A stretch of 64,000 bases of DNA from Candidatus Puniceispirillum sp. GTDB lineage: Bacteria; Pseudomonadota; Alphaproteobacteria; Puniceispirillales; Puniceispirillaceae. Below are positions 1 through 64,000 of this stretch, in pieces. The notes below the pieces were generated by a model. The model made no database searches. It saw only the letters and a list, made by a program, of their open reading frames with translations, and was not told the DNA's origin. Numbering within the stretch: position 1 is the first letter of the stretch; the number at the start of each line of letters is the position of its first letter. The stretch spans positions 35,538 to 99,537 of the forward strand of contig JAOEVD010000007.1 of NCBI GenBank assembly GCA_028383305.1, given 5' to 3'. The translations under genes and the position numbers were made by a program.

Positions 1-464
1 CTGAACGGGTCAAACAGCAGCATCAATGCGACGATCTCGTCCAGCTAATGGATATCGCGCCAACCATTCTCCAATTTGCCGGTATTGACCCACCAAGCAA
101 TTGGGAAGCGCTGGCGATGAATAAAATGCTGACTTCTAGCTGTTGGGATGAGCAGGATCCAAACAAAAAATTGCGTGACCATGTTTATGCCGAGCTTGGC
201 CGTGATCATATCCAGTCGGGGGCTGAACATGTCATCATGCGGCGGGACAATCGTTGGAAATATGTGATTTATCCTGGTACACAGGATGGCGAATTATACG
301 ATCTTAATAATGACCGGAATGAAACCCAGAATCTTTGGCATGACCCGCAATTTCTTGAGCAAAGAAAAGACGCCATGATTGAGATCTTAGCTTGGTCTAG
401 TCTTGGGAATTTCCGGGGAAACCGGCCACAGCCAAAAAACCCCCAAACACCAATGAAAATCTAA
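1..464 (+). CDS. Sulfatase C-terminal part (5' end outside window)
   Basis: Frame is open from base 3 (ERVKQQHQCDDLVQLMDIAPTILQFAGI) and continues through ORF 48..464; sulfatase C-terminal pattern DIAPTILQFAGI and ELYDLNNDRNETQNL. Confidence 0.8.
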   Translation, partial: ERVKQQHQCDDLVQLMDIAPTILQFAGIDPPSNWEALAMNKMLTSSCWDEQDPNKKLRDHVYAELGRDHIQSGAEHVIMRRDNRWKYVIYPGTQDGELYDLNNDRNETQNLWHDPQFLEQRKDAMIEILAWSSLGNFRGNRPQPKNPQTPMKI

Positions 465-505
465 CCACTAAAAAATATAACGAATGATAACCGAGGAGTT
501 TTAGC

Positions 506-2062
506 GTGACAGGTAAACCAAATATTCTGGTCGTTCAGGCTGATCAATTAACCGCGCTATGTCTCGCCACCTATGGCAAGCCGCTGGCCCTAACGCCACA
601 AATCGACAAGATTGCGGAGGAGGGAACCATATTTGTCAACACCTATTGCAACAGCCCTGTTTGTGGACCCTCGCGGGCTGGCATGATGACCGGCCGCCTG
701 CCGTCAGATGTTGGCGTATTTGACAATGCTGGAGAATTTCTGTCATCCGAGCCAACCTTCGCCCATTATTTGCGAGCGCTTGGCTACCAGACAACATTAT
801 GTGGCAAGATGCATTTTGTCGGCCCAGACCAGCTGCATGGCTTTGAGCGTCGCCTAACAACAGACATTTATCCATCAGATTACGGATGGACAGCCGATTG
901 GTCACAAATTGACGAGGAATATTCGCCGTCTCGCATGAGCCTTCACAGTATCGTTGAAGCAGGATTATGTGATCGCAGCTTGCAGATCGATTATGATGAG
1001 CATGTTTTCAACACCGCGAGACAGGAACTTTTTGATCTGGCGCGCGCTGCCGACGAACGGCCGTTTTTGCTGCATGTGTCATTCACCCATCCGCACAACC
1101 CGTTTGTGACAACCAAGGAATTCTGGGACCTTTATGATCACGATAAAATAAGCATGCCTGAGGTGGGCTATATTCCCTATCAGGATCGCGACCCTTGGGC
1201 CCAACGCTATTATATGACCATCCGGCAGGATGAGTTTGACATTACCGACAAGCAGCTTCGAAACGCCCGCCATGCCTATTTTGCTATGACCAGCTATTTT
1301 GACACTCTTGTTGGTGATCTGGTGGCTGTTCTGAAAAAAACTGGCACTTTAGACAATACTTATGTTTTTGTTATTTCAGACCATGGCGACATGATTGGCG
1401 AACGCGGCATGTGGTTTAAATTCAATCCATTTGAAGGATCGGTTCGTGTGCCGATGATTGGCATGGGGCCGCGAATTCCCGCCGGTCATAGTGAAACGGC
1501 CCTAACCACCTTGGTCGATCTTTTGCCAACATTCGTTGACATCGCCAGTGACGGTAAATTTAATAGTTATGCTAGCGCCATAGACGGGCGCAGCTTGCTT
1601 GATCTGCCCGCCGCAGACTCAAACGATAATATCATCTTTTTTGAATATTGCGGCGAAGGGGTTCATGCACCGGCGCTAATGTGCCGCAACAAGAATATCA
1701 AATACATCAGTTGCGGCGATGACCCAGAATTGATGTTTGACCTCGACACCGACCCAAACGAACAACACAATCTTGCCACCGATCCGGCGCATGCCGAAAC
1801 CTTGGCGACAATGCGCGCCCACATTGCCAATCGCTGGAATGAACCGGATCTTGCCAAGCGCGTTGTGACGTCGCAAAAAAACCGGCTTTTTGTGCAAAGT
1901 GCGATGAAGCAAGGAATTTTTCCGTCTTGGGATTATACGCCACCATTTGACGCATCACGAGCTTATGTTCGCGGCGCTATTGATCCCAATACAACCGCAA
2001 CCAAAGCTCGTAAACGTTTCCCATTTGTACCCACAACCCCGCCGCAAAACCCACGACGTTGA
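506..2062 (+). CDS. Sulfatase (choline-sulfatase-like, alkaline phosphatase superfamily)
   Basis: GTG start; NILVVQADQLTALCLATYG, formylglycine-type motif VCGPSRAG, SDHGDMIGERGMW. Confidence 0.88.
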   Translation: MTGKPNILVVQADQLTALCLATYGKPLALTPQIDKIAEEGTIFVNTYCNSPVCGPSRAGMMTGRLPSDVGVFDNAGEFLSSEPTFAHYLRALGYQTTLCGKMHFVGPDQLHGFERRLTTDIYPSDYGWTADWSQIDEEYSPSRMSLHSIVEAGLCDRSLQIDYDEHVFNTARQELFDLARAADERPFLLHVSFTHPHNPFVTTKEFWDLYDHDKISMPEVGYIPYQDRDPWAQRYYMTIRQDEFDITDKQLRNARHAYFAMTSYFDTLVGDLVAVLKKTGTLDNTYVFVISDHGDMIGERGMWFKFNPFEGSVRVPMIGMGPRIPAGHSETALTTLVDLLPTFVDIASDGKFNSYASAIDGRSLLDLPAADSNDNIIFFEYCGEGVHAPALMCRNKNIKYISCGDDPELMFDLDTDPNEQHNLATDPAHAETLATMRAHIANRWNEPDLAKRVVTSQKNRLFVQSAMKQGIFPSWDYTPPFDASRAYVRGAIDPNTTATKARKRFPFVPTTPPQNPRR

Positions 2063-2082
2063 GGTGGGCATATCTAAGAAAA

Positions 2083-2844
2083 TTAAACCGGCGCCTCGCG
2101 TTCAAAAACAAGGCGATTAGCATCAGACTGATCAGGTTGATAGCGATAGCCACCAGCGCGAAATTCCTTCAGGTCATCTTTGGCTTTCAATCTATTTTGA
2201 ACTAGAAAACGTGCCATCGCACCGCGCGCTTTTTTCGCATAAAAGCTGACAATTTTGGCTTTGCCATTTTTATTTTCCAAAAAGATCGGTGTCACAACGG
2301 GCAAAGCAAGGCTGGCAAGATCGACGGCGCCAAAATATTCTTTTGACGCGCAATTCAGCAATAGATCAGAACCGGTGGCGGCCGCTTGGGCGTTGAGCGC
2401 CTCGGCAATTTTTGTTCCCCAATAGTGATAAAGCGATTTGCCACGCTTTGTGGCGAGCCGGCTTCCCATTTCCAGACGATACGGCTCGATCGCATCAAGT
2501 GGCCGCAACACCCCATAGAGACCCGACAGCACACGCAAATGATTTTGCGCCCACGCCATTTCATCTGGTTCAAGGCTTGCCGCCTCCAGCCCCAAATAAG
2601 TATCACCAGCAAAAGCAAGCGCCGCTGGTTTTTTATCCTGCGACCCGAAATGGGCAAATCGGTCGGCATTCAGCTTCGCCAAACTTTCACTAATCCCCAT
2701 CAGGGATTGAAGCTTATCAAGACTGATATTTTGCATGACATTGGCTAGCTCATTGGCCTCGTCGCCAAAGATAGGCTGGGTTGGCACGATATCTTCGGAT
2801 GGTTGCATGTTCAATTTTTTGGCAGGCGAGATTACAACCAGCAT
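2083..2844 (-). CDS. yaaA: Peroxide stress protein YaaA family (DUF328)
   Basis: MLVVISPAKKLNMQP N-terminus, LSGLYGVLRPLD, YRLEMGSRL. Confidence 0.9.
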   Translation of the reverse strand: MLVVISPAKKLNMQPSEDIVPTQPIFGDEANELANVMQNISLDKLQSLMGISESLAKLNADRFAHFGSQDKKPAALAFAGDTYLGLEAASLEPDEMAWAQNHLRVLSGLYGVLRPLDAIEPYRLEMGSRLATKRGKSLYHYWGTKIAEALNAQAAATGSDLLLNCASKEYFGAVDLASLALPVVTPIFLENKNGKAKIVSFYAKKARGAMARFLVQNRLKAKDDLKEFRAGGYRYQPDQSDANRLVFEREAPV

Positions 2845-3019
2845 AGATATGTTCCTTCATCCCAGGGATAATTTAAAAAACTTTAATGAACATTCAGCGC
2901 GGATGAGCTTTATATCCAGTGTCATGATATGAAATTAGTGCCAGAAATTCCAGAGCGATCTTTGACGCATGTTCCCGCACCAATAATCCAAGCAGCATTC
3001 CACAGCACTTTCCATTACA

Positions 3020-4876
3020 TTAGGTAAGGCTTTTCAATTTCTGTTCAACCTCTTGAAAGGCTTGCTGGCGGTTCCACATTTTATGATAAAGACCATTTTG
3101 TGCCAACAAATTCTGATGCGTACCGCGCTCGGCAATCTGCCCCTCGTCCAAAACAATAATTTCATCCGCCGTTACGATTGTTGACAGGCGATGCGCAATG
3201 ATGACGGCGGTTCGATCTTTTAGAACGAGGTCCAATGCTTGATTGATATCCTGTTCGGTTTTTGTATCAAGCGATGATGTGGCCTCGTCCAAAATCAGAA
3301 TTGGTGGGGCTTTTAAAATCGCCCTTGCAATGGCAACACGCTGTTTTTCACCGCCAGATAGTTTCAACCCGCGTTCGCCAACTTCGGTTTTAAGCCCGCT
3401 TGGCAGCGACTGGATAAAGCCATCAATCTTGGCACCCACTGCCGCGCTCCAGACCGCTTCCTTGCCAGAATCCAAATGCCCATAGTGAATATTATAGCCA
3501 ATCGTGTCATTGAACAGAACGGTGTCTTGCGGCACCACGCCAATGGCGGCGCGGAGGCTTGTTGCCTTGACCGACCGGATATCCTGCCCATCAATGAAAA
3601 TACTGCCGGTGGTGACATCATAAAACCGGCATAGCAATCGCGAAATGGTCGATTTGCCAGCCCCCGATTGCCCGACAATAGCAACGGTTTTTCCGGGTGG
3701 CACATCAAAGCTGATGCCACGCAAAATTGGCCGGTCATCCGCATAATGAAAATGCACATTATCAAAACGAATCGCCCCTGACGGCACGGTTAAATCACGC
3801 GCATTCGGCAAATCAGTAATCTCGGCAGGTGTTTCCAACAAACCAAACAGAACTTCAATATCGGTGAGGGATTGCCGAATTTCACGATAGACGCCGCCAA
3901 TAAAGGCAAGTGGCTGCGACAGCTGGATCAAAAACAGATGAATCAGAACAAAATCACCAATCGTCTGTTCACCGCGAACGACCGCATTTGCCGACAATAT
4001 CATTGAGGCCATCATGCCAAGCGAGAAAATGGTAGCTTGGCCAAAATTCAGCCAGCCAAGCGAGGTTGATGTTTTGACTCCGGCCTTTTCATATTGTGCA
4101 ATAGCATGATCAAACCGCGCCAATTCGATGTTTTCATTGGTGAAATATTTGACCGTTTCATAATTCAGCAGCGAATCAACCGCGCGCGTATTCGCCTCAG
4201 TATCAGATCGGTTCATTTCACGGCGAATAATGGCTCGCCAATTGCTGGTTTTCACCGTGAAGACGCTATAGCTAATGACGGTAATCGCAATCACCAAAAC
4301 ATAGGCCGCGCCAAAATTATAAAAGAAAATCCCCGCATAAAGGGCAAATTCAAAAATCACCGGCAAGGTTGATAACACCGTATAGCGAACAACGCTTTCA
4401 ATGCCCTTGGTACCGCGTTCGATCACGCGTGAAAGGCCACCGGTTCGCCGCTGCAAATGAAAACGCAATGACAATTGATGCATATGGCTAAAGGCACGAA
4501 GCGCAAGCTGACGAACAGCATGCTGGCTGACACGAGCAAATAACGCATCGCGAAGCTGGTTAAAGGCAATGCTTAGAATGCGCGCCGCAACAAAACCCAG
4601 AATGAGCATCAGGGGGGTTAGCAAAAATAACGGTAAAAGAGGTAAATCAAGCGCATTCCCAGCAAGGCTGTCAGTGACATATTTGAAAAAGAACGGCACC
4701 GTGGCTGTCACCAATTTGGCAGCAATCAGCAGCAGCACCGCAACAAACACCAGACGCTTTAGGCTTGGCCGGTCATGCGGCCAAATATAGGGCCATAGCT
4801 TTACAACAGTCCCAATGACCGGTTTTTCGCCCATCTGACTTTGGGGAGATGTTGTTTCGGGTTTGCGATTCATCAA
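3020..4876 (-). CDS. ABC transporter, fused ATPase/permease of the Atm1/ABCB7 type
   Basis: Walker A VGQSGAGKSTISRLL, signature LSGGEKQRVAIARA, Walker B ILILDEATSSLD; N-terminal TM domain resembling Atm1. Confidence 0.88.
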   Translation of the reverse strand: MMNRKPETTSPQSQMGEKPVIGTVVKLWPYIWPHDRPSLKRLVFVAVLLLIAAKLVTATVPFFFKYVTDSLAGNALDLPLLPLFLLTPLMLILGFVAARILSIAFNQLRDALFARVSQHAVRQLALRAFSHMHQLSLRFHLQRRTGGLSRVIERGTKGIESVVRYTVLSTLPVIFEFALYAGIFFYNFGAAYVLVIAITVISYSVFTVKTSNWRAIIRREMNRSDTEANTRAVDSLLNYETVKYFTNENIELARFDHAIAQYEKAGVKTSTSLGWLNFGQATIFSLGMMASMILSANAVVRGEQTIGDFVLIHLFLIQLSQPLAFIGGVYREIRQSLTDIEVLFGLLETPAEITDLPNARDLTVPSGAIRFDNVHFHYADDRPILRGISFDVPPGKTVAIVGQSGAGKSTISRLLCRFYDVTTGSIFIDGQDIRSVKATSLRAAIGVVPQDTVLFNDTIGYNIHYGHLDSGKEAVWSAAVGAKIDGFIQSLPSGLKTEVGERGLKLSGGEKQRVAIARAILKAPPILILDEATSSLDTKTEQDINQALDLVLKDRTAVIIAHRLSTIVTADEIIVLDEGQIAERGTHQNLLAQNGLYHKMWNRQQAFQEVEQKLKSLT

Positions 4877-5018
4877 AATATTTCACATACAAGTTTCAAA
4901 AAAGGGTGATATCCACCAAAGCGAAACCATGTCTATAGCCTAGCATAGCAATGGATCGCGCAATAACGCCAAACGCCAAACAAATCAAAACAACCAATGC
5001 TGACTAGTGTCTCGTTGT

Positions 5019-6221
5019 TTATTCCGGCTGGCGGCGGATGATTGTCATCTGATGTCGTGCTGAATAAAGCAACAGCAAACCAATGACAAGTGCCGGTAAG
5101 GCACAAATGAAAAAGCCAAGCTTATAGCTTTCGGTTACACCAAGCACCAATGAATAGAGTAATGGCAGAACAAGGCCACCACATTGCCCAAAGGATAACA
5201 CCCCGCCCGTGACCGCGCCCCGCATCGAAACTGGCGCAAGCCGTGCCGCTTCGGCAAGCGTCACCCCATGCCATGAAAACACCGAAGCGCTGACAGCAAT
5301 GGCCACAAGCGTCACTTGCCAATCTGCCCAGATTGGGCTGAATAAAGCGACACAGGAAACAGCAAAAAACATCAAAATCGCCAAAAAGCCAAGCATCGCT
5401 CGCGGCGAAATATAGCGGCTGCTTAACCACCCCCAGAAAATCCGGCCCGGTATGGCAACAGCGGTTGCAATCGAAAAGATCGTTCCAGCCACAATCAGGC
5501 TAAAGCCAATTTCGGTCAGGTAAATCACAAAATAAGCGATAAAGGTCGTTTGCAACCCGACAAAGGCAAAAGAGCCAAATGCAAGCCCTCTTAATTCGGG
5601 TTTGCCAATCACAAAACCGATGGTTTCACGGAAATCTGATAAGTGAAATTGCCGCGTCACATCTTTATCACTATCAAATTCATGCCGCATAAATTCCAGC
5701 ATCAAAGGGAAAAGCAAACAGCCAAACCCAATCACCACCAATGCGTGACGCCAGCCGTAAAGCTCGGTCAATAGCGGGCCAATCAATCCGGCGATCAACA
5801 AGGCAACCGGCACTGCTGTTTGCTTTGCCGAAAAAACCAGCGGCGCATATTTGCCGGGGGCATACCGGCTTAGAAGATGTGAGCTTGCCGGTGTCGAAGC
5901 AGCCGATGCGCCAATGGCAATTGCCGATAAAACCATCAAAGCGATGATTCCGGGCGCCGCTAAAATCAACCCAATACCGGTTAGTAAAAGTGTTAGCTGA
6001 CTCACCCGAAGCGCGCCATAGCGTACAATGATGCTTCCACAACCCGCCTGCACCAAAAGTGAAACCGCAGCGATCATGCCAACATAAACACCAAGCCATG
6101 ACGCCTCGATATGCAGCTCAGAAATGATCGCAGGGGCGAGCACTGAGGGCAAAACCTTACCCAAGGTGACAAAGGTTTGCTGAACAAACATTGAGCCAAG
6201 TGCCAAAAAAAGCCATTTCAT
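5019..6221 (-). CDS. MFS transporter
   Basis: 400 aa multi-TM protein with MFS-type loops (GYRxGxLRV-like, APGKYAPLVFSAKQTA). Confidence 0.8.
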   Translation of the reverse strand: MKWLFLALGSMFVQQTFVTLGKVLPSVLAPAIISELHIEASWLGVYVGMIAAVSLLVQAGCGSIIVRYGALRVSQLTLLLTGIGLILAAPGIIALMVLSAIAIGASAASTPASSHLLSRYAPGKYAPLVFSAKQTAVPVALLIAGLIGPLLTELYGWRHALVVIGFGCLLFPLMLEFMRHEFDSDKDVTRQFHLSDFRETIGFVIGKPELRGLAFGSFAFVGLQTTFIAYFVIYLTEIGFSLIVAGTIFSIATAVAIPGRIFWGWLSSRYISPRAMLGFLAILMFFAVSCVALFSPIWADWQVTLVAIAVSASVFSWHGVTLAEAARLAPVSMRGAVTGGVLSFGQCGGLVLPLLYSLVLGVTESYKLGFFICALPALVIGLLLLYSARHQMTIIRRQPE

Positions 6222-6526
6222 TGGGATCAGACCTTATTGGCTTGGAACGATAGGATGCGTAAAAACATAAACTTAACCTTGACGAAATATGCCCGCCTAA
6301 TGATCAAAGGACATTTCAAGACATATCAAAGGCCGTGCGGGCCAGAACAATTATTTTATTAATAGAAATAAACGATTAAGACGGCACCTTGATCCAAATA
6401 TTGTGAGCTTTTTGAAACAAAATTGCAAATGTAACATCCCAAAAAAATTGGCAAAGGTTTTGCCAATAACACTGGAAATGGGGCGATCGGCGTAATGCAA
6501 TGTTGGCCAAATTTGCTTGCTCACAG

Positions 6527-8320
6527 TTATTGGCCCAACGCTATACCTTCGCGTCTGGGATCGGCACCCCCAGCAAGACCATCTTTTGTGATTGAAATTG
6601 CATGGAGACCAGAATTTAAAGCACGCAATTTGACCTTGTAACCAAGTGCCTCCATAGGCTCTACCATGTTTTCGAGCGAAGTCCCCTTTTCAAGGTCAAA
6701 GGTTCCAAAACGATTAATCGCATGAGGTGTAGATACGGCAGCTTGTACATTCATACCCCAATCGATATGCGAGACGATCGCTTCTGCCACATACCCAATT
6801 ATTCGAGACCCACCCGGCGAACCAATAACTAAAGTTGGCAAACCATCTTTAAGTACAATTGTTGGAGACATCGAAGATCGGGGGCGCTTTCCTGGCTCAA
6901 CTCGATTAGCAATGGGCAGCCCGTTGATGTGGGAACTAAAGGAGAAGTCAGTTAACTCATTGTTCAGCAAAAATCCATTGGTCATCAAACGGGACCCAAA
7001 TCCATTTTCAATTGTAGTAGTCATCGACAACGCATTTCCATAGCTGTCTACAATTGAGATATGCGAAGTTGAAGGCAATTCCAAACTCACATCATCTGCC
7101 CACAGGGATGCATGCGAATATTCAGGATTACCAGGTACGACTTCAGTCAGAGCAGTTGAGGCAGTGAGTAGCTTCGCACGTTCAGATAAATAATCATCTG
7201 AGACAAGTCCTTTAGTGGGCACAGCCACAAAATCGCTGTCGGCCATATAGCGCCCGCGATCAGCAAAAGCTAGACGCGAAGCATCACCCACAAGCCTCAT
7301 AGTGTGCGGATTGCCCCGAGAGCCTACTGGAAACTGGTCTAATAAACCTAAAATTTGACCGACAGTTAGAGCTCCAGACGATGGTGGTCCCATACCGCAG
7401 ACTTGATGTCCCCGAAATGGGACACAAATAGCAGGACGTTCTCTCACCTCGTAAATATCCAGATCCGTGAGGGTAATCACACCTGGATTACTTTTTGCAC
7501 CTCGAACAGTATCCACAATCGCTCTGGCGATATCACCTGAATAGATCACCCGAGCGCCCTCATCGGCCATTCTGCGCATGACATCGGCATATTCCAAATT
7601 GGTCAGCCTACTTCCTTCCACCAGAGGTTTGCCGCCCTGAAAAAAATAAGCTTCTGTATCAGGGAACTGCCTCAATCGATCAGCGTCTGCGGCCACCAAA
7701 GCGGCAAGTCTTGGAGAAACCGAGAAGCCGCTCTCCGCCAGATCAATAGCCTCTAAAAATAAATCGCTCCACGCCTTTTGCCCCCACCTTTTATGTGCAG
7801 CTTCCATCAAGGCGGGCGTGCCTGGCACTCCAACTGAGCGACCACCAACTACCGCATCCCAAAATTTTAGTCGCTCGCCATTTGCATTTTGAAACAGTCG
7901 CGGTGTGGCAGCCATGGGTGCGGTTTCACGTCCATCTAATGTTGTTAGTTTCCCAGTGGTAGCGTCAAACCATACGAGGAAAGCCCCACCACCAATACCA
8001 GAGCTCTGTGGCTCAACCAAACCGAGGACTGCCTGCACAGCCACCATTGCATCAGCAGCTGTACCACCCTCTTTTAGAACGCGAGCACCTGCAGCTGCAG
8101 CGTGAGGACTAGCTACAGCAACCATCCAATCTTTTGCTAAAATCGGTTCGCCCCGGGCCTTCGCTGCAAGCGAAGCTGCCACCTCTGGCGAGAGAAATTC
8201 AAACTTTGTTGCTAAGGCTGTTTTTGCTTCAGGCAACACTTCATCTGAGACCTGCTGCGCTTGCACAGAGACCGAAAAAAGTGTTATGGCCGCAACTATT
8301 GCTGAATTAAAAAAAATCAC
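6527..8320 (-). CDS. ggt: Gamma-glutamyltransferase (Ntn hydrolase)
   Basis: Signal peptide; SGIGGGAFLVWFD, TTTIENGFGSRLM, RPRSSMSPTIVLKDG, GSPGGSRII. Confidence 0.9.
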   Translation of the reverse strand: MIFFNSAIVAAITLFSVSVQAQQVSDEVLPEAKTALATKFEFLSPEVAASLAAKARGEPILAKDWMVAVASPHAAAAGARVLKEGGTAADAMVAVQAVLGLVEPQSSGIGGGAFLVWFDATTGKLTTLDGRETAPMAATPRLFQNANGERLKFWDAVVGGRSVGVPGTPALMEAAHKRWGQKAWSDLFLEAIDLAESGFSVSPRLAALVAADADRLRQFPDTEAYFFQGGKPLVEGSRLTNLEYADVMRRMADEGARVIYSGDIARAIVDTVRGAKSNPGVITLTDLDIYEVRERPAICVPFRGHQVCGMGPPSSGALTVGQILGLLDQFPVGSRGNPHTMRLVGDASRLAFADRGRYMADSDFVAVPTKGLVSDDYLSERAKLLTASTALTEVVPGNPEYSHASLWADDVSLELPSTSHISIVDSYGNALSMTTTIENGFGSRLMTNGFLLNNELTDFSFSSHINGLPIANRVEPGKRPRSSMSPTIVLKDGLPTLVIGSPGGSRIIGYVAEAIVSHIDWGMNVQAAVSTPHAINRFGTFDLEKGTSLENMVEPMEALGYKVKLRALNSGLHAISITKDGLAGGADPRREGIALGQ

Positions 8321-8526
8321 TAATCGCTGTCCACTCCAAGATTTGCAATTCAGGTCTTAAATAAGCACAACTCAAACATCAAAGGAACAGCGGGTAAAAA
8401 ATATTCCATGCTTATGGCAATTGCCACCAAGGAGCTGCATAGAGCAGCAGAGTAGCTGAAATGGGACGAAAAAACCTCTGAATTTTTCACACATACACGA
8501 TGATAATCTCGGCTTTTCGGTTATAC

Positions 8527-10035
8527 TTATACGTCAAAAAACTTGACTTTACCAAACCTAGATTTCAAAGAGGGCAAGACAATTAGCAAAACTGCGATCG
8601 CCAATAATACTGTTGTCATCGGCCTTTCCCAAACAAAAGAGACTCCATCATAAAGCTGTGAAGCCCGTGAAAAATTGTTTTCCAACATAGGCCCTAGAAT
8701 AAAACCAATTAGCAGTGGAGCCAGAGGAAACGAAGCAAGTCGTAATATTGTTGCCAGAACTCCTAGCCCGACAAGAAACAACAGCTCTGTTGGGTTGTTT
8801 TGTCCGATGTAGGCACCCATTAGGGTGAAAAATAAGATGAAAGGAATCAAAAATGTTCGAGGCACGGTCAGCACTTTTGCAATATACGGTATCAGAGGAA
8901 GGTTGAGGATCAGCAAAACCACGTTTCCTATATACATTGATATTATCACAGACCAAAAAATCTCTGGCTGATCCTGCATTAATCTCGGTCCTGGTGAGAC
9001 ATTGAGAGCAATCAGCGCGCCAAGCAATATCGCCGTTGTACCGGAGCCTGGTATTCCAAGTGTCAGGAGTGGAACAAATGATCCGGTGCAAGCTGCATTA
9101 TTGGCACTTTCTGGAGCCGCAAGGCCTTTTACTGAACCCTTACCAAAAAGATCCCGATCTGATGGCTTCGCAATGTTCCGTTCTACAGCATAGCCCAGGA
9201 AAGATGCGATAGTTGCACCGGCACCTGGCATGACGCCTATCAGAAACCCTTGAATGGATTGTCGAGCAATAACGGGTGCAATTTGCTTCGCTTCTTCCTT
9301 AGTTATTCTGAGGTCTTTGATCTTAGAGGAGCCCTCACCCGACTTGTCTGATCTAGACGGATCTAAAACCAAGAAAAGAGTCTCAGGGATAGCAAACATA
9401 GCCATTGCTAGAGTGATAAAACCAATACCCGACTGCAAATCCATCAGGCCCATCGTAAATCTTGGTAAGTTAAACTGTGCTCCCTCTCCAACAGTCGCCA
9501 ACATAAGACCCATAACAGTCATCAGTAGTGCCTTAGTAACTTGGCCAGAGCCTGCGAAAGCTGCAATCGCTGAGAGCCCCACGACCATCAATGCAAAATA
9601 TTCTGCTGAATGAAAGAGAAGTGCGACGCTTGCAAGAGCAGGGGCAAAGAATAGTAGCAGAATAGCACCAACTGTTCCCCCTACAAAAGACGCTATGGCG
9701 GCTACAGTGAGTGCTTTCCCCGCCTTGCCGGCGCGAGTAAGCGGGTAACCATCAAAACTCGTTGCAACTGTGGACGCAACCCCAGGTGCATTGATTAAAA
9801 TTGAAGAGGTTGAGCCACCAAAAATAGCGCCATAATAAACGCCAGCCAATAAGATCAGCGCAGCTGAGGGATCGCCAATAGAAATTGCAACTGGTATCAT
9901 TATCGCAATAATTGACATAGGTCCGAGGCCGGGCAGCATCCCTATGAAGGTTCCTATCAAACACCCTCCAACAACCATTAAAAAATTTTTGATCGACAAC
10001 ACTGTCTGCAGCCCAATAAGCAATCCTTCAACCAT
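8527..10035 (-). CDS. tctA: Tripartite tricarboxylate transporter permease, TctA family
   Basis: GTFIGMLPGLGPMSIIAIMIPVA, GVYYGAIFGGSTSSILIN, PESANNAACTGSFVPLLTLGIPGSGTTAILLGAL; start moved to MVEGLL from ORF start 10104. Confidence 0.9.
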   Translation of the reverse strand: MVEGLLIGLQTVLSIKNFLMVVGGCLIGTFIGMLPGLGPMSIIAIMIPVAISIGDPSAALILLAGVYYGAIFGGSTSSILINAPGVASTVATSFDGYPLTRAGKAGKALTVAAIASFVGGTVGAILLLFFAPALASVALLFHSAEYFALMVVGLSAIAAFAGSGQVTKALLMTVMGLMLATVGEGAQFNLPRFTMGLMDLQSGIGFITLAMAMFAIPETLFLVLDPSRSDKSGEGSSKIKDLRITKEEAKQIAPVIARQSIQGFLIGVMPGAGATIASFLGYAVERNIAKPSDRDLFGKGSVKGLAAPESANNAACTGSFVPLLTLGIPGSGTTAILLGALIALNVSPGPRLMQDQPEIFWSVIISMYIGNVVLLILNLPLIPYIAKVLTVPRTFLIPFILFFTLMGAYIGQNNPTELLFLVGLGVLATILRLASFPLAPLLIGFILGPMLENNFSRASQLYDGVSFVWERPMTTVLLAIAVLLIVLPSLKSRFGKVKFFDV

Positions 10036-10045
10036 TATTTGAACC

Positions 10046-10534
10046 TCATCGTGTAGAAAGCCAGGATGGCAATGGCGACATGTAAATCCCCAGTACATCA
10101 TCAACTAGATACCAGATTGAAAGACTAGAAATCAGGCAAATAATAGCCAGCAAAACGTATCTCTTCTCACCAAGAAGCAGACTGCTGGCAAACAGAAAAA
10201 TGAAAGTTGCGCCAATAAAACCCAAAGGGCGCAATACCAATGCGTAGACAACCATGCCAAATATTAGCGAAAAAGCATGAATGATTTTATAGGCCCGCCA
10301 ATTAGAAATATCTAAATCGTCACCAACTTGCTTTTCTGATTTTTCAATGTTTAAAAAAACTAACGCACAGGCAATTAAACCCATCACAGAAAGAATCTTA
10401 GGGAATGTAGAGGGCCAAACCGGATTTCTCTGAAGAATTGGTGGCAAAAGGTAATCCATTTCAAAGAATGCGGTGTAACTGTAAACAGCTAGAACCAACG
10501 CAAGAAACAAAGCTATGGCTTTTTCAATATTCAT
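10046..10534 (-). CDS. tctB: Tripartite tricarboxylate transporter small subunit, TctB family
   Basis: About 160 aa with four hydrophobic segments, between TctC and TctA genes; likely start MNIEKAIALF. Confidence 0.8.
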   Translation of the reverse strand: MNIEKAIALFLALVLAVYSYTAFFEMDYLLPPILQRNPVWPSTFPKILSVMGLIACALVFLNIEKSEKQVGDDLDISNWRAYKIIHAFSLIFGMVVYALVLRPLGFIGATFIFLFASSLLLGEKRYVLLAIICLISSLSIWYLVDDVLGIYMSPLPSWLSTR

Positions 10535-10553
10535 ACCGCCAGACCTTAATTTA

Positions 10554-10583
10554 AGCCCACCCAACCGATCGGCTGGGTGGGCT
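10554..10583 (-). promoter_or_regulatory. Intercistronic perfect hairpin between tctC and tctB
   Basis: AGCCCACCCA(10554-10563)-loop-TGGGTGGGCT(10574-10583), 10 bp perfect stem. Confidence 0.7.
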
Positions 10584-10633
10584 GTAAGTAAAGTGATACA
10601 AGTTTTTTCCCACATTCCTCGGAAGTCACGCTT

Positions 10634-11623
10634 TTAAAGGAAACCAAGCTTCTTCATCAAGCCTTCGATTTCTTTTTCCTGTTGCTCAAGGAAAACCCTG
10701 AACTGATCACCAGAATTATGAATATTTTCCCAACCGTTTCGAGAGCGTACTGCCTCCCACTCCGAGGTTTTATACATTGCTGCGATAGCGCCTTGATAAG
10801 CCGCTAGCTTATCTTTTGGCAAGCCAGGAGCGGCAAAGAACCCCCGCCAATTAACAAAGGAAGTGTTTATGCCCTGTTCTTTCATGGTTTTAGCATTAGG
10901 ATAAGCAGACACTCTATCGTTTGAGGTAACACCAATAATATTAACCTCCCCTGCCTTTGCCATCGCTACAGCTTCAGAGAATCCGGTAGAAAGAGCTTTA
11001 ATCTCTCCGGAAAGCAAGCCTGCCATTGCTTTACCACCAGCATCGTATGCTACGTATTTGACATCGGTTGGGTTCGCTCCAGCAGCCTGCATCACCATTG
11101 CCGCGACCAAATGATCCATGCCACCAGGAACTGAACCTCCCCCAACAGCAACACCGTTCGGGTCAGCTTTGTACGCTGTAACCAAATCACTCATGTTTTT
11201 AATTTTGGAGTTCGATGGAACAACAAGGGCTGCATAATCTCCAATCGTTCCAGCGACCAAAGTTAGATCCCGAAAGTTTTGTGGAAACACCTTTGTGAGC
11301 GAACGAATGACAATTGGAGTCGAATTTACCATCAATGTGCCATGATTGCTCTTGGCATTCTCAATCAAATACCCAATAGCTTTGCCGCCACCGCCACCAG
11401 ACATGTTTTCATATGTTGCAGATCCAACCAGCCCAGATTTGGTTAATGCTTCTCCAGTCCCTCTTGCGGTTCCATCCCAACCACCGCCGGCTCCACCAGG
11501 AATCAGAAAATGAATTGAGTCTACTTTCTGATGGCCGCCTGCATAACTGAAACTTGATATCATAATAGCAGAGGCCGCTGCAGCAGCAGCAAAAGCGCGT
11601 CGTGTAAACAATATTTTAGACAT
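10634..11623 (-). CDS. tctC: Tripartite tricarboxylate transporter substrate-binding protein, TctC family
   Basis: Signal peptide; IHFLIPGGAGGGWDGTARGTGEAL typical of TctC/BUG proteins. Confidence 0.9.
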   Translation of the reverse strand: MSKILFTRRAFAAAAAASAIMISSFSYAGGHQKVDSIHFLIPGGAGGGWDGTARGTGEALTKSGLVGSATYENMSGGGGGKAIGYLIENAKSNHGTLMVNSTPIVIRSLTKVFPQNFRDLTLVAGTIGDYAALVVPSNSKIKNMSDLVTAYKADPNGVAVGGGSVPGGMDHLVAAMVMQAAGANPTDVKYVAYDAGGKAMAGLLSGEIKALSTGFSEAVAMAKAGEVNIIGVTSNDRVSAYPNAKTMKEQGINTSFVNWRGFFAAPGLPKDKLAAYQGAIAAMYKTSEWEAVRSRNGWENIHNSGDQFRVFLEQQEKEIEGLMKKLGFL

Positions 11624-11741
11624 TGTTATCTCCCTTTAATGTCTCGCACCCACCAATATCAATTCAACGGGGTGCTTTACCACGAGATCTAAACCCACTA
11701 ACCTGACAACAACCTGACACCGCCTAAATGAAAAAAGTGAC

Positions 11742-12413
11742 ATGAAAGTACTGATTATAGAGGATACCGCAGAACTGGCAGAAGCATTGATTGATTTCTT
11801 CGTAATTGGGGGACACAGTGCTGACAGTGCCGGCGACCTGGCATCAGCTTACGATTTTTTATCGGTCTCACATTTTGATTTAATTCTTTTAGATATCATG
11901 TTGCCAGACGGAGATGGTCGAAGTTTATTACGATCTGTTCGCGAAAAAAATGATAACATTCCAATAATTGTGATGACTGCAAAATCCGAAATCTCGGACC
12001 GAATAGATGTGCTTGACATTGGGGCGGATGATTACATCGTCAAGCCATTTGAGTTTGCAGAACTGGAAGCGAGATGTCGCGCAGTTCTGAGACGTCACAA
12101 CGGTCAAAATCAAATCAAACTAAACTTTGGAAAAGTTAACCTTTTTCCACTTCTCGCAATGTTAGAATTTGGCGACGAGCAACAACAATTGCGAAATCGC
12201 GAACTTCGACTTCTCGAAATTTTCTTTAGCTCGCCAAAAATATTGTTTTCAAAAGAGCAGCTCACAGACAGGCTTTTTTCAATATCTGAGGACATAACTG
12301 AGAACGCAATTGAAGTTTACATTGCTAGGATAAGAAAAAAGCTTATCGGTAGCGGGTTAGAAATCACAACCGTAAGGGGGCTTGGCTATCGTCTCACAGA
12401 ACAAAATACATAA
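11742..12413 (+). CDS. OmpR/PhoB-family response regulator (TctD-like)
   Basis: MKVLIIEDTAELAEAL, LILLDIMLPDGDGRSLL, DDYIVKPFEFAELEARCRA, C-terminal winged helix VYIARIRKKL. Confidence 0.9.
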   Translation: MKVLIIEDTAELAEALIDFFVIGGHSADSAGDLASAYDFLSVSHFDLILLDIMLPDGDGRSLLRSVREKNDNIPIIVMTAKSEISDRIDVLDIGADDYIVKPFEFAELEARCRAVLRRHNGQNQIKLNFGKVNLFPLLAMLEFGDEQQQLRNRELRLLEIFFSSPKILFSKEQLTDRLFSISEDITENAIEVYIARIRKKLIGSGLEITTVRGLGYRLTEQNT

Positions 12414-13791
12414 AAAATTGAAAACAACGTTTTCAATAAAAAAGCGCTTGATGTTGTTATTGGGCACAGTTGCACTAGGTATATCTGCTGCAAGTTATGC
12501 ACTAATATATACTGTTGTTGCTCAGACTGTTAGCGCAACACAAGACCGCCTTTTGTCAGCAGCCATAGCATCGATTGTTGATAAGCTTTACACAGAGGAC
12601 AAGGAATTTAGCTTAGACTTGCCCTATGACACTTTTTCTCTACTTGGAGCAATAGGTGAAGACAGAGTTTTCTATAAAATCAGTAAAAGAGATGAAACCA
12701 TCACAGGGTATGGAGACCTGCCAAGCGTATCAAAACCTGGCAGCCTTCTGAAGCCATCCTTTGAAGAGTTTGTTTATCGAAATAAGACGGTAAGGGTGGC
12801 TGCTGCCAATTACCCTCTAATCATCTCTGGTCAGACAGAAATCATAACTATACATATAGCCCAAACAAAAAACTTTGAAGAAGCAACCCTACGAAAAATA
12901 GGGGAAAACTTTATCCCACTGATAATAATTTTCTTGCTTGCACTCATTTTGCTAGCATTAATTGCCGCAAATCTAATCACAAAACCATTAAACCAATTCG
13001 CAAATAAAATTAAACAGCGTGGTCCAAATGATCTTCGCGATATCACCCAGGAAATACCTGAGGAAATCATCCCAGTCTTAAAATCTTTCAATGGCCTGAT
13101 CGCCAAATTGAGAAACACTCTGCAGCAAACTGAGACCTTTATCGCTGAGGCTGCACATCACATCAGGACACCATTAGCAGTCGTTAGATCTGAGAGCGAG
13201 CTTGCGTTACGCAAATCAAAGACACCCGAGAACAGAAATCATCTCAGGAAAATAATTCGTTCAGTTGACCAAACTAATAGATCGGCAACCCAACTACTTG
13301 ACCATGCAATGGTTCTTTATCGTGCAGAGCGTCCAGAAAAGGTGAGTCTTGTTTTAAACGAGTGCATGTCAAATCTCGTACAGCAATTTGAACCAGCAGC
13401 AAGTTTGAAAGACGTAATTATACACTTTGCGTCTGTTGTTGATATTGCCACAACTATGAAGGTTGATAGAAACCTATTTGAAACAGCCGTTCGTAATATA
13501 CTCGATAATGCCATCAAATATTCACCAGCTGAAAAACAAATCGATATCAAGTGCCTAACTTCACGAGGCAAATATAAAATCGAAATTACAAATGAATACA
13601 ACGGCATCAAAAAATTAAAAATCAACGGCCTTTTCAAAAAATTTAAGCGTGGTTCGAATGCAAGCGAAATAGCCGGGTCTGGATTAGGATTGAGTATTGC
13701 CCGTGAAGCCATAGTCGCTTCAAAAGGAGATTTAAAAATACGACAATATGACGGGAATTTAGTATGCGCTACATTAACTTTGCCATTGTAA
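12382..13791 (+). CDS. Sensor histidine kinase (TctE-like)
   Basis: TTG start overlapping the regulator; H-box EAAHHIRTPLAVVRSESEL, N-box NILDNAIKYSP, G-box GSGLGLSIAREA. Confidence 0.88.
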   Translation: MAIVSQNKIHKKLKTTFSIKKRLMLLLGTVALGISAASYALIYTVVAQTVSATQDRLLSAAIASIVDKLYTEDKEFSLDLPYDTFSLLGAIGEDRVFYKISKRDETITGYGDLPSVSKPGSLLKPSFEEFVYRNKTVRVAAANYPLIISGQTEIITIHIAQTKNFEEATLRKIGENFIPLIIIFLLALILLALIAANLITKPLNQFANKIKQRGPNDLRDITQEIPEEIIPVLKSFNGLIAKLRNTLQQTETFIAEAAHHIRTPLAVVRSESELALRKSKTPENRNHLRKIIRSVDQTNRSATQLLDHAMVLYRAERPEKVSLVLNECMSNLVQQFEPAASLKDVIIHFASVVDIATTMKVDRNLFETAVRNILDNAIKYSPAEKQIDIKCLTSRGKYKIEITNEYNGIKKLKINGLFKKFKRGSNASEIAGSGLGLSIAREAIVASKGDLKIRQYDGNLVCATLTLPL

Positions 13792-14789
13792 TGGTTTTCT
13801 GGGCAGCACCTGTGTTTGGGTTGACGGTCGAATCTGTGTCGGACTATGGCCCATCAGACCAGGCTGTGCATCTTGAAATACTGTCCTCAACAGACAAAGA
13901 AATTTTTGAACCGGTTTTACAGAGATTTGTCGCTGAGTTCCCTGAAAAGAGGATCCGTTACACCGTAGCCTCAACCACTGATATTTCTGCGTCTATTTCT
14001 AAATCTCAAAAAAACTTTGATTTGGTTATGTCCTCAGCAATGGACCTTCAAATAAAATTGGCCAATGACGGTTTGGCAGCATCATTGGACTTGCCCGATT
14101 ACCTCAATGTTCCAGATTGGAGTATATGGCAAGACCGTTTGGTAGGTTTTTCTGCTGAACCGATAGTGATGGTGGTTTCCCGAAAAGATTTTGTTGGCAA
14201 ACACGTACCAGAAACCAGGAGAGAGTTGATAACTCTTATACGTAACGAACCCAATTTCTTCAGAGAAAAGGTGATAACATATGACGTTAACACATCTGGA
14301 GCGGGCTTTTTATTTGCCTCTCAGGATGTCAGACAATCAGATTCATTTTGGCGATTGGCTGAAGTTTTTGGGGGCATAAAAACCAAGTTAGTGTGCTGCT
14401 CTGGAAACATGCTTGATGAATTAGAGAGTGGAAAAAGTGTACTTGCCTATAACCTGATTGGTTCTTATGCCGAACAACATGCCAAAACCAGAAGAAATTT
14501 GCAGGTAGTTTATCCAAAAGATTATACACTAATTTTATTGCGCTCGGCCTTGATACCTCGCGAGTCAAAAAACAAACAAGCAGCTCGGCAGTTTCTTACT
14601 TATCTTTTGAGCGAGCGTGGACAAAGTCATATGACCAAAACAACTGGATTGTTATCACCAAAAAGCCAAAGCAAATTAAATCAAAGTAATTTTAAACCCA
14701 TTCGACTAGACACCGGGCTTCTCGTGTATCTGGACAGACTAAAAAGAAAGAGGTTTCTGCGTGAGTGGAACGAGGCATTGGTACAATGA
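13764..14789 (+). CDS. Periplasmic extracellular solute-binding protein (ABC/Fe3+-type fold)
   Basis: Signal peptide, SSTDKEIFEPVLQRFVAEFPEKRIRYTVAST; overlaps end of the kinase gene. Confidence 0.75.
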   Translation: MRYINFAIVMVFWAAPVFGLTVESVSDYGPSDQAVHLEILSSTDKEIFEPVLQRFVAEFPEKRIRYTVASTTDISASISKSQKNFDLVMSSAMDLQIKLANDGLAASLDLPDYLNVPDWSIWQDRLVGFSAEPIVMVVSRKDFVGKHVPETRRELITLIRNEPNFFREKVITYDVNTSGAGFLFASQDVRQSDSFWRLAEVFGGIKTKLVCCSGNMLDELESGKSVLAYNLIGSYAEQHAKTRRNLQVVYPKDYTLILLRSALIPRESKNKQAARQFLTYLLSERGQSHMTKTTGLLSPKSQSKLNQSNFKPIRLDTGLLVYLDRLKRKRFLREWNEALVQ

Positions 14790-14852
14790 TCAAGCCTTTC
14801 GTTTGAAAATATTTTTGGCCTTTGGCTAAAACTCTGGAATTAGGAATTAAAA

Positions 14853-15647
14853 TTGCCTGAAGGTCACACAATCCACAGAGCCGCGAGGGATCATCACCGA
14901 ACACTCGCTCGCCAGAAACTGACTGTTTCTTCACCACAGGGGAGGTTTTCCGAGGGTGCCTCACTTATTAACGAGCAAATATGTTCAGCTGTTGAGGCAT
15001 TTGGTAAACATCTTCTTTATAAGTTTAATAACGAATATACACTGCATATACATTTGGGGCTATTCGGCCGAATTCGAAAACAAAAATTACCATTAGCAGA
15101 GCCAAAGAGCTCCGTGCGTATCCGCTTGATAGGCAAAAAATATCTTGTGGACATAATTGGCCCAACTATTTGCGAGGTCTTAGATCAAAAAGGGGTGATG
15201 GCCCTCATTGGTCGAATAGGACCAGATGTTTTACGCCCCGATGCAAATCCTGACTTTGCTTTTGAAAAGATAAAACGAAGCAAAGCACCAATTGGTCGCC
15301 TGATTATGGATCAATCTATTATGGCAGGAATTGGTAACATATATCGCTCAGAAATCTTATGGCGCCAGGCAATACACCCTGAAACGCCCGGCAGAGCAAT
15401 TGACCGGCAGACTTTTAATCGAATTTGGGACGACGCTTGCGCCTTGCTTGCTATTGGTGTTGAGCGGAATGCTATAATAACGATATTTGACGGGCAATTA
15501 TCAAAAAAACGATATGGTGAAAAATTCAATATCTTTGGGAAAGCCAACTGCCCAAAGTGTGAAGGTGAGATAAGGCGTTTTGAGATTAGTGGACGACGAA
15601 CTTTTGTATGTGACACCTGCCAGCCTCTTATGAGGCAACTGGGTTAA
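14853..15647 (+). CDS. Fpg/Nei-family DNA glycosylase (endonuclease VIII-like)
   Basis: TTG start, MPEGHTIHRAARDH, MDQSIMAGIGNIYRSEILW, zinc finger CPKC-x14-CDTC. Confidence 0.88.
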   Translation: MPEGHTIHRAARDHHRTLARQKLTVSSPQGRFSEGASLINEQICSAVEAFGKHLLYKFNNEYTLHIHLGLFGRIRKQKLPLAEPKSSVRIRLIGKKYLVDIIGPTICEVLDQKGVMALIGRIGPDVLRPDANPDFAFEKIKRSKAPIGRLIMDQSIMAGIGNIYRSEILWRQAIHPETPGRAIDRQTFNRIWDDACALLAIGVERNAIITIFDGQLSKKRYGEKFNIFGKANCPKCEGEIRRFEISGRRTFVCDTCQPLMRQLG

Positions 15648-16136
15648 CGTGGGTCAATAGTTTCGGCAATTTTAAAATTACACAGTTCAGGTGGTTCAGC
15701 CGGCCCAACAACTCATAACCAAATCGTCAAGTGAAAATATAGAAAAGGCGTACTTCCAAAGCACTAAGGTTAACTTGAACCACTCATTTTAAATCATAAC
15801 GTTTAATCTCGAGGGCTGGATCTTCTCCAGACCCTTCTACGAGCGCTTGGGTAAAATAGCGGAGAACGTATCAAACCGTTACAAAACGGGAGAAAATTTT
15901 CACAAGCTACCCTTCATTCAGCAGTATTGTATTGGTTATTTCAGGGCGATACATTACGATTCAAACTATTGAACTTGGCTCCTTCGAGACCCATTGCACT
16001 GTAGTGCTTATCATTTTCTAATAGTTTGAGTGGGCTAGGCTTCGGCTTTCTCTTATCAGACAACGCGTGCCGCGAGAGAAGTGCATTCCTTCAAGTCTAA
16101 GCCGCATTGGGTTCGTAAAAAGAATAGGATTGTTAA

Positions 16137-17591
16137 ATGTCGGTGACGCCCTCCAGTGCTTCCAAACTTCCGGCCAGTGATTATGTTATTTTTGGAGGAA
16201 CTGGCGATCTGTCTTTTCGCAAGATTTTCCCGGCCTTTTTCTGGCGGTATCTTGATGGCCAATTGACAGATGATTTTCGGCTTTTTGCCACTTCGCGACG
16301 GGCGTTCAACACCAGGGATTTCGCTGAGGCCCTGCGACCATTCTGTGAAGATGCATTTGCCAGCGGCTACGCGACAGAGGAGCGCTGGCAGGCGTTTCTA
16401 AAAATAATCCAAATTGTGATTATGGATGTTGCCAACGGCGATGGTGTAGGCAGCCTCGTCACTCAAATTAGGGAAAAAGCCAGCATTGATCGTCCGACTA
16501 TCTTTTATCTGGCAATCGCGCCGAGCCTTTTCGGCTCCGCCGTGCAGATGTTGAAGACTGCTGGGTTGGCAAGCCCACAAGCTCGGTTGGTTGTAGAAAA
16601 ACCATTGGGCAATGACAGCGCATCATCGCGCACGATAAACGAAAAACTGTCCGCAGTATTTAACGAGAGTCAGATATACCGGATTGACCATTATCTGGGC
16701 AAAGAAACAGTACAAAACCTAATGGTATTGCGCTTTGCCAATGTGATTTTTGAGTCCCTATGGAGCAATCAGCACATTGATCATGTCCAGATCACCGTGG
16801 CCGAGACAATTGGTGTTGGCAAACGCGCCGACTATTACGACAGATTTGGCGCAACCCGAGACATGGTTCAGAACCACCTTTTGCAATTGGTGTGTTTGGT
16901 AGCAATGGAACCGCCAACCTATTTTGCCGCTGATCAGGTGCGTGACGAAAAACTGCGCGTATTACGAGCACTACGCCCCCTGTCATTGGATGACTTGGCA
17001 TTGGGGCAATATGCTGGTTATCGTGAGGAATTGGGCGAGGCTTCCAACACCGAGACCTATGTGGCAATGAGGCTTTCGATTGACAATTGGCGGTGGGCAG
17101 GCGTCCCTTTCTATATTCGTACGGGTAAAAAACTAGAACAGCAGGCTTCTGAGATTATAATCACCTTCAAAAACCTGGCCCATGACATCTTTGCCAAAAG
17201 TGGTGGTGATAAGCTTTCTGACTATCCGAACCGATTGGTAATCCGCTTGCAGCCAAGTGAGGGCTTGCGTTTACACATGACCTCAAAACAACCTGGCCCT
17301 GGCGGTATGCGGTTGTCCCCATCTGATTTGAATCTGAGCTTTGAAGAGACGTTTGAAGAACGATTGCCAGATGCGTACGAAAGGCTGTTGATGGATACGG
17401 CGCGAGGCAACCAGACTCTTTTCATGCGTGGTGACGAAGTGATGGCCGCTTGGAGCTTTATTGACCCAATATTAGCTATGTCTGCAAACATCGCACCAGC
17501 AAGATATGTAACAGGATCAATGGGGCCTGATGACACGCTTTTAGAGATGGATGGGCGTCAATGGATTGATCCGGATCAGGATTGGCGATGA
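16137..17591 (+). CDS. zwf: Glucose-6-phosphate 1-dehydrogenase
   Basis: FGGTGDLSFRK, RIDHYLGKETVQNLMVLRFAN, VPFYIRTGKKL. Confidence 0.93.
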   Translation: MSVTPSSASKLPASDYVIFGGTGDLSFRKIFPAFFWRYLDGQLTDDFRLFATSRRAFNTRDFAEALRPFCEDAFASGYATEERWQAFLKIIQIVIMDVANGDGVGSLVTQIREKASIDRPTIFYLAIAPSLFGSAVQMLKTAGLASPQARLVVEKPLGNDSASSRTINEKLSAVFNESQIYRIDHYLGKETVQNLMVLRFANVIFESLWSNQHIDHVQITVAETIGVGKRADYYDRFGATRDMVQNHLLQLVCLVAMEPPTYFAADQVRDEKLRVLRALRPLSLDDLALGQYAGYREELGEASNTETYVAMRLSIDNWRWAGVPFYIRTGKKLEQQASEIIITFKNLAHDIFAKSGGDKLSDYPNRLVIRLQPSEGLRLHMTSKQPGPGGMRLSPSDLNLSFEETFEERLPDAYERLLMDTARGNQTLFMRGDEVMAAWSFIDPILAMSANIAPARYVTGSMGPDDTLLEMDGRQWIDPDQDWR

Positions 17592-18205
17592 TTGTTGTAA
17601 ATCAAATAACGGCCGCATTAGCTTCTGGCATCGCTCAACGAGGCAGCGCCAGTTTTGTAGTGCCAGGTGGGTCCAGCCCAGCTTTTATTTTTAAGGCGTT
17701 AGCCAACGGCGAGTATAGCACCGATGTTGATTGGGCGAGAGTAACCATCACCCTTGTCGATGATCGTCAGGTACGAGGCAATCACAATGACAGCAACCGC
17801 AAACTTATCCGAGCACAATTATTACGTGGACCTGTGGTCGCCGCAAAATTCTTGCCGCTAACCATTGCCGGACCTGTGACGAAAATGGACCGGCCTTTTG
17901 ATGTGATGTTGTTAGGCATAGGGCTCGATGGACATTTTGCTTCACTATTTCCGTCGATGGTGGGTGATGCGGCGATGAATGTTAATACCGCGCCCGCAAT
18001 TATCCAGACTGAGCCAGAAGGGGACCCTCTGTGTCCGCGTATTTCAATGAATTTACCTATGATTTTACAATCGCGTTTGGTGTTTTTATTGGTCAAGGGT
18101 GCAGCCAAACAAGAAATTCTTAGAGCTGCACAAACAGATCAGTCGTTGCCAGTGCATCATTTAATTACGCAAACTGTCAAATCAATCCAAATCGTAACCC
18201 AATAA
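17582..18205 (+). CDS. pgl: 6-phosphogluconolactonase
   Basis: VVPGGSSPAFIFKAL, VTITLVDDRQVRGNHNDSN, GIGLDGHFASLFPSM; overlaps the zwf stop. Confidence 0.85.
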   Translation: MAMIVVNQITAALASGIAQRGSASFVVPGGSSPAFIFKALANGEYSTDVDWARVTITLVDDRQVRGNHNDSNRKLIRAQLLRGPVVAAKFLPLTIAGPVTKMDRPFDVMLLGIGLDGHFASLFPSMVGDAAMNVNTAPAIIQTEPEGDPLCPRISMNLPMILQSRLVFLLVKGAAKQEILRAAQTDQSLPVHHLITQTVKSIQIVTQ

Positions 18206-18235
18206 TCGGCTTACAAGGATTAAGAAGAGGATCTC

Positions 18236-18784
18236 ATGGCCAAGTTGCATGACCGCGTAGCAGAGGTTCAGGAACGCATCCGCCGGCGCAGTGCCGCCAG
18301 TCAAATTGCCTATCTTGATGAAATAATGATGATGCGCCAATCACCAGACTCTAACCGGCGGCAGATATCCTGCTCGAACATGGCTCATGCGGCCAAAGAA
18401 GCTGGTGCACACTTCGCGGTATCACCTGGGACCACACAGGCAGTGATTGATGGTTGTGAAGCGGCGGATCTGCCATTGCTGCCAGGCGCTAGCACCGTCT
18501 CCGAAATGATGCATTTGCTGGAAGCTGGTTTCACTACAATGAAGTTTTTTCCAGCTAGCGCAGCTGGTGGCACGAGCTTGATAAGATCATTGACCAGCCC
18601 CCTACCACAGATAAAAATCTGCCCAACAGGAGACATTTCAGCAATTTCTGCGCCGGAGTGGCTGGCATTGCCAAATGTGGAATGCGTAGGAGGATCATGG
18701 GTAGCACCACAAAACCTGATCAATGCGGGTGATTTTGCCGCTATAGAGGCCTTAGCAACTGAAGCCGCATCTTTGACTGGCTAG
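18236..18784 (+). pseudogene. In-frame deletion fusion: N-terminal about 50 aa of phosphogluconate dehydratase (Edd) joined to C-terminal about 130 aa of KDPG aldolase (Eda)
   Basis: MAKLHDRVAEVQERIRRRSAASQIAYLDEI...NRRQISCSNMAHA matches Edd N-terminus; AKEAGAHFAVSPGTTQ...MKFFPASAAGG...CPTGDIS...CVGGSWVAP matches Eda C-terminus. Confidence 0.85.
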
Positions 18785-19287
18785 GCGTGCACCTCTCTTA
18801 CCTTCAGTAATGCATTAGACAGACCCACCTGCGCCCCCCGCAATCCGGCGTTTGGATCTACACTCAGCCAAACCGGTAAGCTTGTGGTTAGGTGGCTTTC
18901 CTTGCCAATCTTCTGAATACGCGCGGCGAGTTGGCTTTTATCAATGAGTGGGGCCAGTTGCGAAACAATACCACCAGCCAGAACCACACCACCCCAGGCA
19001 CCAATTGTCAGTACATTATTCGCGATTACTGTCCCCAGCATGTTGAGCATCATCACCGCTGCATCCCGGCAGGGGCCGGCTTCAGCAACAGCCGCTGCAC
19101 CAATTTTTGGCGCGCTCATCTCTGGTTCATCAGGTTTATCACGTATCAAAAAGCGATAGATATTCTCTAGCCCACCACCACTAACCATATGTTCTGCTGA
19201 AACATAGCCCTGCGCGCGCCTAATAAAACCATAAAGTGCCTGTTCAGCTTCCGATTTTGGGGCAAAATGAGCACAAAAAAGGCGCTA
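18781..19287 (-). pseudogene. Glucokinase, 5'-truncated remnant
   Basis: VSGGGLENIYRFL and GGVVLAGGIVSQLAPLI are glucokinase C-terminal; same frame continues upstream as RLFCAHFAPKSEAEQALYGFIRRAQGYVSAEHMVSGG to an in-frame TAG near 19290, with no N-terminal ATP-binding half. Confidence 0.75.
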
Positions 19288-19547
19288 AACATCAGAATTC
19301 CAGGTCACTTTTCGCATATTTAGTATCGAAGGTTACCTGTTACAATCTTAGGAGGGTTTGTTGACAGAGTTGCTGAAAAGAGTGCGAAAATCGGTTTCCC
19401 GTTGACCGTCAACTCCAACGAGTTGAATCTCAAGACTACCATCTTGAATTTTACCAAGTTTTGTTATTGTTTTTGATAATTGTATGTGCAGCACTAAATA
19501 CCTATTATCAAACATCAATTTTATGATTTTAATTTGAGGCTGGTTAA

Positions 19548-19994
19548 TTGATACGTTCCCTTTTTCTTATGCCGTTTATCACAGCTGTTGGTATCAATGT
19601 TTGCCCAGCTAGTGCGGCGAATGAGGGAAACCATGGTATTTCATGCGGTGATCACCGCTATTTCATTGAAACATCATGGTTTGGCGCAGACGTTAGAATT
19701 ATAAATATTAATGATAATGCTGCGACTGACCATCCATATTGCCAATCAAATGCCGCCGACCAGATGGTGGCCAAACTTTCAATCAATGGCGATGATATTT
19801 GGTGCGTAAAAACATTCTATATTTCAATGGACAGACAACCAATTGCAAAAACATCGCGCTTATTAAGCCTCGCATTGGGGCAGGTTGTTGAATATGAATA
19901 TGTTTGGCGCGGCGGTGAATGGGTGAAAACTGATATACGCAACCTCAATTGTGCCGTTAACAAAGAGCCCAAAAGACAAAAGATTTTCGATTAG
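19548..19994 (+). CDS. Hypothetical secreted protein
   Basis: 148 aa ORF, N-terminal signal peptide, several Cys residues. Confidence 0.55.
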   Translation: MIRSLFLMPFITAVGINVCPASAANEGNHGISCGDHRYFIETSWFGADVRIININDNAATDHPYCQSNAADQMVAKLSINGDDIWCVKTFYISMDRQPIAKTSRLLSLALGQVVEYEYVWRGGEWVKTDIRNLNCAVNKEPKRQKIFD

Positions 19995-20092
19995 ATGGGC
20001 AGTTACCGCATGCCCGCAACAATTGATAAATAAAACCGATCATCAAACATATAAGGCTTGGTAAGATCGATCTAAGAGATACAAAGTGCGTT

Positions 20093-21328
20093 TTGGATAA
20101 TGGTTTGGTGATAGACAAAACAAATACATTGATTGTGGGCGGAGGTCAGGCCGGCCTTGCGATGAGTGCTCATTTACAAAAGTGCGGTGTCAAACATCTC
20201 ATAATCGAAAAAGATCGCATTGCTGAGCGGTGGCGAACCGCGCGGTGGGATAGCCTTGTTATGAATGGGCCAGCTTGGCATGATCGGTTTCCAGACAAGC
20301 GTTTTGATAATTGGCACCCAGATTCCTTTCCAAACAAAAATGCGGTTGCCAGCTATTTTGAAACTTTTGCCAAGCAAATAAATGCCCCCATACATTGCGG
20401 GGCAGAGGTCACAAACGTTACCCCATCAAAAAATGATGGCTTTCTGGTTAAAACTAGCAAGGGTTCGATTAAGGCACGAAATATCGTGGCAGCAACCGGC
20501 CCATTTCAAACTCCCATTATTCCCTCGATCATTGCCAATGATCGCGTATCACAAATTCATTCCTTTAATTATCGCAATCCTGGGCAACTTGATAATGGCG
20601 CTGTATTGGTAGTGGGGGCTGGGTCATCGGGCTCACAGATTGCTGATGAATTGCTACGAGCTGGCCGGAAGGTCTATCTGTCAATTGGCCCACATGAGAG
20701 GCCACCCAGGGCCTATCGCGGCAAAGATTTTGTTTGGTGGCTTGGGACATTAGGAAAATGGCAAATGCAAACGCCGCCCATTGGCAAAGAACATGTAACA
20801 ATTGCTGTTTCCGGAGCTTATGGTGGTAAGACTGTAGATTTTCGAAAATTTGCGCACCGAGGAATGAAGCTTTTAGGGATGACGAAAACATATGCAAATG
20901 GGGTCATCACCATCGCTGATGATCTGGCAAAAAATATTGCTGACGGTGATGCAAATTATCTGGGGCTGTTGGCAGAAGCGGATGAATATATCAAAGTAAA
21001 TAATCTCGATTTTCCGGCTGAAGAGGATGCAAAACTCATTATGCCTGATCCTGCTTGCCTGACAAGCCCAACCCGGCAGCTGCATCTTGAAGATGCAGGG
21101 ATTAAGACAGTCTTATGGGCAACCGGTTATATGCAGGACTTCAGCTGGCTAAAGGCTGATGTGTTTGATAATCAAAAAAAGCCATTTCACAAAAAAGGGG
21201 TTGCGGCCATAAATGGCATTTATTTCATAGGCTTGCCATGGTTATCGATGCGCGGCTCATCATTTATCTGGGGGGTTTGGGAGGATGCCAGATATTTGGC
21301 AGCCCATATCGCAAAACACAGATCATGA
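20093..21328 (+). CDS. FAD-dependent NAD(P)/flavin monooxygenase-type oxidoreductase (CzcO-like)
   Basis: TLIVGGGQAGLAMSAHLQKCGV and VLVVGAGSSGSQIADELLRAGR dinucleotide motifs; ATGYMQDFSWL. Confidence 0.88.
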   Translation: MDNGLVIDKTNTLIVGGGQAGLAMSAHLQKCGVKHLIIEKDRIAERWRTARWDSLVMNGPAWHDRFPDKRFDNWHPDSFPNKNAVASYFETFAKQINAPIHCGAEVTNVTPSKNDGFLVKTSKGSIKARNIVAATGPFQTPIIPSIIANDRVSQIHSFNYRNPGQLDNGAVLVVGAGSSGSQIADELLRAGRKVYLSIGPHERPPRAYRGKDFVWWLGTLGKWQMQTPPIGKEHVTIAVSGAYGGKTVDFRKFAHRGMKLLGMTKTYANGVITIADDLAKNIADGDANYLGLLAEADEYIKVNNLDFPAEEDAKLIMPDPACLTSPTRQLHLEDAGIKTVLWATGYMQDFSWLKADVFDNQKKPFHKKGVAAINGIYFIGLPWLSMRGSSFIWGVWEDARYLAAHIAKHRS

Positions 21329-21349
21329 CCTGTGCCACACAATGGTTGC

Positions 21350-22024
21350 CTATTCATCACCAGGAACCCCGTACTGCGGGGCTTTAGCAGGATCAAGAGC
21401 GCGAACGATGTAGTCATCCATCTGAGGCTTGTAAATATGCCATGCCGCCGCAACTGCCTCGATAGGGCAATCTTCAGTCCAATCGCATCGCAAATCAGCC
21501 ATCGGCCATTCCTGTTCACCAACCAATAGCAAGCCTGCGGAATGCAGCGCTCCAGCCTCGCCACCAAGAGCCAATGCAGCGCGCATTGCATCAATTAAAC
21601 GGTCGCCCAAATGACCAGTACCATGATGAAATGCTATAACCATTGCTTCTGGAATGGCTGGACTAGCCAATAAATTACCAGCCGCAGCGGCATTGTGGGA
21701 GGCAAAATCAGCATGGGTGCCAAGCGATTTTGATCCTGAATAAATGGCCGTATTGCCTCTTGCGTCAACCGCCAGCAATTGCCGAAAATCAGCATTTTTA
21801 GCGGCGTTAATAATCATTTTTACCGCTTCAGGTGCGCCATGTCCTTCCGCCATGGCAAGCAAAGTTTTTGGCCCTAGACGTGGGTCAGTGATATTCTGGC
21901 TGGCAACCACTCCAACGCCGGCTTTTGCATAGGCGCAGCGCGCCGCCACAGCTGGTGATGATGACGACACAGCCATTCCAAGCTGGTCAGTTCTTGTGCA
22001 TCTTGCAACGATTGAGAATGTCAT
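21350..22024 (-). CDS. DUF1028 family (Ntn-hydrolase-like) protein
   Basis: MTFSIVARCTRTDQLGMAVSSSSPAVAARCAYAKAGVGVVASQNITDPRLGP. Confidence 0.88.
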   Translation of the reverse strand: MTFSIVARCTRTDQLGMAVSSSSPAVAARCAYAKAGVGVVASQNITDPRLGPKTLLAMAEGHGAPEAVKMIINAAKNADFRQLLAVDARGNTAIYSGSKSLGTHADFASHNAAAAGNLLASPAIPEAMVIAFHHGTGHLGDRLIDAMRAALALGGEAGALHSAGLLLVGEQEWPMADLRCDWTEDCPIEAVAAAWHIYKPQMDDYIVRALDPAKAPQYGVPGDE

Positions 22025-22027
22025 AAT

Positions 22028-22498
22028 CTAATTTGTACCTGGAATAACAGCGGTAGCATCAATCTCAACAAGCCATTCAGGACGAGCAAGCGCCTGAACA
22101 ACGAGGCCAGTGCATACTGGATGCACCCCTTTGATATAATCACCCATAGTCCGATAAATTGCCTCACGGTGCCTGATATCTGTAATATAGACAACGAGCT
22201 TAACCAAATGTTCCATCTCACCACCTGATTCGATAATCAATTGCCGGATATTCTGCATCACTTTATGGGTTTGCATTGATGGGTCTGAGCTTTCAATATT
22301 TTTTGCATCATCAAGATTTTGTGGGCATTGACCACGGATCCAGACTGTTTTGCCACCACAGGTCACAACAGCCTGACATAAATCATTATCCAAATTCTGT
22401 TCAGGATATGTTTGTTTGGTATTGAACGGCCGAATGCGTTGATGGGTCATTTTTCGTCTCATTTTCCAATGGATTAGAAGATTGATGAATTTAGGCAC
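22028..22498 (-). CDS. RidA/YjgF/Rid family protein
   Basis: QNIRQLIIESGGEMEHLVKLVVYITDIRHREAIYR, CTGLVVQALARPEWLVEIDATAVIP; start may be at MTHQRIRPFN. Confidence 0.85.
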   Translation of the reverse strand: MPKFINLLIHWKMRRKMTHQRIRPFNTKQTYPEQNLDNDLCQAVVTCGGKTVWIRGQCPQNLDDAKNIESSDPSMQTHKVMQNIRQLIIESGGEMEHLVKLVVYITDIRHREAIYRTMGDYIKGVHPVCTGLVVQALARPEWLVEIDATAVIPGTN

Positions 22499-22631
22499 AG
22501 ATAGACGAAAAGTTAAAACGCAAAGTTGAAAGGAAAATTTTAGGGTTCTAATATCACTCTGACCAGCATCTAAAAAAACTGGAGATTGGCAATTAATAAC
22601 AAATTTTGACCATAAATTTTTTGATTAACCC

Positions 22632-24254
22632 CTAATCAATTGTTTTAAAACGGCTACTCTGGATAATTACAACCATGCCAATAGGCATCACAAGAGTGAT
22701 GAGTAAAACGGTGATGAGAAGCATCCCTAATTCGGAATAATCTGCCGTGGTGACAATGGCATCACTTATCTTGTCCTTTACTTCGCGTGTGACGACAAAG
22801 GCTTCATTCAGATATTTGGTGCCAAGTGCGCTCGCCGAAAGTGCCAGATTGGTAAATGAAGCAAAGACGGCAAAAAATGTTGCCTTCATATGGGCTGGAG
22901 CATTCCGCGCAATCCAGGCCAAAAGAGGTATCATCGAGACCTGGCCAAGTGGGGATTCGACTGCGGTATTGATAATCGCAATAAATTTCGCATCAACAAT
23001 CCCACCACTATAAGCGGCGGTCCATTCATGCAGGCCGTAATACATACCAATACTTGGCAGAAACAGCACAGTACCAGCAATGGATAAAATAACAATAATA
23101 CGCGCAATCGAATTATTCGCCATAAACGGGCGCAACAAGATAATGCCAACAAGGGTCAAAATTGATGCAATAAGCGAGAGAATGGACAGGAATTGTTCAT
23201 TGAATAAAAGCTGGTCAATTTCAAACCACGTTAGCCCTGGACCCGGGCTTGGCATTGCCCGAAAGGTAAAAATAATAACCGCGGTTCCAACAATCATTAG
23301 CCGTTTTTCAGGCTGAAGAAAGCGTATCAGCCGTTTCATTAGAAACAATATAATGCCAACTGATCCGGCAAAGACAATTTCCTGTGCATAGCCAATATCC
23401 GATGTGCCGACGCTTAGGGAAAACACCACAAAGACAAGACTGCCAAGCAGAATTGACCAGTTGATTTTAGGTCTCTGATGCGCGCTTATTGGGGTGTGAT
23501 TTAATTTTCGTATACGGGCGTTGCGATAAGAATGTTGGAGGCGTGCGAGAATGACCCCGGCAATCGAGATCGCCGGAATGATCAACGCATAAAGATAGAT
23601 ATTCGCATACAGATCAATTCGCGCAGTGGAGTCAAGGCTATCGACATCACTAAACAAAATAACATTGGCAAGTGAAACCAAAACCGTGCCGCCAATAATG
23701 GCAAATCGGCCAAGGGTTTGCATCGTGGTATGCATGATTTTTAGCTGGTCTGGGTCGATATCATCGCCATTTTCATCCTGCTCAGGAACCGCCTCAACCG
23801 TCATGGCATCGGCCACAACGTCCTGAATGACATAACCGACCGGCCCTAAAATAACGCTGGTTACAAACCATGCTTCAACAGGCATGATGCTGGCCATAAA
23901 TTCGGTATGACCAATCAGCCCAAACATTATCAAAAGGCTGGCGGCAATTACCGCTGCACCAATGCCGACGAGATAAGCTTTATATTTCCAAATCAAATCG
24001 ACCAGATGCCCAAGCGGCATTTTTAACGCCCATGGCAAGCCCGCCCAAAAGCCAAGGCTGGCCAAAAATGCAGCAGATAAATTCAAATAATCTTTAATAA
24101 AAAAAGTGCCGACAATCGCCGTTAGTCCAGAAACACCAGCGGCAAGATAAACCATAAGAGGTGGAAGATAGCTCCAGCGTAGCTGCTTTGGCAGTTCGCA
24201 AAGACCTTGGACAATTGAATGAAGACCACTGTTCATAAAACCAGTATTTAGCAT
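22632..24254 (-). CDS. BT1/MFS-like multi-pass membrane transporter
   Basis: 540 aa with about 12 TM segments; FFIKDYLNLSAAFLASLGFWAGLPWALKMPLGHLVDLIWKYK. Confidence 0.65.
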   Translation of the reverse strand: MLNTGFMNSGLHSIVQGLCELPKQLRWSYLPPLMVYLAAGVSGLTAIVGTFFIKDYLNLSAAFLASLGFWAGLPWALKMPLGHLVDLIWKYKAYLVGIGAAVIAASLLIMFGLIGHTEFMASIMPVEAWFVTSVILGPVGYVIQDVVADAMTVEAVPEQDENGDDIDPDQLKIMHTTMQTLGRFAIIGGTVLVSLANVILFSDVDSLDSTARIDLYANIYLYALIIPAISIAGVILARLQHSYRNARIRKLNHTPISAHQRPKINWSILLGSLVFVVFSLSVGTSDIGYAQEIVFAGSVGIILFLMKRLIRFLQPEKRLMIVGTAVIIFTFRAMPSPGPGLTWFEIDQLLFNEQFLSILSLIASILTLVGIILLRPFMANNSIARIIVILSIAGTVLFLPSIGMYYGLHEWTAAYSGGIVDAKFIAIINTAVESPLGQVSMIPLLAWIARNAPAHMKATFFAVFASFTNLALSASALGTKYLNEAFVVTREVKDKISDAIVTTADYSELGMLLITVLLITLVMPIGMVVIIQSSRFKTID

Positions 24255-24522
24255 TACGCAAATTTTTCAAGTTGCAATAGACGTCTGGCAATGTACAAGC
24301 CGCAATATTGCTATTGATCGAAAACTATTTTCTGGCAAGGTTAGCGTCATAGCAATTTAAATTCTAAAACTTTTTCTCTTGCAGTGGTTGACATTAAGTG
24401 GCCATGTAGTTTGAGAGCAATAATTTAATGGCTCTGCTTACCTGAAATTTTTAGTTCAAAAAAACATGTTTTCAAAATCTGTTGCATATCAAACTTTGAT
24501 AGCACAAGGGACGCCAGGTCGA

Positions 24523-24609
24523 TGGAAACAAGGAGTTGAAAGACTCCCCTTCCAAGACCAACCCTTAAGGACCGAGGTGCGTAGGCCTTGGTTCAAGTAA
24601 CTGTTTCCA
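24523..24609. ncRNA. Candidate structured RNA (three-way-junction fold) in intergenic region
   Basis: Closing 8-bp stem TGGAAACA(24523-24530)/TGTTTCCA(24602-24609); inner hairpin GGAGT/ACTCC (24532-24547); second arm CCAAGACC/GGCCTTGG. Confidence 0.35.
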
Positions 24610-24984
24610 AAAGATTAGCGTTCTAGAACAGGAGTTTGTTGCCCTATGGTGTGGGTAAGGTCTCCAGTATACTTTTACAGAAGAAACAATACTTTTTACT
24701 TCTCTCGGTCAATTCCATCTGACCTTCAGCATCGCTTCAAAAAGTGTTAGACCTAATGAAGGGTGTCGTCAGAAGAGTTTAGAATGGAAACAGTGAGGCA
24801 TATAGGCAGCAGACTTTGTAAAGCGCTGATCTCGCGCCAGACGCTCTCTCGCATTCAAACACCTGGCGCAGATACCTATGTTTCTCCCTCTTTTCACTTT
24901 CGTTACAAATCATAAAGAAATATGCCTTTGTCGTTGGCCTGTGATTTCACAGGTGACAGTTTTGTCACCTGTCTAGATATGTAT

Positions 24985-25998
24985 TCACCAGCCGATCTCA
25001 TTGATAATCATTTGGGCAAGTGGGGTGTTTTTGGCTATGTCGGTTAATGACACCTCGTCTATTTTAAACTTGCCCCAAGACGCGACCTCTTTACTGGGAC
25101 TCACCTCGGGGTTAACAGGGTATTCATAATTCACCTCGGTATACAAAAGCTGAGCTTCTGGTGACGTCAGCCATTCTATGAATTTCACTGCAGCAGCCTG
25201 CTTTTTTGAGGCCTTCAGAACTGCAGCAGCTGATATATTTACATGTTGCCCGCGTCCCGTCTGGTCCAAAAATACGAGGCGCAAGCTATCGGCCCAATTT
25301 TTTTGTTCAGGGTTTTTGTTATTGAATTTCATTTTGCCGTAATAGTAGGTGTTCATTAACGCCACATCGCATTCACCTGAGTAAATGGCTTTGGCCTGTG
25401 CTCGATCATTCCCTTGAGGTTTGCGTGCAAGGTTTTTAACAAGGCCTTTTGCCCATTCACGAGCCGCAGCCGCGCCATCATTTGCGATAATTGATGCCAG
25501 CAACGCACGGTTGTAGACATGACTCCCAACGCGCGTGCATACCCTTCCTTTCAGACTGGGCTTTACAAGATCCGCAAGACCTAAAACTTCAGACTTTTTA
25601 GTCCTTTGAACCGATACTGCAGCGATCCGTGCTCTCAATGAAAGGGCAGTCCATTTATCACTTTGGTCTCGGAGATGAGCAGGAACTTGTTTTTTGATTT
25701 TTGATGAGGACAGAGATGCAAGCAGTCCTGTCTCAGACAATTCATGAACTCTGTTTATATCAACTGTAATAACCATATCTGCTGGAGTTGCATCTCCCTC
25801 AGATTGAAGCCGCTGAACAAGTCCTTTTGGCGCATAAACAGTTGAAAACGTGATCCCTGTTTTTTTTGTGTACGCTTCTAAAATTGGCTCCAGCAAAGCT
25901 GGCTGGCGGTGTGTGTAGATATTCAAACTCTCAGCTATTGAAGCTTGAAGTGGCACAAAACATATCGCTGCGCAAACTGTTGCTATAAATCTAATCAT
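24985..25998 (-). CDS. Fe(3+) ABC transporter substrate-binding protein (FbpA/FutA-like)
   Basis: SLNIYTHRQPALLEPILEAYTKKTGITFSTVYAPKGLVQRL, GECDVALMNTYYYG; start reassigned to MIRFIATVC since ORF start 26025 falls in the Fur-box region. Confidence 0.88.
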   Translation of the reverse strand: MIRFIATVCAAICFVPLQASIAESLNIYTHRQPALLEPILEAYTKKTGITFSTVYAPKGLVQRLQSEGDATPADMVITVDINRVHELSETGLLASLSSSKIKKQVPAHLRDQSDKWTALSLRARIAAVSVQRTKKSEVLGLADLVKPSLKGRVCTRVGSHVYNRALLASIIANDGAAAAREWAKGLVKNLARKPQGNDRAQAKAIYSGECDVALMNTYYYGKMKFNNKNPEQKNWADSLRLVFLDQTGRGQHVNISAAAVLKASKKQAAAVKFIEWLTSPEAQLLYTEVNYEYPVNPEVSPSKEVASWGKFKIDEVSLTDIAKNTPLAQMIINEIGW

Positions 25999-26013
25999 TT
26001 CTACCTCTTTAAT

Positions 26014-26055
26014 AATGAGAATCATTCTTGATTAATAGTGATAATCATTCTCATT
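26014..26055. promoter_or_regulatory. Pair of Fur-box-like palindromes in the fbpA-fur divergent promoter
   Basis: AATGAGAATCATTCTTGATT (26014-26033) and GATAATCATTCTCATT (26040-26055), close to the Fur consensus GATAATGATAATCATTATC. Confidence 0.75.
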
Positions 26056-26131
26056 AAAAAAACAAGACCATTTCGCAAATATATTTTTTTGCGTAAACTA
26101 AATTTTTATTGGATGGGTCGCTGGGAACAGA

Positions 26132-26599
26132 ATGAAAGAAACAAAAGAAAAAATAAGTAAGCAGCAATCTTTTCAGGAACGCTGCCTTATGATGGACATT
26201 CGGATGACAAGTCAAAGGCGGCTGTTAGCAAGTGTTCTCAATGAGTCCAACGACCATCCAGATGTCGAGACTATTTATCAGCGTTGCAAAGCAAAGGACG
26301 AATCAACATCCATTGCATCGATATACCGTTCATTGAGCCTTTTTGAGGACACAGGTTTAATTGAAAAGCTTGATATGGGAGATGGTAAAGCGCGTTTTGA
26401 AATTAAACGCACGGATCATGACCATTTGTTGGATGTTGAAACCGGACAAATCCACGAATTTAAAAGTCAAGAATTGCAGCGTTTGATAAAAGAAATCGCA
26501 GACGAAATGGGCTTTGACCTCACAGAGCACAGGCTCGAAATCTATGGCCGTAAACAGGGCCGAACAGCATGTCGCTGCTACGAAATCAAAATATATTGA
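26132..26599 (+). CDS. fur: Fur-family ferric uptake regulator
   Basis: RMTSQRRLLASVLNESNDHPDVETIYQRCKAKDESTSIASIYRSLSLFEDTGLIEKL, DHDHLLDVETGQIHEF. Confidence 0.9.
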   Translation: MKETKEKISKQQSFQERCLMMDIRMTSQRRLLASVLNESNDHPDVETIYQRCKAKDESTSIASIYRSLSLFEDTGLIEKLDMGDGKARFEIKRTDHDHLLDVETGQIHEFKSQELQRLIKEIADEMGFDLTEHRLEIYGRKQGRTACRCYEIKIY

Positions 26600-26886
26600 G
26601 TCTTATCACTAATCATTTGGGCACTTAAATGCCTGAACACTATTTTCTCAAAGTGCGATACTGGGAAAGAGAATGCAGCACCCTGTTTGGATGATCGTAA
26701 CTAAGCGTTTAACAATTCCTAAATACACCGCTGAACTGAACTACGCTGAGATGCGTCCTGCCCTCCCCAACCCCTGTCGCCAAGTCCAATGCGGATTAGG
26801 AAACACCCTCAGTAACCCCGGTCCGTTGTCCACGGTCCGTGGAACTGGGTTCTTGGACAATTTAAACGCAGCAATAATTTAGAACG

Positions 26887-26915
26887 CAAAAAGCCACCTC
26901 AATTGTGAGACGGCT
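26887..26915 (-). terminator. Intrinsic terminator downstream of tRNA-fMet 3' remnant
   Basis: Minus strand AGCCGTCTCA-CAAT-TGAGGTGGCT-TTTTT, 10 bp stem (two G-U pairs) plus U run. Confidence 0.75.
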
Positions 26916-26941
26916 AAGTATCTGATGTATATTTATAATAT

Positions 26942-26993
26942 TTGGTTGCGGGGGCAGGATTTACTCAAGATCCTACCATTAATAAGAGGGTAT
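26942..26993 (-). repeat. Direct repeat copy 1; contains tRNA-fMet-like 3' terminus (probable att scar)
   Basis: TTGGTTGCGGGGGCAGGATTTACTCAAGATCCTACCATTA...; minus strand AAATCCTGCCCCCGCAACCA resembles the tRNA-fMet 3' end; 44/52 identical to 57669-57720 by manual alignment. Confidence 0.7.
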
Positions 26994-27131
26994 AAAAGCG
27001 TTGTAGGGCTCGCATCCGCCGTTGACTGCACTGGGATTACACCGTGATATTTCGACTGTTTATGCCTACAGGTTTATCAAAATACGGGCAATGAGCCAGT
27101 GTTGCATAACAGCAAAGCCACGCATGACTGG

Positions 27132-28133
27132 TTAAACTGCGTCGATCACACAGGCTGGAAACAATTCTTCGGGCGCAACAAGGCGGGCAGCCAAATATTG
27201 CTCAATTGAGTATCTGCAGGCTGTCTCTAGTTCTTTTTGGTTTTGCGCATAGCCGTAGGGCCAATAATCCAGGCCCATTGTAGACATAGTTTTTTCCATC
27301 GCTTCGTTCAGCCAAGGCAGGGAGAGCCTATTGGCAGATCCCAGCCAGACCTCACGCAGGTCTTGGATCGCAATGTTACGCGCCTCTGTAAATGCGGCCA
27401 ATAACGCAACCGGAAGATCAGGGTTCTCATCAACCAGTGACTTGCGCACAGCAATGAGGTGCATGATTGGGAAAAAACCTGTTTTTTTATGATATACTCG
27501 TTCAGCTGAACCAAAATCTTTGACGATACGGACAATCTCAGGATTGCCGTCGAGGAAAGCCCTGGGAGGGTTGGGGGCAAGTAACGCATCTATATCGCCA
27601 CGAAGCAAGAGGTCCTGCAGAGTTTCCCCATCCTTAATCGTTTCAACGACCATACCTTCGGGTAGGTCAAGTGATAATCGCTCATGCCGCACACCGGTAT
27701 CTAGCGCACCCGTGCGCCAATGGATGCTGGCCGGGCTAACCCCGTATTCATCAGATAGCAGGCCACGCATCCATAACGCAGCAGTCATTTGGTACTCTGG
27801 CACACCGATGCGTTTCCCTGCCAAATCTGCAAGTTTTTCAACACCACTTCCAGCGCGCGCATAAAATCCGTTGTGACGGAACGATCGGCTGACAAATGCC
27901 GGTATTGCGGTGTAAGCACTCTCGCCGCGTGATACTTGCAAAATATAGCTTGAGATCGATAACTCCGTGATGTCGAAACGCGCCTCTTGAACAGCGATCG
28001 GAAAGAGCTTGCCAGTCGGCAAAATGCGACTTTCAAATTCCACGCCAGGAATAGAAACTCGCCCCTCGTGCAGTGGCATACATCTGTCATGATCCCAGGT
28101 TGCAAGTGTCAGCCGCATATGTTTGTCCCCCAT
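27132..28133 (-). CDS. 4,5-dihydroxyphthalate decarboxylase-like / periplasmic-binding-fold protein
   Basis: LTLATWDHDRCMPLHEGRVSIPGVEFESRILPTGKLFPIAVQEARFDITELSISSY. Confidence 0.75.
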   Translation of the reverse strand: MGDKHMRLTLATWDHDRCMPLHEGRVSIPGVEFESRILPTGKLFPIAVQEARFDITELSISSYILQVSRGESAYTAIPAFVSRSFRHNGFYARAGSGVEKLADLAGKRIGVPEYQMTAALWMRGLLSDEYGVSPASIHWRTGALDTGVRHERLSLDLPEGMVVETIKDGETLQDLLLRGDIDALLAPNPPRAFLDGNPEIVRIVKDFGSAERVYHKKTGFFPIMHLIAVRKSLVDENPDLPVALLAAFTEARNIAIQDLREVWLGSANRLSLPWLNEAMEKTMSTMGLDYWPYGYAQNQKELETACRYSIEQYLAARLVAPEELFPACVIDAV

Positions 28134-28586
28134 CTTATTACAGCAGGTGTAATGATCCTGTATTCGTTGGCAAAACCTTATGGTAAGCTACCTGCATCCA
28201 TGTGACTGCACAGTTTCCAAAGTTGGACTTATAACAATTCTTTTAGCATTGTTGGCAGTCCTTTTCAGAAAATTATAAATATAGACCCCAGCCAAATGAA
28301 GAATAGTAAAAGTAACAAAAAAAGAACCAAGAAAAATATTCGATTTCATTCGCGAGTGATTTGCCGAGCCGAGTGACATCGTTAAAGACCGTTCATCAAT
28401 TCGAACCCACGCAACGCAGCTTGCGCATCGTTCTCACCGTCGTTTCAAAAATTGCGTCACTGAGTTTGTATCGATGCACTAATAAAAGTATTTTGAGTCT
28501 TAAAACTTAAAATTATTCACATGTTTTTATGTAACTTTAACAAAAATTACCGTAAACCTAAAATAATTAAAATTGTAGAGCCAATA

Positions 28587-29198
28587 TTATCGCCAGAACC
28601 GAGACAGCCCGCCATCGACAGGAATAATTGCTCCGTTTATGTAGCTCGAATAATCCGAACACAGAAACAAGACTAGGTTAGTGATATCGGTCACACGGCA
28701 GCCCCTGCCCATTGGCACTTTCTCCATTAACGGGTCACCAAATGAAACTCCTGATTGTATCATATTAACGGTTGTATCAAAGCCATCCAAAGCCCTTGTT
28801 ATACTTTTAGCCCAAGCAGCGGTTGCTCCCCAAGCTGCATAATCGACGGAGAATTTATTGGGCTCAAAAGAGCCAATTAAATGAATAATTCGCCCATTTT
28901 TTCTACCCTTAATAGATGGCAAATTCTGTTGTGTAATTTGACGAGGATTTTCAAACAAATCCCTCATCCTCGTTGACCAACAATCCGGAGAAATGTCTAA
29001 GCTGTTAGTTTTTGTTTGGTTCATATCAGATGGTATTGTAATCAGAATTGACGTCTGTGGGTTACACTCATCAACGACGTTAATGCCCTCCTTTCTCAAC
29101 GCTTCAGACACGCTGCGAGCGAGTTCATTATTTCCAAACACTGAAGCAACTTTGCCCTTTAGGCCCCATGTCTTTCCAAACCCGTCTCTAAAAGGCAT
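28587..29198 (-). CDS. SDR-family protein with non-canonical active site
   Basis: GKVASVFGNNELARSVSEALRKEGI, FLCSDYSSYINGAIIPVDGGLSRFW; YxxxK not found at expected site. Confidence 0.75.
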   Translation of the reverse strand: MPFRDGFGKTWGLKGKVASVFGNNELARSVSEALRKEGINVVDECNPQTSILITIPSDMNQTKTNSLDISPDCWSTRMRDLFENPRQITQQNLPSIKGRKNGRIIHLIGSFEPNKFSVDYAAWGATAAWAKSITRALDGFDTTVNMIQSGVSFGDPLMEKVPMGRGCRVTDITNLVLFLCSDYSSYINGAIIPVDGGLSRFWR

Positions 29199-29958
29199 AT
29201 CGTTTCATGCCTCCATCCACTGGTATCACAGCCCCTGTGATGTACCCAGCCTCAGGTGAGGCCAAAAATGCAGCTAGATAACCTAACTCCTGTGGAGTAC
29301 CTAACCTTCCAAGCGGTATATCTTTCTTGCCATAGGCTTCTAATTCTTGGGCAGAATAATTTGCAAGTATCTGTTCACTGACAATCTTACCCGGCGAAAT
29401 TTGATTAATGGTCACTCCATCAGGTGCTATTGATCTCGATAAACCTTTTGACCATGCATGAACAGCCGCTTTTGGGGGATTGGCTGTGCTTAGCTTTTCA
29501 GGTTCCGATTTTCCTGTCACATTTATAACACGACCAAATTTTCTTGCCTGCATCGATGGCAAAACTGCGAAAGTTAACTCTCTCAAAACAACATAATTGA
29601 GGTGAAGCTCTTTTTCCCATAATTCACTCGGATGATGGAAAGGCGTCTGACGTGGTGCATCTGGTGCTTTGCTACGTCCGGCTGCATTCACTAAAATATC
29701 CACTCCTCCGAGAGCACCCTGTGCTTGTTCAAAAAGATAAGATGCCGCGCCAGCTTCAAAAAGATCAACCTCAATTGGAACTGGGGCAATCCCACCCATT
29801 GCGATTACTTCTTTCGAATGTTCTTCCAAAATATTTTTGCGCCGTGCCGCAGTCACGCACCGCACGCCTAATTGCGCAAAAACTTCAAAAACGCCACGAC
29901 CAATACCTTGGCTAGCGCCAGTTATTATTGCTCTTTTACCTGCGAGACTAACGCGCAT
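29188..29958 (-). CDS. SDR-family oxidoreductase
   Basis: GKRAIITGASQGIGRGVFEVFAQLG, DILVNAAGRS, GAVIPVDGGMKRY; residues at the YxxxK site read ANPPK. Confidence 0.85.
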   Translation of the reverse strand: MRVSLAGKRAIITGASQGIGRGVFEVFAQLGVRCVTAARRKNILEEHSKEVIAMGGIAPVPIEVDLFEAGAASYLFEQAQGALGGVDILVNAAGRSKAPDAPRQTPFHHPSELWEKELHLNYVVLRELTFAVLPSMQARKFGRVINVTGKSEPEKLSTANPPKAAVHAWSKGLSRSIAPDGVTINQISPGKIVSEQILANYSAQELEAYGKKDIPLGRLGTPQELGYLAAFLASPEAGYITGAVIPVDGGMKRYAF

Positions 29959-30011
29959 TACGCCTTGCTCTTTTCCATATCACTCACCTTGGTGTCTTGC
30001 GGCACAATATC

Positions 30012-30746
30012 TTAGGCAGGAAGAATCGCCTTTCCCAAGAACCAAATCCCACCCAGGGCAATAAGCGCCTCTATCAATTTTGCATGGACATTATCGCCCA
30101 TTCTCTTAACAATTTTACTGGCTATCCAGTTACCAGGAACCGTGAGGGTGCCCATCAAGAGCCCAGATAAAATCATTTGTGGAGTAAGCAGCCCAAGCGC
30201 TGAATACACACCCGCTCGCATCGTCCCATTAAAAAAACCAATAATAGCATCCGTTCCCAATAGAACAGCCCCACGCAAACCAGCACTGTTAAGTCCTGCT
30301 ATAACAAACATTCCTGTTCCTGCGGTCGCGCCACTAACGAGGCCAAACACAGCACCAAAAGCAACGATTGTTTTTACGCCAGACGTGAATTCCCTTTTCT
30401 TCAAATAACGACCCAAAGGGATTGCACTCAGCAATGTTAATCCAAGCACAGACAGTAGAGCTCTCTCTGGCAAAAAATCCAGTATCTTGGCACCAAAATA
30501 GACGCCCGGTATCGACGCTGCCGTGAACTGAGCCGCAGTTTTCCAAACAATTGATTTTCGGTAAATGAAAACACGGCTCAGATTATTACACGTTGCAAAC
30601 ACTGAAATAAGCGGTATCACAGCCTTAACGCCAACGATAGGCGTGAGGATTATGACCAAAATCAATGCTCCACCAAACCCGCCCAGACCACTTATGATTG
30701 CAGCAACAAATGCCGCAATAGGAACGATCAACAACTCAAGTTGCAT
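30012..30746 (-). CDS. TauE/SafE (TSUP) family permease
   Basis: FVAAIISGLGGFGGALILVIIL, VFGLVSGATAGTGMFVIAGL. Confidence 0.82.
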   Translation of the reverse strand: MQLELLIVPIAAFVAAIISGLGGFGGALILVIILTPIVGVKAVIPLISVFATCNNLSRVFIYRKSIVWKTAAQFTAASIPGVYFGAKILDFLPERALLSVLGLTLLSAIPLGRYLKKREFTSGVKTIVAFGAVFGLVSGATAGTGMFVIAGLNSAGLRGAVLLGTDAIIGFFNGTMRAGVYSALGLLTPQMILSGLLMGTLTVPGNWIASKIVKRMGDNVHAKLIEALIALGGIWFLGKAILPA

Positions 30747-30819
30747 GATTTTTTCTTTCTAAAAATCTGACTGAATTTTGCTCAACAAAACACTCGAAAA
30801 AACCAAAACCGAATATTGA

Positions 30820-32181
30820 TCAAGGCACCAACTCGCAGCTTTTTAACAGCTTTTTGATGCTAAACTTTTTGTGCTCAAGACAGATATCTATTAACTGGGA
30901 GAAATCTTGGCTAGAAACAGAACCGAGGATAGAAGTTGCTTTCCTCGCCACGTCTTCTTTAGTCATTGGCCGCTGCGGAGTGCCATGTACAACTTTTGCA
31001 TGGTGCTTCAATTCTCTACCACTTGAAAGCTTGATATTAACGATGGACTGACGCGCAGGCTTTGCGTTAACGAGAACATCTGATTTTATGATCTCAATTT
31101 TACCTCGAACTTGAAGAATTTCAGAATTAGTCATGAGCGACTCATCATGCGCCGCCGAAAATGCGCACTCACCTCTCAAAATCATGAGCGCCACTAAGTG
31201 CTGAAGACACACAGTTGGCATAGCCGCGTTATCAACAATGTGTATACGGTCCGAGGGCATTGTTAAGCTGATCTTTTCAATGCTAGCAGGATCAAGTTCA
31301 TGTTGGGATATTATGGTTTCGAGTGCATCTAGAACAGACTGGATTGGGGATCCAACACACCACTTTTTGATTGATGCATTATCAATTTCAAAAACGTCAC
31401 CAAGGCGGTCAACCAACTTGTTAGGCTCAGGATCTTCTGCAAAACAAGCAAACAATCCACGCTCTCCTGTTAGCGGATTAGGGGGTGAGGTCATTTTTGA
31501 CTTGGCAAAGAAGGCCGAGTACAAACCATCCCGCGCTCCCTTTCCACCAAAAACAAATGCTTTCTCTATGTGATCAGGGTCTCTATTCCAGTAAGGCAAA
31601 CCAGAGGCTTGCTGGACAGTAAATGACATCAAGCTGTTTATTTCTTCCCGATTAAAATTTAAGCAAGCCGACGATGATGCAGCAGCTCCGAATAAACCAC
31701 CAAAACAATGAGTAGAAAATTTGGCTTTGCTAGGATCACGCAAATTTAATGCCATATTACAGCGCGCACCAATCTCATAGCCCAAAGCAATACCCCGCAA
31801 CAAAACTTCGGAACTTGCGTCACTGGTTTCTGCGGCAGCAATAGCTGCAGGAACTATTGCGCAACCAGGATGAAACCTCCCCGCCAGATGACTATCATCT
31901 GTCTCATCAGCATGGGCAAGCATCCCATTAACTAAAGCAGCTTCAAAGACACCCACCTTTCTTGAGGTGCCAATTAGAGTACAAGCCGGCTTAGATGGAA
32001 ATGATCGCGCGAAACCAGATGCAATTTCTCCTGGTGGTAGCGTCATACCCGAAATAATTGCAACTAATGTGTCTAATAGATGCAGCCTAGTTTTAGATTC
32101 AATTTTTTCAGGTAATTCTTGATGAGGCGCTGCAAAAATATAGTCATACAATTTCTCTTCAATCAAAATCGGATCAGACAC
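30820..32181 (-). CDS. MmgE/PrpD family protein (paralogue 1)
   Basis: HLLDTLVAIISG, NGMLAHADETDDSHLAGRFHPGCAIVPAAIAAAE, LRGIALGYEIGARC. Confidence 0.9.
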   Translation of the reverse strand: MSDPILIEEKLYDYIFAAPHQELPEKIESKTRLHLLDTLVAIISGMTLPPGEIASGFARSFPSKPACTLIGTSRKVGVFEAALVNGMLAHADETDDSHLAGRFHPGCAIVPAAIAAAETSDASSEVLLRGIALGYEIGARCNMALNLRDPSKAKFSTHCFGGLFGAAASSSACLNFNREEINSLMSFTVQQASGLPYWNRDPDHIEKAFVFGGKGARDGLYSAFFAKSKMTSPPNPLTGERGLFACFAEDPEPNKLVDRLGDVFEIDNASIKKWCVGSPIQSVLDALETIISQHELDPASIEKISLTMPSDRIHIVDNAAMPTVCLQHLVALMILRGECAFSAAHDESLMTNSEILQVRGKIEIIKSDVLVNAKPARQSIVNIKLSSGRELKHHAKVVHGTPQRPMTKEDVARKATSILGSVSSQDFSQLIDICLEHKKFSIKKLLKSCELVP

Positions 32182-32196
32182 GACTCTAAACCTTTT

Positions 32197-33096
32197 CTAC
32201 TCATAATCTTTGACAAAACGTTCCTCGAGAGAGGAAAGAAAGTCCAAGCCAACTAGCTCATTCAACTCGTCAAAATCAACGGCGAGATCGGGTCGATCCA
32301 CCGTTAGCCCCTTGCCAAGGACATCACTATTGAAAGCATCAATTGCTAAACGCATTCCCCTAACTGCTGCTGAGGTGAGAAGGCGAGGGTATGAAACTGC
32401 CTTAACCCCTATGGACTCAAGTTCAGTTGGACTGATTAAAGGGGTTGTGGAGCGCTTGCGAAGGCCAAACCCCATGTTAACAAACAACGGCTTTGCAGTG
32501 GCACTCGCGATAGTCTTGATGTCGTCTATGTCATTGAGAGCGTCAGCAAAAACGCAATCCGCACCGCATTCAATGTACTCACCCAAACGATCAACAGCCG
32601 CATTTACACCATCAATATTTGCGGCATCAGTACGCGCGCGAATTAGAAATTCATCTGATGTTCTAGCATCAACAGCTGCTTTTATTTTATCTTTCGCCTC
32701 TGACAAAGAAATCAGTCTTTTGCCAGACATGTGCCCACATCTTTTTGGAAAAACTTGGTCCTCAATGGAAAGACAATGGACACCTGCCCTTTCGAAAGCC
32801 TTCACGGTAAAATGAACATTTACTGCGTTTCCGTATCCAGTATCTGCATCAGCCACTAATTTTAGATCACAACATGACGCGATCTCTGCACAAGCGTTTA
32901 AGTTATCTTTGAAGGTTAATATACCTCGGTCTGCCCATCCGAGACGAGACTCTGACAAGCCAGCGCCTGAAATTGTTGCTGTTTCAAAGCCACTTACAGA
33001 AACAAGGCGCGCACTGTAACCATCATAGACACCTGGAAAAATTGTGATTTTTTTCTCACAAAGCAACGTCAGTAATGACTTTGATCCGAGGGCCAC
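32197..33096 (-). CDS. Isocitrate lyase/PEP mutase family protein (methylisocitrate-lyase-like), copy 1
   Basis: FPGVYDGYSARLVSVSGFETATISGAGLSESRLGWAD, VADADTGYGNAVNVHFTV, EDQVFPKRCGHMSGKRLIS. Confidence 0.9.
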   Translation of the reverse strand: MALGSKSLLTLLCEKKITIFPGVYDGYSARLVSVSGFETATISGAGLSESRLGWADRGILTFKDNLNACAEIASCCDLKLVADADTGYGNAVNVHFTVKAFERAGVHCLSIEDQVFPKRCGHMSGKRLISLSEAKDKIKAAVDARTSDEFLIRARTDAANIDGVNAAVDRLGEYIECGADCVFADALNDIDDIKTIASATAKPLFVNMGFGLRKRSTTPLISPTELESIGVKAVSYPRLLTSAAVRGMRLAIDAFNSDVLGKGLTVDRPDLAVDFDELNELVGLDFLSSLEERFVKDYE

Positions 33097-33102
33097 GAAC
33101 CG

Positions 33103-34500
33103 TTATCCCGACATCTCTGCCAACAACAGATCGGCAGATCCCAGCGCCTCGATATTCATTACCATTTCGACTATATTTTTTGCTGACGTGTCACTGATCG
33201 AGCTTTTCGCCAATGTTCTGAATTTACTTATGATTTCCTCATCACTTGCAAAGTCGTATTCACTACCTCGTGGGTACTCCCTTGTTTCACTCTCAAGATC
33301 ACCATTTTCAAACTCAACTTCGACCCTGACCATATGCCGATATCCAGAACCTCTTTTCGTAATGTTCGGGTCGTGGATCACCTTAATTTTCCGAGACAGC
33401 TCAATTCTAGCTGGATTACCCACACAATCTGAAGTGAACTGCTCCACAAAAACATCACCCTCTATTAATAAAGTTGCCACACAAAAAGGCAGGTTTAATT
33501 GTGCTGATGTCAGACCCTCTGGTCGATAGTCCCACCCAACATGATCGACTGTTACTTGTGAACCAAAAACTCGGATTTCCTTGAAATCATTCTTAGAAAA
33601 TGGACGACGTTTCTGTATGTCTTTTATCGCATCTAAGGTCGTATGATTCGAGCCAACACAAGAATAGAATTTCAACGCAATGTTCATTAGTTGGTACTCT
33701 TCCCCAAGACCTGCAACTAATTGTTCAAGATCGAAACGATCCTCAGATCGAGAAAATGTTGAACAAAATCCGCCATATGGCGCCTCAAAGACATCCACGA
33801 TACCTGTAAAGCCCTCTTTTGCGAGCAACGCCGCAAGCAAGCCACTGTGAGCAGATTTACCGGCATGCATACGCTTGACCATCGCACCAAATTGAGCTGC
33901 CATCAAACCAGACGATTGGGTTCCCGCTATACCGATTGCATGCAATGTTTCCTCGGCTGTCAATTTCAAGAGATTCGAAGCGCCGGCGACTGAAGAAAAA
34001 ACACCAACTGTTGCGCCGGAGTGCCAACCTTGGCCAATATGTTCTTGCCCCATACACAAGCCAACTCTAGGCCCTATCTCATAACCCGCGATAGCCGCTT
34101 GCAAAAAATCATTGCCCGTGATCTCAGGATTCAGTTCTGCCAACGCGAAAAGTGGCGGCAAGGTAACAGCGCCAACATGCAGCACACCCTTTCGATGGAC
34201 ATCATCTAATTCAAATCCCTGAATTTGCGTCCCATTTACAAGAACTGCGTGCAGTGGCCCCATCTTCTCCAGGCCAGCTAATAATGAACAGCTTTTGGTC
34301 TGATCAACTTTTGTGATGGCTGCAATCAACTTCCTTGTCCACTCCAGACGTGCTCCATATAGGCCGCAACCAATACTGTCTAGAAACAAGAGTTTTGCCC
34401 TATGTTTGACATTATCCGGAACATTCGAGAGGTCGAAGCTGGAAACAAAATTTGCAATACCCATTGAGTAGGGGTTTCCGATACCTCCAGCGTGACCCAT
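33103..34500 (-). CDS. MmgE/PrpD family protein (paralogue 2)
   Basis: LLFLDSIGCGLYGARLEW, LVNGTQIQGFELDDVHRKGVLHVGAVTLPPLFALAE, GWHSGATVGVFSSVAGASNLL. Confidence 0.9.
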   Translation of the reverse strand: MGHAGGIGNPYSMGIANFVSSFDLSNVPDNVKHRAKLLFLDSIGCGLYGARLEWTRKLIAAITKVDQTKSCSLLAGLEKMGPLHAVLVNGTQIQGFELDDVHRKGVLHVGAVTLPPLFALAELNPEITGNDFLQAAIAGYEIGPRVGLCMGQEHIGQGWHSGATVGVFSSVAGASNLLKLTAEETLHAIGIAGTQSSGLMAAQFGAMVKRMHAGKSAHSGLLAALLAKEGFTGIVDVFEAPYGGFCSTFSRSEDRFDLEQLVAGLGEEYQLMNIALKFYSCVGSNHTTLDAIKDIQKRRPFSKNDFKEIRVFGSQVTVDHVGWDYRPEGLTSAQLNLPFCVATLLIEGDVFVEQFTSDCVGNPARIELSRKIKVIHDPNITKRGSGYRHMVRVEVEFENGDLESETREYPRGSEYDFASDEEIISKFRTLAKSSISDTSAKNIVEMVMNIEALGSADLLLAEMSG

Positions 34501-34615
34501 TACATCCTCCGTTTAATTTATCCATTGAAAAAATCGTTGATATTAGGTTCAATTGAAAAGTCGTACGTTACGACCATACACAGAAAACCCTGCGCAATGA
34601 ATAAGGAATTTTTTA

Positions 34616-36001
34616 TTGTCTTTATCCCACAGCCTAGCTGACCGTATTATAAATTCTAGGGTAGACGTTGCAGATCAAAGGATCATTAACTCAGCAAATT
34701 CTGCCCTGCTGGACACGGTTGGCGTTACCCTAATTGGATCAAAAAGTGAGGCAACACAATCTGTCATTAAAGCGCTTGAAGCGAAGAACACTCCAGAGGG
34801 CGCCCTAATCTATGGAAAAAAGCTCAAGGTAAGCATGCTCGATGCAGCCATAATAAATGGCACGTCGTCGCATGCGCTCGACTTTGATGACTGTAACAAC
34901 ACTATGGGTGGTCATCCTACTGTGCCAATTTTAGCTGGTCTTCTAGCCAACAGCGAAAGCATGCACGCTAATGGTCAGGATGTTATTGAGGCCTATGCGA
35001 TAGGCGTGGAAACTATTTGCGCAATGGCGAAAGTGTTAAATTTTCACCATTATGAAAAAGGGTGGCACCCCACCACTACTCTAGGAATTTTTGGTGCTGT
35101 GGCGGCAAACGCTCGTTTGCAGAGGTTAGACGTTGACAAAACCGCGACCGCAATTGCAATCGCAGCTTCCATGGCTTCGGGTATAAAAGCTAACTTTGGC
35201 ACATATACTAAGCCATACCACGTTGGCCATTGCACAAGAAATGGCCTGCTTGCTGTTCGAATGGCGGACGCAGGCTTGACAGCCAGCTCCGTCGCACTGG
35301 AAGGACAGCAAGGATTTTTTGACGTGTACAACGGGAGAGGCAATTATGATCTCGACCGTTTGCTTGAAGCTTGGGGGAACCCCTTCGAAATCGTTGATCC
35401 TGGAATTGCGGTTAAGCTCCACCCCTGCTGTGGCAGCACCCATCCTGCTGTTGATGCTGCGATCGCGCTCAAAAGAGAACATAATTTACAATTGAGCGAT
35501 ATCCAGTCAGTGTTGTCATGGACGCATCCACGGCGACTGAAACATACTGATCGACCGGAGGTAAAAACAGGTTTTGATGGCAAGTTTTCCGTGCAATACT
35601 TGGTCAGTCGCGCATTACAAAATGGAAAGGTTTCCTTGTCTGATTTTTCAGATAATGCAGTTAATGAACCGGAAATACAACAATTTCTGGCCACCAACAT
35701 CATAGCAGAGCCCCATCCAAAATCGAAACCAAATGAAAAGAATGTTTACTACGCAGAATTGACTATCACGACAAAAGATGGGAGGCATTTACAAAAATTT
35801 GTAGACGCGCCTGTAGGCCGTGACAAGGACCACCCGTTGCCAGAAAACGCACTCATAAATAAGTTCTATGATTGTTGCGCTGGGGTTTTAGCACGTGGCA
35901 GCGAAGTTGAGTTAGCAAACAAGCTTAAAAATTTCCAAGATGTTTCTGACATCCATAACTTATCGGAGTTTATCGAAAATGCCACAATTGAACGACCTTA
36001 G
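34616..36001 (+). CDS. MmgE/PrpD family protein (paralogue 3)
   Basis: ALLDTVGVTLIGS, INGTSSHALDFDDCNNTMGGHPTVPILAGLLA, GWHPTTTLGIFGAVAANARL. Confidence 0.9.
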   Translation: MSLSHSLADRIINSRVDVADQRIINSANSALLDTVGVTLIGSKSEATQSVIKALEAKNTPEGALIYGKKLKVSMLDAAIINGTSSHALDFDDCNNTMGGHPTVPILAGLLANSESMHANGQDVIEAYAIGVETICAMAKVLNFHHYEKGWHPTTTLGIFGAVAANARLQRLDVDKTATAIAIAASMASGIKANFGTYTKPYHVGHCTRNGLLAVRMADAGLTASSVALEGQQGFFDVYNGRGNYDLDRLLEAWGNPFEIVDPGIAVKLHPCCGSTHPAVDAAIALKREHNLQLSDIQSVLSWTHPRRLKHTDRPEVKTGFDGKFSVQYLVSRALQNGKVSLSDFSDNAVNEPEIQQFLATNIIAEPHPKSKPNEKNVYYAELTITTKDGRHLQKFVDAPVGRDKDHPLPENALINKFYDCCAGVLARGSEVELANKLKNFQDVSDIHNLSEFIENATIERP

Positions 36002-37499
36002 CGAAATCCTAAGTTACAACCCCGACATCATTGTGGTAGGTGCTGGTAACGCAGCGTTGTGCGCCGCTATTTCTGCAAGAGAAAAAGGTGCCAAGGTCTT
36101 AATTTGTGAGGCAGCCCCTGAGAATGAAAAAGGAGGAAACTCACATTTTACCGGCGGGGCTTTCCGATTTGCTTACTCTGGTGTCGACGATATCCTGGAT
36201 ATTTACCCTGACATTTCGCCAGAGGAGTTAAAAAACATCGATTTTGGAAGCTACAGCGTTGAGCAATATTTTGATGATATGTACGAACTAACTCAATACA
36301 GAACGGACGCAGATCTGTGTGAAACATTGATCAGGAATAGTCACGCTAGCGCAAAATGGATTTCTGAAAGAGGAGTTAAGCTACAACCCGGTCTTGGCAG
36401 GCAGGCGTACAAAATTGACGGAAAATTTAAATTTTGGGGTGGTCTCGCGCTCCACATATGGGGCGGTGGCCCGGAATTATTGAAAGCGCTTTACGCAACA
36501 GCTGAAAAACTGGAAATTGCCATTGCGTACGAAACACCTGTCAATCAGTTGCTGATGCAAGACCAGAGGGTTATGGGAATAAAAGCATCTCATAAACAGC
36601 AATCGTTCGACCTAAACTGCAAGGCAGTTATACTTGCATGCGGAAGTTTTGAGTCAAACCCAGAAATGCGGGCAAGATACCTGGGACCTGGATGGGACCT
36701 AGCAAAGGTTCGCGGCACAAAATACAATATGGGTGCCGGCCTTAATATGGCACTTGCCGCCGGAGCTATGCCTTATGGCAACTGGTCGGGCTGCCACTCT
36801 GTAGCTTGGGATGTTAACGCACCTCCATATGGCGACCTATCAATTGGCGATCAATTTCAGAAACATAATTATCCCTATGGGGTAATTGTAAATCTAGACG
36901 GCGAGAGATATGTCGATGAGGGACTAAATTTTCATAGTCACACCTATGCAAAGTATGGGGGTGAAATCCTAAAGCAACCTGGAATGCAGGCGTGGCAAAT
37001 ATTTGATGCTAAATCCACCTCTCTTCTGCGAAGTGAATATTTTATCAGGCGAACCACTAAGGCTGAGGCAAATTCTCTTGAAGAACTAGCCGAGAAATTG
37101 GACGGCGTGAACCCACGCAAGTTTCTGCAAACAATAAAAGCATTTAATGAAGCCTGTGACGCTTCTGCCCAATTCAATCCAAATATTTTAGACGGAAAAG
37201 CCACTCAAGGCCTCACCATTGATAAAACAAACTGGGCTTGTCCGATAGATACGCCTCCTTTTCATGCCTATCACGTTACTACTGGCGTAACCTTTACCTT
37301 CGGGGGAGTAAAGGTCACAACAAAAGCACAGGTGGAGAATATTTTTGGTGGATTGATCCCAGGGCTTTTTGCAGCAGGGGAAATGGTTGGAGGTCTTTTT
37401 TATCACAACTACGCCAGTGGAACTGGCCTAATGTCAGGGGCAACTTTTGGGCGTATCGCTGGCTCCAGCGCTGTTGAATTCATGGGTGCAAATCAATAA
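35979..37499 (+). CDS. FAD-dependent tricarballylate dehydrogenase/fumarate-reductase flavoprotein-like (TcuA-like)
   Basis: DIIVVGAGNAALCAAISAREKGAKVLICEAAPENEKGGNSHFTGGAFRFAY, GLFAAGEMVGGLFYHNYASGTGLMSGATFGRIAG; start moved to MPQLND. Confidence 0.87.
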   Translation: MPQLNDLSEILSYNPDIIVVGAGNAALCAAISAREKGAKVLICEAAPENEKGGNSHFTGGAFRFAYSGVDDILDIYPDISPEELKNIDFGSYSVEQYFDDMYELTQYRTDADLCETLIRNSHASAKWISERGVKLQPGLGRQAYKIDGKFKFWGGLALHIWGGGPELLKALYATAEKLEIAIAYETPVNQLLMQDQRVMGIKASHKQQSFDLNCKAVILACGSFESNPEMRARYLGPGWDLAKVRGTKYNMGAGLNMALAAGAMPYGNWSGCHSVAWDVNAPPYGDLSIGDQFQKHNYPYGVIVNLDGERYVDEGLNFHSHTYAKYGGEILKQPGMQAWQIFDAKSTSLLRSEYFIRRTTKAEANSLEELAEKLDGVNPRKFLQTIKAFNEACDASAQFNPNILDGKATQGLTIDKTNWACPIDTPPFHAYHVTTGVTFTFGGVKVTTKAQVENIFGGLIPGLFAAGEMVGGLFYHNYASGTGLMSGATFGRIAGSSAVEFMGANQ

Positions 37500-38828
37500 T
37501 CAAACCATGCCAGGTAAGGTTTGCAAATCCTCCATTTTCATCAAATCTGATAACAAATAATTTGGAACTGTGACTCTTTTCGTAAGCAGCTGAAACTTCC
37601 TAGAAATGTCATTGTCACTCATCGGCATGTTGGGCAGCCCCCGGAACTGAGCTGCATCATTTTCAATTACTTGTCCATCTTGCATGGTAATCCTCACGCG
37701 AGCATGCCATGAATGCTCGGCCTGTCCATCATGTTCAAAGACCTCAATTTTTTGCAAAATTGCTTGCAAAACAGGATTTTGCAATAAGTCTGAGTTAAAA
37801 TTTTCTGGGTCACTTAAATCTACGACAAGGCCAGCAGCAAGGCAGAATGGAACCGAATACTGTGCTTGCATTATGTCATGGGGCTGTTTGATATTATGAT
37901 GAGAAACCACTTTTTTAGATGCATAAATCGTTATTCTGGCAATCTCAGAAATGGATAACTTACAAGTTTGTAGCAATTCCAATGTCGCCATCAGCGGCGC
38001 ATGTGCTGTTATATGAGCTGGAAATGTCTTGAAACAAATCGAAAGCGACTCCCACCTTGAACCTAGCTCTTCGGTTAAAGCAATTTTGTTGAACTCAGGA
38101 CAAAACGCCTCTAATAGGCCAAATCGGCCATCCACAGCCGTATCTGGCCCTTCAAATCCTCTCATGGCAAGTTGCGCTGCCCTTACGGCGGCTTCTGCGG
38201 ACCGTCCAAGATGAAGTCTCTTAATCATCCCACCGCCATCTGACTTGGCAAACGCAAGCAATCCGGCCGACATCGACGCAGCTATGCCGCTAGCATTCAT
38301 AATCTGCTTCGAATTTGCTCCTAAAGCTGCTGCACAAGCGATCGCTCCACCCACCGGCCCGATAACCCCAGGTGCATGAAATCCTCGATTTTCAAGCGAG
38401 TGCTTTGTGGCCAGTCCTAGACGAGACAACGCTTCTACACCAACAACTGCAGATGCAATTAAGTTCCTGCCTGACAGACCATATTCCCGCGCCAAGGCCA
38501 CCAATGGACATATAATTACTGCACCAGGGTGCACCCCTGCCCCTGGGAAGCGCAAGTTATCCAGTTCAAAAGCATGACAGTAAGAGCCTAGCAAGAGGGC
38601 TGCTGAACTGGGTGGCAGCCCACTCTTTGGAAAGGAGGGAAAAATACAGGTGCCACTTTGGTTCTCGGCCGCAACAACATCTCGAGCCATTTCAGACCAT
38701 ACTTTGGTGGAGCCAAAAAGAGCGCAGGCGATGGCATCAATAAAACTATGTTTTATTATTGTAACCACAGGCTCAGGCAAATCCTGATAATTTAGCTTCG
38801 ATGCAAATTCTGCTATGCTTTTGTTCAT
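37500..38828 (-). CDS. MmgE/PrpD family protein (paralogue 4)
   Basis: SFIDAIACALFGSTKVW, LLLGSYCHAFELDNLRFPGAGVHPGAVIICPLVALAREYG. Confidence 0.88.
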   Translation of the reverse strand: MNKSIAEFASKLNYQDLPEPVVTIIKHSFIDAIACALFGSTKVWSEMARDVVAAENQSGTCIFPSFPKSGLPPSSAALLLGSYCHAFELDNLRFPGAGVHPGAVIICPLVALAREYGLSGRNLIASAVVGVEALSRLGLATKHSLENRGFHAPGVIGPVGGAIACAAALGANSKQIMNASGIAASMSAGLLAFAKSDGGGMIKRLHLGRSAEAAVRAAQLAMRGFEGPDTAVDGRFGLLEAFCPEFNKIALTEELGSRWESLSICFKTFPAHITAHAPLMATLELLQTCKLSISEIARITIYASKKVVSHHNIKQPHDIMQAQYSVPFCLAAGLVVDLSDPENFNSDLLQNPVLQAILQKIEVFEHDGQAEHSWHARVRITMQDGQVIENDAAQFRGLPNMPMSDNDISRKFQLLTKRVTVPNYLLSDLMKMEDLQTLPGMV

Positions 38829-38930
38829 ATTTATTTGGCCACAAGGTTATTTAAATCATACTAAAAAATATTAGTCTAAACTGGCTCAGCTGACAGCCAA
38901 ATATTTTAAAAAAGGAGAGGATGATTTTTT

Positions 38931-40010
38931 ATGTCAATTGAGCAGAAATTTATTTTGACTGGTGATCTAAACTTCATGGGCTTGGGGGATGCAAAACACG
39001 TTTTTGAGCGCATAAGATCTGAAATGTGGGCAGCAGATGCGGTGATCTCAAATTTGGAATGCTGTTTCTTTGCTAATGAAAGTAAGGCAAATAATCAGTC
39101 TTGCACAGGACATTTGTATGAACGATCAGGGCAGCGTGAGGGTTTCTATGCCCAGCCAGCTGCTGCTGAAGCTCTAAAAGCCGCCAACATCACGATGGTT
39201 GGTAACGCCAATAACACAAATTTTGGTGATGAAGCAATTAGGTCAACTATTGCTGTTCTAAACGACCGGCAGATAGCGTTCTCAGGAGTAGGCACAAATT
39301 GGGAAGAAGCGTGCCAACCAGCTTTAAAAACAATCAATGGCATTCGAGTTGGGCTTATCCAGCGAACATCTGTTTACTGGCCCAGCAATCATGAAGCGTC
39401 CGCATCACATCCCGGTGTCGCTACGGTAAAAATTCATACTGCGTATAGCCCAAAAATTGATGGTTACGCATCAAACCGGCCCGGCACACCTCCAGATATC
39501 CATACATGGGCTGACAGTAAATATCTCGAAGATCTTGTTACACAAATCCACAAACTGAAAGAGACAACCGATATCGTGATCGCCTCATTTCACTGGGGCT
39601 ATAAAGAGGAGGTTCTTGATTATATGAGCGAAATTGCTCACGCAGCCATTGATGCTGGCGCAGATATAATCCTGGGGCATGGTCCACACATGCCACTTCC
39701 CACAGAAATTTATAAGTCCAAGCCTATTTTTTATGGCGTCGGTAGCTTTGTTTTCCATAATGGCCACAGGGGAAAGGTTCACGGAAATTGGGTTGGCATG
39801 ATGGGCCGTATTAACATCCAGGACAAAAAACTGAAATCTTTTGGGTTTTCTCTAGTCAGGCGCGACGAAAAGAACCAAACCTTCATCACTGATTTAGAAG
39901 ACGAGACCAGCGTGTTAGAGCCCATTTTTGAAGCAATGCGAACCAACGGCTTGAGTTTTAATATCGATGATGATACTGTTTATTTTAACATGGACAAAAT
40001 TGAGCCCTAA
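38931..40010 (+). CDS. CapA-like (poly-gamma-glutamate biosynthesis-type metallophosphatase fold) protein
   Basis: FILTGDLNFMG, VVIASFHWG-type IVIASFHWGYKEE, AAIDAGADIILGHGPHMPLPTEIYKSKPIFYGVGSFVF. Confidence 0.82.
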   Translation: MSIEQKFILTGDLNFMGLGDAKHVFERIRSEMWAADAVISNLECCFFANESKANNQSCTGHLYERSGQREGFYAQPAAAEALKAANITMVGNANNTNFGDEAIRSTIAVLNDRQIAFSGVGTNWEEACQPALKTINGIRVGLIQRTSVYWPSNHEASASHPGVATVKIHTAYSPKIDGYASNRPGTPPDIHTWADSKYLEDLVTQIHKLKETTDIVIASFHWGYKEEVLDYMSEIAHAAIDAGADIILGHGPHMPLPTEIYKSKPIFYGVGSFVFHNGHRGKVHGNWVGMMGRINIQDKKLKSFGFSLVRRDEKNQTFITDLEDETSVLEPIFEAMRTNGLSFNIDDDTVYFNMDKIEP

Positions 40011-40138
40011 ACATGATTAGCTCTAAATCCTGATCAGAAGGTCACTCTAATTTTTGTGAAGGCTTATGGATCTTACCTGCCACAATTTTGATCAAAAGTA
40101 ATGGCACAAATTTTATTCAACACAAAAAGTACCGTCAA

Positions 40139-41254
40139 TCAATCGATCCGATAACGAGCCAGTTTCTCGTCATCAAAGGTGACTGATAAACCGGGAGAGT
40201 TTGGCACGGCAAAATATCCTGGACTAATATCTAGCACCTCCTTTGTCACAGTATCAGCAGCCTTTAGCGGACCGACACATTCAAGACCAGGTATGATATT
40301 TTCGAAAGCCGCCCCAACAATGATCTCAGCCATGGTGCTGGGATTGAGGCCAAAACCGTGCCCCATAACCACCTTTAAACCAGCAGCTGCTGCAGTCGAG
40401 ATCATCTTTCCAGCAGCAAGTACACCTCCGGCTTGTGCAACTCCAAATTTTACATAATCTGCACAGTCTGCTCGAATCACGCGCAACAAGCTCGAGTGAT
40501 CACTGATCGACTCATCCGCCATGATTGGCGCCTTACACCTGCGTCTGACTTCAGCAAGCCCCTCCAAATCACTCCTAATGACTGGTTGTTCAAACAGCTC
40601 GAGATCACAGTTTTTTACAGCTTCATCAAGCTCTAACGCTTGTTTAACACTGTATTGCTCATTGGCATCCATACGCAATCTTACTGAAGCTCCTACGACA
40701 TCACGAATGGCCAGGACTCGCTCAATATCTTGACGAAGGTCACTGCCCACCTTGATTTTCATTGATTTAAAGCCCGCTTTGACCCAGCCCACTGCCTCAA
40801 CGGCTGCATTATCTGGCGGCAACTCGCCAACCCAGCCATTAAAGTCAACAGTTGGCGTCAACGCTCCCCCAAGATAATCAGACAATGAGACGCCAAGGCG
40901 ACGACAAATTAAATCAACGCACGCAGTCTCAATTGCCGCTCGGGCACCCAGCTGAGTTTGAGTGCTGTTTGAAATAATTTTGGAGATAAGGTTTATGTTG
41001 AACAGTGATTGTCCAATTAACATAGGCTTAAGCTTTTTATTTATCGTGTGTGACAGGTCTTCTGCACGTTCCGGGAACACCGCACGGCTTGATGGATCAG
41101 CACTGCTTATTCCAACGCTACCATCAGACGCCGTGATCCTAACAACCACACTTTTGGCAACATTTTTAGATTTTCCACCACTGGTAAAAACATCAACCAA
41201 AGGCATTGCGACCGCAAAAGCTTCCAATGAACTTACTTTTAAATCGGAAATCAT
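40139..41254 (-). CDS. Mandelate racemase/muconate lactonizing enzyme (enolase superfamily)
   Basis: GFKSMKIKVG, LRMDANEQYSVKQALEL, LELFEQPV, PIMADESISD, KFGVAQAGGV, VMGHGFGL. Confidence 0.88.
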   Translation of the reverse strand: MISDLKVSSLEAFAVAMPLVDVFTSGGKSKNVAKSVVVRITASDGSVGISSADPSSRAVFPERAEDLSHTINKKLKPMLIGQSLFNINLISKIISNSTQTQLGARAAIETACVDLICRRLGVSLSDYLGGALTPTVDFNGWVGELPPDNAAVEAVGWVKAGFKSMKIKVGSDLRQDIERVLAIRDVVGASVRLRMDANEQYSVKQALELDEAVKNCDLELFEQPVIRSDLEGLAEVRRRCKAPIMADESISDHSSLLRVIRADCADYVKFGVAQAGGVLAAGKMISTAAAAGLKVVMGHGFGLNPSTMAEIIVGAAFENIIPGLECVGPLKAADTVTKEVLDISPGYFAVPNSPGLSVTFDDEKLARYRID

Positions 41255-41324
41255 TTTTTAACCTCATCAACGAGCTTTCTATCGCTAACAACACAAAAGC
41301 AGGCGTCTCACAACATTAGATGGA

Positions 41325-43304
41325 TTATTGCAATGGCCATGGGAGATCAACGCCCGCAGCGTCTTGCAGAAGGCCAGTCGGGTATTGAAGTGTCAGCCGG
41401 TCGGACAAAACTCCCAAAAAAAGAACAAAAGCGAGTGCACCGAGGCCAGACCTCAAAACAGATAAGCGTGCCTTTAGAAGTAAAAACAGAAAAATAAAAG
41501 CGGCAATACCGATTACAAATCCAACAAAAGCTGAGAAGGCTAACATTCCAAATAACCAAAATATGTAATGTTCGTTTGACTTCAGTAAACCGCCGGAAGT
41601 GCCAGCAACACGCTCTGAATCAAAAAATGCTGTGCTTGGTGCTGCGCTTGTTACAAGTTGAAAACACAGAGGCATAAGAAACACTGTAGTCAGACAAGTC
41701 GCAAAGATCGGAAAGAGCCCTGTCAAATAATCATACTGTATTGCATCAACAAAAAGCATGCCTATAAATAAGAACACAGAACCAAGAAACATTAATTGAG
41801 GCAGCTTATTTTGGTTGGTATGGGGCCCTGTAGCGCTTAAATCTGCTGGCTCTTTTTTAAACCTGATAACAGCAAATACTGATAAGGCTGTTAAACCTAC
41901 TAACACCAGAACAATTGGCCTTTCAAATACAGACAAGCCATAAACAGTGAAAGTTTGGTAAACAAGCTCCTCAACCTGGTCAGCCAGAACAAAGCCGATC
42001 AAGAGCGCGGGGCGCGGCCAACCAAAGCGCTTCATATAGATACCAAGCAAACTCACTATAAAGAGGGCTATTAGATCCCCCCATGACCGCGTTGCCTGAA
42101 ATGCGGCAAAGAAAATCAGGCCAAACATTATGGGTGCAAGCAGCGTATATTTTATTGTTGTAAGTTTTGAAATCTGAGGCGCCAGAACAAAACAAGTGCC
42201 GGCTCCGATGATGTTGGCCAATGCAACAGACCAGATAATAAGGTAAACGAGGTCCAGCTTATAGGTCACCATGTCTACACCAGGTTCAATACCAATCAGG
42301 ACAAAACCACCAAGTAAGATTGCCATACTGCCAGAGCCAGGAATTCCAAACAGTAATGTCGGCACAAGAGCTCCACCCTCTTTAGCATTGTTGGCAGACT
42401 CCGGTGCAATTACACCCCGAATGTCACCTGTGCCATATCTTTCTTTATTATTTGTGGTCTGGATAGCATGACCATAAGCTATCCAGTCTATCACCGTACC
42501 ACCAAGGCCTGGCAGAGCGCCGACCAAACACCCAATTATCGCGCACCTTAGAGACAGCCATTTATTTGACATCCAATCTCTAAACCCTACTGCCCACCCA
42601 TGCCCCATGAGGGGCTTTTCAGAAATAGTTTCCTGACGGCGTAAAAGATCTATAATTTCTGGAGTGGCAAACATTGCCAATCCCACAACCACGAGGGGCA
42701 GCGGGTCAATTAGGTAGTCAGTACCAAAGTCCAAACGTTCAATGCCTGTAAAAGGGGCGGCCCCCAGTGAGCCAAGCATCAGACCGAGACCACAAGCTGC
42801 TAAACCTTTCCAAGGATTAGCCCCTGTTAGCATTCCAACCATAGTTAACGCGAGGACAACGAGCATCATTTGCTCACCGAAACCAACAGCAAGAATTATC
42901 GGCATAGCAAAGAAAATTGCTACCGAAAGAACGAGAGCCCCAAACACTCCTCCAAACATCGAGGAAATAAATGCTGCAGACAGTGCTCTTGCCCCCTCAC
43001 CTTTCTTGGCGAGCGGAAATCCATCTAAAACAGTAGCTTGAGAACCAGACGTCCCAGGTATACCCATCAAAACTGAGGGGAATGTATCTGAAGTGGTAGT
43101 AACAGACTGAAGACCAATCATCATCGCAAGCGCAAGGCTTGGATCCATGCCAAAAACAAAAGGCAATAACAGCGCTAGTCCAGCAGTGCCGCCAAGGCCA
43201 GGAAGTATGCCCACCACAAGACCGATAATAACACCAAAAAACAAGTGCAATATATGAACGGGACTTGTGATTGCAACTAAAGCGGCAATGCCAGCATCAA
43301 TCAT
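41325..43304 (-). CDS. TctA-TctB fusion: tripartite tricarboxylate transporter large and small permease domains in one polypeptide
   Basis: N-terminal TctA motifs (IGLVVGILPGLGGTAGLALLLPF, PESANNAKEGGALVPTLLFGIPGSGSMAILLGG) followed by an about 160 aa four-TM TctB-like tail; start at MIDAGIAAL. Confidence 0.82.
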   Translation of the reverse strand: MIDAGIAALVAITSPVHILHLFFGVIIGLVVGILPGLGGTAGLALLLPFVFGMDPSLALAMMIGLQSVTTTSDTFPSVLMGIPGTSGSQATVLDGFPLAKKGEGARALSAAFISSMFGGVFGALVLSVAIFFAMPIILAVGFGEQMMLVVLALTMVGMLTGANPWKGLAACGLGLMLGSLGAAPFTGIERLDFGTDYLIDPLPLVVVGLAMFATPEIIDLLRRQETISEKPLMGHGWAVGFRDWMSNKWLSLRCAIIGCLVGALPGLGGTVIDWIAYGHAIQTTNNKERYGTGDIRGVIAPESANNAKEGGALVPTLLFGIPGSGSMAILLGGFVLIGIEPGVDMVTYKLDLVYLIIWSVALANIIGAGTCFVLAPQISKLTTIKYTLLAPIMFGLIFFAAFQATRSWGDLIALFIVSLLGIYMKRFGWPRPALLIGFVLADQVEELVYQTFTVYGLSVFERPIVLVLVGLTALSVFAVIRFKKEPADLSATGPHTNQNKLPQLMFLGSVFLFIGMLFVDAIQYDYLTGLFPIFATCLTTVFLMPLCFQLVTSAAPSTAFFDSERVAGTSGGLLKSNEHYIFWLFGMLAFSAFVGFVIGIAAFIFLFLLLKARLSVLRSGLGALAFVLFLGVLSDRLTLQYPTGLLQDAAGVDLPWPLQ

Positions 43305-43331
43305 GGTTTTCCTCGCGCCGTTAATACTATT

Positions 43332-43362
43332 GTGGAGCCACACCTCGCCGGTGTGGCTCCAC
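43332..43362 (-). promoter_or_regulatory. Perfect 13-bp hairpin between binding-protein gene and TctAB fusion gene
   Basis: GTGGAGCCACACC-tcgcc-GGTGTGGCTCCAC. Confidence 0.75.
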
Positions 43363-43383
43363 TAGGGTAATTATTCCCTCAGA

Positions 43384-44484
43384 TTACATTTTTACGTTGA
43401 ATTTTTCGCCAAGCTCCTTGGCCATCCAATCTCTCGCCGACGGTTTAATCTTAAATCCACCCGCCATGATTGGTTTTGCAGCTTCACCATAATAAACAGG
43501 CAAGCTTCCCACTGTTTTCTTGATCGCTTTTGCCGCTTTTGGATCCTCAGCGATACGCTTCATAGCAGCGATATATGTGTCAACAACCTCTTTTGGTGTT
43601 CCAGGTGGAAGAGCGATCAATTTAGACATCACACGCAAACCGGTGATGTTCCGGTAGGCATCATAAGCGGGTCCTTTTGGCGCTTTTCCGAAAGCTGCTT
43701 GATAGAACTCCTCCATCGTTGGCAACTCAGGCGCATCAGGATCACGAAGTCTATTACCGTCAGGCCCGTCGTACCCAAAGGAGAACATTGGCACTGTATT
43801 AAAATCAGATTTACCAACAACTTTCTTCAAGTAGGGGCCTGTTCCATCAACATTAGCCATGATTTCCTGACGAAAATAAGCCTTGCGCTGCTTGGATGTA
43901 CTCAAACCAAAAACTGGTTTGACATTTGCGCCAATTATCCTCCAAGAGATGTAGTCACTCAACTCAGCAGAGGTTGGCGTTTTCATACCAATAACTACAG
44001 GCTTTGACTGAGCAATCGCCACATCGCCTTTAGGGTCATTTAATCCACCCTTTAAGCCCATTTTGTCGCTATTCGCATATACGATAGCGCCACGGAGCAT
44101 CAAGATAATTGGCTCCCAAGACATGGGGTCATACTTAACTTTATCACCGCCAATTGCATAAGCGACAAATGTTGAGGTTGAGCCCATCCCCAGTACCGTA
44201 CCGTCTTTAACATCGGTGCGCTGGAATTTGTTGCTGCCGGTTACACCGCCACCACCGGGCTGATTAAGCACGATCACATCGGGGTTGCCAGGCAATTCTT
44301 TTTGTAAATAAGGTGCAAATAATCTGGCAAGCCCATCGGTACCACCGCCTTCCTTAAATGGCGTGATAATAGTGATTTTTTTGCCACTAAAGTCTACGGC
44401 TGATGCCGGCAAAACAGCTACAATGCTGACCAAAAGTCCCGCGGCGGCTGTAAGCATAACCTTGGCTGGATTTCCAAATATCAT
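43384..44484 (-). CDS. Tripartite tricarboxylate transporter substrate-binding protein (TctC/BUG family)
   Basis: Signal peptide MIFGNPAKVMLTAAAGLLVSIVAVLPASA; KKITIITPFKEGGGTDGLARLFAPYLQKELPG. Confidence 0.82.
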   Translation of the reverse strand: MIFGNPAKVMLTAAAGLLVSIVAVLPASAVDFSGKKITIITPFKEGGGTDGLARLFAPYLQKELPGNPDVIVLNQPGGGGVTGSNKFQRTDVKDGTVLGMGSTSTFVAYAIGGDKVKYDPMSWEPIILMLRGAIVYANSDKMGLKGGLNDPKGDVAIAQSKPVVIGMKTPTSAELSDYISWRIIGANVKPVFGLSTSKQRKAYFRQEIMANVDGTGPYLKKVVGKSDFNTVPMFSFGYDGPDGNRLRDPDAPELPTMEEFYQAAFGKAPKGPAYDAYRNITGLRVMSKLIALPPGTPKEVVDTYIAAMKRIAEDPKAAKAIKKTVGSLPVYYGEAAKPIMAGGFKIKPSARDWMAKELGEKFNVKM

Positions 44485-44552
44485 ACTTTCCTCCCATAAT
44501 TGATACATTGAGTTTGTTTAATGGTAAGGCACTAGCCACATAATTCAACCCC

Positions 44553-45929
44553 TCAATCAGAAGCTGAACTTGCAACCCGCTCGAAACCCAACATGTCTTG
44601 GTGCGAATTGATGTTCATCAAAAACTCCAACAGAGCTTCATGTTCAGCCTGCTTCCATCCCCCATGTATGCAATTATTCACAAATTTTTCAGTAATTTGC
44701 TTCTCTGTGAGCGGCTCGTGCTTGCCTCCACGCATGTGCGGTTGATTAATCTCAATAAACTCACCCGAGCGTAACTCAACTCTGATGTGACCCGTATAGT
44801 TTCGCGGGTACTCATTTTCCGGATCAATTTTATAGCTTATCAGCTCTGCCAGTCGAAGAACCTTAGGGTCGGTGACGCGCTGATCAGAAAATTGATTCAA
44901 TCCTGCATCACCATCGAAGAAGCTGACTGCCATACAAAATGGCATCGAAAACTTTGCGGCATATCCAGATGGCGGCGAGTGCTTGGCTGCCAGCGGCTCC
45001 CACAGCCGGTGAACCAAACCCTCACCAGTCTTACAACTTATTCGAATTATCTGATCCGCTTTTATACCGCGACGGCGCAATTCGATCATGCAATCTATAT
45101 ATGGGTGTATCATGGTGCCGCAGGCATATGGCTTAAAGACAATATCCTCTGCCAACCATTTGGAACCAACTCCATCAAGCATTTCAGAAAAATCTGGCTC
45201 AGAGGTTGGAGCAAACGCGTTGAAGAAGCTGTGCGGCCCATCAAGCACCGTTTTTGGAGCAAAAAATCCAGACCTTGCAATTATTGCGGCTTTGACACCG
45301 CTTTGCGCTGCCCAGCCTGGATGCAAGCGCTTTGTCCAAGAACCTTCTGTCAAATACTCCAATATTCCCGAGGCAAGGCTTCCAGCGATACCAAATGCTG
45401 CTGTAGTTTGCGCTTTATCCAAGCCAAGCGTAACAGAGCTTGCTGCGGCTGCACCTAGCGCTCCAATCACCCCAACTGGGTGGAAACCAGCTTTATGAAT
45501 GTGTCCTGGCGCTACTGTATTGATCCTGCACACGGCCTCTAGTCCAGCACAAATTCCTAAAAACACTCGTTCACCAGTCAGGTTGAAGCGCTCCCCCACA
45601 GCAAGGGCAGCAGGTATTGTCATTGCACCTACACGAATTGGAGCTCCCTCTAAAGTATCATCGAAGTCCTCTCCGTGGGTGCCAACCCCGTTCAGAAGCG
45701 CAGCTCCAGCTGCATCCAATCCCCTAGCATGACCAATTGCGGTGCAAGTACCGTCATTATCCCAACTTGAGATTAATTGCTTAGCGTAGACCTCAGGCGC
45801 AGCTGCTACACACAAACCCGCTGCATCAACCAGATCAAGAAGGGCAACCTCCCTCATCCTGGGGCTAACATCGCTAACCTCAAACGACGAAAGCCACGAA
45901 GCAAACTCTTCAGTTACCGTATCACTCAT
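44553..45929 (-). CDS. MmgE/PrpD family protein (paralogue 5)
   Basis: LLDLVDAAGLCVAAAPE, LLNGVGTHGEDFDDTLEGAPIRVGAMTIPAALAVGE, GFHPVGVIGALGAAAASSVTL. Confidence 0.9.
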   Translation of the reverse strand: MSDTVTEEFASWLSSFEVSDVSPRMREVALLDLVDAAGLCVAAAPEVYAKQLISSWDNDGTCTAIGHARGLDAAGAALLNGVGTHGEDFDDTLEGAPIRVGAMTIPAALAVGERFNLTGERVFLGICAGLEAVCRINTVAPGHIHKAGFHPVGVIGALGAAAASSVTLGLDKAQTTAAFGIAGSLASGILEYLTEGSWTKRLHPGWAAQSGVKAAIIARSGFFAPKTVLDGPHSFFNAFAPTSEPDFSEMLDGVGSKWLAEDIVFKPYACGTMIHPYIDCMIELRRRGIKADQIIRISCKTGEGLVHRLWEPLAAKHSPPSGYAAKFSMPFCMAVSFFDGDAGLNQFSDQRVTDPKVLRLAELISYKIDPENEYPRNYTGHIRVELRSGEFIEINQPHMRGGKHEPLTEKQITEKFVNNCIHGGWKQAEHEALLEFLMNINSHQDMLGFERVASSASD

Positions 45930-45961
45930 AATTATCTCCCCGCCAAATGCCTGAAATCAGT

Positions 45962-46927
45962 TCATGCACAAATAGGTTTTTCACGCTGCATTTGTGTGCG
46001 ATGCATAACCCGCAACTGATCAGAATTTATTGGGTCACGATAATGCATTGTGCAACGGTTATCCCAAAGAATCATGTCTCCCAGCTCCCATACATGAGTA
46101 TATTTAAATTGATCTTGAGTGGCATGCTCCCAGAGAAAATCAAGCATCTCTTCACTCTTTTTTCGGTTCCAACCAATTATATATTGTGATGGGAACACGC
46201 GCCTGCGGCCAAGGTAAAGAGCCGGCTTTTTTGAAACTGGATGCAATCTCACCAAGGGGTGATTGGGGCCAGGCACCTCTTCAAGACTTGCAGGCGCTTT
46301 TATTCCTGGACGGAGTTTTCCAGCTGAGTTTCTGCTTGCATCTTGCTTTGTGTAAAGGCCAGCTATTTTAACCTTAACATCCGACGGCAATGTTTCATAC
46401 GCTAGATATTGATTGCTAAATGAAGTGTTTCCACCATCTTCAGGCAAGACCAAAGATCTCAAAAAGCTACCTATGGGGGGCTCTTCGATATAGGAATTGT
46501 CAGAATGCCAGACGACCTCGCCACTTCCTAAAGATGCATTTTCTTTGGCGGGTTTTCCGTCAGGCCCCATGTTGGTAACCATAATAATTTCTTGATGTTG
46601 AGAGAGTAAATTGGATTCAACATTGGCAGCTTCAAAATAACTTCGGCTGGCACCCGGCACCGGAAGACCAAAAACTCTCGTTGCTGCGATATGTTGCTCC
46701 TGAGAAATATGCTGCTGACCTTTGAAAATTAATATTAAATGATCAGACCAAGCCTTTCTCAAAAACTTCTGAGTTTCATCATTAATCGGCTGAGAGAAAT
46801 CAATTCCCATGATTTTAGCACCTAGGGGTGCGCTTAATTTTTCTACCTGAATTTTGGAAACGTCATTTGAATTCTGGTTCAGTGCGGCCAAGGCTCCTCT
46901 CCCTTCAATCTTTTGCTCTTTCTTCAA
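45962..46927 (-). CDS. TauD/TfdA-family Fe(II)/2-oxoglutarate-dependent dioxygenase
   Basis: VVWHSDNSYIEEPPIGSFLRSLVLPEDGGNTSFSNQYLAYETLP, MILWDNRCTMHYRDPI. Confidence 0.9.
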   Translation of the reverse strand: MKKEQKIEGRGALAALNQNSNDVSKIQVEKLSAPLGAKIMGIDFSQPINDETQKFLRKAWSDHLILIFKGQQHISQEQHIAATRVFGLPVPGASRSYFEAANVESNLLSQHQEIIMVTNMGPDGKPAKENASLGSGEVVWHSDNSYIEEPPIGSFLRSLVLPEDGGNTSFSNQYLAYETLPSDVKVKIAGLYTKQDASRNSAGKLRPGIKAPASLEEVPGPNHPLVRLHPVSKKPALYLGRRRVFPSQYIIGWNRKKSEEMLDFLWEHATQDQFKYTHVWELGDMILWDNRCTMHYRDPINSDQLRVMHRTQMQREKPICA

Positions 46928-47008
46928 CGAGACTATGGATAAAAAAATAAATCAATGTAATAATTTTTATTGTATTATTACATTGATGCATAGTATGGAA
47001 ATTATTGA

Positions 47009-47908
47009 ATGAAATTGACCATCGACAGTATTTCAGCTTTTGTAAGCTTAGTGCATTTTGGAAATTACCAAACCGCTGCCGCTTCGCTGCAAGTCACTCA
47101 ACCCGCTTTAACAAGACGAATTCAAAGACTTGAGGATGCTCTTGGGGCTCAATTGATAGACCGACGCTATCGTGGTGTCTCCCTGACTGCACTTGGTAGG
47201 AATTATCTTCCAATTGCGATGCGAATGGTTAACGATTTTAATCGTTCAAACCAGCAAATCAAAGACCTTGTCTCAGCGCGCACGGGAACCGTTAAAGTGT
47301 CAATGAATATGACAATTGCAACCACAATTTTGCCAAATATTCTGAGAGTTTTTTCAGAGCTTCACCCAAATGTATCCATAAAAATTTCCGAAAGTTCCGG
47401 TCCTAATGTTGTTGAAAAGGTCTTATCTGGAGAGGTTGAGTTTGGCATTGCGCCACGCGCAACTAGCGTTGAGAGGGTTGATTTTGAAAAATGTTATTCT
47501 GATCCGTTCATGCTTGTCGCTCACAGGGATCATGAATTACATATCCAACCCACTGTCACTTGGCAATGTCTTGAAAAATACAACTTCATTAAAATGCGTC
47601 CCGAAAGTGGAACACGCCAACTACTTGAAAAAGGGTTAGATGATTTAGGCATTCATTTGACCGGAAAATATGAGGTTGGGCATTTGCCTGCTTTATTAAG
47701 TTTAGTTGGCCACAACCTTGGCATTTCCGCAGTGCCATACCTATCATCAACCGCAATCCATAATCCGCCGATCATTCCGCGTAAAATAAACGGCCCCAGT
47801 ATTAGCAGGTCTATTGGTATTTTGATCAGCCAAGACTCGAACCTGTCACCAGCTGCTTTGGCGCTTAAAGCTGCCGCAAAGAGAGTTTTACAGTCACAGG
47901 CATTTTGA
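47009..47908 (+). CDS. LysR-family transcriptional regulator
   Basis: SISAFVSLVHFGNYQTAAASLQVTQPALTRRIQRLEDALGAQLIDRR. Confidence 0.92.
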   Translation: MKLTIDSISAFVSLVHFGNYQTAAASLQVTQPALTRRIQRLEDALGAQLIDRRYRGVSLTALGRNYLPIAMRMVNDFNRSNQQIKDLVSARTGTVKVSMNMTIATTILPNILRVFSELHPNVSIKISESSGPNVVEKVLSGEVEFGIAPRATSVERVDFEKCYSDPFMLVAHRDHELHIQPTVTWQCLEKYNFIKMRPESGTRQLLEKGLDDLGIHLTGKYEVGHLPALLSLVGHNLGISAVPYLSSTAIHNPPIIPRKINGPSISRSIGILISQDSNLSPAALALKAAAKRVLQSQAF

Positions 47909-47991
47909 CGAAATGCCTAATTGATGACTAAATAGCATGGGTTGAGAAAAATAAATTTGTTTGTTTCTAGTTAGCACAGGAGGGCACTCAC

Positions 47992-48555
47992 ATGAGCACA
48001 ACATCAACAAATCATGGTTTAACAGGAGAGGTTATATCCGACGATTATCGCGGCATGCGGCAAAGGTACGGTGTTGACGAGGTCCCAGGCCGGCAAATGG
48101 GAAAGTTTAGCCCCCTTTGTGAAGACAAAAAACCTCAATTTTTTTCCATGAGAACGCAACTGGTCACAGATGGACGAAGCATAAATCCATTGGCAGAAAC
48201 AGAGAACTTATGGGCCTGGATTAAGGTATACGCGTCAGGCGGTGAGAATACATTACACGCCCATAATAATGAAGACCATATGTTTGTGATCCTGCAAGGC
48301 ACAGCTGTCTTCCACGGTCCAAATGGTGAAAAAAAGGAAATCAGTTCAAACGAAGGAATTATGTTGCCCGCCGGCACATTATACAACTTCACCTGCACTA
48401 GTGAAAAACCTCTGGTTTTACTGAGGGTAGGTTCCAGGGCACACTCTGGTGATTTGAGGGACCGGGTTGGTAACGATGGCATGCCACTGCCAGGTGGTTC
48501 AAAGAAAAATAAATTCAAACCACCGGTCTATGCTGATGGTCAGTTTTTTGCGTAA
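47992..48555 (+). CDS. Cupin-domain protein
   Basis: GGENTLHAHNNEDHMFVILQGTAVFHGPNGEKKEISSNEGIMLPAGTLYNF. Confidence 0.82.
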   Translation: MSTTSTNHGLTGEVISDDYRGMRQRYGVDEVPGRQMGKFSPLCEDKKPQFFSMRTQLVTDGRSINPLAETENLWAWIKVYASGGENTLHAHNNEDHMFVILQGTAVFHGPNGEKKEISSNEGIMLPAGTLYNFTCTSEKPLVLLRVGSRAHSGDLRDRVGNDGMPLPGGSKKNKFKPPVYADGQFFA

Positions 48556-48588
48556 CAGACTCGCCAAAAGGGCTGTAGAAAACACCAA

Positions 48589-49980
48589 ATGAGCGGTTTA
48601 AGAGTAAAAGCCATTGCGGGAAATGGTGTTTTGGGGTCTGGGTTTCGCGAGAGCTCTCTTTTGCGTGGAATGGCGTTGGGCCCAGACTTCATTGGATGTG
48701 ATGCGGGTTCCACCGACCCGGGCCCCTACTACCTTGGAGCTGGTAGAACCGCTTTCCCTAAAGTCGCAGTGAAGCGAGACCTCTCTCTGTTGATGAAAGC
48801 TGCAAGATCTGCCAAAATTCCCTTGATTATCGGGTCTGCGGGCACCGCCGGAGGACGCCCCCATGTCGAAGGCTTAAAAGAAATTACACTAGAAATTGCG
48901 TTTGAAAACAAAATGTCTTTTAAGCTTGCGCTGATCGATGCTGAGCAAGACAAATCAACACTCACGGAGCTATGGAACAGAGGGAAAATAACACCAATTT
49001 CGGGTCCTGGCCTTAATTACGAGGCTATTCAAGTATCCGAAAGGATCGTCGGCATGATGGGTGTCGATCCCTTTGTCTATGCACTTGATCAGAAAGCTGA
49101 CATTATTATCGCTGGCCGCTCCAGCGACTGTGCGATATATGCAGCCCTACCAATAATGAGAGGCATTGATCCCGCAGTCGCGTGGCACGCAGCGAAAATT
49201 CTCGAATGCGGCGCTGCTGCGGCCGAGACTCGATCCTCCCCTGACTGTCTTTTTGCTGAACTCGAAAAAACAGCTTTCGAGGTTGAGCCGCTTTCCGGAG
49301 AAATGATCTGCACACCACAAAGCGTTGCGGCACATAGCCTTTATGAAAATGCTAATCCGTTTGAACTGATTGAGCCTGACGGTGTCCTTAATATTGCAGA
49401 GTCTCAATATCAAGCCGTTAGCTCTCGGCGTGTCAGGGTTACCAATAGTTCCTTTAAGCCTAAAACCGTTAAAAATGCAAAACTCGAAGGTGCTGTGTTC
49501 CTAGGTTACCAGAGCGTAATTATTGGCGGTATCCGCGATCCAATGATCATTGGCCAAATTGATGATTGGACAGAGAGACTGCGAAAACGGTTAAAATCTA
49601 GGGTACATGACGTTTACGGCAAAGCACCGCCGCCCTACCATTTTAATGTTTCCATTTATGGCAAAGACGCTGTGATGGGGAACCTTGAACCCATCAAAAA
49701 AATTACCAGCCATGAACTTGGCCTGGTTTTGGAAATCACATCTGAAAGTCAAGAAATTTCAAATAGCATCATTTCTTTAGCGCGACACCAAGCTTTACAT
49801 TTACCAATACCGGAATGGAGCGGCCTAATCACTGGCTTCGCCTGCCGACACAGCCCTTCTTTTTTGGAAAGGGGTAAAGTGTATAAATTCACAGACAACA
49901 GTTTGATGGAAACAAAAAACCCACTGGCCTTTTTTCCCTGTCGTTTCGTAAACATCGAAGATGGAACAGAAATAAATTGA
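48589..49980 (+). CDS. AtuA-family protein (acyclic terpene utilization, DUF1446)
   Basis: VLGSGFRESSLLRGMALGPDFIGCDAGSTDPGPYYLGAGRTAF, LIIGSAGTAGGRPHVEGLKEI, DIIIAGRSSDCAIYAA. Confidence 0.87.
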   Translation: MSGLRVKAIAGNGVLGSGFRESSLLRGMALGPDFIGCDAGSTDPGPYYLGAGRTAFPKVAVKRDLSLLMKAARSAKIPLIIGSAGTAGGRPHVEGLKEITLEIAFENKMSFKLALIDAEQDKSTLTELWNRGKITPISGPGLNYEAIQVSERIVGMMGVDPFVYALDQKADIIIAGRSSDCAIYAALPIMRGIDPAVAWHAAKILECGAAAAETRSSPDCLFAELEKTAFEVEPLSGEMICTPQSVAAHSLYENANPFELIEPDGVLNIAESQYQAVSSRRVRVTNSSFKPKTVKNAKLEGAVFLGYQSVIIGGIRDPMIIGQIDDWTERLRKRLKSRVHDVYGKAPPPYHFNVSIYGKDAVMGNLEPIKKITSHELGLVLEITSESQEISNSIISLARHQALHLPIPEWSGLITGFACRHSPSFLERGKVYKFTDNSLMETKNPLAFFPCRFVNIEDGTEIN

Positions 49981-50291
49981 AATTGAGAAATTGCACAAAG
50001 CTCATCAGAAGCAAAAATGCAGGACCATTCGTTTTGACAATCGATGTGATGTTTGAGAATTCTGATATGTTCTATAAATGCATTGAGCAAAATATTTTGA
50101 GTGTGCAGAATATCGCTAAAATTTATGGCATTGAGGCAGAAAACATTGACATATTTGAGATCCCAATGATTTCAACAATAAAAATATCTTTCCCAAGGGC
50201 TGTATCACAGGGAGACTTGGGGGACTCGGACAACCACGGAGGGCAACAATATGCTCCCATTCTTGATTTGGAGATAATCGATGGCAGTTAA
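49977..50291 (+). CDS. DUF4387 family protein (AtuA-associated)
   Basis: LRNCTKLIRSKNAGPFVLTIDVMFENSDMFYKCIEQNILS; TTG start overlaps the atuA stop (TTGA). Confidence 0.8.
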   Translation: MKLRNCTKLIRSKNAGPFVLTIDVMFENSDMFYKCIEQNILSVQNIAKIYGIEAENIDIFEIPMISTIKISFPRAVSQGDLGDSDNHGGQQYAPILDLEIIDGS

Positions 50292-51651
50292 ATATGGCGT
50301 AGCGCCGCTTGAATTGGGATTAACACGTGAGTTCTCCTCGTTCTGCTCGAACTTGAAATTTACCGATCTACCCCGAGAGGTAGTTGAACAAGCGAAGCGG
50401 GGCATTCTTGATTGGGTGGGCTGCGCGATTGCCGCTAGCGACAATCCCAGAATTGGAAAATTTATCGAGATATTATCAGAGTTTTCCTCAAAAACAGGTG
50501 CGTCAGTGATTGGCCAAAAAGGCGAGTTTGGACCGCTCGAGGCAGCGCTAGTAAATGGTCAAATGGGTCACTTTTATGATTATGATGACACACATATGGG
50601 GGGTGTGGTTCTTCATACTAGTTCCCCGGTTCTTGCCGCCATTTTGGGACTGGGCGAAAATAAGAAAAAAACTGGACAGGACATCATTCTCGCTTACACG
50701 CTTGGGTTTGAAGCAGGGGTTCGGGTTGGCCAAACAGCTCCGGGCCATCACGATGGCGGCTGGCATTTGACGGGCACACTCGGCACTATTGCTGCCGGTG
50801 TGGCATCCGCATCTTTGCTGAATCTCGACGCTGAAAAAACTACTTTTGCACTTGGATTTTCAGCCACTCAAGCGGCGGGCATGCAACAAAACCGGGGCAC
50901 CATGTCCAAATCCTTTCACGCCGGCAGAGCTGCTTCCAATGGTATTCTAGCAGCCTTAATGGCCAGCTCAGGATATGACAGCTCTGATGAAATTGTCGAA
51001 GGACGGAAGGGTTTTTCAAAAATCTACAGTAAGACTCAAAATTATGATTTTTTGACAAAAAATCTGGGCAGCAATTGGGCTATTCTAGCAAATGGGTACA
51101 AGCCATATGCTTGCGGGATAGTTCAACACCCATTGATTGATGCCATGATTACAGCAAGCAAAAACACCAATATTCCACATGATGAGATTGAGAGTGTCGA
51201 TGCCCTCATACACCCTCACACCATTACAATTACAGGCGTTGAAGACCCACAATCCGGACTAAAATCAAAATTCAGCCTAAAGCATTCAGCTGCTGTAGGC
51301 TATATTGACCGCCACGCCGGTCTATCCCAATATTCTGACGCACGAGCAGTCGCTCCAGATGTTTCGTCGCTTCGTCAAAAAATTAACCCAGTTCCCAAAG
51401 ATGACTTTCGAAAAGATCAATGCGAAGTTCGCGTAAAATATAAAAACGGTAATATTGAGACTGTCAACGTTGAGCATGCCCTTGGAACAACAAAAAACCC
51501 CGTCTCATCAGATTTTCTCGTTGAGAAATTTTTAGCTAATGCAAGCGGAAAGTGCCTGAGCTCAAAGCCTGAGGCTATCGTCGAGGCAATATGGAAGTTC
51601 GAAGAACTGCCAGACATAGCAAACCTAATGAGCCTCACTAGAGGTACCTGA
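50281..51651 (+). CDS. MmgE/PrpD family protein (paralogue 6)
   Basis: GILDWVGCAIAASDNP, LVNGQMGHFYDYDDTHMGGVVLHTSSPVLAAILGLGE, GWHLTGTLGTIAAGVASASLL. Confidence 0.9.
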   Translation: MAVKYGVAPLELGLTREFSSFCSNLKFTDLPREVVEQAKRGILDWVGCAIAASDNPRIGKFIEILSEFSSKTGASVIGQKGEFGPLEAALVNGQMGHFYDYDDTHMGGVVLHTSSPVLAAILGLGENKKKTGQDIILAYTLGFEAGVRVGQTAPGHHDGGWHLTGTLGTIAAGVASASLLNLDAEKTTFALGFSATQAAGMQQNRGTMSKSFHAGRAASNGILAALMASSGYDSSDEIVEGRKGFSKIYSKTQNYDFLTKNLGSNWAILANGYKPYACGIVQHPLIDAMITASKNTNIPHDEIESVDALIHPHTITITGVEDPQSGLKSKFSLKHSAAVGYIDRHAGLSQYSDARAVAPDVSSLRQKINPVPKDDFRKDQCEVRVKYKNGNIETVNVEHALGTTKNPVSSDFLVEKFLANASGKCLSSKPEAIVEAIWKFEELPDIANLMSLTRGT

Positions 51652-51683
51652 CAAGCATCCATTAAGAAAAGAAGGCTCCAATA

Positions 51684-52580
51684 ATGTATCTATCTCAAGT
51701 AAATGACGTCAATCATGCCGCAACACTTACGCAGGCGATGGCCCAAAAAGCCAGCTTGTCAGTAGCAGGCGTCTATAACCCACTTTCTGCCAAACTCGCA
51801 AAAGATGCGGGTTTTAAGGTTCTCTATTTGTCTGGGGCAGCTTTATCAGCCTCACTAGCGCTACCAGACCTCGGCGTGATGACTTCAGATGAACTCATTT
51901 ATGCTGTTAGGGGTATTCTAAGATCATCGAATTTACCATTAATCGTGGACTGTGATACCGGATACGGAGAAATCTTGAATTTAATGACGCTGTCACAAAC
52001 ACTTGACAGCATGGGTGTTGCCGCAATCCAGATTGAAGATCAAGAAATGCCAAAAAAATGCGGCCATTTGAATGATAAACGGCTTATATCAGTGGAAGAT
52101 ATGTGTCGTAAGATTGTTGCTTGTAAAGCATCAGTAAAGAAAACATTGGTGTGCGCAAGGACAGACGCAGGGCAGCTTTCAATTGATGAAGCAATCAAAC
52201 GTGCAGTTGCCTATCGGAAAGCTGGGGCGGACATCATCTTCGTTGAGGCACTTGGATCAACATTAGACATGCAAATGGTCAGAGAGCAAGTTGAGGGACC
52301 GCTTTTAGCCAACATGACCGAATTTGGTATCACCCCCGAAACATCCATGGAAGAATGGACAAAATTGGGCTTTGAGTTGGTTATATACCCTGTTTCAGCG
52401 TTGCGCGTTGCCGCCGCCACGATGAAAGGTTTTTACAAAAGCCTGCTACAAAACGGCTCAGCGTCACAATTCAAAGAGCAAATGATGACACGAAGTGAAC
52501 TTTATGATGTGATTGATTATCACCAATTTGAAGAGCTCGATAAAACTATTGTTAAAAGTACAGCTCCCATTTCTGATTGA
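51684..52580 (+). CDS. Isocitrate lyase/PEP mutase family protein, copy 2
   Basis: VAGVYNPLSAKLAKDAGFKVLYLSGAALSASL, IVDCDTGYGEILNLMTL, EDQEMPKKCGHLNDKRLIS. Confidence 0.9.
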   Translation: MYLSQVNDVNHAATLTQAMAQKASLSVAGVYNPLSAKLAKDAGFKVLYLSGAALSASLALPDLGVMTSDELIYAVRGILRSSNLPLIVDCDTGYGEILNLMTLSQTLDSMGVAAIQIEDQEMPKKCGHLNDKRLISVEDMCRKIVACKASVKKTLVCARTDAGQLSIDEAIKRAVAYRKAGADIIFVEALGSTLDMQMVREQVEGPLLANMTEFGITPETSMEEWTKLGFELVIYPVSALRVAAATMKGFYKSLLQNGSASQFKEQMMTRSELYDVIDYHQFEELDKTIVKSTAPISD

Positions 52581-52972
52581 CCCAATACTTAACAAATTCT
52601 CCAGACAACTTGATTGGATCTGCCGCAAAAAGACCTTTGGGTAATCAATACATGTTTCTATCAACTAAATGATAATTACGCCTTATACTCCCAATTAATG
52701 TTGTCGTATTGGGCGGGATTGGTTTCAACTTTGCTCCAAATTTGGTGTTGGCATTGGGTAGGCTGATTAATGAGCCTGTTCAGACTTCAATTAGCCATAA
52801 ATCGTTAAATGTAACTTGCCGAAGTTGTCAAAAAGTCAACTCTTAATACCATTGTTAAAACTACCGCCTGGCCTCTGGTTTTTCTGAGCAAAAAGGATCT
52901 ATCGAGCACGTAAAACTTTACAAAAATGAAATAGAATATAATTTTATATCAACCGGCTATTTTTTGGAGTTC

Positions 52973-53734
52973 ATGATGGCACAGGGCAGAAAAACAGCAC
53001 TTATCACCGGGTCAGGTAAAAACATAGGTCGAGGGATTGCGCATGAACTGGCCAAAGCTGGTCACAATATCGTCGTAAATGGCAGCACAAATTTTAACGC
53101 GGCTGAGGCAGTGGCAGAAGAGGTGCGTGCACTTGGTGTGGACGCGTCTGTAGCAATGGGCAATATAGGTGTCAGACAAGAGGCAGAACTAATCATCAGC
53201 AAAGCTGTAGACGCTTTTGGGAGCATAGATATTCTTGTCAATAATGCGGCCATTAGACCTCACGGGCCATTTCTAGAAATAGAGAACAATGAATGGCAAA
53301 ATGTGATTAACGTGAATATGAACGGACCAATTTGGCTTGCGCGTGCAGCTTTGCCTTTCATGGTAAAAAAAGGCTGGGGACGCGTGATCCATTTTACCGG
53401 CATGAATGCGCAAAGGGGTTACCCAGGTGCAGGCTTCGTCTCAGTCTCAAAACATGCCCTTTGGGGACTGACGAAGGCCCTTGCAGTCGAGTTTGGACCT
53501 AGCGGGATAACGTCGAATATTATTTCTCCAGGCACTTTTCCACCGGACGGCGCCGATATGGAGAATCCCGAGCCTAATAAAAATTATCAGAAACTATTGA
53601 AAGACAATCCGTCAGGACGTTTGGGCAAGCCCAGTGATATTGGTGGAATGATCGCTTACTTGTGCTCAGAAAATGGTGGCTTCGTTAACGGTCAAATGCT
53701 GCAGATCAATGGTGGTGTGGTGATGCAATATTAA
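52973..53734 (+). CDS. SDR-family oxidoreductase
   Basis: KTALITGSGKNIGRGIAHELAKAG, DILVNNAAIRPHG, NGQMLQINGGVVMQY. Confidence 0.85.
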   Translation: MMAQGRKTALITGSGKNIGRGIAHELAKAGHNIVVNGSTNFNAAEAVAEEVRALGVDASVAMGNIGVRQEAELIISKAVDAFGSIDILVNNAAIRPHGPFLEIENNEWQNVINVNMNGPIWLARAALPFMVKKGWGRVIHFTGMNAQRGYPGAGFVSVSKHALWGLTKALAVEFGPSGITSNIISPGTFPPDGADMENPEPNKNYQKLLKDNPSGRLGKPSDIGGMIAYLCSENGGFVNGQMLQINGGVVMQY

Positions 53735-53820
53735 ACTGGATTAAGATCACTATTGATTCATGATAGTTGGCTTGCACTTTTTAATAAGTGTATGGATAGC
53801 CGAATTCTTCCAACTACTTT

Positions 53821-55212
53821 TTACACTGGCAATTCAGAGAAAAGTCTGTCTGCATTTGAGTCTGGGCTGCTGAAGAATAACTCAAGCGACTCAAAAGCGA
53901 GCAGCGCTTCCTCGTGCTTTAACCCACCATATGTGCAGTTAGCAATAAATTTGGATTTTATTTCTGAGTCGGTCATGGGCTGGTTCTTTCCGCCACGCAT
54001 GCAGGGCTGTTTAAAATGGTGAACAACCCCAGACCTTGTGTGGACTTCTAACCAGCCGACATAGTCTCTAGGGTATGGGTCCTCAGGGTTTATTTTGTAC
54101 GAAACCCGATGCGCAAGCTTAATCACTCGATCATCAGCAAGAGTTTTTTCGGTAAATTGTAAAAGCCCAGCATCACCAAAAACCATGCCAACGGCTACGC
54201 AATAAGGGACAGAAAACTTTGCACCATATGGTGTTGAAGGCCGACGCTTTTCTTCTAAGGGCTCCCATAACCTATGGACAGTTCCCTCGCCTATATGAGC
54301 CACAATCTTTTCAACGTCTTCAATGTCAACCTTACCAAGTGCACTTATCGCACAATCAATAAACGGCTGCGTCATTGTACCACACGCGAAAGGCTTAAAA
54401 GCAACTTGGTCAAAATGCCACGATCCACCCCAGTTGTCCAAAACCGATAAATCCTGTTTTATTGAAGGGTCGGCAAAAGCCTTAAAGAAACCATGTTCTC
54501 CCTCAAAAACTGTTCTGGGTCCAAGAAAGCCATTTCTTGCCATAAGAGCTGCCTTGAGACCACTAGCTGCAGCCCAGCCTGGATGCATGCGTTTTGTCCA
54601 AGTTCCCTCAGCAAGATACTCAATGATGCCAGACGTCATACTTCCCACAATACCAAGAGCACTAGCCAACTGTTTAGGCTGCAATTGGAGACAGACTCCT
54701 GCAGCCGCAGTAGCGCCAAAAGCACCTAATACACCCGTTGGATGAAACCCCTGCCGGTGAATTGCAGTCGGTGCAACAACTACAAGTCGACAAATGAGTT
54801 CAGCAGCTAAAGAAATTGATCTTACCCAATCATGACGGTCGATTTGACATATACTACTGAGAGCAATCATTGGTGGAACCAAAGATGCGGCTAAGTGAAC
54901 AGGTGTGCCCTCGTAAGTGTCATCAAAATCTTCTCCGTGTATTGCTGTTCCATTTACCAAACAGCTGTCATACGACCCTAATTTAGTTTTATGGCCAACA
55001 GCCCAGCAACCGCCTTTTTCAATCGCTGATTCTTTGACCGAAAGAATATAATCCTCGTTACGAGCAGCGTACATCAAACCCACAGCGTCATATGTCATGC
55101 GCGCTATAATTTGATTACTTGTGTGCGGTAAAGCCGTAGCTTCATCAAGTGCCCACTTGGCAAAATTTTCTGCAATACTTGTGCTTTCAGCCTCTGTTGA
55201 GTTTTTATTCAT
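53821..55212 (-). CDS. MmgE/PrpD family protein (paralogue 7)
   Basis: MTYDAVGLMYAARNED, LVNGTAIHGEDFDDTYEGTPVHLAASLVPPMIALSS, GFHPTGVLGAFGATAAAGVCL. Confidence 0.9.
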   Translation of the reverse strand: MNKNSTEAESTSIAENFAKWALDEATALPHTSNQIIARMTYDAVGLMYAARNEDYILSVKESAIEKGGCWAVGHKTKLGSYDSCLVNGTAIHGEDFDDTYEGTPVHLAASLVPPMIALSSICQIDRHDWVRSISLAAELICRLVVVAPTAIHRQGFHPTGVLGAFGATAAAGVCLQLQPKQLASALGIVGSMTSGIIEYLAEGTWTKRMHPGWAAASGLKAALMARNGFLGPRTVFEGEHGFFKAFADPSIKQDLSVLDNWGGSWHFDQVAFKPFACGTMTQPFIDCAISALGKVDIEDVEKIVAHIGEGTVHRLWEPLEEKRRPSTPYGAKFSVPYCVAVGMVFGDAGLLQFTEKTLADDRVIKLAHRVSYKINPEDPYPRDYVGWLEVHTRSGVVHHFKQPCMRGGKNQPMTDSEIKSKFIANCTYGGLKHEEALLAFESLELFFSSPDSNADRLFSELPV

Positions 55213-55257
55213 AGTAAATGCATCTCTGTAAAAAAAATAAAAAAAGATCGGGTCGGG

Positions 55258-55428
55258 TTAGCGATACTTATCAACAAATGGGGGCTCAATCATAAAGTCG
55301 AAAACACTCTTGCCAGTTGAGATACGAATATCTTGTTTGTCGATTGGCCATTTGCGGCTTCTCGCACGCCTGTGGAGCTTTACAGCTCCATCCATAATCA
55401 ACACAGAATCTTCACGCAAAACAGGCAT
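55258..55428 (-). pseudogene. Small 56 aa ORF, possible N-terminal remnant of a tyrosine recombinase/integrase
   Basis: MPVLREDSVLIMDGAVKLHRRARSRKWPIDKQDIRISTGKSVFDFMIEPPFVDKYR; VKLHRRARSRKW...IRISTGKS resembles integrase N-terminal SAM-like/arm-binding pattern; adjacent to tRNA scar. Confidence 0.3.
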
Positions 55429-55509
55429 CTAACACATCCAATCACTATAAAAACGATATAGTCTGTGGCGACTGGAAGCCAAGCAAAAAGTGTGCAAGAG
55501 GTATGTAAC

Positions 55510-55542
55510 GAAAAAACCGCCTCAAGATCTTTTTTGAGACGC
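55510..55542 (-). terminator. Intrinsic terminator downstream of tRNA(CAT) 3' remnant
   Basis: Minus strand CGTCTCAAAAAAGATCTTGAGGCGGTTTTTT, stem CGTCTCAA/TTGAGGCG plus T run. Confidence 0.7.
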
Positions 55543-55570
55543 TGCAATATATTGATAGTATTGAGAGAAA

Positions 55571-55621
55571 TGGTAGCGGAGGAGGGACTCGAACCCCCGA
55601 CACGCGGATTATGATTCTGCT
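55571..55621 (-). pseudogene. Truncated tRNA (CAT anticodon; Ile2/Met type) 3' half
   Basis: Minus strand AGCAGAATCATAATCCGCGTGTCGGGGGTTCGAGTCCCTCCTCCGCTACCA: anticodon arm (loop ATCATAA), T-arm GGGGGTTCGAGTCCC, acceptor 3' strand and CCA; D-arm and 5' acceptor absent. Confidence 0.75.
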
Positions 55622-55881
55622 AATCCAATGTGTTTATAAATTCTAACGTCCAATTACCAACCCTTCCCAATATTACCGAAAAATTATTATACAGAGGTTA
55701 TGAAAGCCACATGTTTCACATATGATTGAACTATGCTGGGAAAACATAGCCTCTCAACCGCTAACGCATATGATACTGAAGCACTAGAAGATGCTTTGGA
55801 AGGCGCTTGTGGTGGCAATCTCCAATCACTCAACGTCATGAACTAAGGCGGCTAGCAACATCTCTCTGGTATGATACGGAG

Positions 55882-56388
55882 ATGAATAAACAGGATGCAA
55901 TTCAGCAAAATCACAATGAGCCACTCAAAGCCATAACAAACTTCAAAGCCAACCTTCAGCGGCGAAAGAAGACTTCAGATATAATGACTAGCTCGGGGTT
56001 GATGGAAGTGCCCGAACCTGCCCGTACGATACTCATTGCCGACATAGCTTACACATTCCGGGACGAAATCGACGCCTACACACAAATCGATTTTGGCAAT
56101 GATAAACATGTAAAATTACTTAAAGTCGTTGTTGATAGAAGCATTGCAAAAGTTGCTGGCAAGCAGGGGCGCCCCGTTAATGAGCCAATGGACGAGTTCT
56201 TCATTGGGCTGAGAGACCTTTATGAAGCGGCAACTGGCAAAGAGGCTATTGCCAGGGCACACCACACTAGTGTGCACTACAGTGATTTCGAAACGCTAAT
56301 GTATCTTGGCTACCAAATCATCAGATCTGCACAAGAGTACCAAGCAGCACTAAAAGCTTATCAGCGCGCCATAAGCAGAAATTCTTAA
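55882..56388 (+). CDS. Hypothetical protein in integration module
   Basis: About 168 aa from MNKQDAIQQ; no family recognised. Confidence 0.5.
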   Translation: MNKQDAIQQNHNEPLKAITNFKANLQRRKKTSDIMTSSGLMEVPEPARTILIADIAYTFRDEIDAYTQIDFGNDKHVKLLKVVVDRSIAKVAGKQGRPVNEPMDEFFIGLRDLYEAATGKEAIARAHHTSVHYSDFETLMYLGYQIIRSAQEYQAALKAYQRAISRNS

Positions 56389-56441
56389 GTAACTATAATC
56401 AATAAACAAAAACTGCAGATGTTTTTGTACTTAGCGGAGGC

Positions 56442-56642
56442 ATGTTCAGATTTGGCAGTATGCCACTTATGGATCAGCGTTCTGTACAAATCTCATTACC
56501 CAATGAAGATGCCAATAGCGCACTCATAGCCCTTGCTCGCCTTCTGGGCCGGCAGGCGGTATGTGAATTGGCTGAGGCTGAGCAGGTTGATCCTGTTGCC
56601 CCATTAAATAAGGATGAAGGAGTTGGAAATGACCAGCCATAA
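56442..56642 (+). CDS. Small hypothetical protein upstream of excisionase-like gene
   Basis: 66 aa, MDQRSVQISLPNEDANSALIALARLLGRQAVCELAEAE; start overlaps next gene by 29 nt. Confidence 0.45.
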   Translation: MFRFGSMPLMDQRSVQISLPNEDANSALIALARLLGRQAVCELAEAEQVDPVAPLNKDEGVGNDQP

Positions 56643-56814
56643 ACCTGTTCGTTTGCTCACCCCGGACGAGGCCGCAGACTTTCTATCGGTTTCTCCCCGC
56701 ACCATCAAAAGACTGGTATCAGATGGAAGCCTTCCTGCCATCAAGGTGCGGAACTCCATGCGCTTCAGGTTGCAGGATCTGGAAATGTATATCGCGCGGA
56801 GCCGGTGGTCATGA
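56614..56814 (+). CDS. Excisionase-type helix-turn-helix DNA-binding protein
   Basis: LLTPDEAADFLSVSPRTIKRLVSDGSLPAIKVRNSMRFRLQDLEMYI. Confidence 0.82.
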   Translation: MKELEMTSHKPVRLLTPDEAADFLSVSPRTIKRLVSDGSLPAIKVRNSMRFRLQDLEMYIARSRWS

Positions 56815-57722
56815 GCGCCCCTTCCTGCCGTCCACATATAGGCCTCTCTGGCCTGATTTGCCCCCAACAAACACATGATAGTGAAATACTATATATTGTT
56901 ATGACAAAGGAAAGAGCACAAACCTTAAAAAAACGGTTTTCCTCACACCAAGGGAATAGTCGGCAGACTAAGAAACGTCTTTTATCTGGTTTAATAAAAT
57001 GCGGTAGCTGTGGGGGCTCCATGACGATCGTTAACAGAGAGCGATACTCATGTTCTGCCAAACGAGAAAAAGGTACTTGTGATAACCCCGCAGGCATACA
57101 GGCCCAAGCGCTTGAGAACAGAGTTCTAGGTGGACTTAAGCAAATATTGCTGGGTCTCGAGGACTTTCTTGATGCATTTGCCATCGCCTTCTCAGATGAG
57201 ACTGCCAGAATAAGACGCGAGCGGTACCGAACCGCGCAGACAAAGCAAAGTGAGCTGGCAAAAATACAGCGCTCTATCAACCGATGCCTGGATTTCATCA
57301 CTGACGGTGATGGAAAAATGGATGCAGTAAGAGCTAAACTCTTAGAGCTTGGAAACTCAAAAGAGAGAGTTCTGCAATCAACGAAACAAGAGCCAGCGTC
57401 ATTAAAAGTTGAGCCTCACCCGAATATTGGACAGCTATATAGGCGGCGTGTCGAACACCTAACCAAACTCATGTCTGATGAAAACACTCAGCAAGAAGCA
57501 GCAGATATAATCCGATCACTGATAGACAGAATAGAAATCACACCCAGCGAAAAGCGCGGCCATCCATGCGTTGAACTCGTTGGTGGTCTGGCGGCTATAT
57601 TAAAGTTTGCTGTATCTGAACAACAAAAAACCGCCATCCAAGAGGATAGCGGTGTCTGTAGGGTCTTGTTGGTTGCGGGGGCAGGATTAGCTCAAGACCC
57701 TACCATTAGTGTTTGGGTATGA
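56811..57722 (+). pseudogene. Serine (large) recombinase C-terminal fragment lacking the resolvase catalytic domain
   Basis: RLLSGLIKCGSCGGSMTIVNRERYSCSAKREKGTCDNP zinc-ribbon plus coiled-coil; no N-terminal resolvase domain; overlaps excisionase stop (ATGA). Confidence 0.75.
57669..57720 (-). repeat. Direct repeat copy 2; tRNA-fMet-like 3' terminus (probable att scar)
   Basis: TTGGTTGCGGGGGCAGGATTAGCTCAAGACCCTACCATTA...; recombinase fragment reads through it (LVAGAGLAQDPTISVWV). Confidence 0.7.
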
Positions 57723-58108
57723 AACTGCAGCAGATGAGAGCCTTGAACCCCTATAAATGCTCAGAGGCACGCGCATTATGACAAAATTGCTTTAACTTTT
57801 CCTGTTTTATAACAATGGATTATACGCACATAAATCAGGTGTGTTGAAAAGTGTGTAATGATTATTTGAGATAATGTTCAACTTAATCCAAATTTTTTAT
57901 CCATACTCTTTAACCAGCTGCAACTCGGGAAAGACGAACCACTCGCCTTCTCTAGCAAGGATTAGCAACTTTGTAGACTTATCGAAAATAACAATTCAAG
58001 CATCAAAACAGGGTCGCCACTTCCAAAACGGTTCTAAAGACAGATCAGAAACGTTTTAGTTTTGCTATCTCCAAGACGATGAAAAAATTCTTCAGAACCG
58101 GAATGATT

Positions 58109-59275
58109 TTAGAAGAACATATTTAGCGTCAGCGTGACAGCGTCATCATCTGATAACTGCCCAAATGTAGACGTTGTTGTGCGCGCATTATAAAACTGGC
58201 TTGTCAGTTTCACACTGGTGACATCACTGATCCGTCGCGACGCTTCCAAAGAGACAACGGACTGATCCGCTTTACGATCCGCTGATGCCAAAAAAAGGAT
58301 ATTGCTGTCTGCAATGTCATTAAATACCAGCCTTACGCCCGCAACACCAAATTGATTGGCTGCGGCTTGTGGACGATCATCATGTTGAATTTCAACAATT
58401 AAGCCAATATCCCACATTGTTTCAAATGGCCCGTAAAAAGTATATTCAATTCCCGCAACAGCCGCCGCAAAATCATGTGCGCCAAGTAAGCTGCTTTGGG
58501 TGCCATGAAGGCTTTCCCATTTGAGCAATGTCACATCACCCGTATATTGGGCTTCCAATCCAATTGATTTTTGCAAGGCGTAATAGGGGTTTAATGCCCT
58601 GCCACCACTGGCGACAGACAAAATGGGATCACGGGCAGTACCATAAAAAACACTACCCGCGAGATCCCAGTCACCGACAAAGCTGGATAAGCGCGCCGCA
58701 AAGTCATCTGCATCCTTGCCTTCTTTACGCGCATATTGTGCAGAACTGACCGGCAGTCCACTGCTTGGATGCGCTTCACTATCATTAAATGTTTTTTCGC
58801 GGAAACTAGAAATATACCAAAGTTGCAGGTCACCAATACCTAGATAGCGCTCGGCCGATATAGATGGTGCCCCAAGTTTATCTGATTTACCCTCATTTGC
58901 TGCGGCATCGGACTGGTTGATAACGTCCACAACATTTTTACTTTCTGCCTTGCCCCAAAATTCCTGACGATTTCCAACAAAAACATCAAATCCAGCTAGT
59001 GGTGTACGAAAATAGGCCTGTCGGGCTTCAGTGATTCGGCGGCCACTATCTTTTTCATCGCCACGGGCAATGAATTCACCCACTACTCGACTTTCGTCTA
59101 AATCATGAAAGACATCAATCTTCACTTCCGCCGACCGCCCTTCTGACGCCGTACCATCAGCATGATCCGGATAAAAATCCAGCCGTGATGATAACGTGCC
59201 TTGAACCTCACCAGCAAAAGCCGATTGCGCTAACAACAACGCAATGGCAAAGCTGAGAGAAGCAGACGTTATCAT
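58109..59275 (-). CDS. Predicted outer-membrane beta-barrel protein
   Basis: Signal peptide; Gly/aromatic beta-strand alternation; C-terminal ...DDAVTLTLNMFF with terminal Phe. Confidence 0.65.
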   Translation of the reverse strand: MITSASLSFAIALLLAQSAFAGEVQGTLSSRLDFYPDHADGTASEGRSAEVKIDVFHDLDESRVVGEFIARGDEKDSGRRITEARQAYFRTPLAGFDVFVGNRQEFWGKAESKNVVDVINQSDAAANEGKSDKLGAPSISAERYLGIGDLQLWYISSFREKTFNDSEAHPSSGLPVSSAQYARKEGKDADDFAARLSSFVGDWDLAGSVFYGTARDPILSVASGGRALNPYYALQKSIGLEAQYTGDVTLLKWESLHGTQSSLLGAHDFAAAVAGIEYTFYGPFETMWDIGLIVEIQHDDRPQAAANQFGVAGVRLVFNDIADSNILFLASADRKADQSVVSLEASRRISDVTSVKLTSQFYNARTTTSTFGQLSDDDAVTLTLNMFF

Positions 59276-60057
59276 CGTGTTCGTTTCAATGCGGATTTTT
59301 CAAAATCACGTTCGGTCATGCCGGTCTGCAATTTCCAATCGGCAAACACCAGTTCTGTTTTCTTGCCTGTCTGGTGATTAATCATAACCAAACGATTAGA
59401 GCGCCAGAACTTACCCAGATATTGATTGTAATTTTCATAGTTCAAGGTTTTCAAAAGTGCGTCTTTGCGGTCATAGAAATCGATTTTGTGAACGCGGTAC
59501 TCAGTCGTGTCCATCCAAACGATCTGGCGCTTATAACCGCTTTTGGGGTCAACCGGATCATATTCAATCACAAAACAGTCAAGACCATTCAACTTTTCAT
59601 CACGCAGATAGTTATAGGTGTATTTTTCAACTTCCTGACTGGCGATATCTTCATAAGAAAATTCGCTACCCATAAAAGGACCTGCCTTATTTGACGAGGC
59701 GATACGCTTGACGCGTTTCAAAGCTGGCAAATATAGCCATTGGTCATCAGAGTCAGCCTTTTTTGTATGCGAAAGAAAGGCTGTGCCACGCACATCACCC
59801 GGACTATCAAATATCACCAAAGACTTATCACCTTCGTTATCACCCTCAAACGTTCTATTACGGATCGCACGTTCAGTCGATTGGCCATATTTGTCCATTA
59901 GGATCATTGTTATCTGTGCGGTTGAATCACCAAACCCCTTGTCGCGGCTATCGGCTTCAATCGCAATCTCTAGTCCTTTTTCAGGTGAGGCAAATGCCGC
60001 TGTTGCAAGACAGGCAGAGGCGACAGCGACAAACATGCTTGCAGCAGCCAGTTTCAT
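59272..60057 (-). CDS. Outer membrane lipoprotein-sorting protein (LolA/LolB-like fold)
   Basis: SLVIFDSPGDVRGTAFLSHTKKADSDDQWLYLPALKRVKRIASSNKAGPFMGSEFSYEDI; start at MKLAAASMFVAVASACLATAAFA. Confidence 0.85.
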   Translation of the reverse strand: MKLAAASMFVAVASACLATAAFASPEKGLEIAIEADSRDKGFGDSTAQITMILMDKYGQSTERAIRNRTFEGDNEGDKSLVIFDSPGDVRGTAFLSHTKKADSDDQWLYLPALKRVKRIASSNKAGPFMGSEFSYEDIASQEVEKYTYNYLRDEKLNGLDCFVIEYDPVDPKSGYKRQIVWMDTTEYRVHKIDFYDRKDALLKTLNYENYNQYLGKFWRSNRLVMINHQTGKKTELVFADWKLQTGMTERDFEKSALKRTR

Positions 60058-60085
60058 TTTAGTCTCCTTGAACAACACCATGAGC

Positions 60086-62431
60086 TTAGGTATTTTGTGG
60101 TGCTTCTTTAACACCCATTTCCAAAGCACCCATCACCGGTGCGGGATCTTTTTTATTCTTATCAAGGGCAATCAGCAATGCAGGGAGCAAAGTCATATCA
60201 GCAATCAAAGCTATAACAAGGGCTATGCCTGTTAACATTGCCATATAGCTGTTCACGCCAAATGTTGACTGCGCCAGAATAGCAAAACCAGCTGTTAGTA
60301 TCAGGGTTGTGACAACAAGTGCCGTTCCGACACCATTAAAAGCCGAAATGACAGCGTCATGCGCAGACAGTTTTAATTCGCGTCGAGCAATTTGATATTT
60401 GCTGAGAAAATGAACGCTATCGTCAACCACAACGCCAAGCGCCATACCCGCAACAACAGCGACAGCCATATTGACCTGCCCGACAAACAAACCCCAAAGG
60501 CCAAAGGCGAGTGCCGCAGGCAGCAAATTAGGTACCAAGCTGATGATCCCAAGCCGAACATCACGTAAGGCGATCAGAATAACACCACTAATCAGAAAAA
60601 CGGCAACAAGAGTTCCTAGCAGCATACTTTGAACATTTCGCTCAGAAATATAGGCAAACATCACTGTAGGTCCGACAGCTGTCAGGTTAAAATCAAGCTC
60701 ATCCGCAAGGTAGCTTTCAGCCCGTGCAATCCAGGCGCGAAGTTCATTCGTGGTCATATCGTCAATTGTGACAATAACCTGTGTTGATGATTTGCTGATA
60801 TCAAGTTGATTGTTCAAATCCAAACCGAATGGCAAGGATAGCTCATATAAAAGCAGATATTGAGCGGCAAGTTCCCGCGTATCAGGCACCCGGTAAAAAG
60901 CCGGATCGCCACCGTTCAGATCACGATTAAGACGCTTGAAGGTGTCCGAAATAGATTGAACATGTGTTACGACAGGCTCGTTGTGCGCCCAGGCGGTAAA
61001 ATCAGACACTTTTTCAATAAAGGCCGGATCGCTAACACCATTGGATTCGCCAGCAGGCAAACTGAATTGCACCTGATTGACACCTGTCAGATTGGTGCTG
61101 ATCCAGTCGGTATCCTGACGATACTGGACTGACTCATCAAAATATTTAACAAAGTCGTCATTGATTTCATTGAGTGGAATAAGCGACAGAATAGCAACTG
61201 AGATAATAACACTGACAGTTAAAACCGACTTGTAACGCGAAGCTACATAGGCACCAAGCTTACCCATTTTATCATCAAGCTTTGCCAACGTGGCTTTTGA
61301 TTTCAGCGGCACAAAGCTAATGAGAATAGGCAGTAGAACGATTGAATAGATCCAGGCCGCCATAACACCTATCGCTGTTATGTTACCCAGATCATGGAAT
61401 GGTGGTGAATCTGAGAAATTCATGGATAAAAAGCCCAGGGCTGTTGTCAGACTGGTGAGAAAAATAGGTTTCCCATTGACCCGCAAGCTGTAAAGCAAGC
61501 TGTCCCTTTGACTATACCCTGCCCGCATCCGGTTAAACATGCTAACCAGCAAATGGATTGAATCTGCAACAGCGAGTGTGGTAATAATTGTTGGTGCACT
61601 GGCCGATGGTGGCGTCAGGCCAATGCCCATCCACCCACCAGCGCCCATAGCCACCATGATACTTGGCACAACAACAAATAGCACCAAAACTGTTGCCATT
61701 ATCGATCTAAGCAAAAGATAAGCAACAATCAAAATGACTAAATACATTGCTGGCACCAATGTTGCCATGTCCAGCATTGACGACTCCGCAAACGCATTAT
61801 TTAGAAAAATAACACCCCCCAAGCGAATTTTGACATTATGTTTGGTTTCGATCTCGGCAGCCATTTCGCGCGCGGCGGCGGCCACAACGTTTACCTCGTC
61901 AGCGCTTTTGCCAGGCATCTGAATAGTTGCATTTACAGATGTGGCCCGATGCTGCTTATCATGAATTTTTCCTGCCAAAGCTGGCTCGGTAGTGCTTACA
62001 CGGTCAACCAAAGCTTGCTCATCAGCGGTCATCGACACTGCATCAATATACAAATCACGGACAATCAGGTCATCACCGTCAACCTCGGTATGCTGATAAT
62101 TTGACAGGCTGTCGACGCGGATGGAAAAAGGAAGTTGCCATGCAATGTCGGTCAGCTCTTCAACAGCGGACAGCACCTCAGGCGTATTCGCCTTGCCTGC
62201 AATTGGATCGACAGCAAAGTTAACGTTGTCAATCTTGGTATAGGTCTGCTGGATTTGCTCAAAGGCTTTAAGCTGAGGATTCTCCTTGCCAAAAAACACT
62301 CTATAATCATTGTCGAAGTAGAGAAACTGAGCGCCTGAGGCGCTAAGCAAAGTTAAAGCTGTAACAAGACCCAATATCAATAATCTATATTTCAGAAGCC
62401 ATTCGCCATAAGAAGCATTTTGCTGTGTCAT
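60086..62431 (-). CDS. RND/MMPL-family transporter (HpnN/SecDF-like exporter superfamily)
   Basis: FFGKENPQLKAFEQIQQTYTKIDNVNFAV, GVVVDDSVHFLSKYQIARRE, TTALGFLSMNFSDSPPFHDLGNITAIGVMAAW; start at MTQQNASYGEW. Confidence 0.87.
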   Translation of the reverse strand: MTQQNASYGEWLLKYRLLILGLVTALTLLSASGAQFLYFDNDYRVFFGKENPQLKAFEQIQQTYTKIDNVNFAVDPIAGKANTPEVLSAVEELTDIAWQLPFSIRVDSLSNYQHTEVDGDDLIVRDLYIDAVSMTADEQALVDRVSTTEPALAGKIHDKQHRATSVNATIQMPGKSADEVNVVAAAAREMAAEIETKHNVKIRLGGVIFLNNAFAESSMLDMATLVPAMYLVILIVAYLLLRSIMATVLVLFVVVPSIMVAMGAGGWMGIGLTPPSASAPTIITTLAVADSIHLLVSMFNRMRAGYSQRDSLLYSLRVNGKPIFLTSLTTALGFLSMNFSDSPPFHDLGNITAIGVMAAWIYSIVLLPILISFVPLKSKATLAKLDDKMGKLGAYVASRYKSVLTVSVIISVAILSLIPLNEINDDFVKYFDESVQYRQDTDWISTNLTGVNQVQFSLPAGESNGVSDPAFIEKVSDFTAWAHNEPVVTHVQSISDTFKRLNRDLNGGDPAFYRVPDTRELAAQYLLLYELSLPFGLDLNNQLDISKSSTQVIVTIDDMTTNELRAWIARAESYLADELDFNLTAVGPTVMFAYISERNVQSMLLGTLVAVFLISGVILIALRDVRLGIISLVPNLLPAALAFGLWGLFVGQVNMAVAVVAGMALGVVVDDSVHFLSKYQIARRELKLSAHDAVISAFNGVGTALVVTTLILTAGFAILAQSTFGVNSYMAMLTGIALVIALIADMTLLPALLIALDKNKKDPAPVMGALEMGVKEAPQNT

Positions 62432-62539
62432 TAAAGCACCATTTAAAAAAACAACTAAACCGCGTGCATACAAAACACTGCCCAGTAATAGTTCCTGGGC
62501 CATGTCATGTTATTATATTCATTTACATTTTTAGATAGC

Positions 62540-63004
62540 TCACCACTTAAAGTCGTAAATGCTGTGCGCTGCATCAATCTGAAATGTGGTTTGAAAGGTT
62601 GGCAAGGCTTTTACCCCTTTGTATTTGCCTGTGCCGCTGGTCAAATTCCCGTTGCCAATTCCTGTGCTTGGATCAATCGCTGCAACCCATACCGAAGCAT
62701 CTCCGTCTGGGTCGACTGACTCACAAATGCCATTAATCGATGAAGGTGCTTGCTCTCCTGCTGCCATCAACATAGTGAAATGGCAAGTTGCCATGGCTGC
62801 AGTGGGCCAGCCTTCAGGTGCGTTTTGATATTGCCAAAAATCTTCGGCAATCATATGGACAATTGATCCAGATTTTCCTTCAATAGTCTTTGAGGAAACA
62901 ACGCTAGAAAAGCCTTGGCCGTTGTAGTGACCGTCAGCCAAAGCAACTGACCCTGAAGCCGCTAAAAATGTTGCAGTTAATATCCCATTAATTTTATTTT
63001 TCAT
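62540..63004 (-). CDS. Hypothetical secreted protein
   Basis: 154 aa with signal peptide MKNKINGILTATFLAASGSVALA. Confidence 0.6.
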   Translation of the reverse strand: MKNKINGILTATFLAASGSVALADGHYNGQGFSSVVSSKTIEGKSGSIVHMIAEDFWQYQNAPEGWPTAAMATCHFTMLMAAGEQAPSSINGICESVDPDGDASVWVAAIDPSTGIGNGNLTSGTGKYKGVKALPTFQTTFQIDAAHSIYDFKW

Positions 63005-63276
63005 TTAATTTTCCTATCTAAAACTCGTAGCTATCCTCTTTCCCGTTTAACTCACTCAATTTTAATTAATAGACTTAATAATGCATTGCCCCAGTGCAAT
63101 TAATGCACTACGGCAATGCCGCCTGAAGAGCGCACCAGAGCAACGCCCTTGCGTTCATATATGGAAGACCCCTTTAGGGGTATCTATAGAGGGGTGAAAT
63201 AGCTGCACGTTGGTATCTATTTACTATCTATTTTTTAACTACCAAAACGCCATATCAGCTGGGTTATTGAAAGAAA

Positions 63277-63326
63277 TGTTAGCGGGGGTAGGATTTGAAC
63301 CTACGACCTTCAGGTTATGAGCCTGA
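63277..63326 (-). pseudogene. Truncated tRNA-fMet 3' half
   Basis: Minus strand TCAGGCTCATAACCTGAAGGTCGTAGGTTCAAATCCTACCCCCGCTAACA: intact anticodon arm (CTCATAA), T-arm, 3' acceptor with ACA instead of CCA; D-arm and 5' acceptor missing. Confidence 0.75.
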
Positions 63327-63456
63327 AAAAAGTGGCTGTATTCTGCGCTATTTATTCGTTGGCGCTATGGTGGCGCTATAACCAATTTACTTTGAAACGC
63401 GTCGCCATAAGTTCGCTAAAGGGACTTCGATATATGCCAAACCGCCCTAAACCATT

Positions 63457-63708
63457 TTACGCTGGCTCTATATTTTCCATTTGCGCTCTAGTTGCAGTCC
63501 AAGAAGCGACAGAATAAGGCACAAGACAAGTTAGGCCCATCTTTATCCAACATTCGGCCGTCAAAGCACCACTGATTATCAAATCACCATGATTAATAAA
63601 TGCTAAAATTGTTCCCACAACCAATGCAGTCTTGACTGACCGATAAAGAATTTTCTTGCTCAACCAAATTTGTAATGCGATTTTGAAATTAGCCATCGGT
63701 CTCCTCAA
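63457..63708 (-). CDS. NrtS-like / DUF2061-type small membrane protein
   Basis: ILYRSVKTALVVGTILAFINHGDLIISGALTAECWIKMGLTCLVPYSVASWTATRAQ. Confidence 0.7.
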   Translation of the reverse strand: MRRPMANFKIALQIWLSKKILYRSVKTALVVGTILAFINHGDLIISGALTAECWIKMGLTCLVPYSVASWTATRAQMENIEPA

Positions 63709-63725
63709 TTGCGAAGTAGGTTTTC

Positions 63726-64000
63726 ATGTTCACAAAAATTTTTATCCGAACATTTCCGTCAACAGAAGAATGTGAACTTTTTGAGTCAATATTGCAAACC
63801 CGCTGGCCTGAACTAATCGGCAAAGCTGATGGAGTTCGATTCACTGCATGGCGAAATTCACAAACGCCTCACATTTCGACCGTTGTTTGGGAATTCCCCA
63901 CTTTAGAGGCTCAAAAAACCATCGAAAAGTTAATTGAAGAGCATATTTCAAAATTCACCAAAACACTCTCGCCTAAAACAATCACCTTTTCAGGTGAACA
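63726..64000 (+). CDS. Hypothetical protein (3' end outside window)
   Basis: ORF open from ATG 63726 to the window edge: MFTKIFIRTFPSTEECELFESILQTRWPELIGKADGVRFTAWRNSQTPHISTVVWEFPTLEAQ. Confidence 0.55.
   Translation, partial: MFTKIFIRTFPSTEECELFESILQTRWPELIGKADGVRFTAWRNSQTPHISTVVWEFPTLEAQKTIEKLIEEHISKFTKTLSPKTITFSGE

Follow-up and report, generated by a model that had tools for sequence, protein, structure and literature searches.

The open reading frame (ORF) at positions 18,236-18,784 of the 64,000-nucleotide stretch of DNA analysed here (the window) joins, in frame, the beginning of an edd gene to the end of an eda gene. With good confidence we interpret it as a deletion pseudogene in a lineage that is losing the Entner-Doudoroff pathway, in which edd and eda are supplied by an apparent integrative element on another contig, C15. 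An eroded operon accompanied by apparent mobile-element genes illustrates how a pathway can return, and would represent a core sugar pathway caught while being lost and re-supplied.

The ORF lies on the forward strand, starts with ATG and encodes 182 amino acids. By hmmscan against NCBIfam, its residues 5-54 match positions 1-49 of 601 in the Edd family TIGR01196 (E 9.9e-6), and residues 50-178 match positions 73-201 of 204 in the Eda family TIGR01182 (E 3.5e-42), while the Pfam family PF01081 is covered only at positions 71-196 of 196. These matches, an alignment with Edd of the relative G030, an alignment with E. coli Eda (1eua), a codon comparison across seven relatives and a test of invariant columns assign residues 1-51 (18,236-18,388, forward) to edd and residues 54-182 (18,395-18,781, forward) to eda, with a junction zone of two codons between them (codons 52-53, GCG GCC, Ala-Ala; 18,389-18,394, forward) that can be assigned to either gene. 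The protein therefore consists of Edd from residue 1 to about 52, continued in frame by Eda from residue 83-84 or so onward. In relatives it matches edd and eda as two separate neighbouring genes, with 64% identity to edd of G030 over residues 1-59 and 66-69% identity to eda of G030 and G022 from residue 38 or 43 to residue 180. Judged from these comparisons the two-gene make-up is far above chance, bearing out the preliminary description, which had recognized a 182-codon ORF after zwf-pgl with an Edd N-terminus and a C-terminal portion of Eda. The possibility that the ORF is an intact family unrelated to Edd is rejected, as both halves match their parent families. The chimera scores 24.1 bits against the TIGR01196 cut-off of 708, failing Edd membership, for which the full-length catalytic region is needed, and its 144.1 bits for TIGR01182 lie below the family cut-off of 156.05 bits; to annotate this locus as "eda" would be wrong. 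The Edd'-'Eda fusion was found in no other genome searched, a scan of named genomes returning ordinary eda genes only; it had no match in the IMG/VR scan and no published description in the literature searched. Promoter and terminator matches at the locus showed no excess over shuffles, and Rfam gave no match near it.

The size of the deletion was taken from G022 and G030 of genus g8, the nearest relatives with an intact cluster, where the orthologous locus is present undeleted, with the missing part intact and edd and eda as separate genes. Measured from the equivalent of chimera Ala53 to the next eda codon, the chimera is short of 1,922 nt relative to either of the two, matching the in-frame deletion of roughly 1.9 kb that had been proposed from the letters alone. 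Seven relatives were compared at the place matching the junction: edd has Ala-Ala there in every one and eda in four, and a deletion between such short matching segments (microhomology) is the likely mechanism. The start codon is kept and the frame has no internal stop, so that either the deletion is recent or the protein is tolerated.

Both genes directly upstream are open, as their intact appearance had suggested. zwf (16,137-17,591, forward; glucose-6-phosphate dehydrogenase, 484 aa) is intact and scores above the TIGR00871 cut-off, and no other zwf was found in the genome. pgl (17,591-18,205, forward; 6-phosphogluconolactonase, 204 aa) falls just under the TIGR01198 cut-off (E 9.5e-36) and, aligned with pgl of G022 and G030, is open over its full length. 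On the other side, a convergent C-terminal glucokinase fragment, glk' (18,781-19,284, reverse), covers positions 159-312 of 314 in PF02685, and the two stops, its own and the chimera's, overlap within one CTAG; an intact glk is present on contig C81. The order zwf-pgl-edd-eda with a downstream convergent glk is the same in g8 and g2. G030 and G022 carry two extra genes of 311 and 407 aa between eda and glk (oxidoreductase-like and epimerase-like by eye), and G016 has a different ORF in this interval, which makes it uncertain that the window ever lost the two genes. With the convergent glk truncated as well, the locus is eroding.

Sequence comparison and structure prediction indicate that the chimera is very probably inactive. 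In KDPG aldolase, Lys133 is catalytic and Glu45, Arg49, Thr73, Pro94 and Phe135 are substrate-recognition residues (PMC5334617). The alignment with 1eua is gapless from residue 83, and the chimera retains the C-terminal two thirds of the aldolase with the equivalents of Pro94, Ser184 and the Schiff-base Lys133 (chimera residue 103), but the sites of Glu45, Arg49 and Thr73 precede the join and are missing, as is the initial third of the barrel, and chimera residue 133 is Asp where Gly163 is invariant in the 27 other Eda sequences compared. As to Edd, the first 50 or so residues align at the start of the TIGR01196 profile, but more than 90% of the protein is missing, including all catalytic and Fe-S regions. 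Profile coverage and the 1eua alignment thus agree with the earlier statement that the catalytic part of Edd and the Glu of Eda are gone and the Schiff-base Lys is kept. Among invariant columns, two of 34 are changed in the Eda part (a Gly and a Lys) and one of ten in the Edd part (an Arg); the resulting 3/44, compared with 2/190 for window zwf and pgl together, is a marginal difference (Fisher p 0.047) and a small signal of relaxed constraint. Synonymous sites between the chimera and g8 are saturated, hence dN/dS is unusable. AlphaFold2 gave the chimera a mean pLDDT of 65.6 and a pTM of 0.59, as against 92.6 and 0.89 for intact G030 Eda modelled from an equally shallow alignment.

Elsewhere in the genome, contig C15 carries intact genes for Edd (610 aa) and Eda (210 aa), preceded by a pgl truncated at its 5' end, where the first codons are missing. 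C15 and the window's contig are linked only by binning, by similar composition and by a C15 flank that is 95% identical to other genus members, in a draft of 81 contigs with an estimated completeness of 84%. The search for further edd, eda and gnd suggested at the outset thus recovered the first two on C15, and gnd had no match in this genome or in the family. With the sole zwf in the window, a complete pathway requires window zwf-pgl together with the edd-eda of the element; the window genes could therefore still feed the intact C15 genes, and together, on predicted functions, they would form a working Entner-Doudoroff route. The C15 genes differ in ancestry from the window operon: C15 edd groups with that of G020 of genus g6 (support 100/100) and C15 eda likewise (100/98), and in the window zwf groups with g8 (100/99), as does the eda part of the chimera (91/91).

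The order on C15 is an ABC gene, tRNA-Arg(CCG), a D5-type primase, small ORFs, pgl', edd, eda, a 49-nt copy of the tRNA 3' part, an integrase and a further repeat copy. The edd-eda block stands between tRNA-derived direct repeats, with a tRNA 3' end on both sides: in L006, the C15 locus, the tRNA occupies 15298-15374, the 49-nt repeat carrying its 3' part lies at 8318-8366 and 15294-15342, and a 61-nt direct repeat lies at 7050-7110 and 15251-15311. The integrase is of the tyrosine type (PF00589 and phrog_1 matches) and the primase is phage-type. Since the integrase lies beyond the repeat copy at which the edd-eda part ends, a tandem or composite structure is likely; the block is built like an element integrated in a tRNA gene, or more probably like two such elements in tandem, with uncertain limits, and by this anatomy it is an apparent integrative, mobile element. 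The ABC gene and tRNA-Arg(CCG) are conserved in the genus with different genes behind them, a related integrase following the same tRNA directly in G010 and a related primase standing there in G022. The tRNA is a recurrent integration site (L006 15298-15374, L160, L161, L239), followed by varied integrase, primase or end sequences. A copy of the element primase, 78% identical and with five in-frame stops, lies in L238 (G014:C57) at 49-1662; by its sequence, this other member of the genus has the remnant of an element of this kind. Positions 11704-11805 of L006 hold two 36-nt repeats with 30 nt between them, of CRISPR-like geometry, and the captured pgl fragment starts exactly at the end of the second; the core of this repeat was not found in IMG/VR. 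A 58-nt repeat is also present in two copies inside the element (L006 12635-12692 and 13066-13123), the second overlapping a sub-threshold SAM-V riboswitch match (33.6 bits, cut-off 41). IMG/VR yielded two distant relatives of the C15 Edd and no match to the element primase. Phage records match Edd at less than 60% identity, for the most part through ilvD genes or unannotated fragments, and in plasmid records edd is common at an identity of at most about 61%; with phage and plasmid genes as distant as these, the searches revealed no vector for the C15 block.

The course of events may then be reconstructed as follows. An ancestral zwf-pgl-edd-eda cluster faced a convergent glk, as in g8, and a loss of about 1.92 kb, running from the Ala-Ala segment of edd to its counterpart in eda, would have left an in-frame, very probably inactive Edd'-'Eda protein. 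The adjoining glk would have lost its 5' half too, and the lost steps would be met by edd-eda of the tRNA-Arg(CCG)-associated element, although the order of these events is conjectural. Of the preliminary interpretation the scar stands; its proposal of a stable or repurposed chimera is not supported, and it had missed the C15 edd-eda, the absence of gnd, the truncation of glk and the lack of the pathway in most of the genus.

If the chimera had been retained in a new role, such as that of a binding or regulatory protein based on the kept aldolase C-terminus, this would account for the open frame, the start codon and the Schiff-base Lys. We consider such a role very improbable, given that no relative searched has the fusion, that otherwise invariant residues are altered in both parts, that the predicted fold is weak while that of intact Eda is good from an alignment no deeper, and that the adjoining glk is decaying too. 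Scarcely more credible is an artefact of assembly or amplification, in which edd and eda are complete at the true locus and the 1.9 kb disappeared during assembly or through chimera formation. Chimeras can form at short matching segments in amplified DNA, and the draft is fragmented and incomplete. Yet the genome already holds a separate complete edd-eda, and the altered invariant residues in both halves, with the truncated glk, show that decay has occurred apart from the join itself.

The distribution among relatives also fits a pseudogene formed by deletion where the pathway is being lost. In all eight other genus members that are at least 90% complete there is no zwf, no edd above the family cut-off and no eda detectable with the chimera; in the other genera of the family, zwf, edd and eda are all present in 17 of 17 genomes of at least 90% completeness. 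In G013 and G014 edd and eda (L084, L085), and in G014 also zwf, group with another family, so that with genes of g8 type and G020 type the genus holds Entner-Doudoroff genes of three origins. In L098 (G029:C25), inverted eda copies at 2673-3287 and 16706-17320 are of equal identity to the query, through either duplication or an assembly effect. How the window block entered the genus is a separate matter. It is conceivable, at somewhat less than even chances, that the genus did not inherit the zwf-pgl-edd-eda-glk block but took up all of it from a g8-like donor, with decay setting in afterwards: window zwf clusters only with g8, while an rpoB tree (in which the window genome had no rpoB match) joins g8 with g2 and places g1 beside them, and G013, G014 and G005 conserve the right-hand neighbours of the block with other genes where it stands. 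However, the g2+g8 node of the rpoB tree is weak (89), and with g1 adjoining, the data are almost as well explained by vertical descent and loss elsewhere. Acquisition would alter the early history only; the scar and its rescue are unaffected.

Cultured SAR116 relatives have neither phosphofructokinase nor 6-phosphogluconate dehydrogenase (PMC3368413); the Entner-Doudoroff pathway has been reported for the two SAR116 subclades alike (PMC8547437). Provided that the taxonomic placement holds, a genus with eight near-complete genomes without zwf, edd and eda is an exception to the latter statement. A more speculative thought, which we rate as rather unlikely, is that the lower half of the pathway serves as exchangeable cargo in this genus, the chromosomal zwf-pgl being kept and edd-eda coming and going on tRNA-Arg elements; if true, the main glucose route could be gained or lost by one integration or excision.

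No description of edd-eda as cargo of a tRNA element was found in the literature searched. A related known system is that of Vibrio parahaemolyticus, whose metabolic islands include KDPG aldolase genes (PMC6537148). The two are alike in that carbohydrate genes, KDPG aldolases among them, are gained and lost on islands that bear an integrase and att sites. They differ in what is carried: the Vibrio islands add side pathways, whereas the C15 element carries the core edd-eda pair, complementing a broken chromosomal operon.
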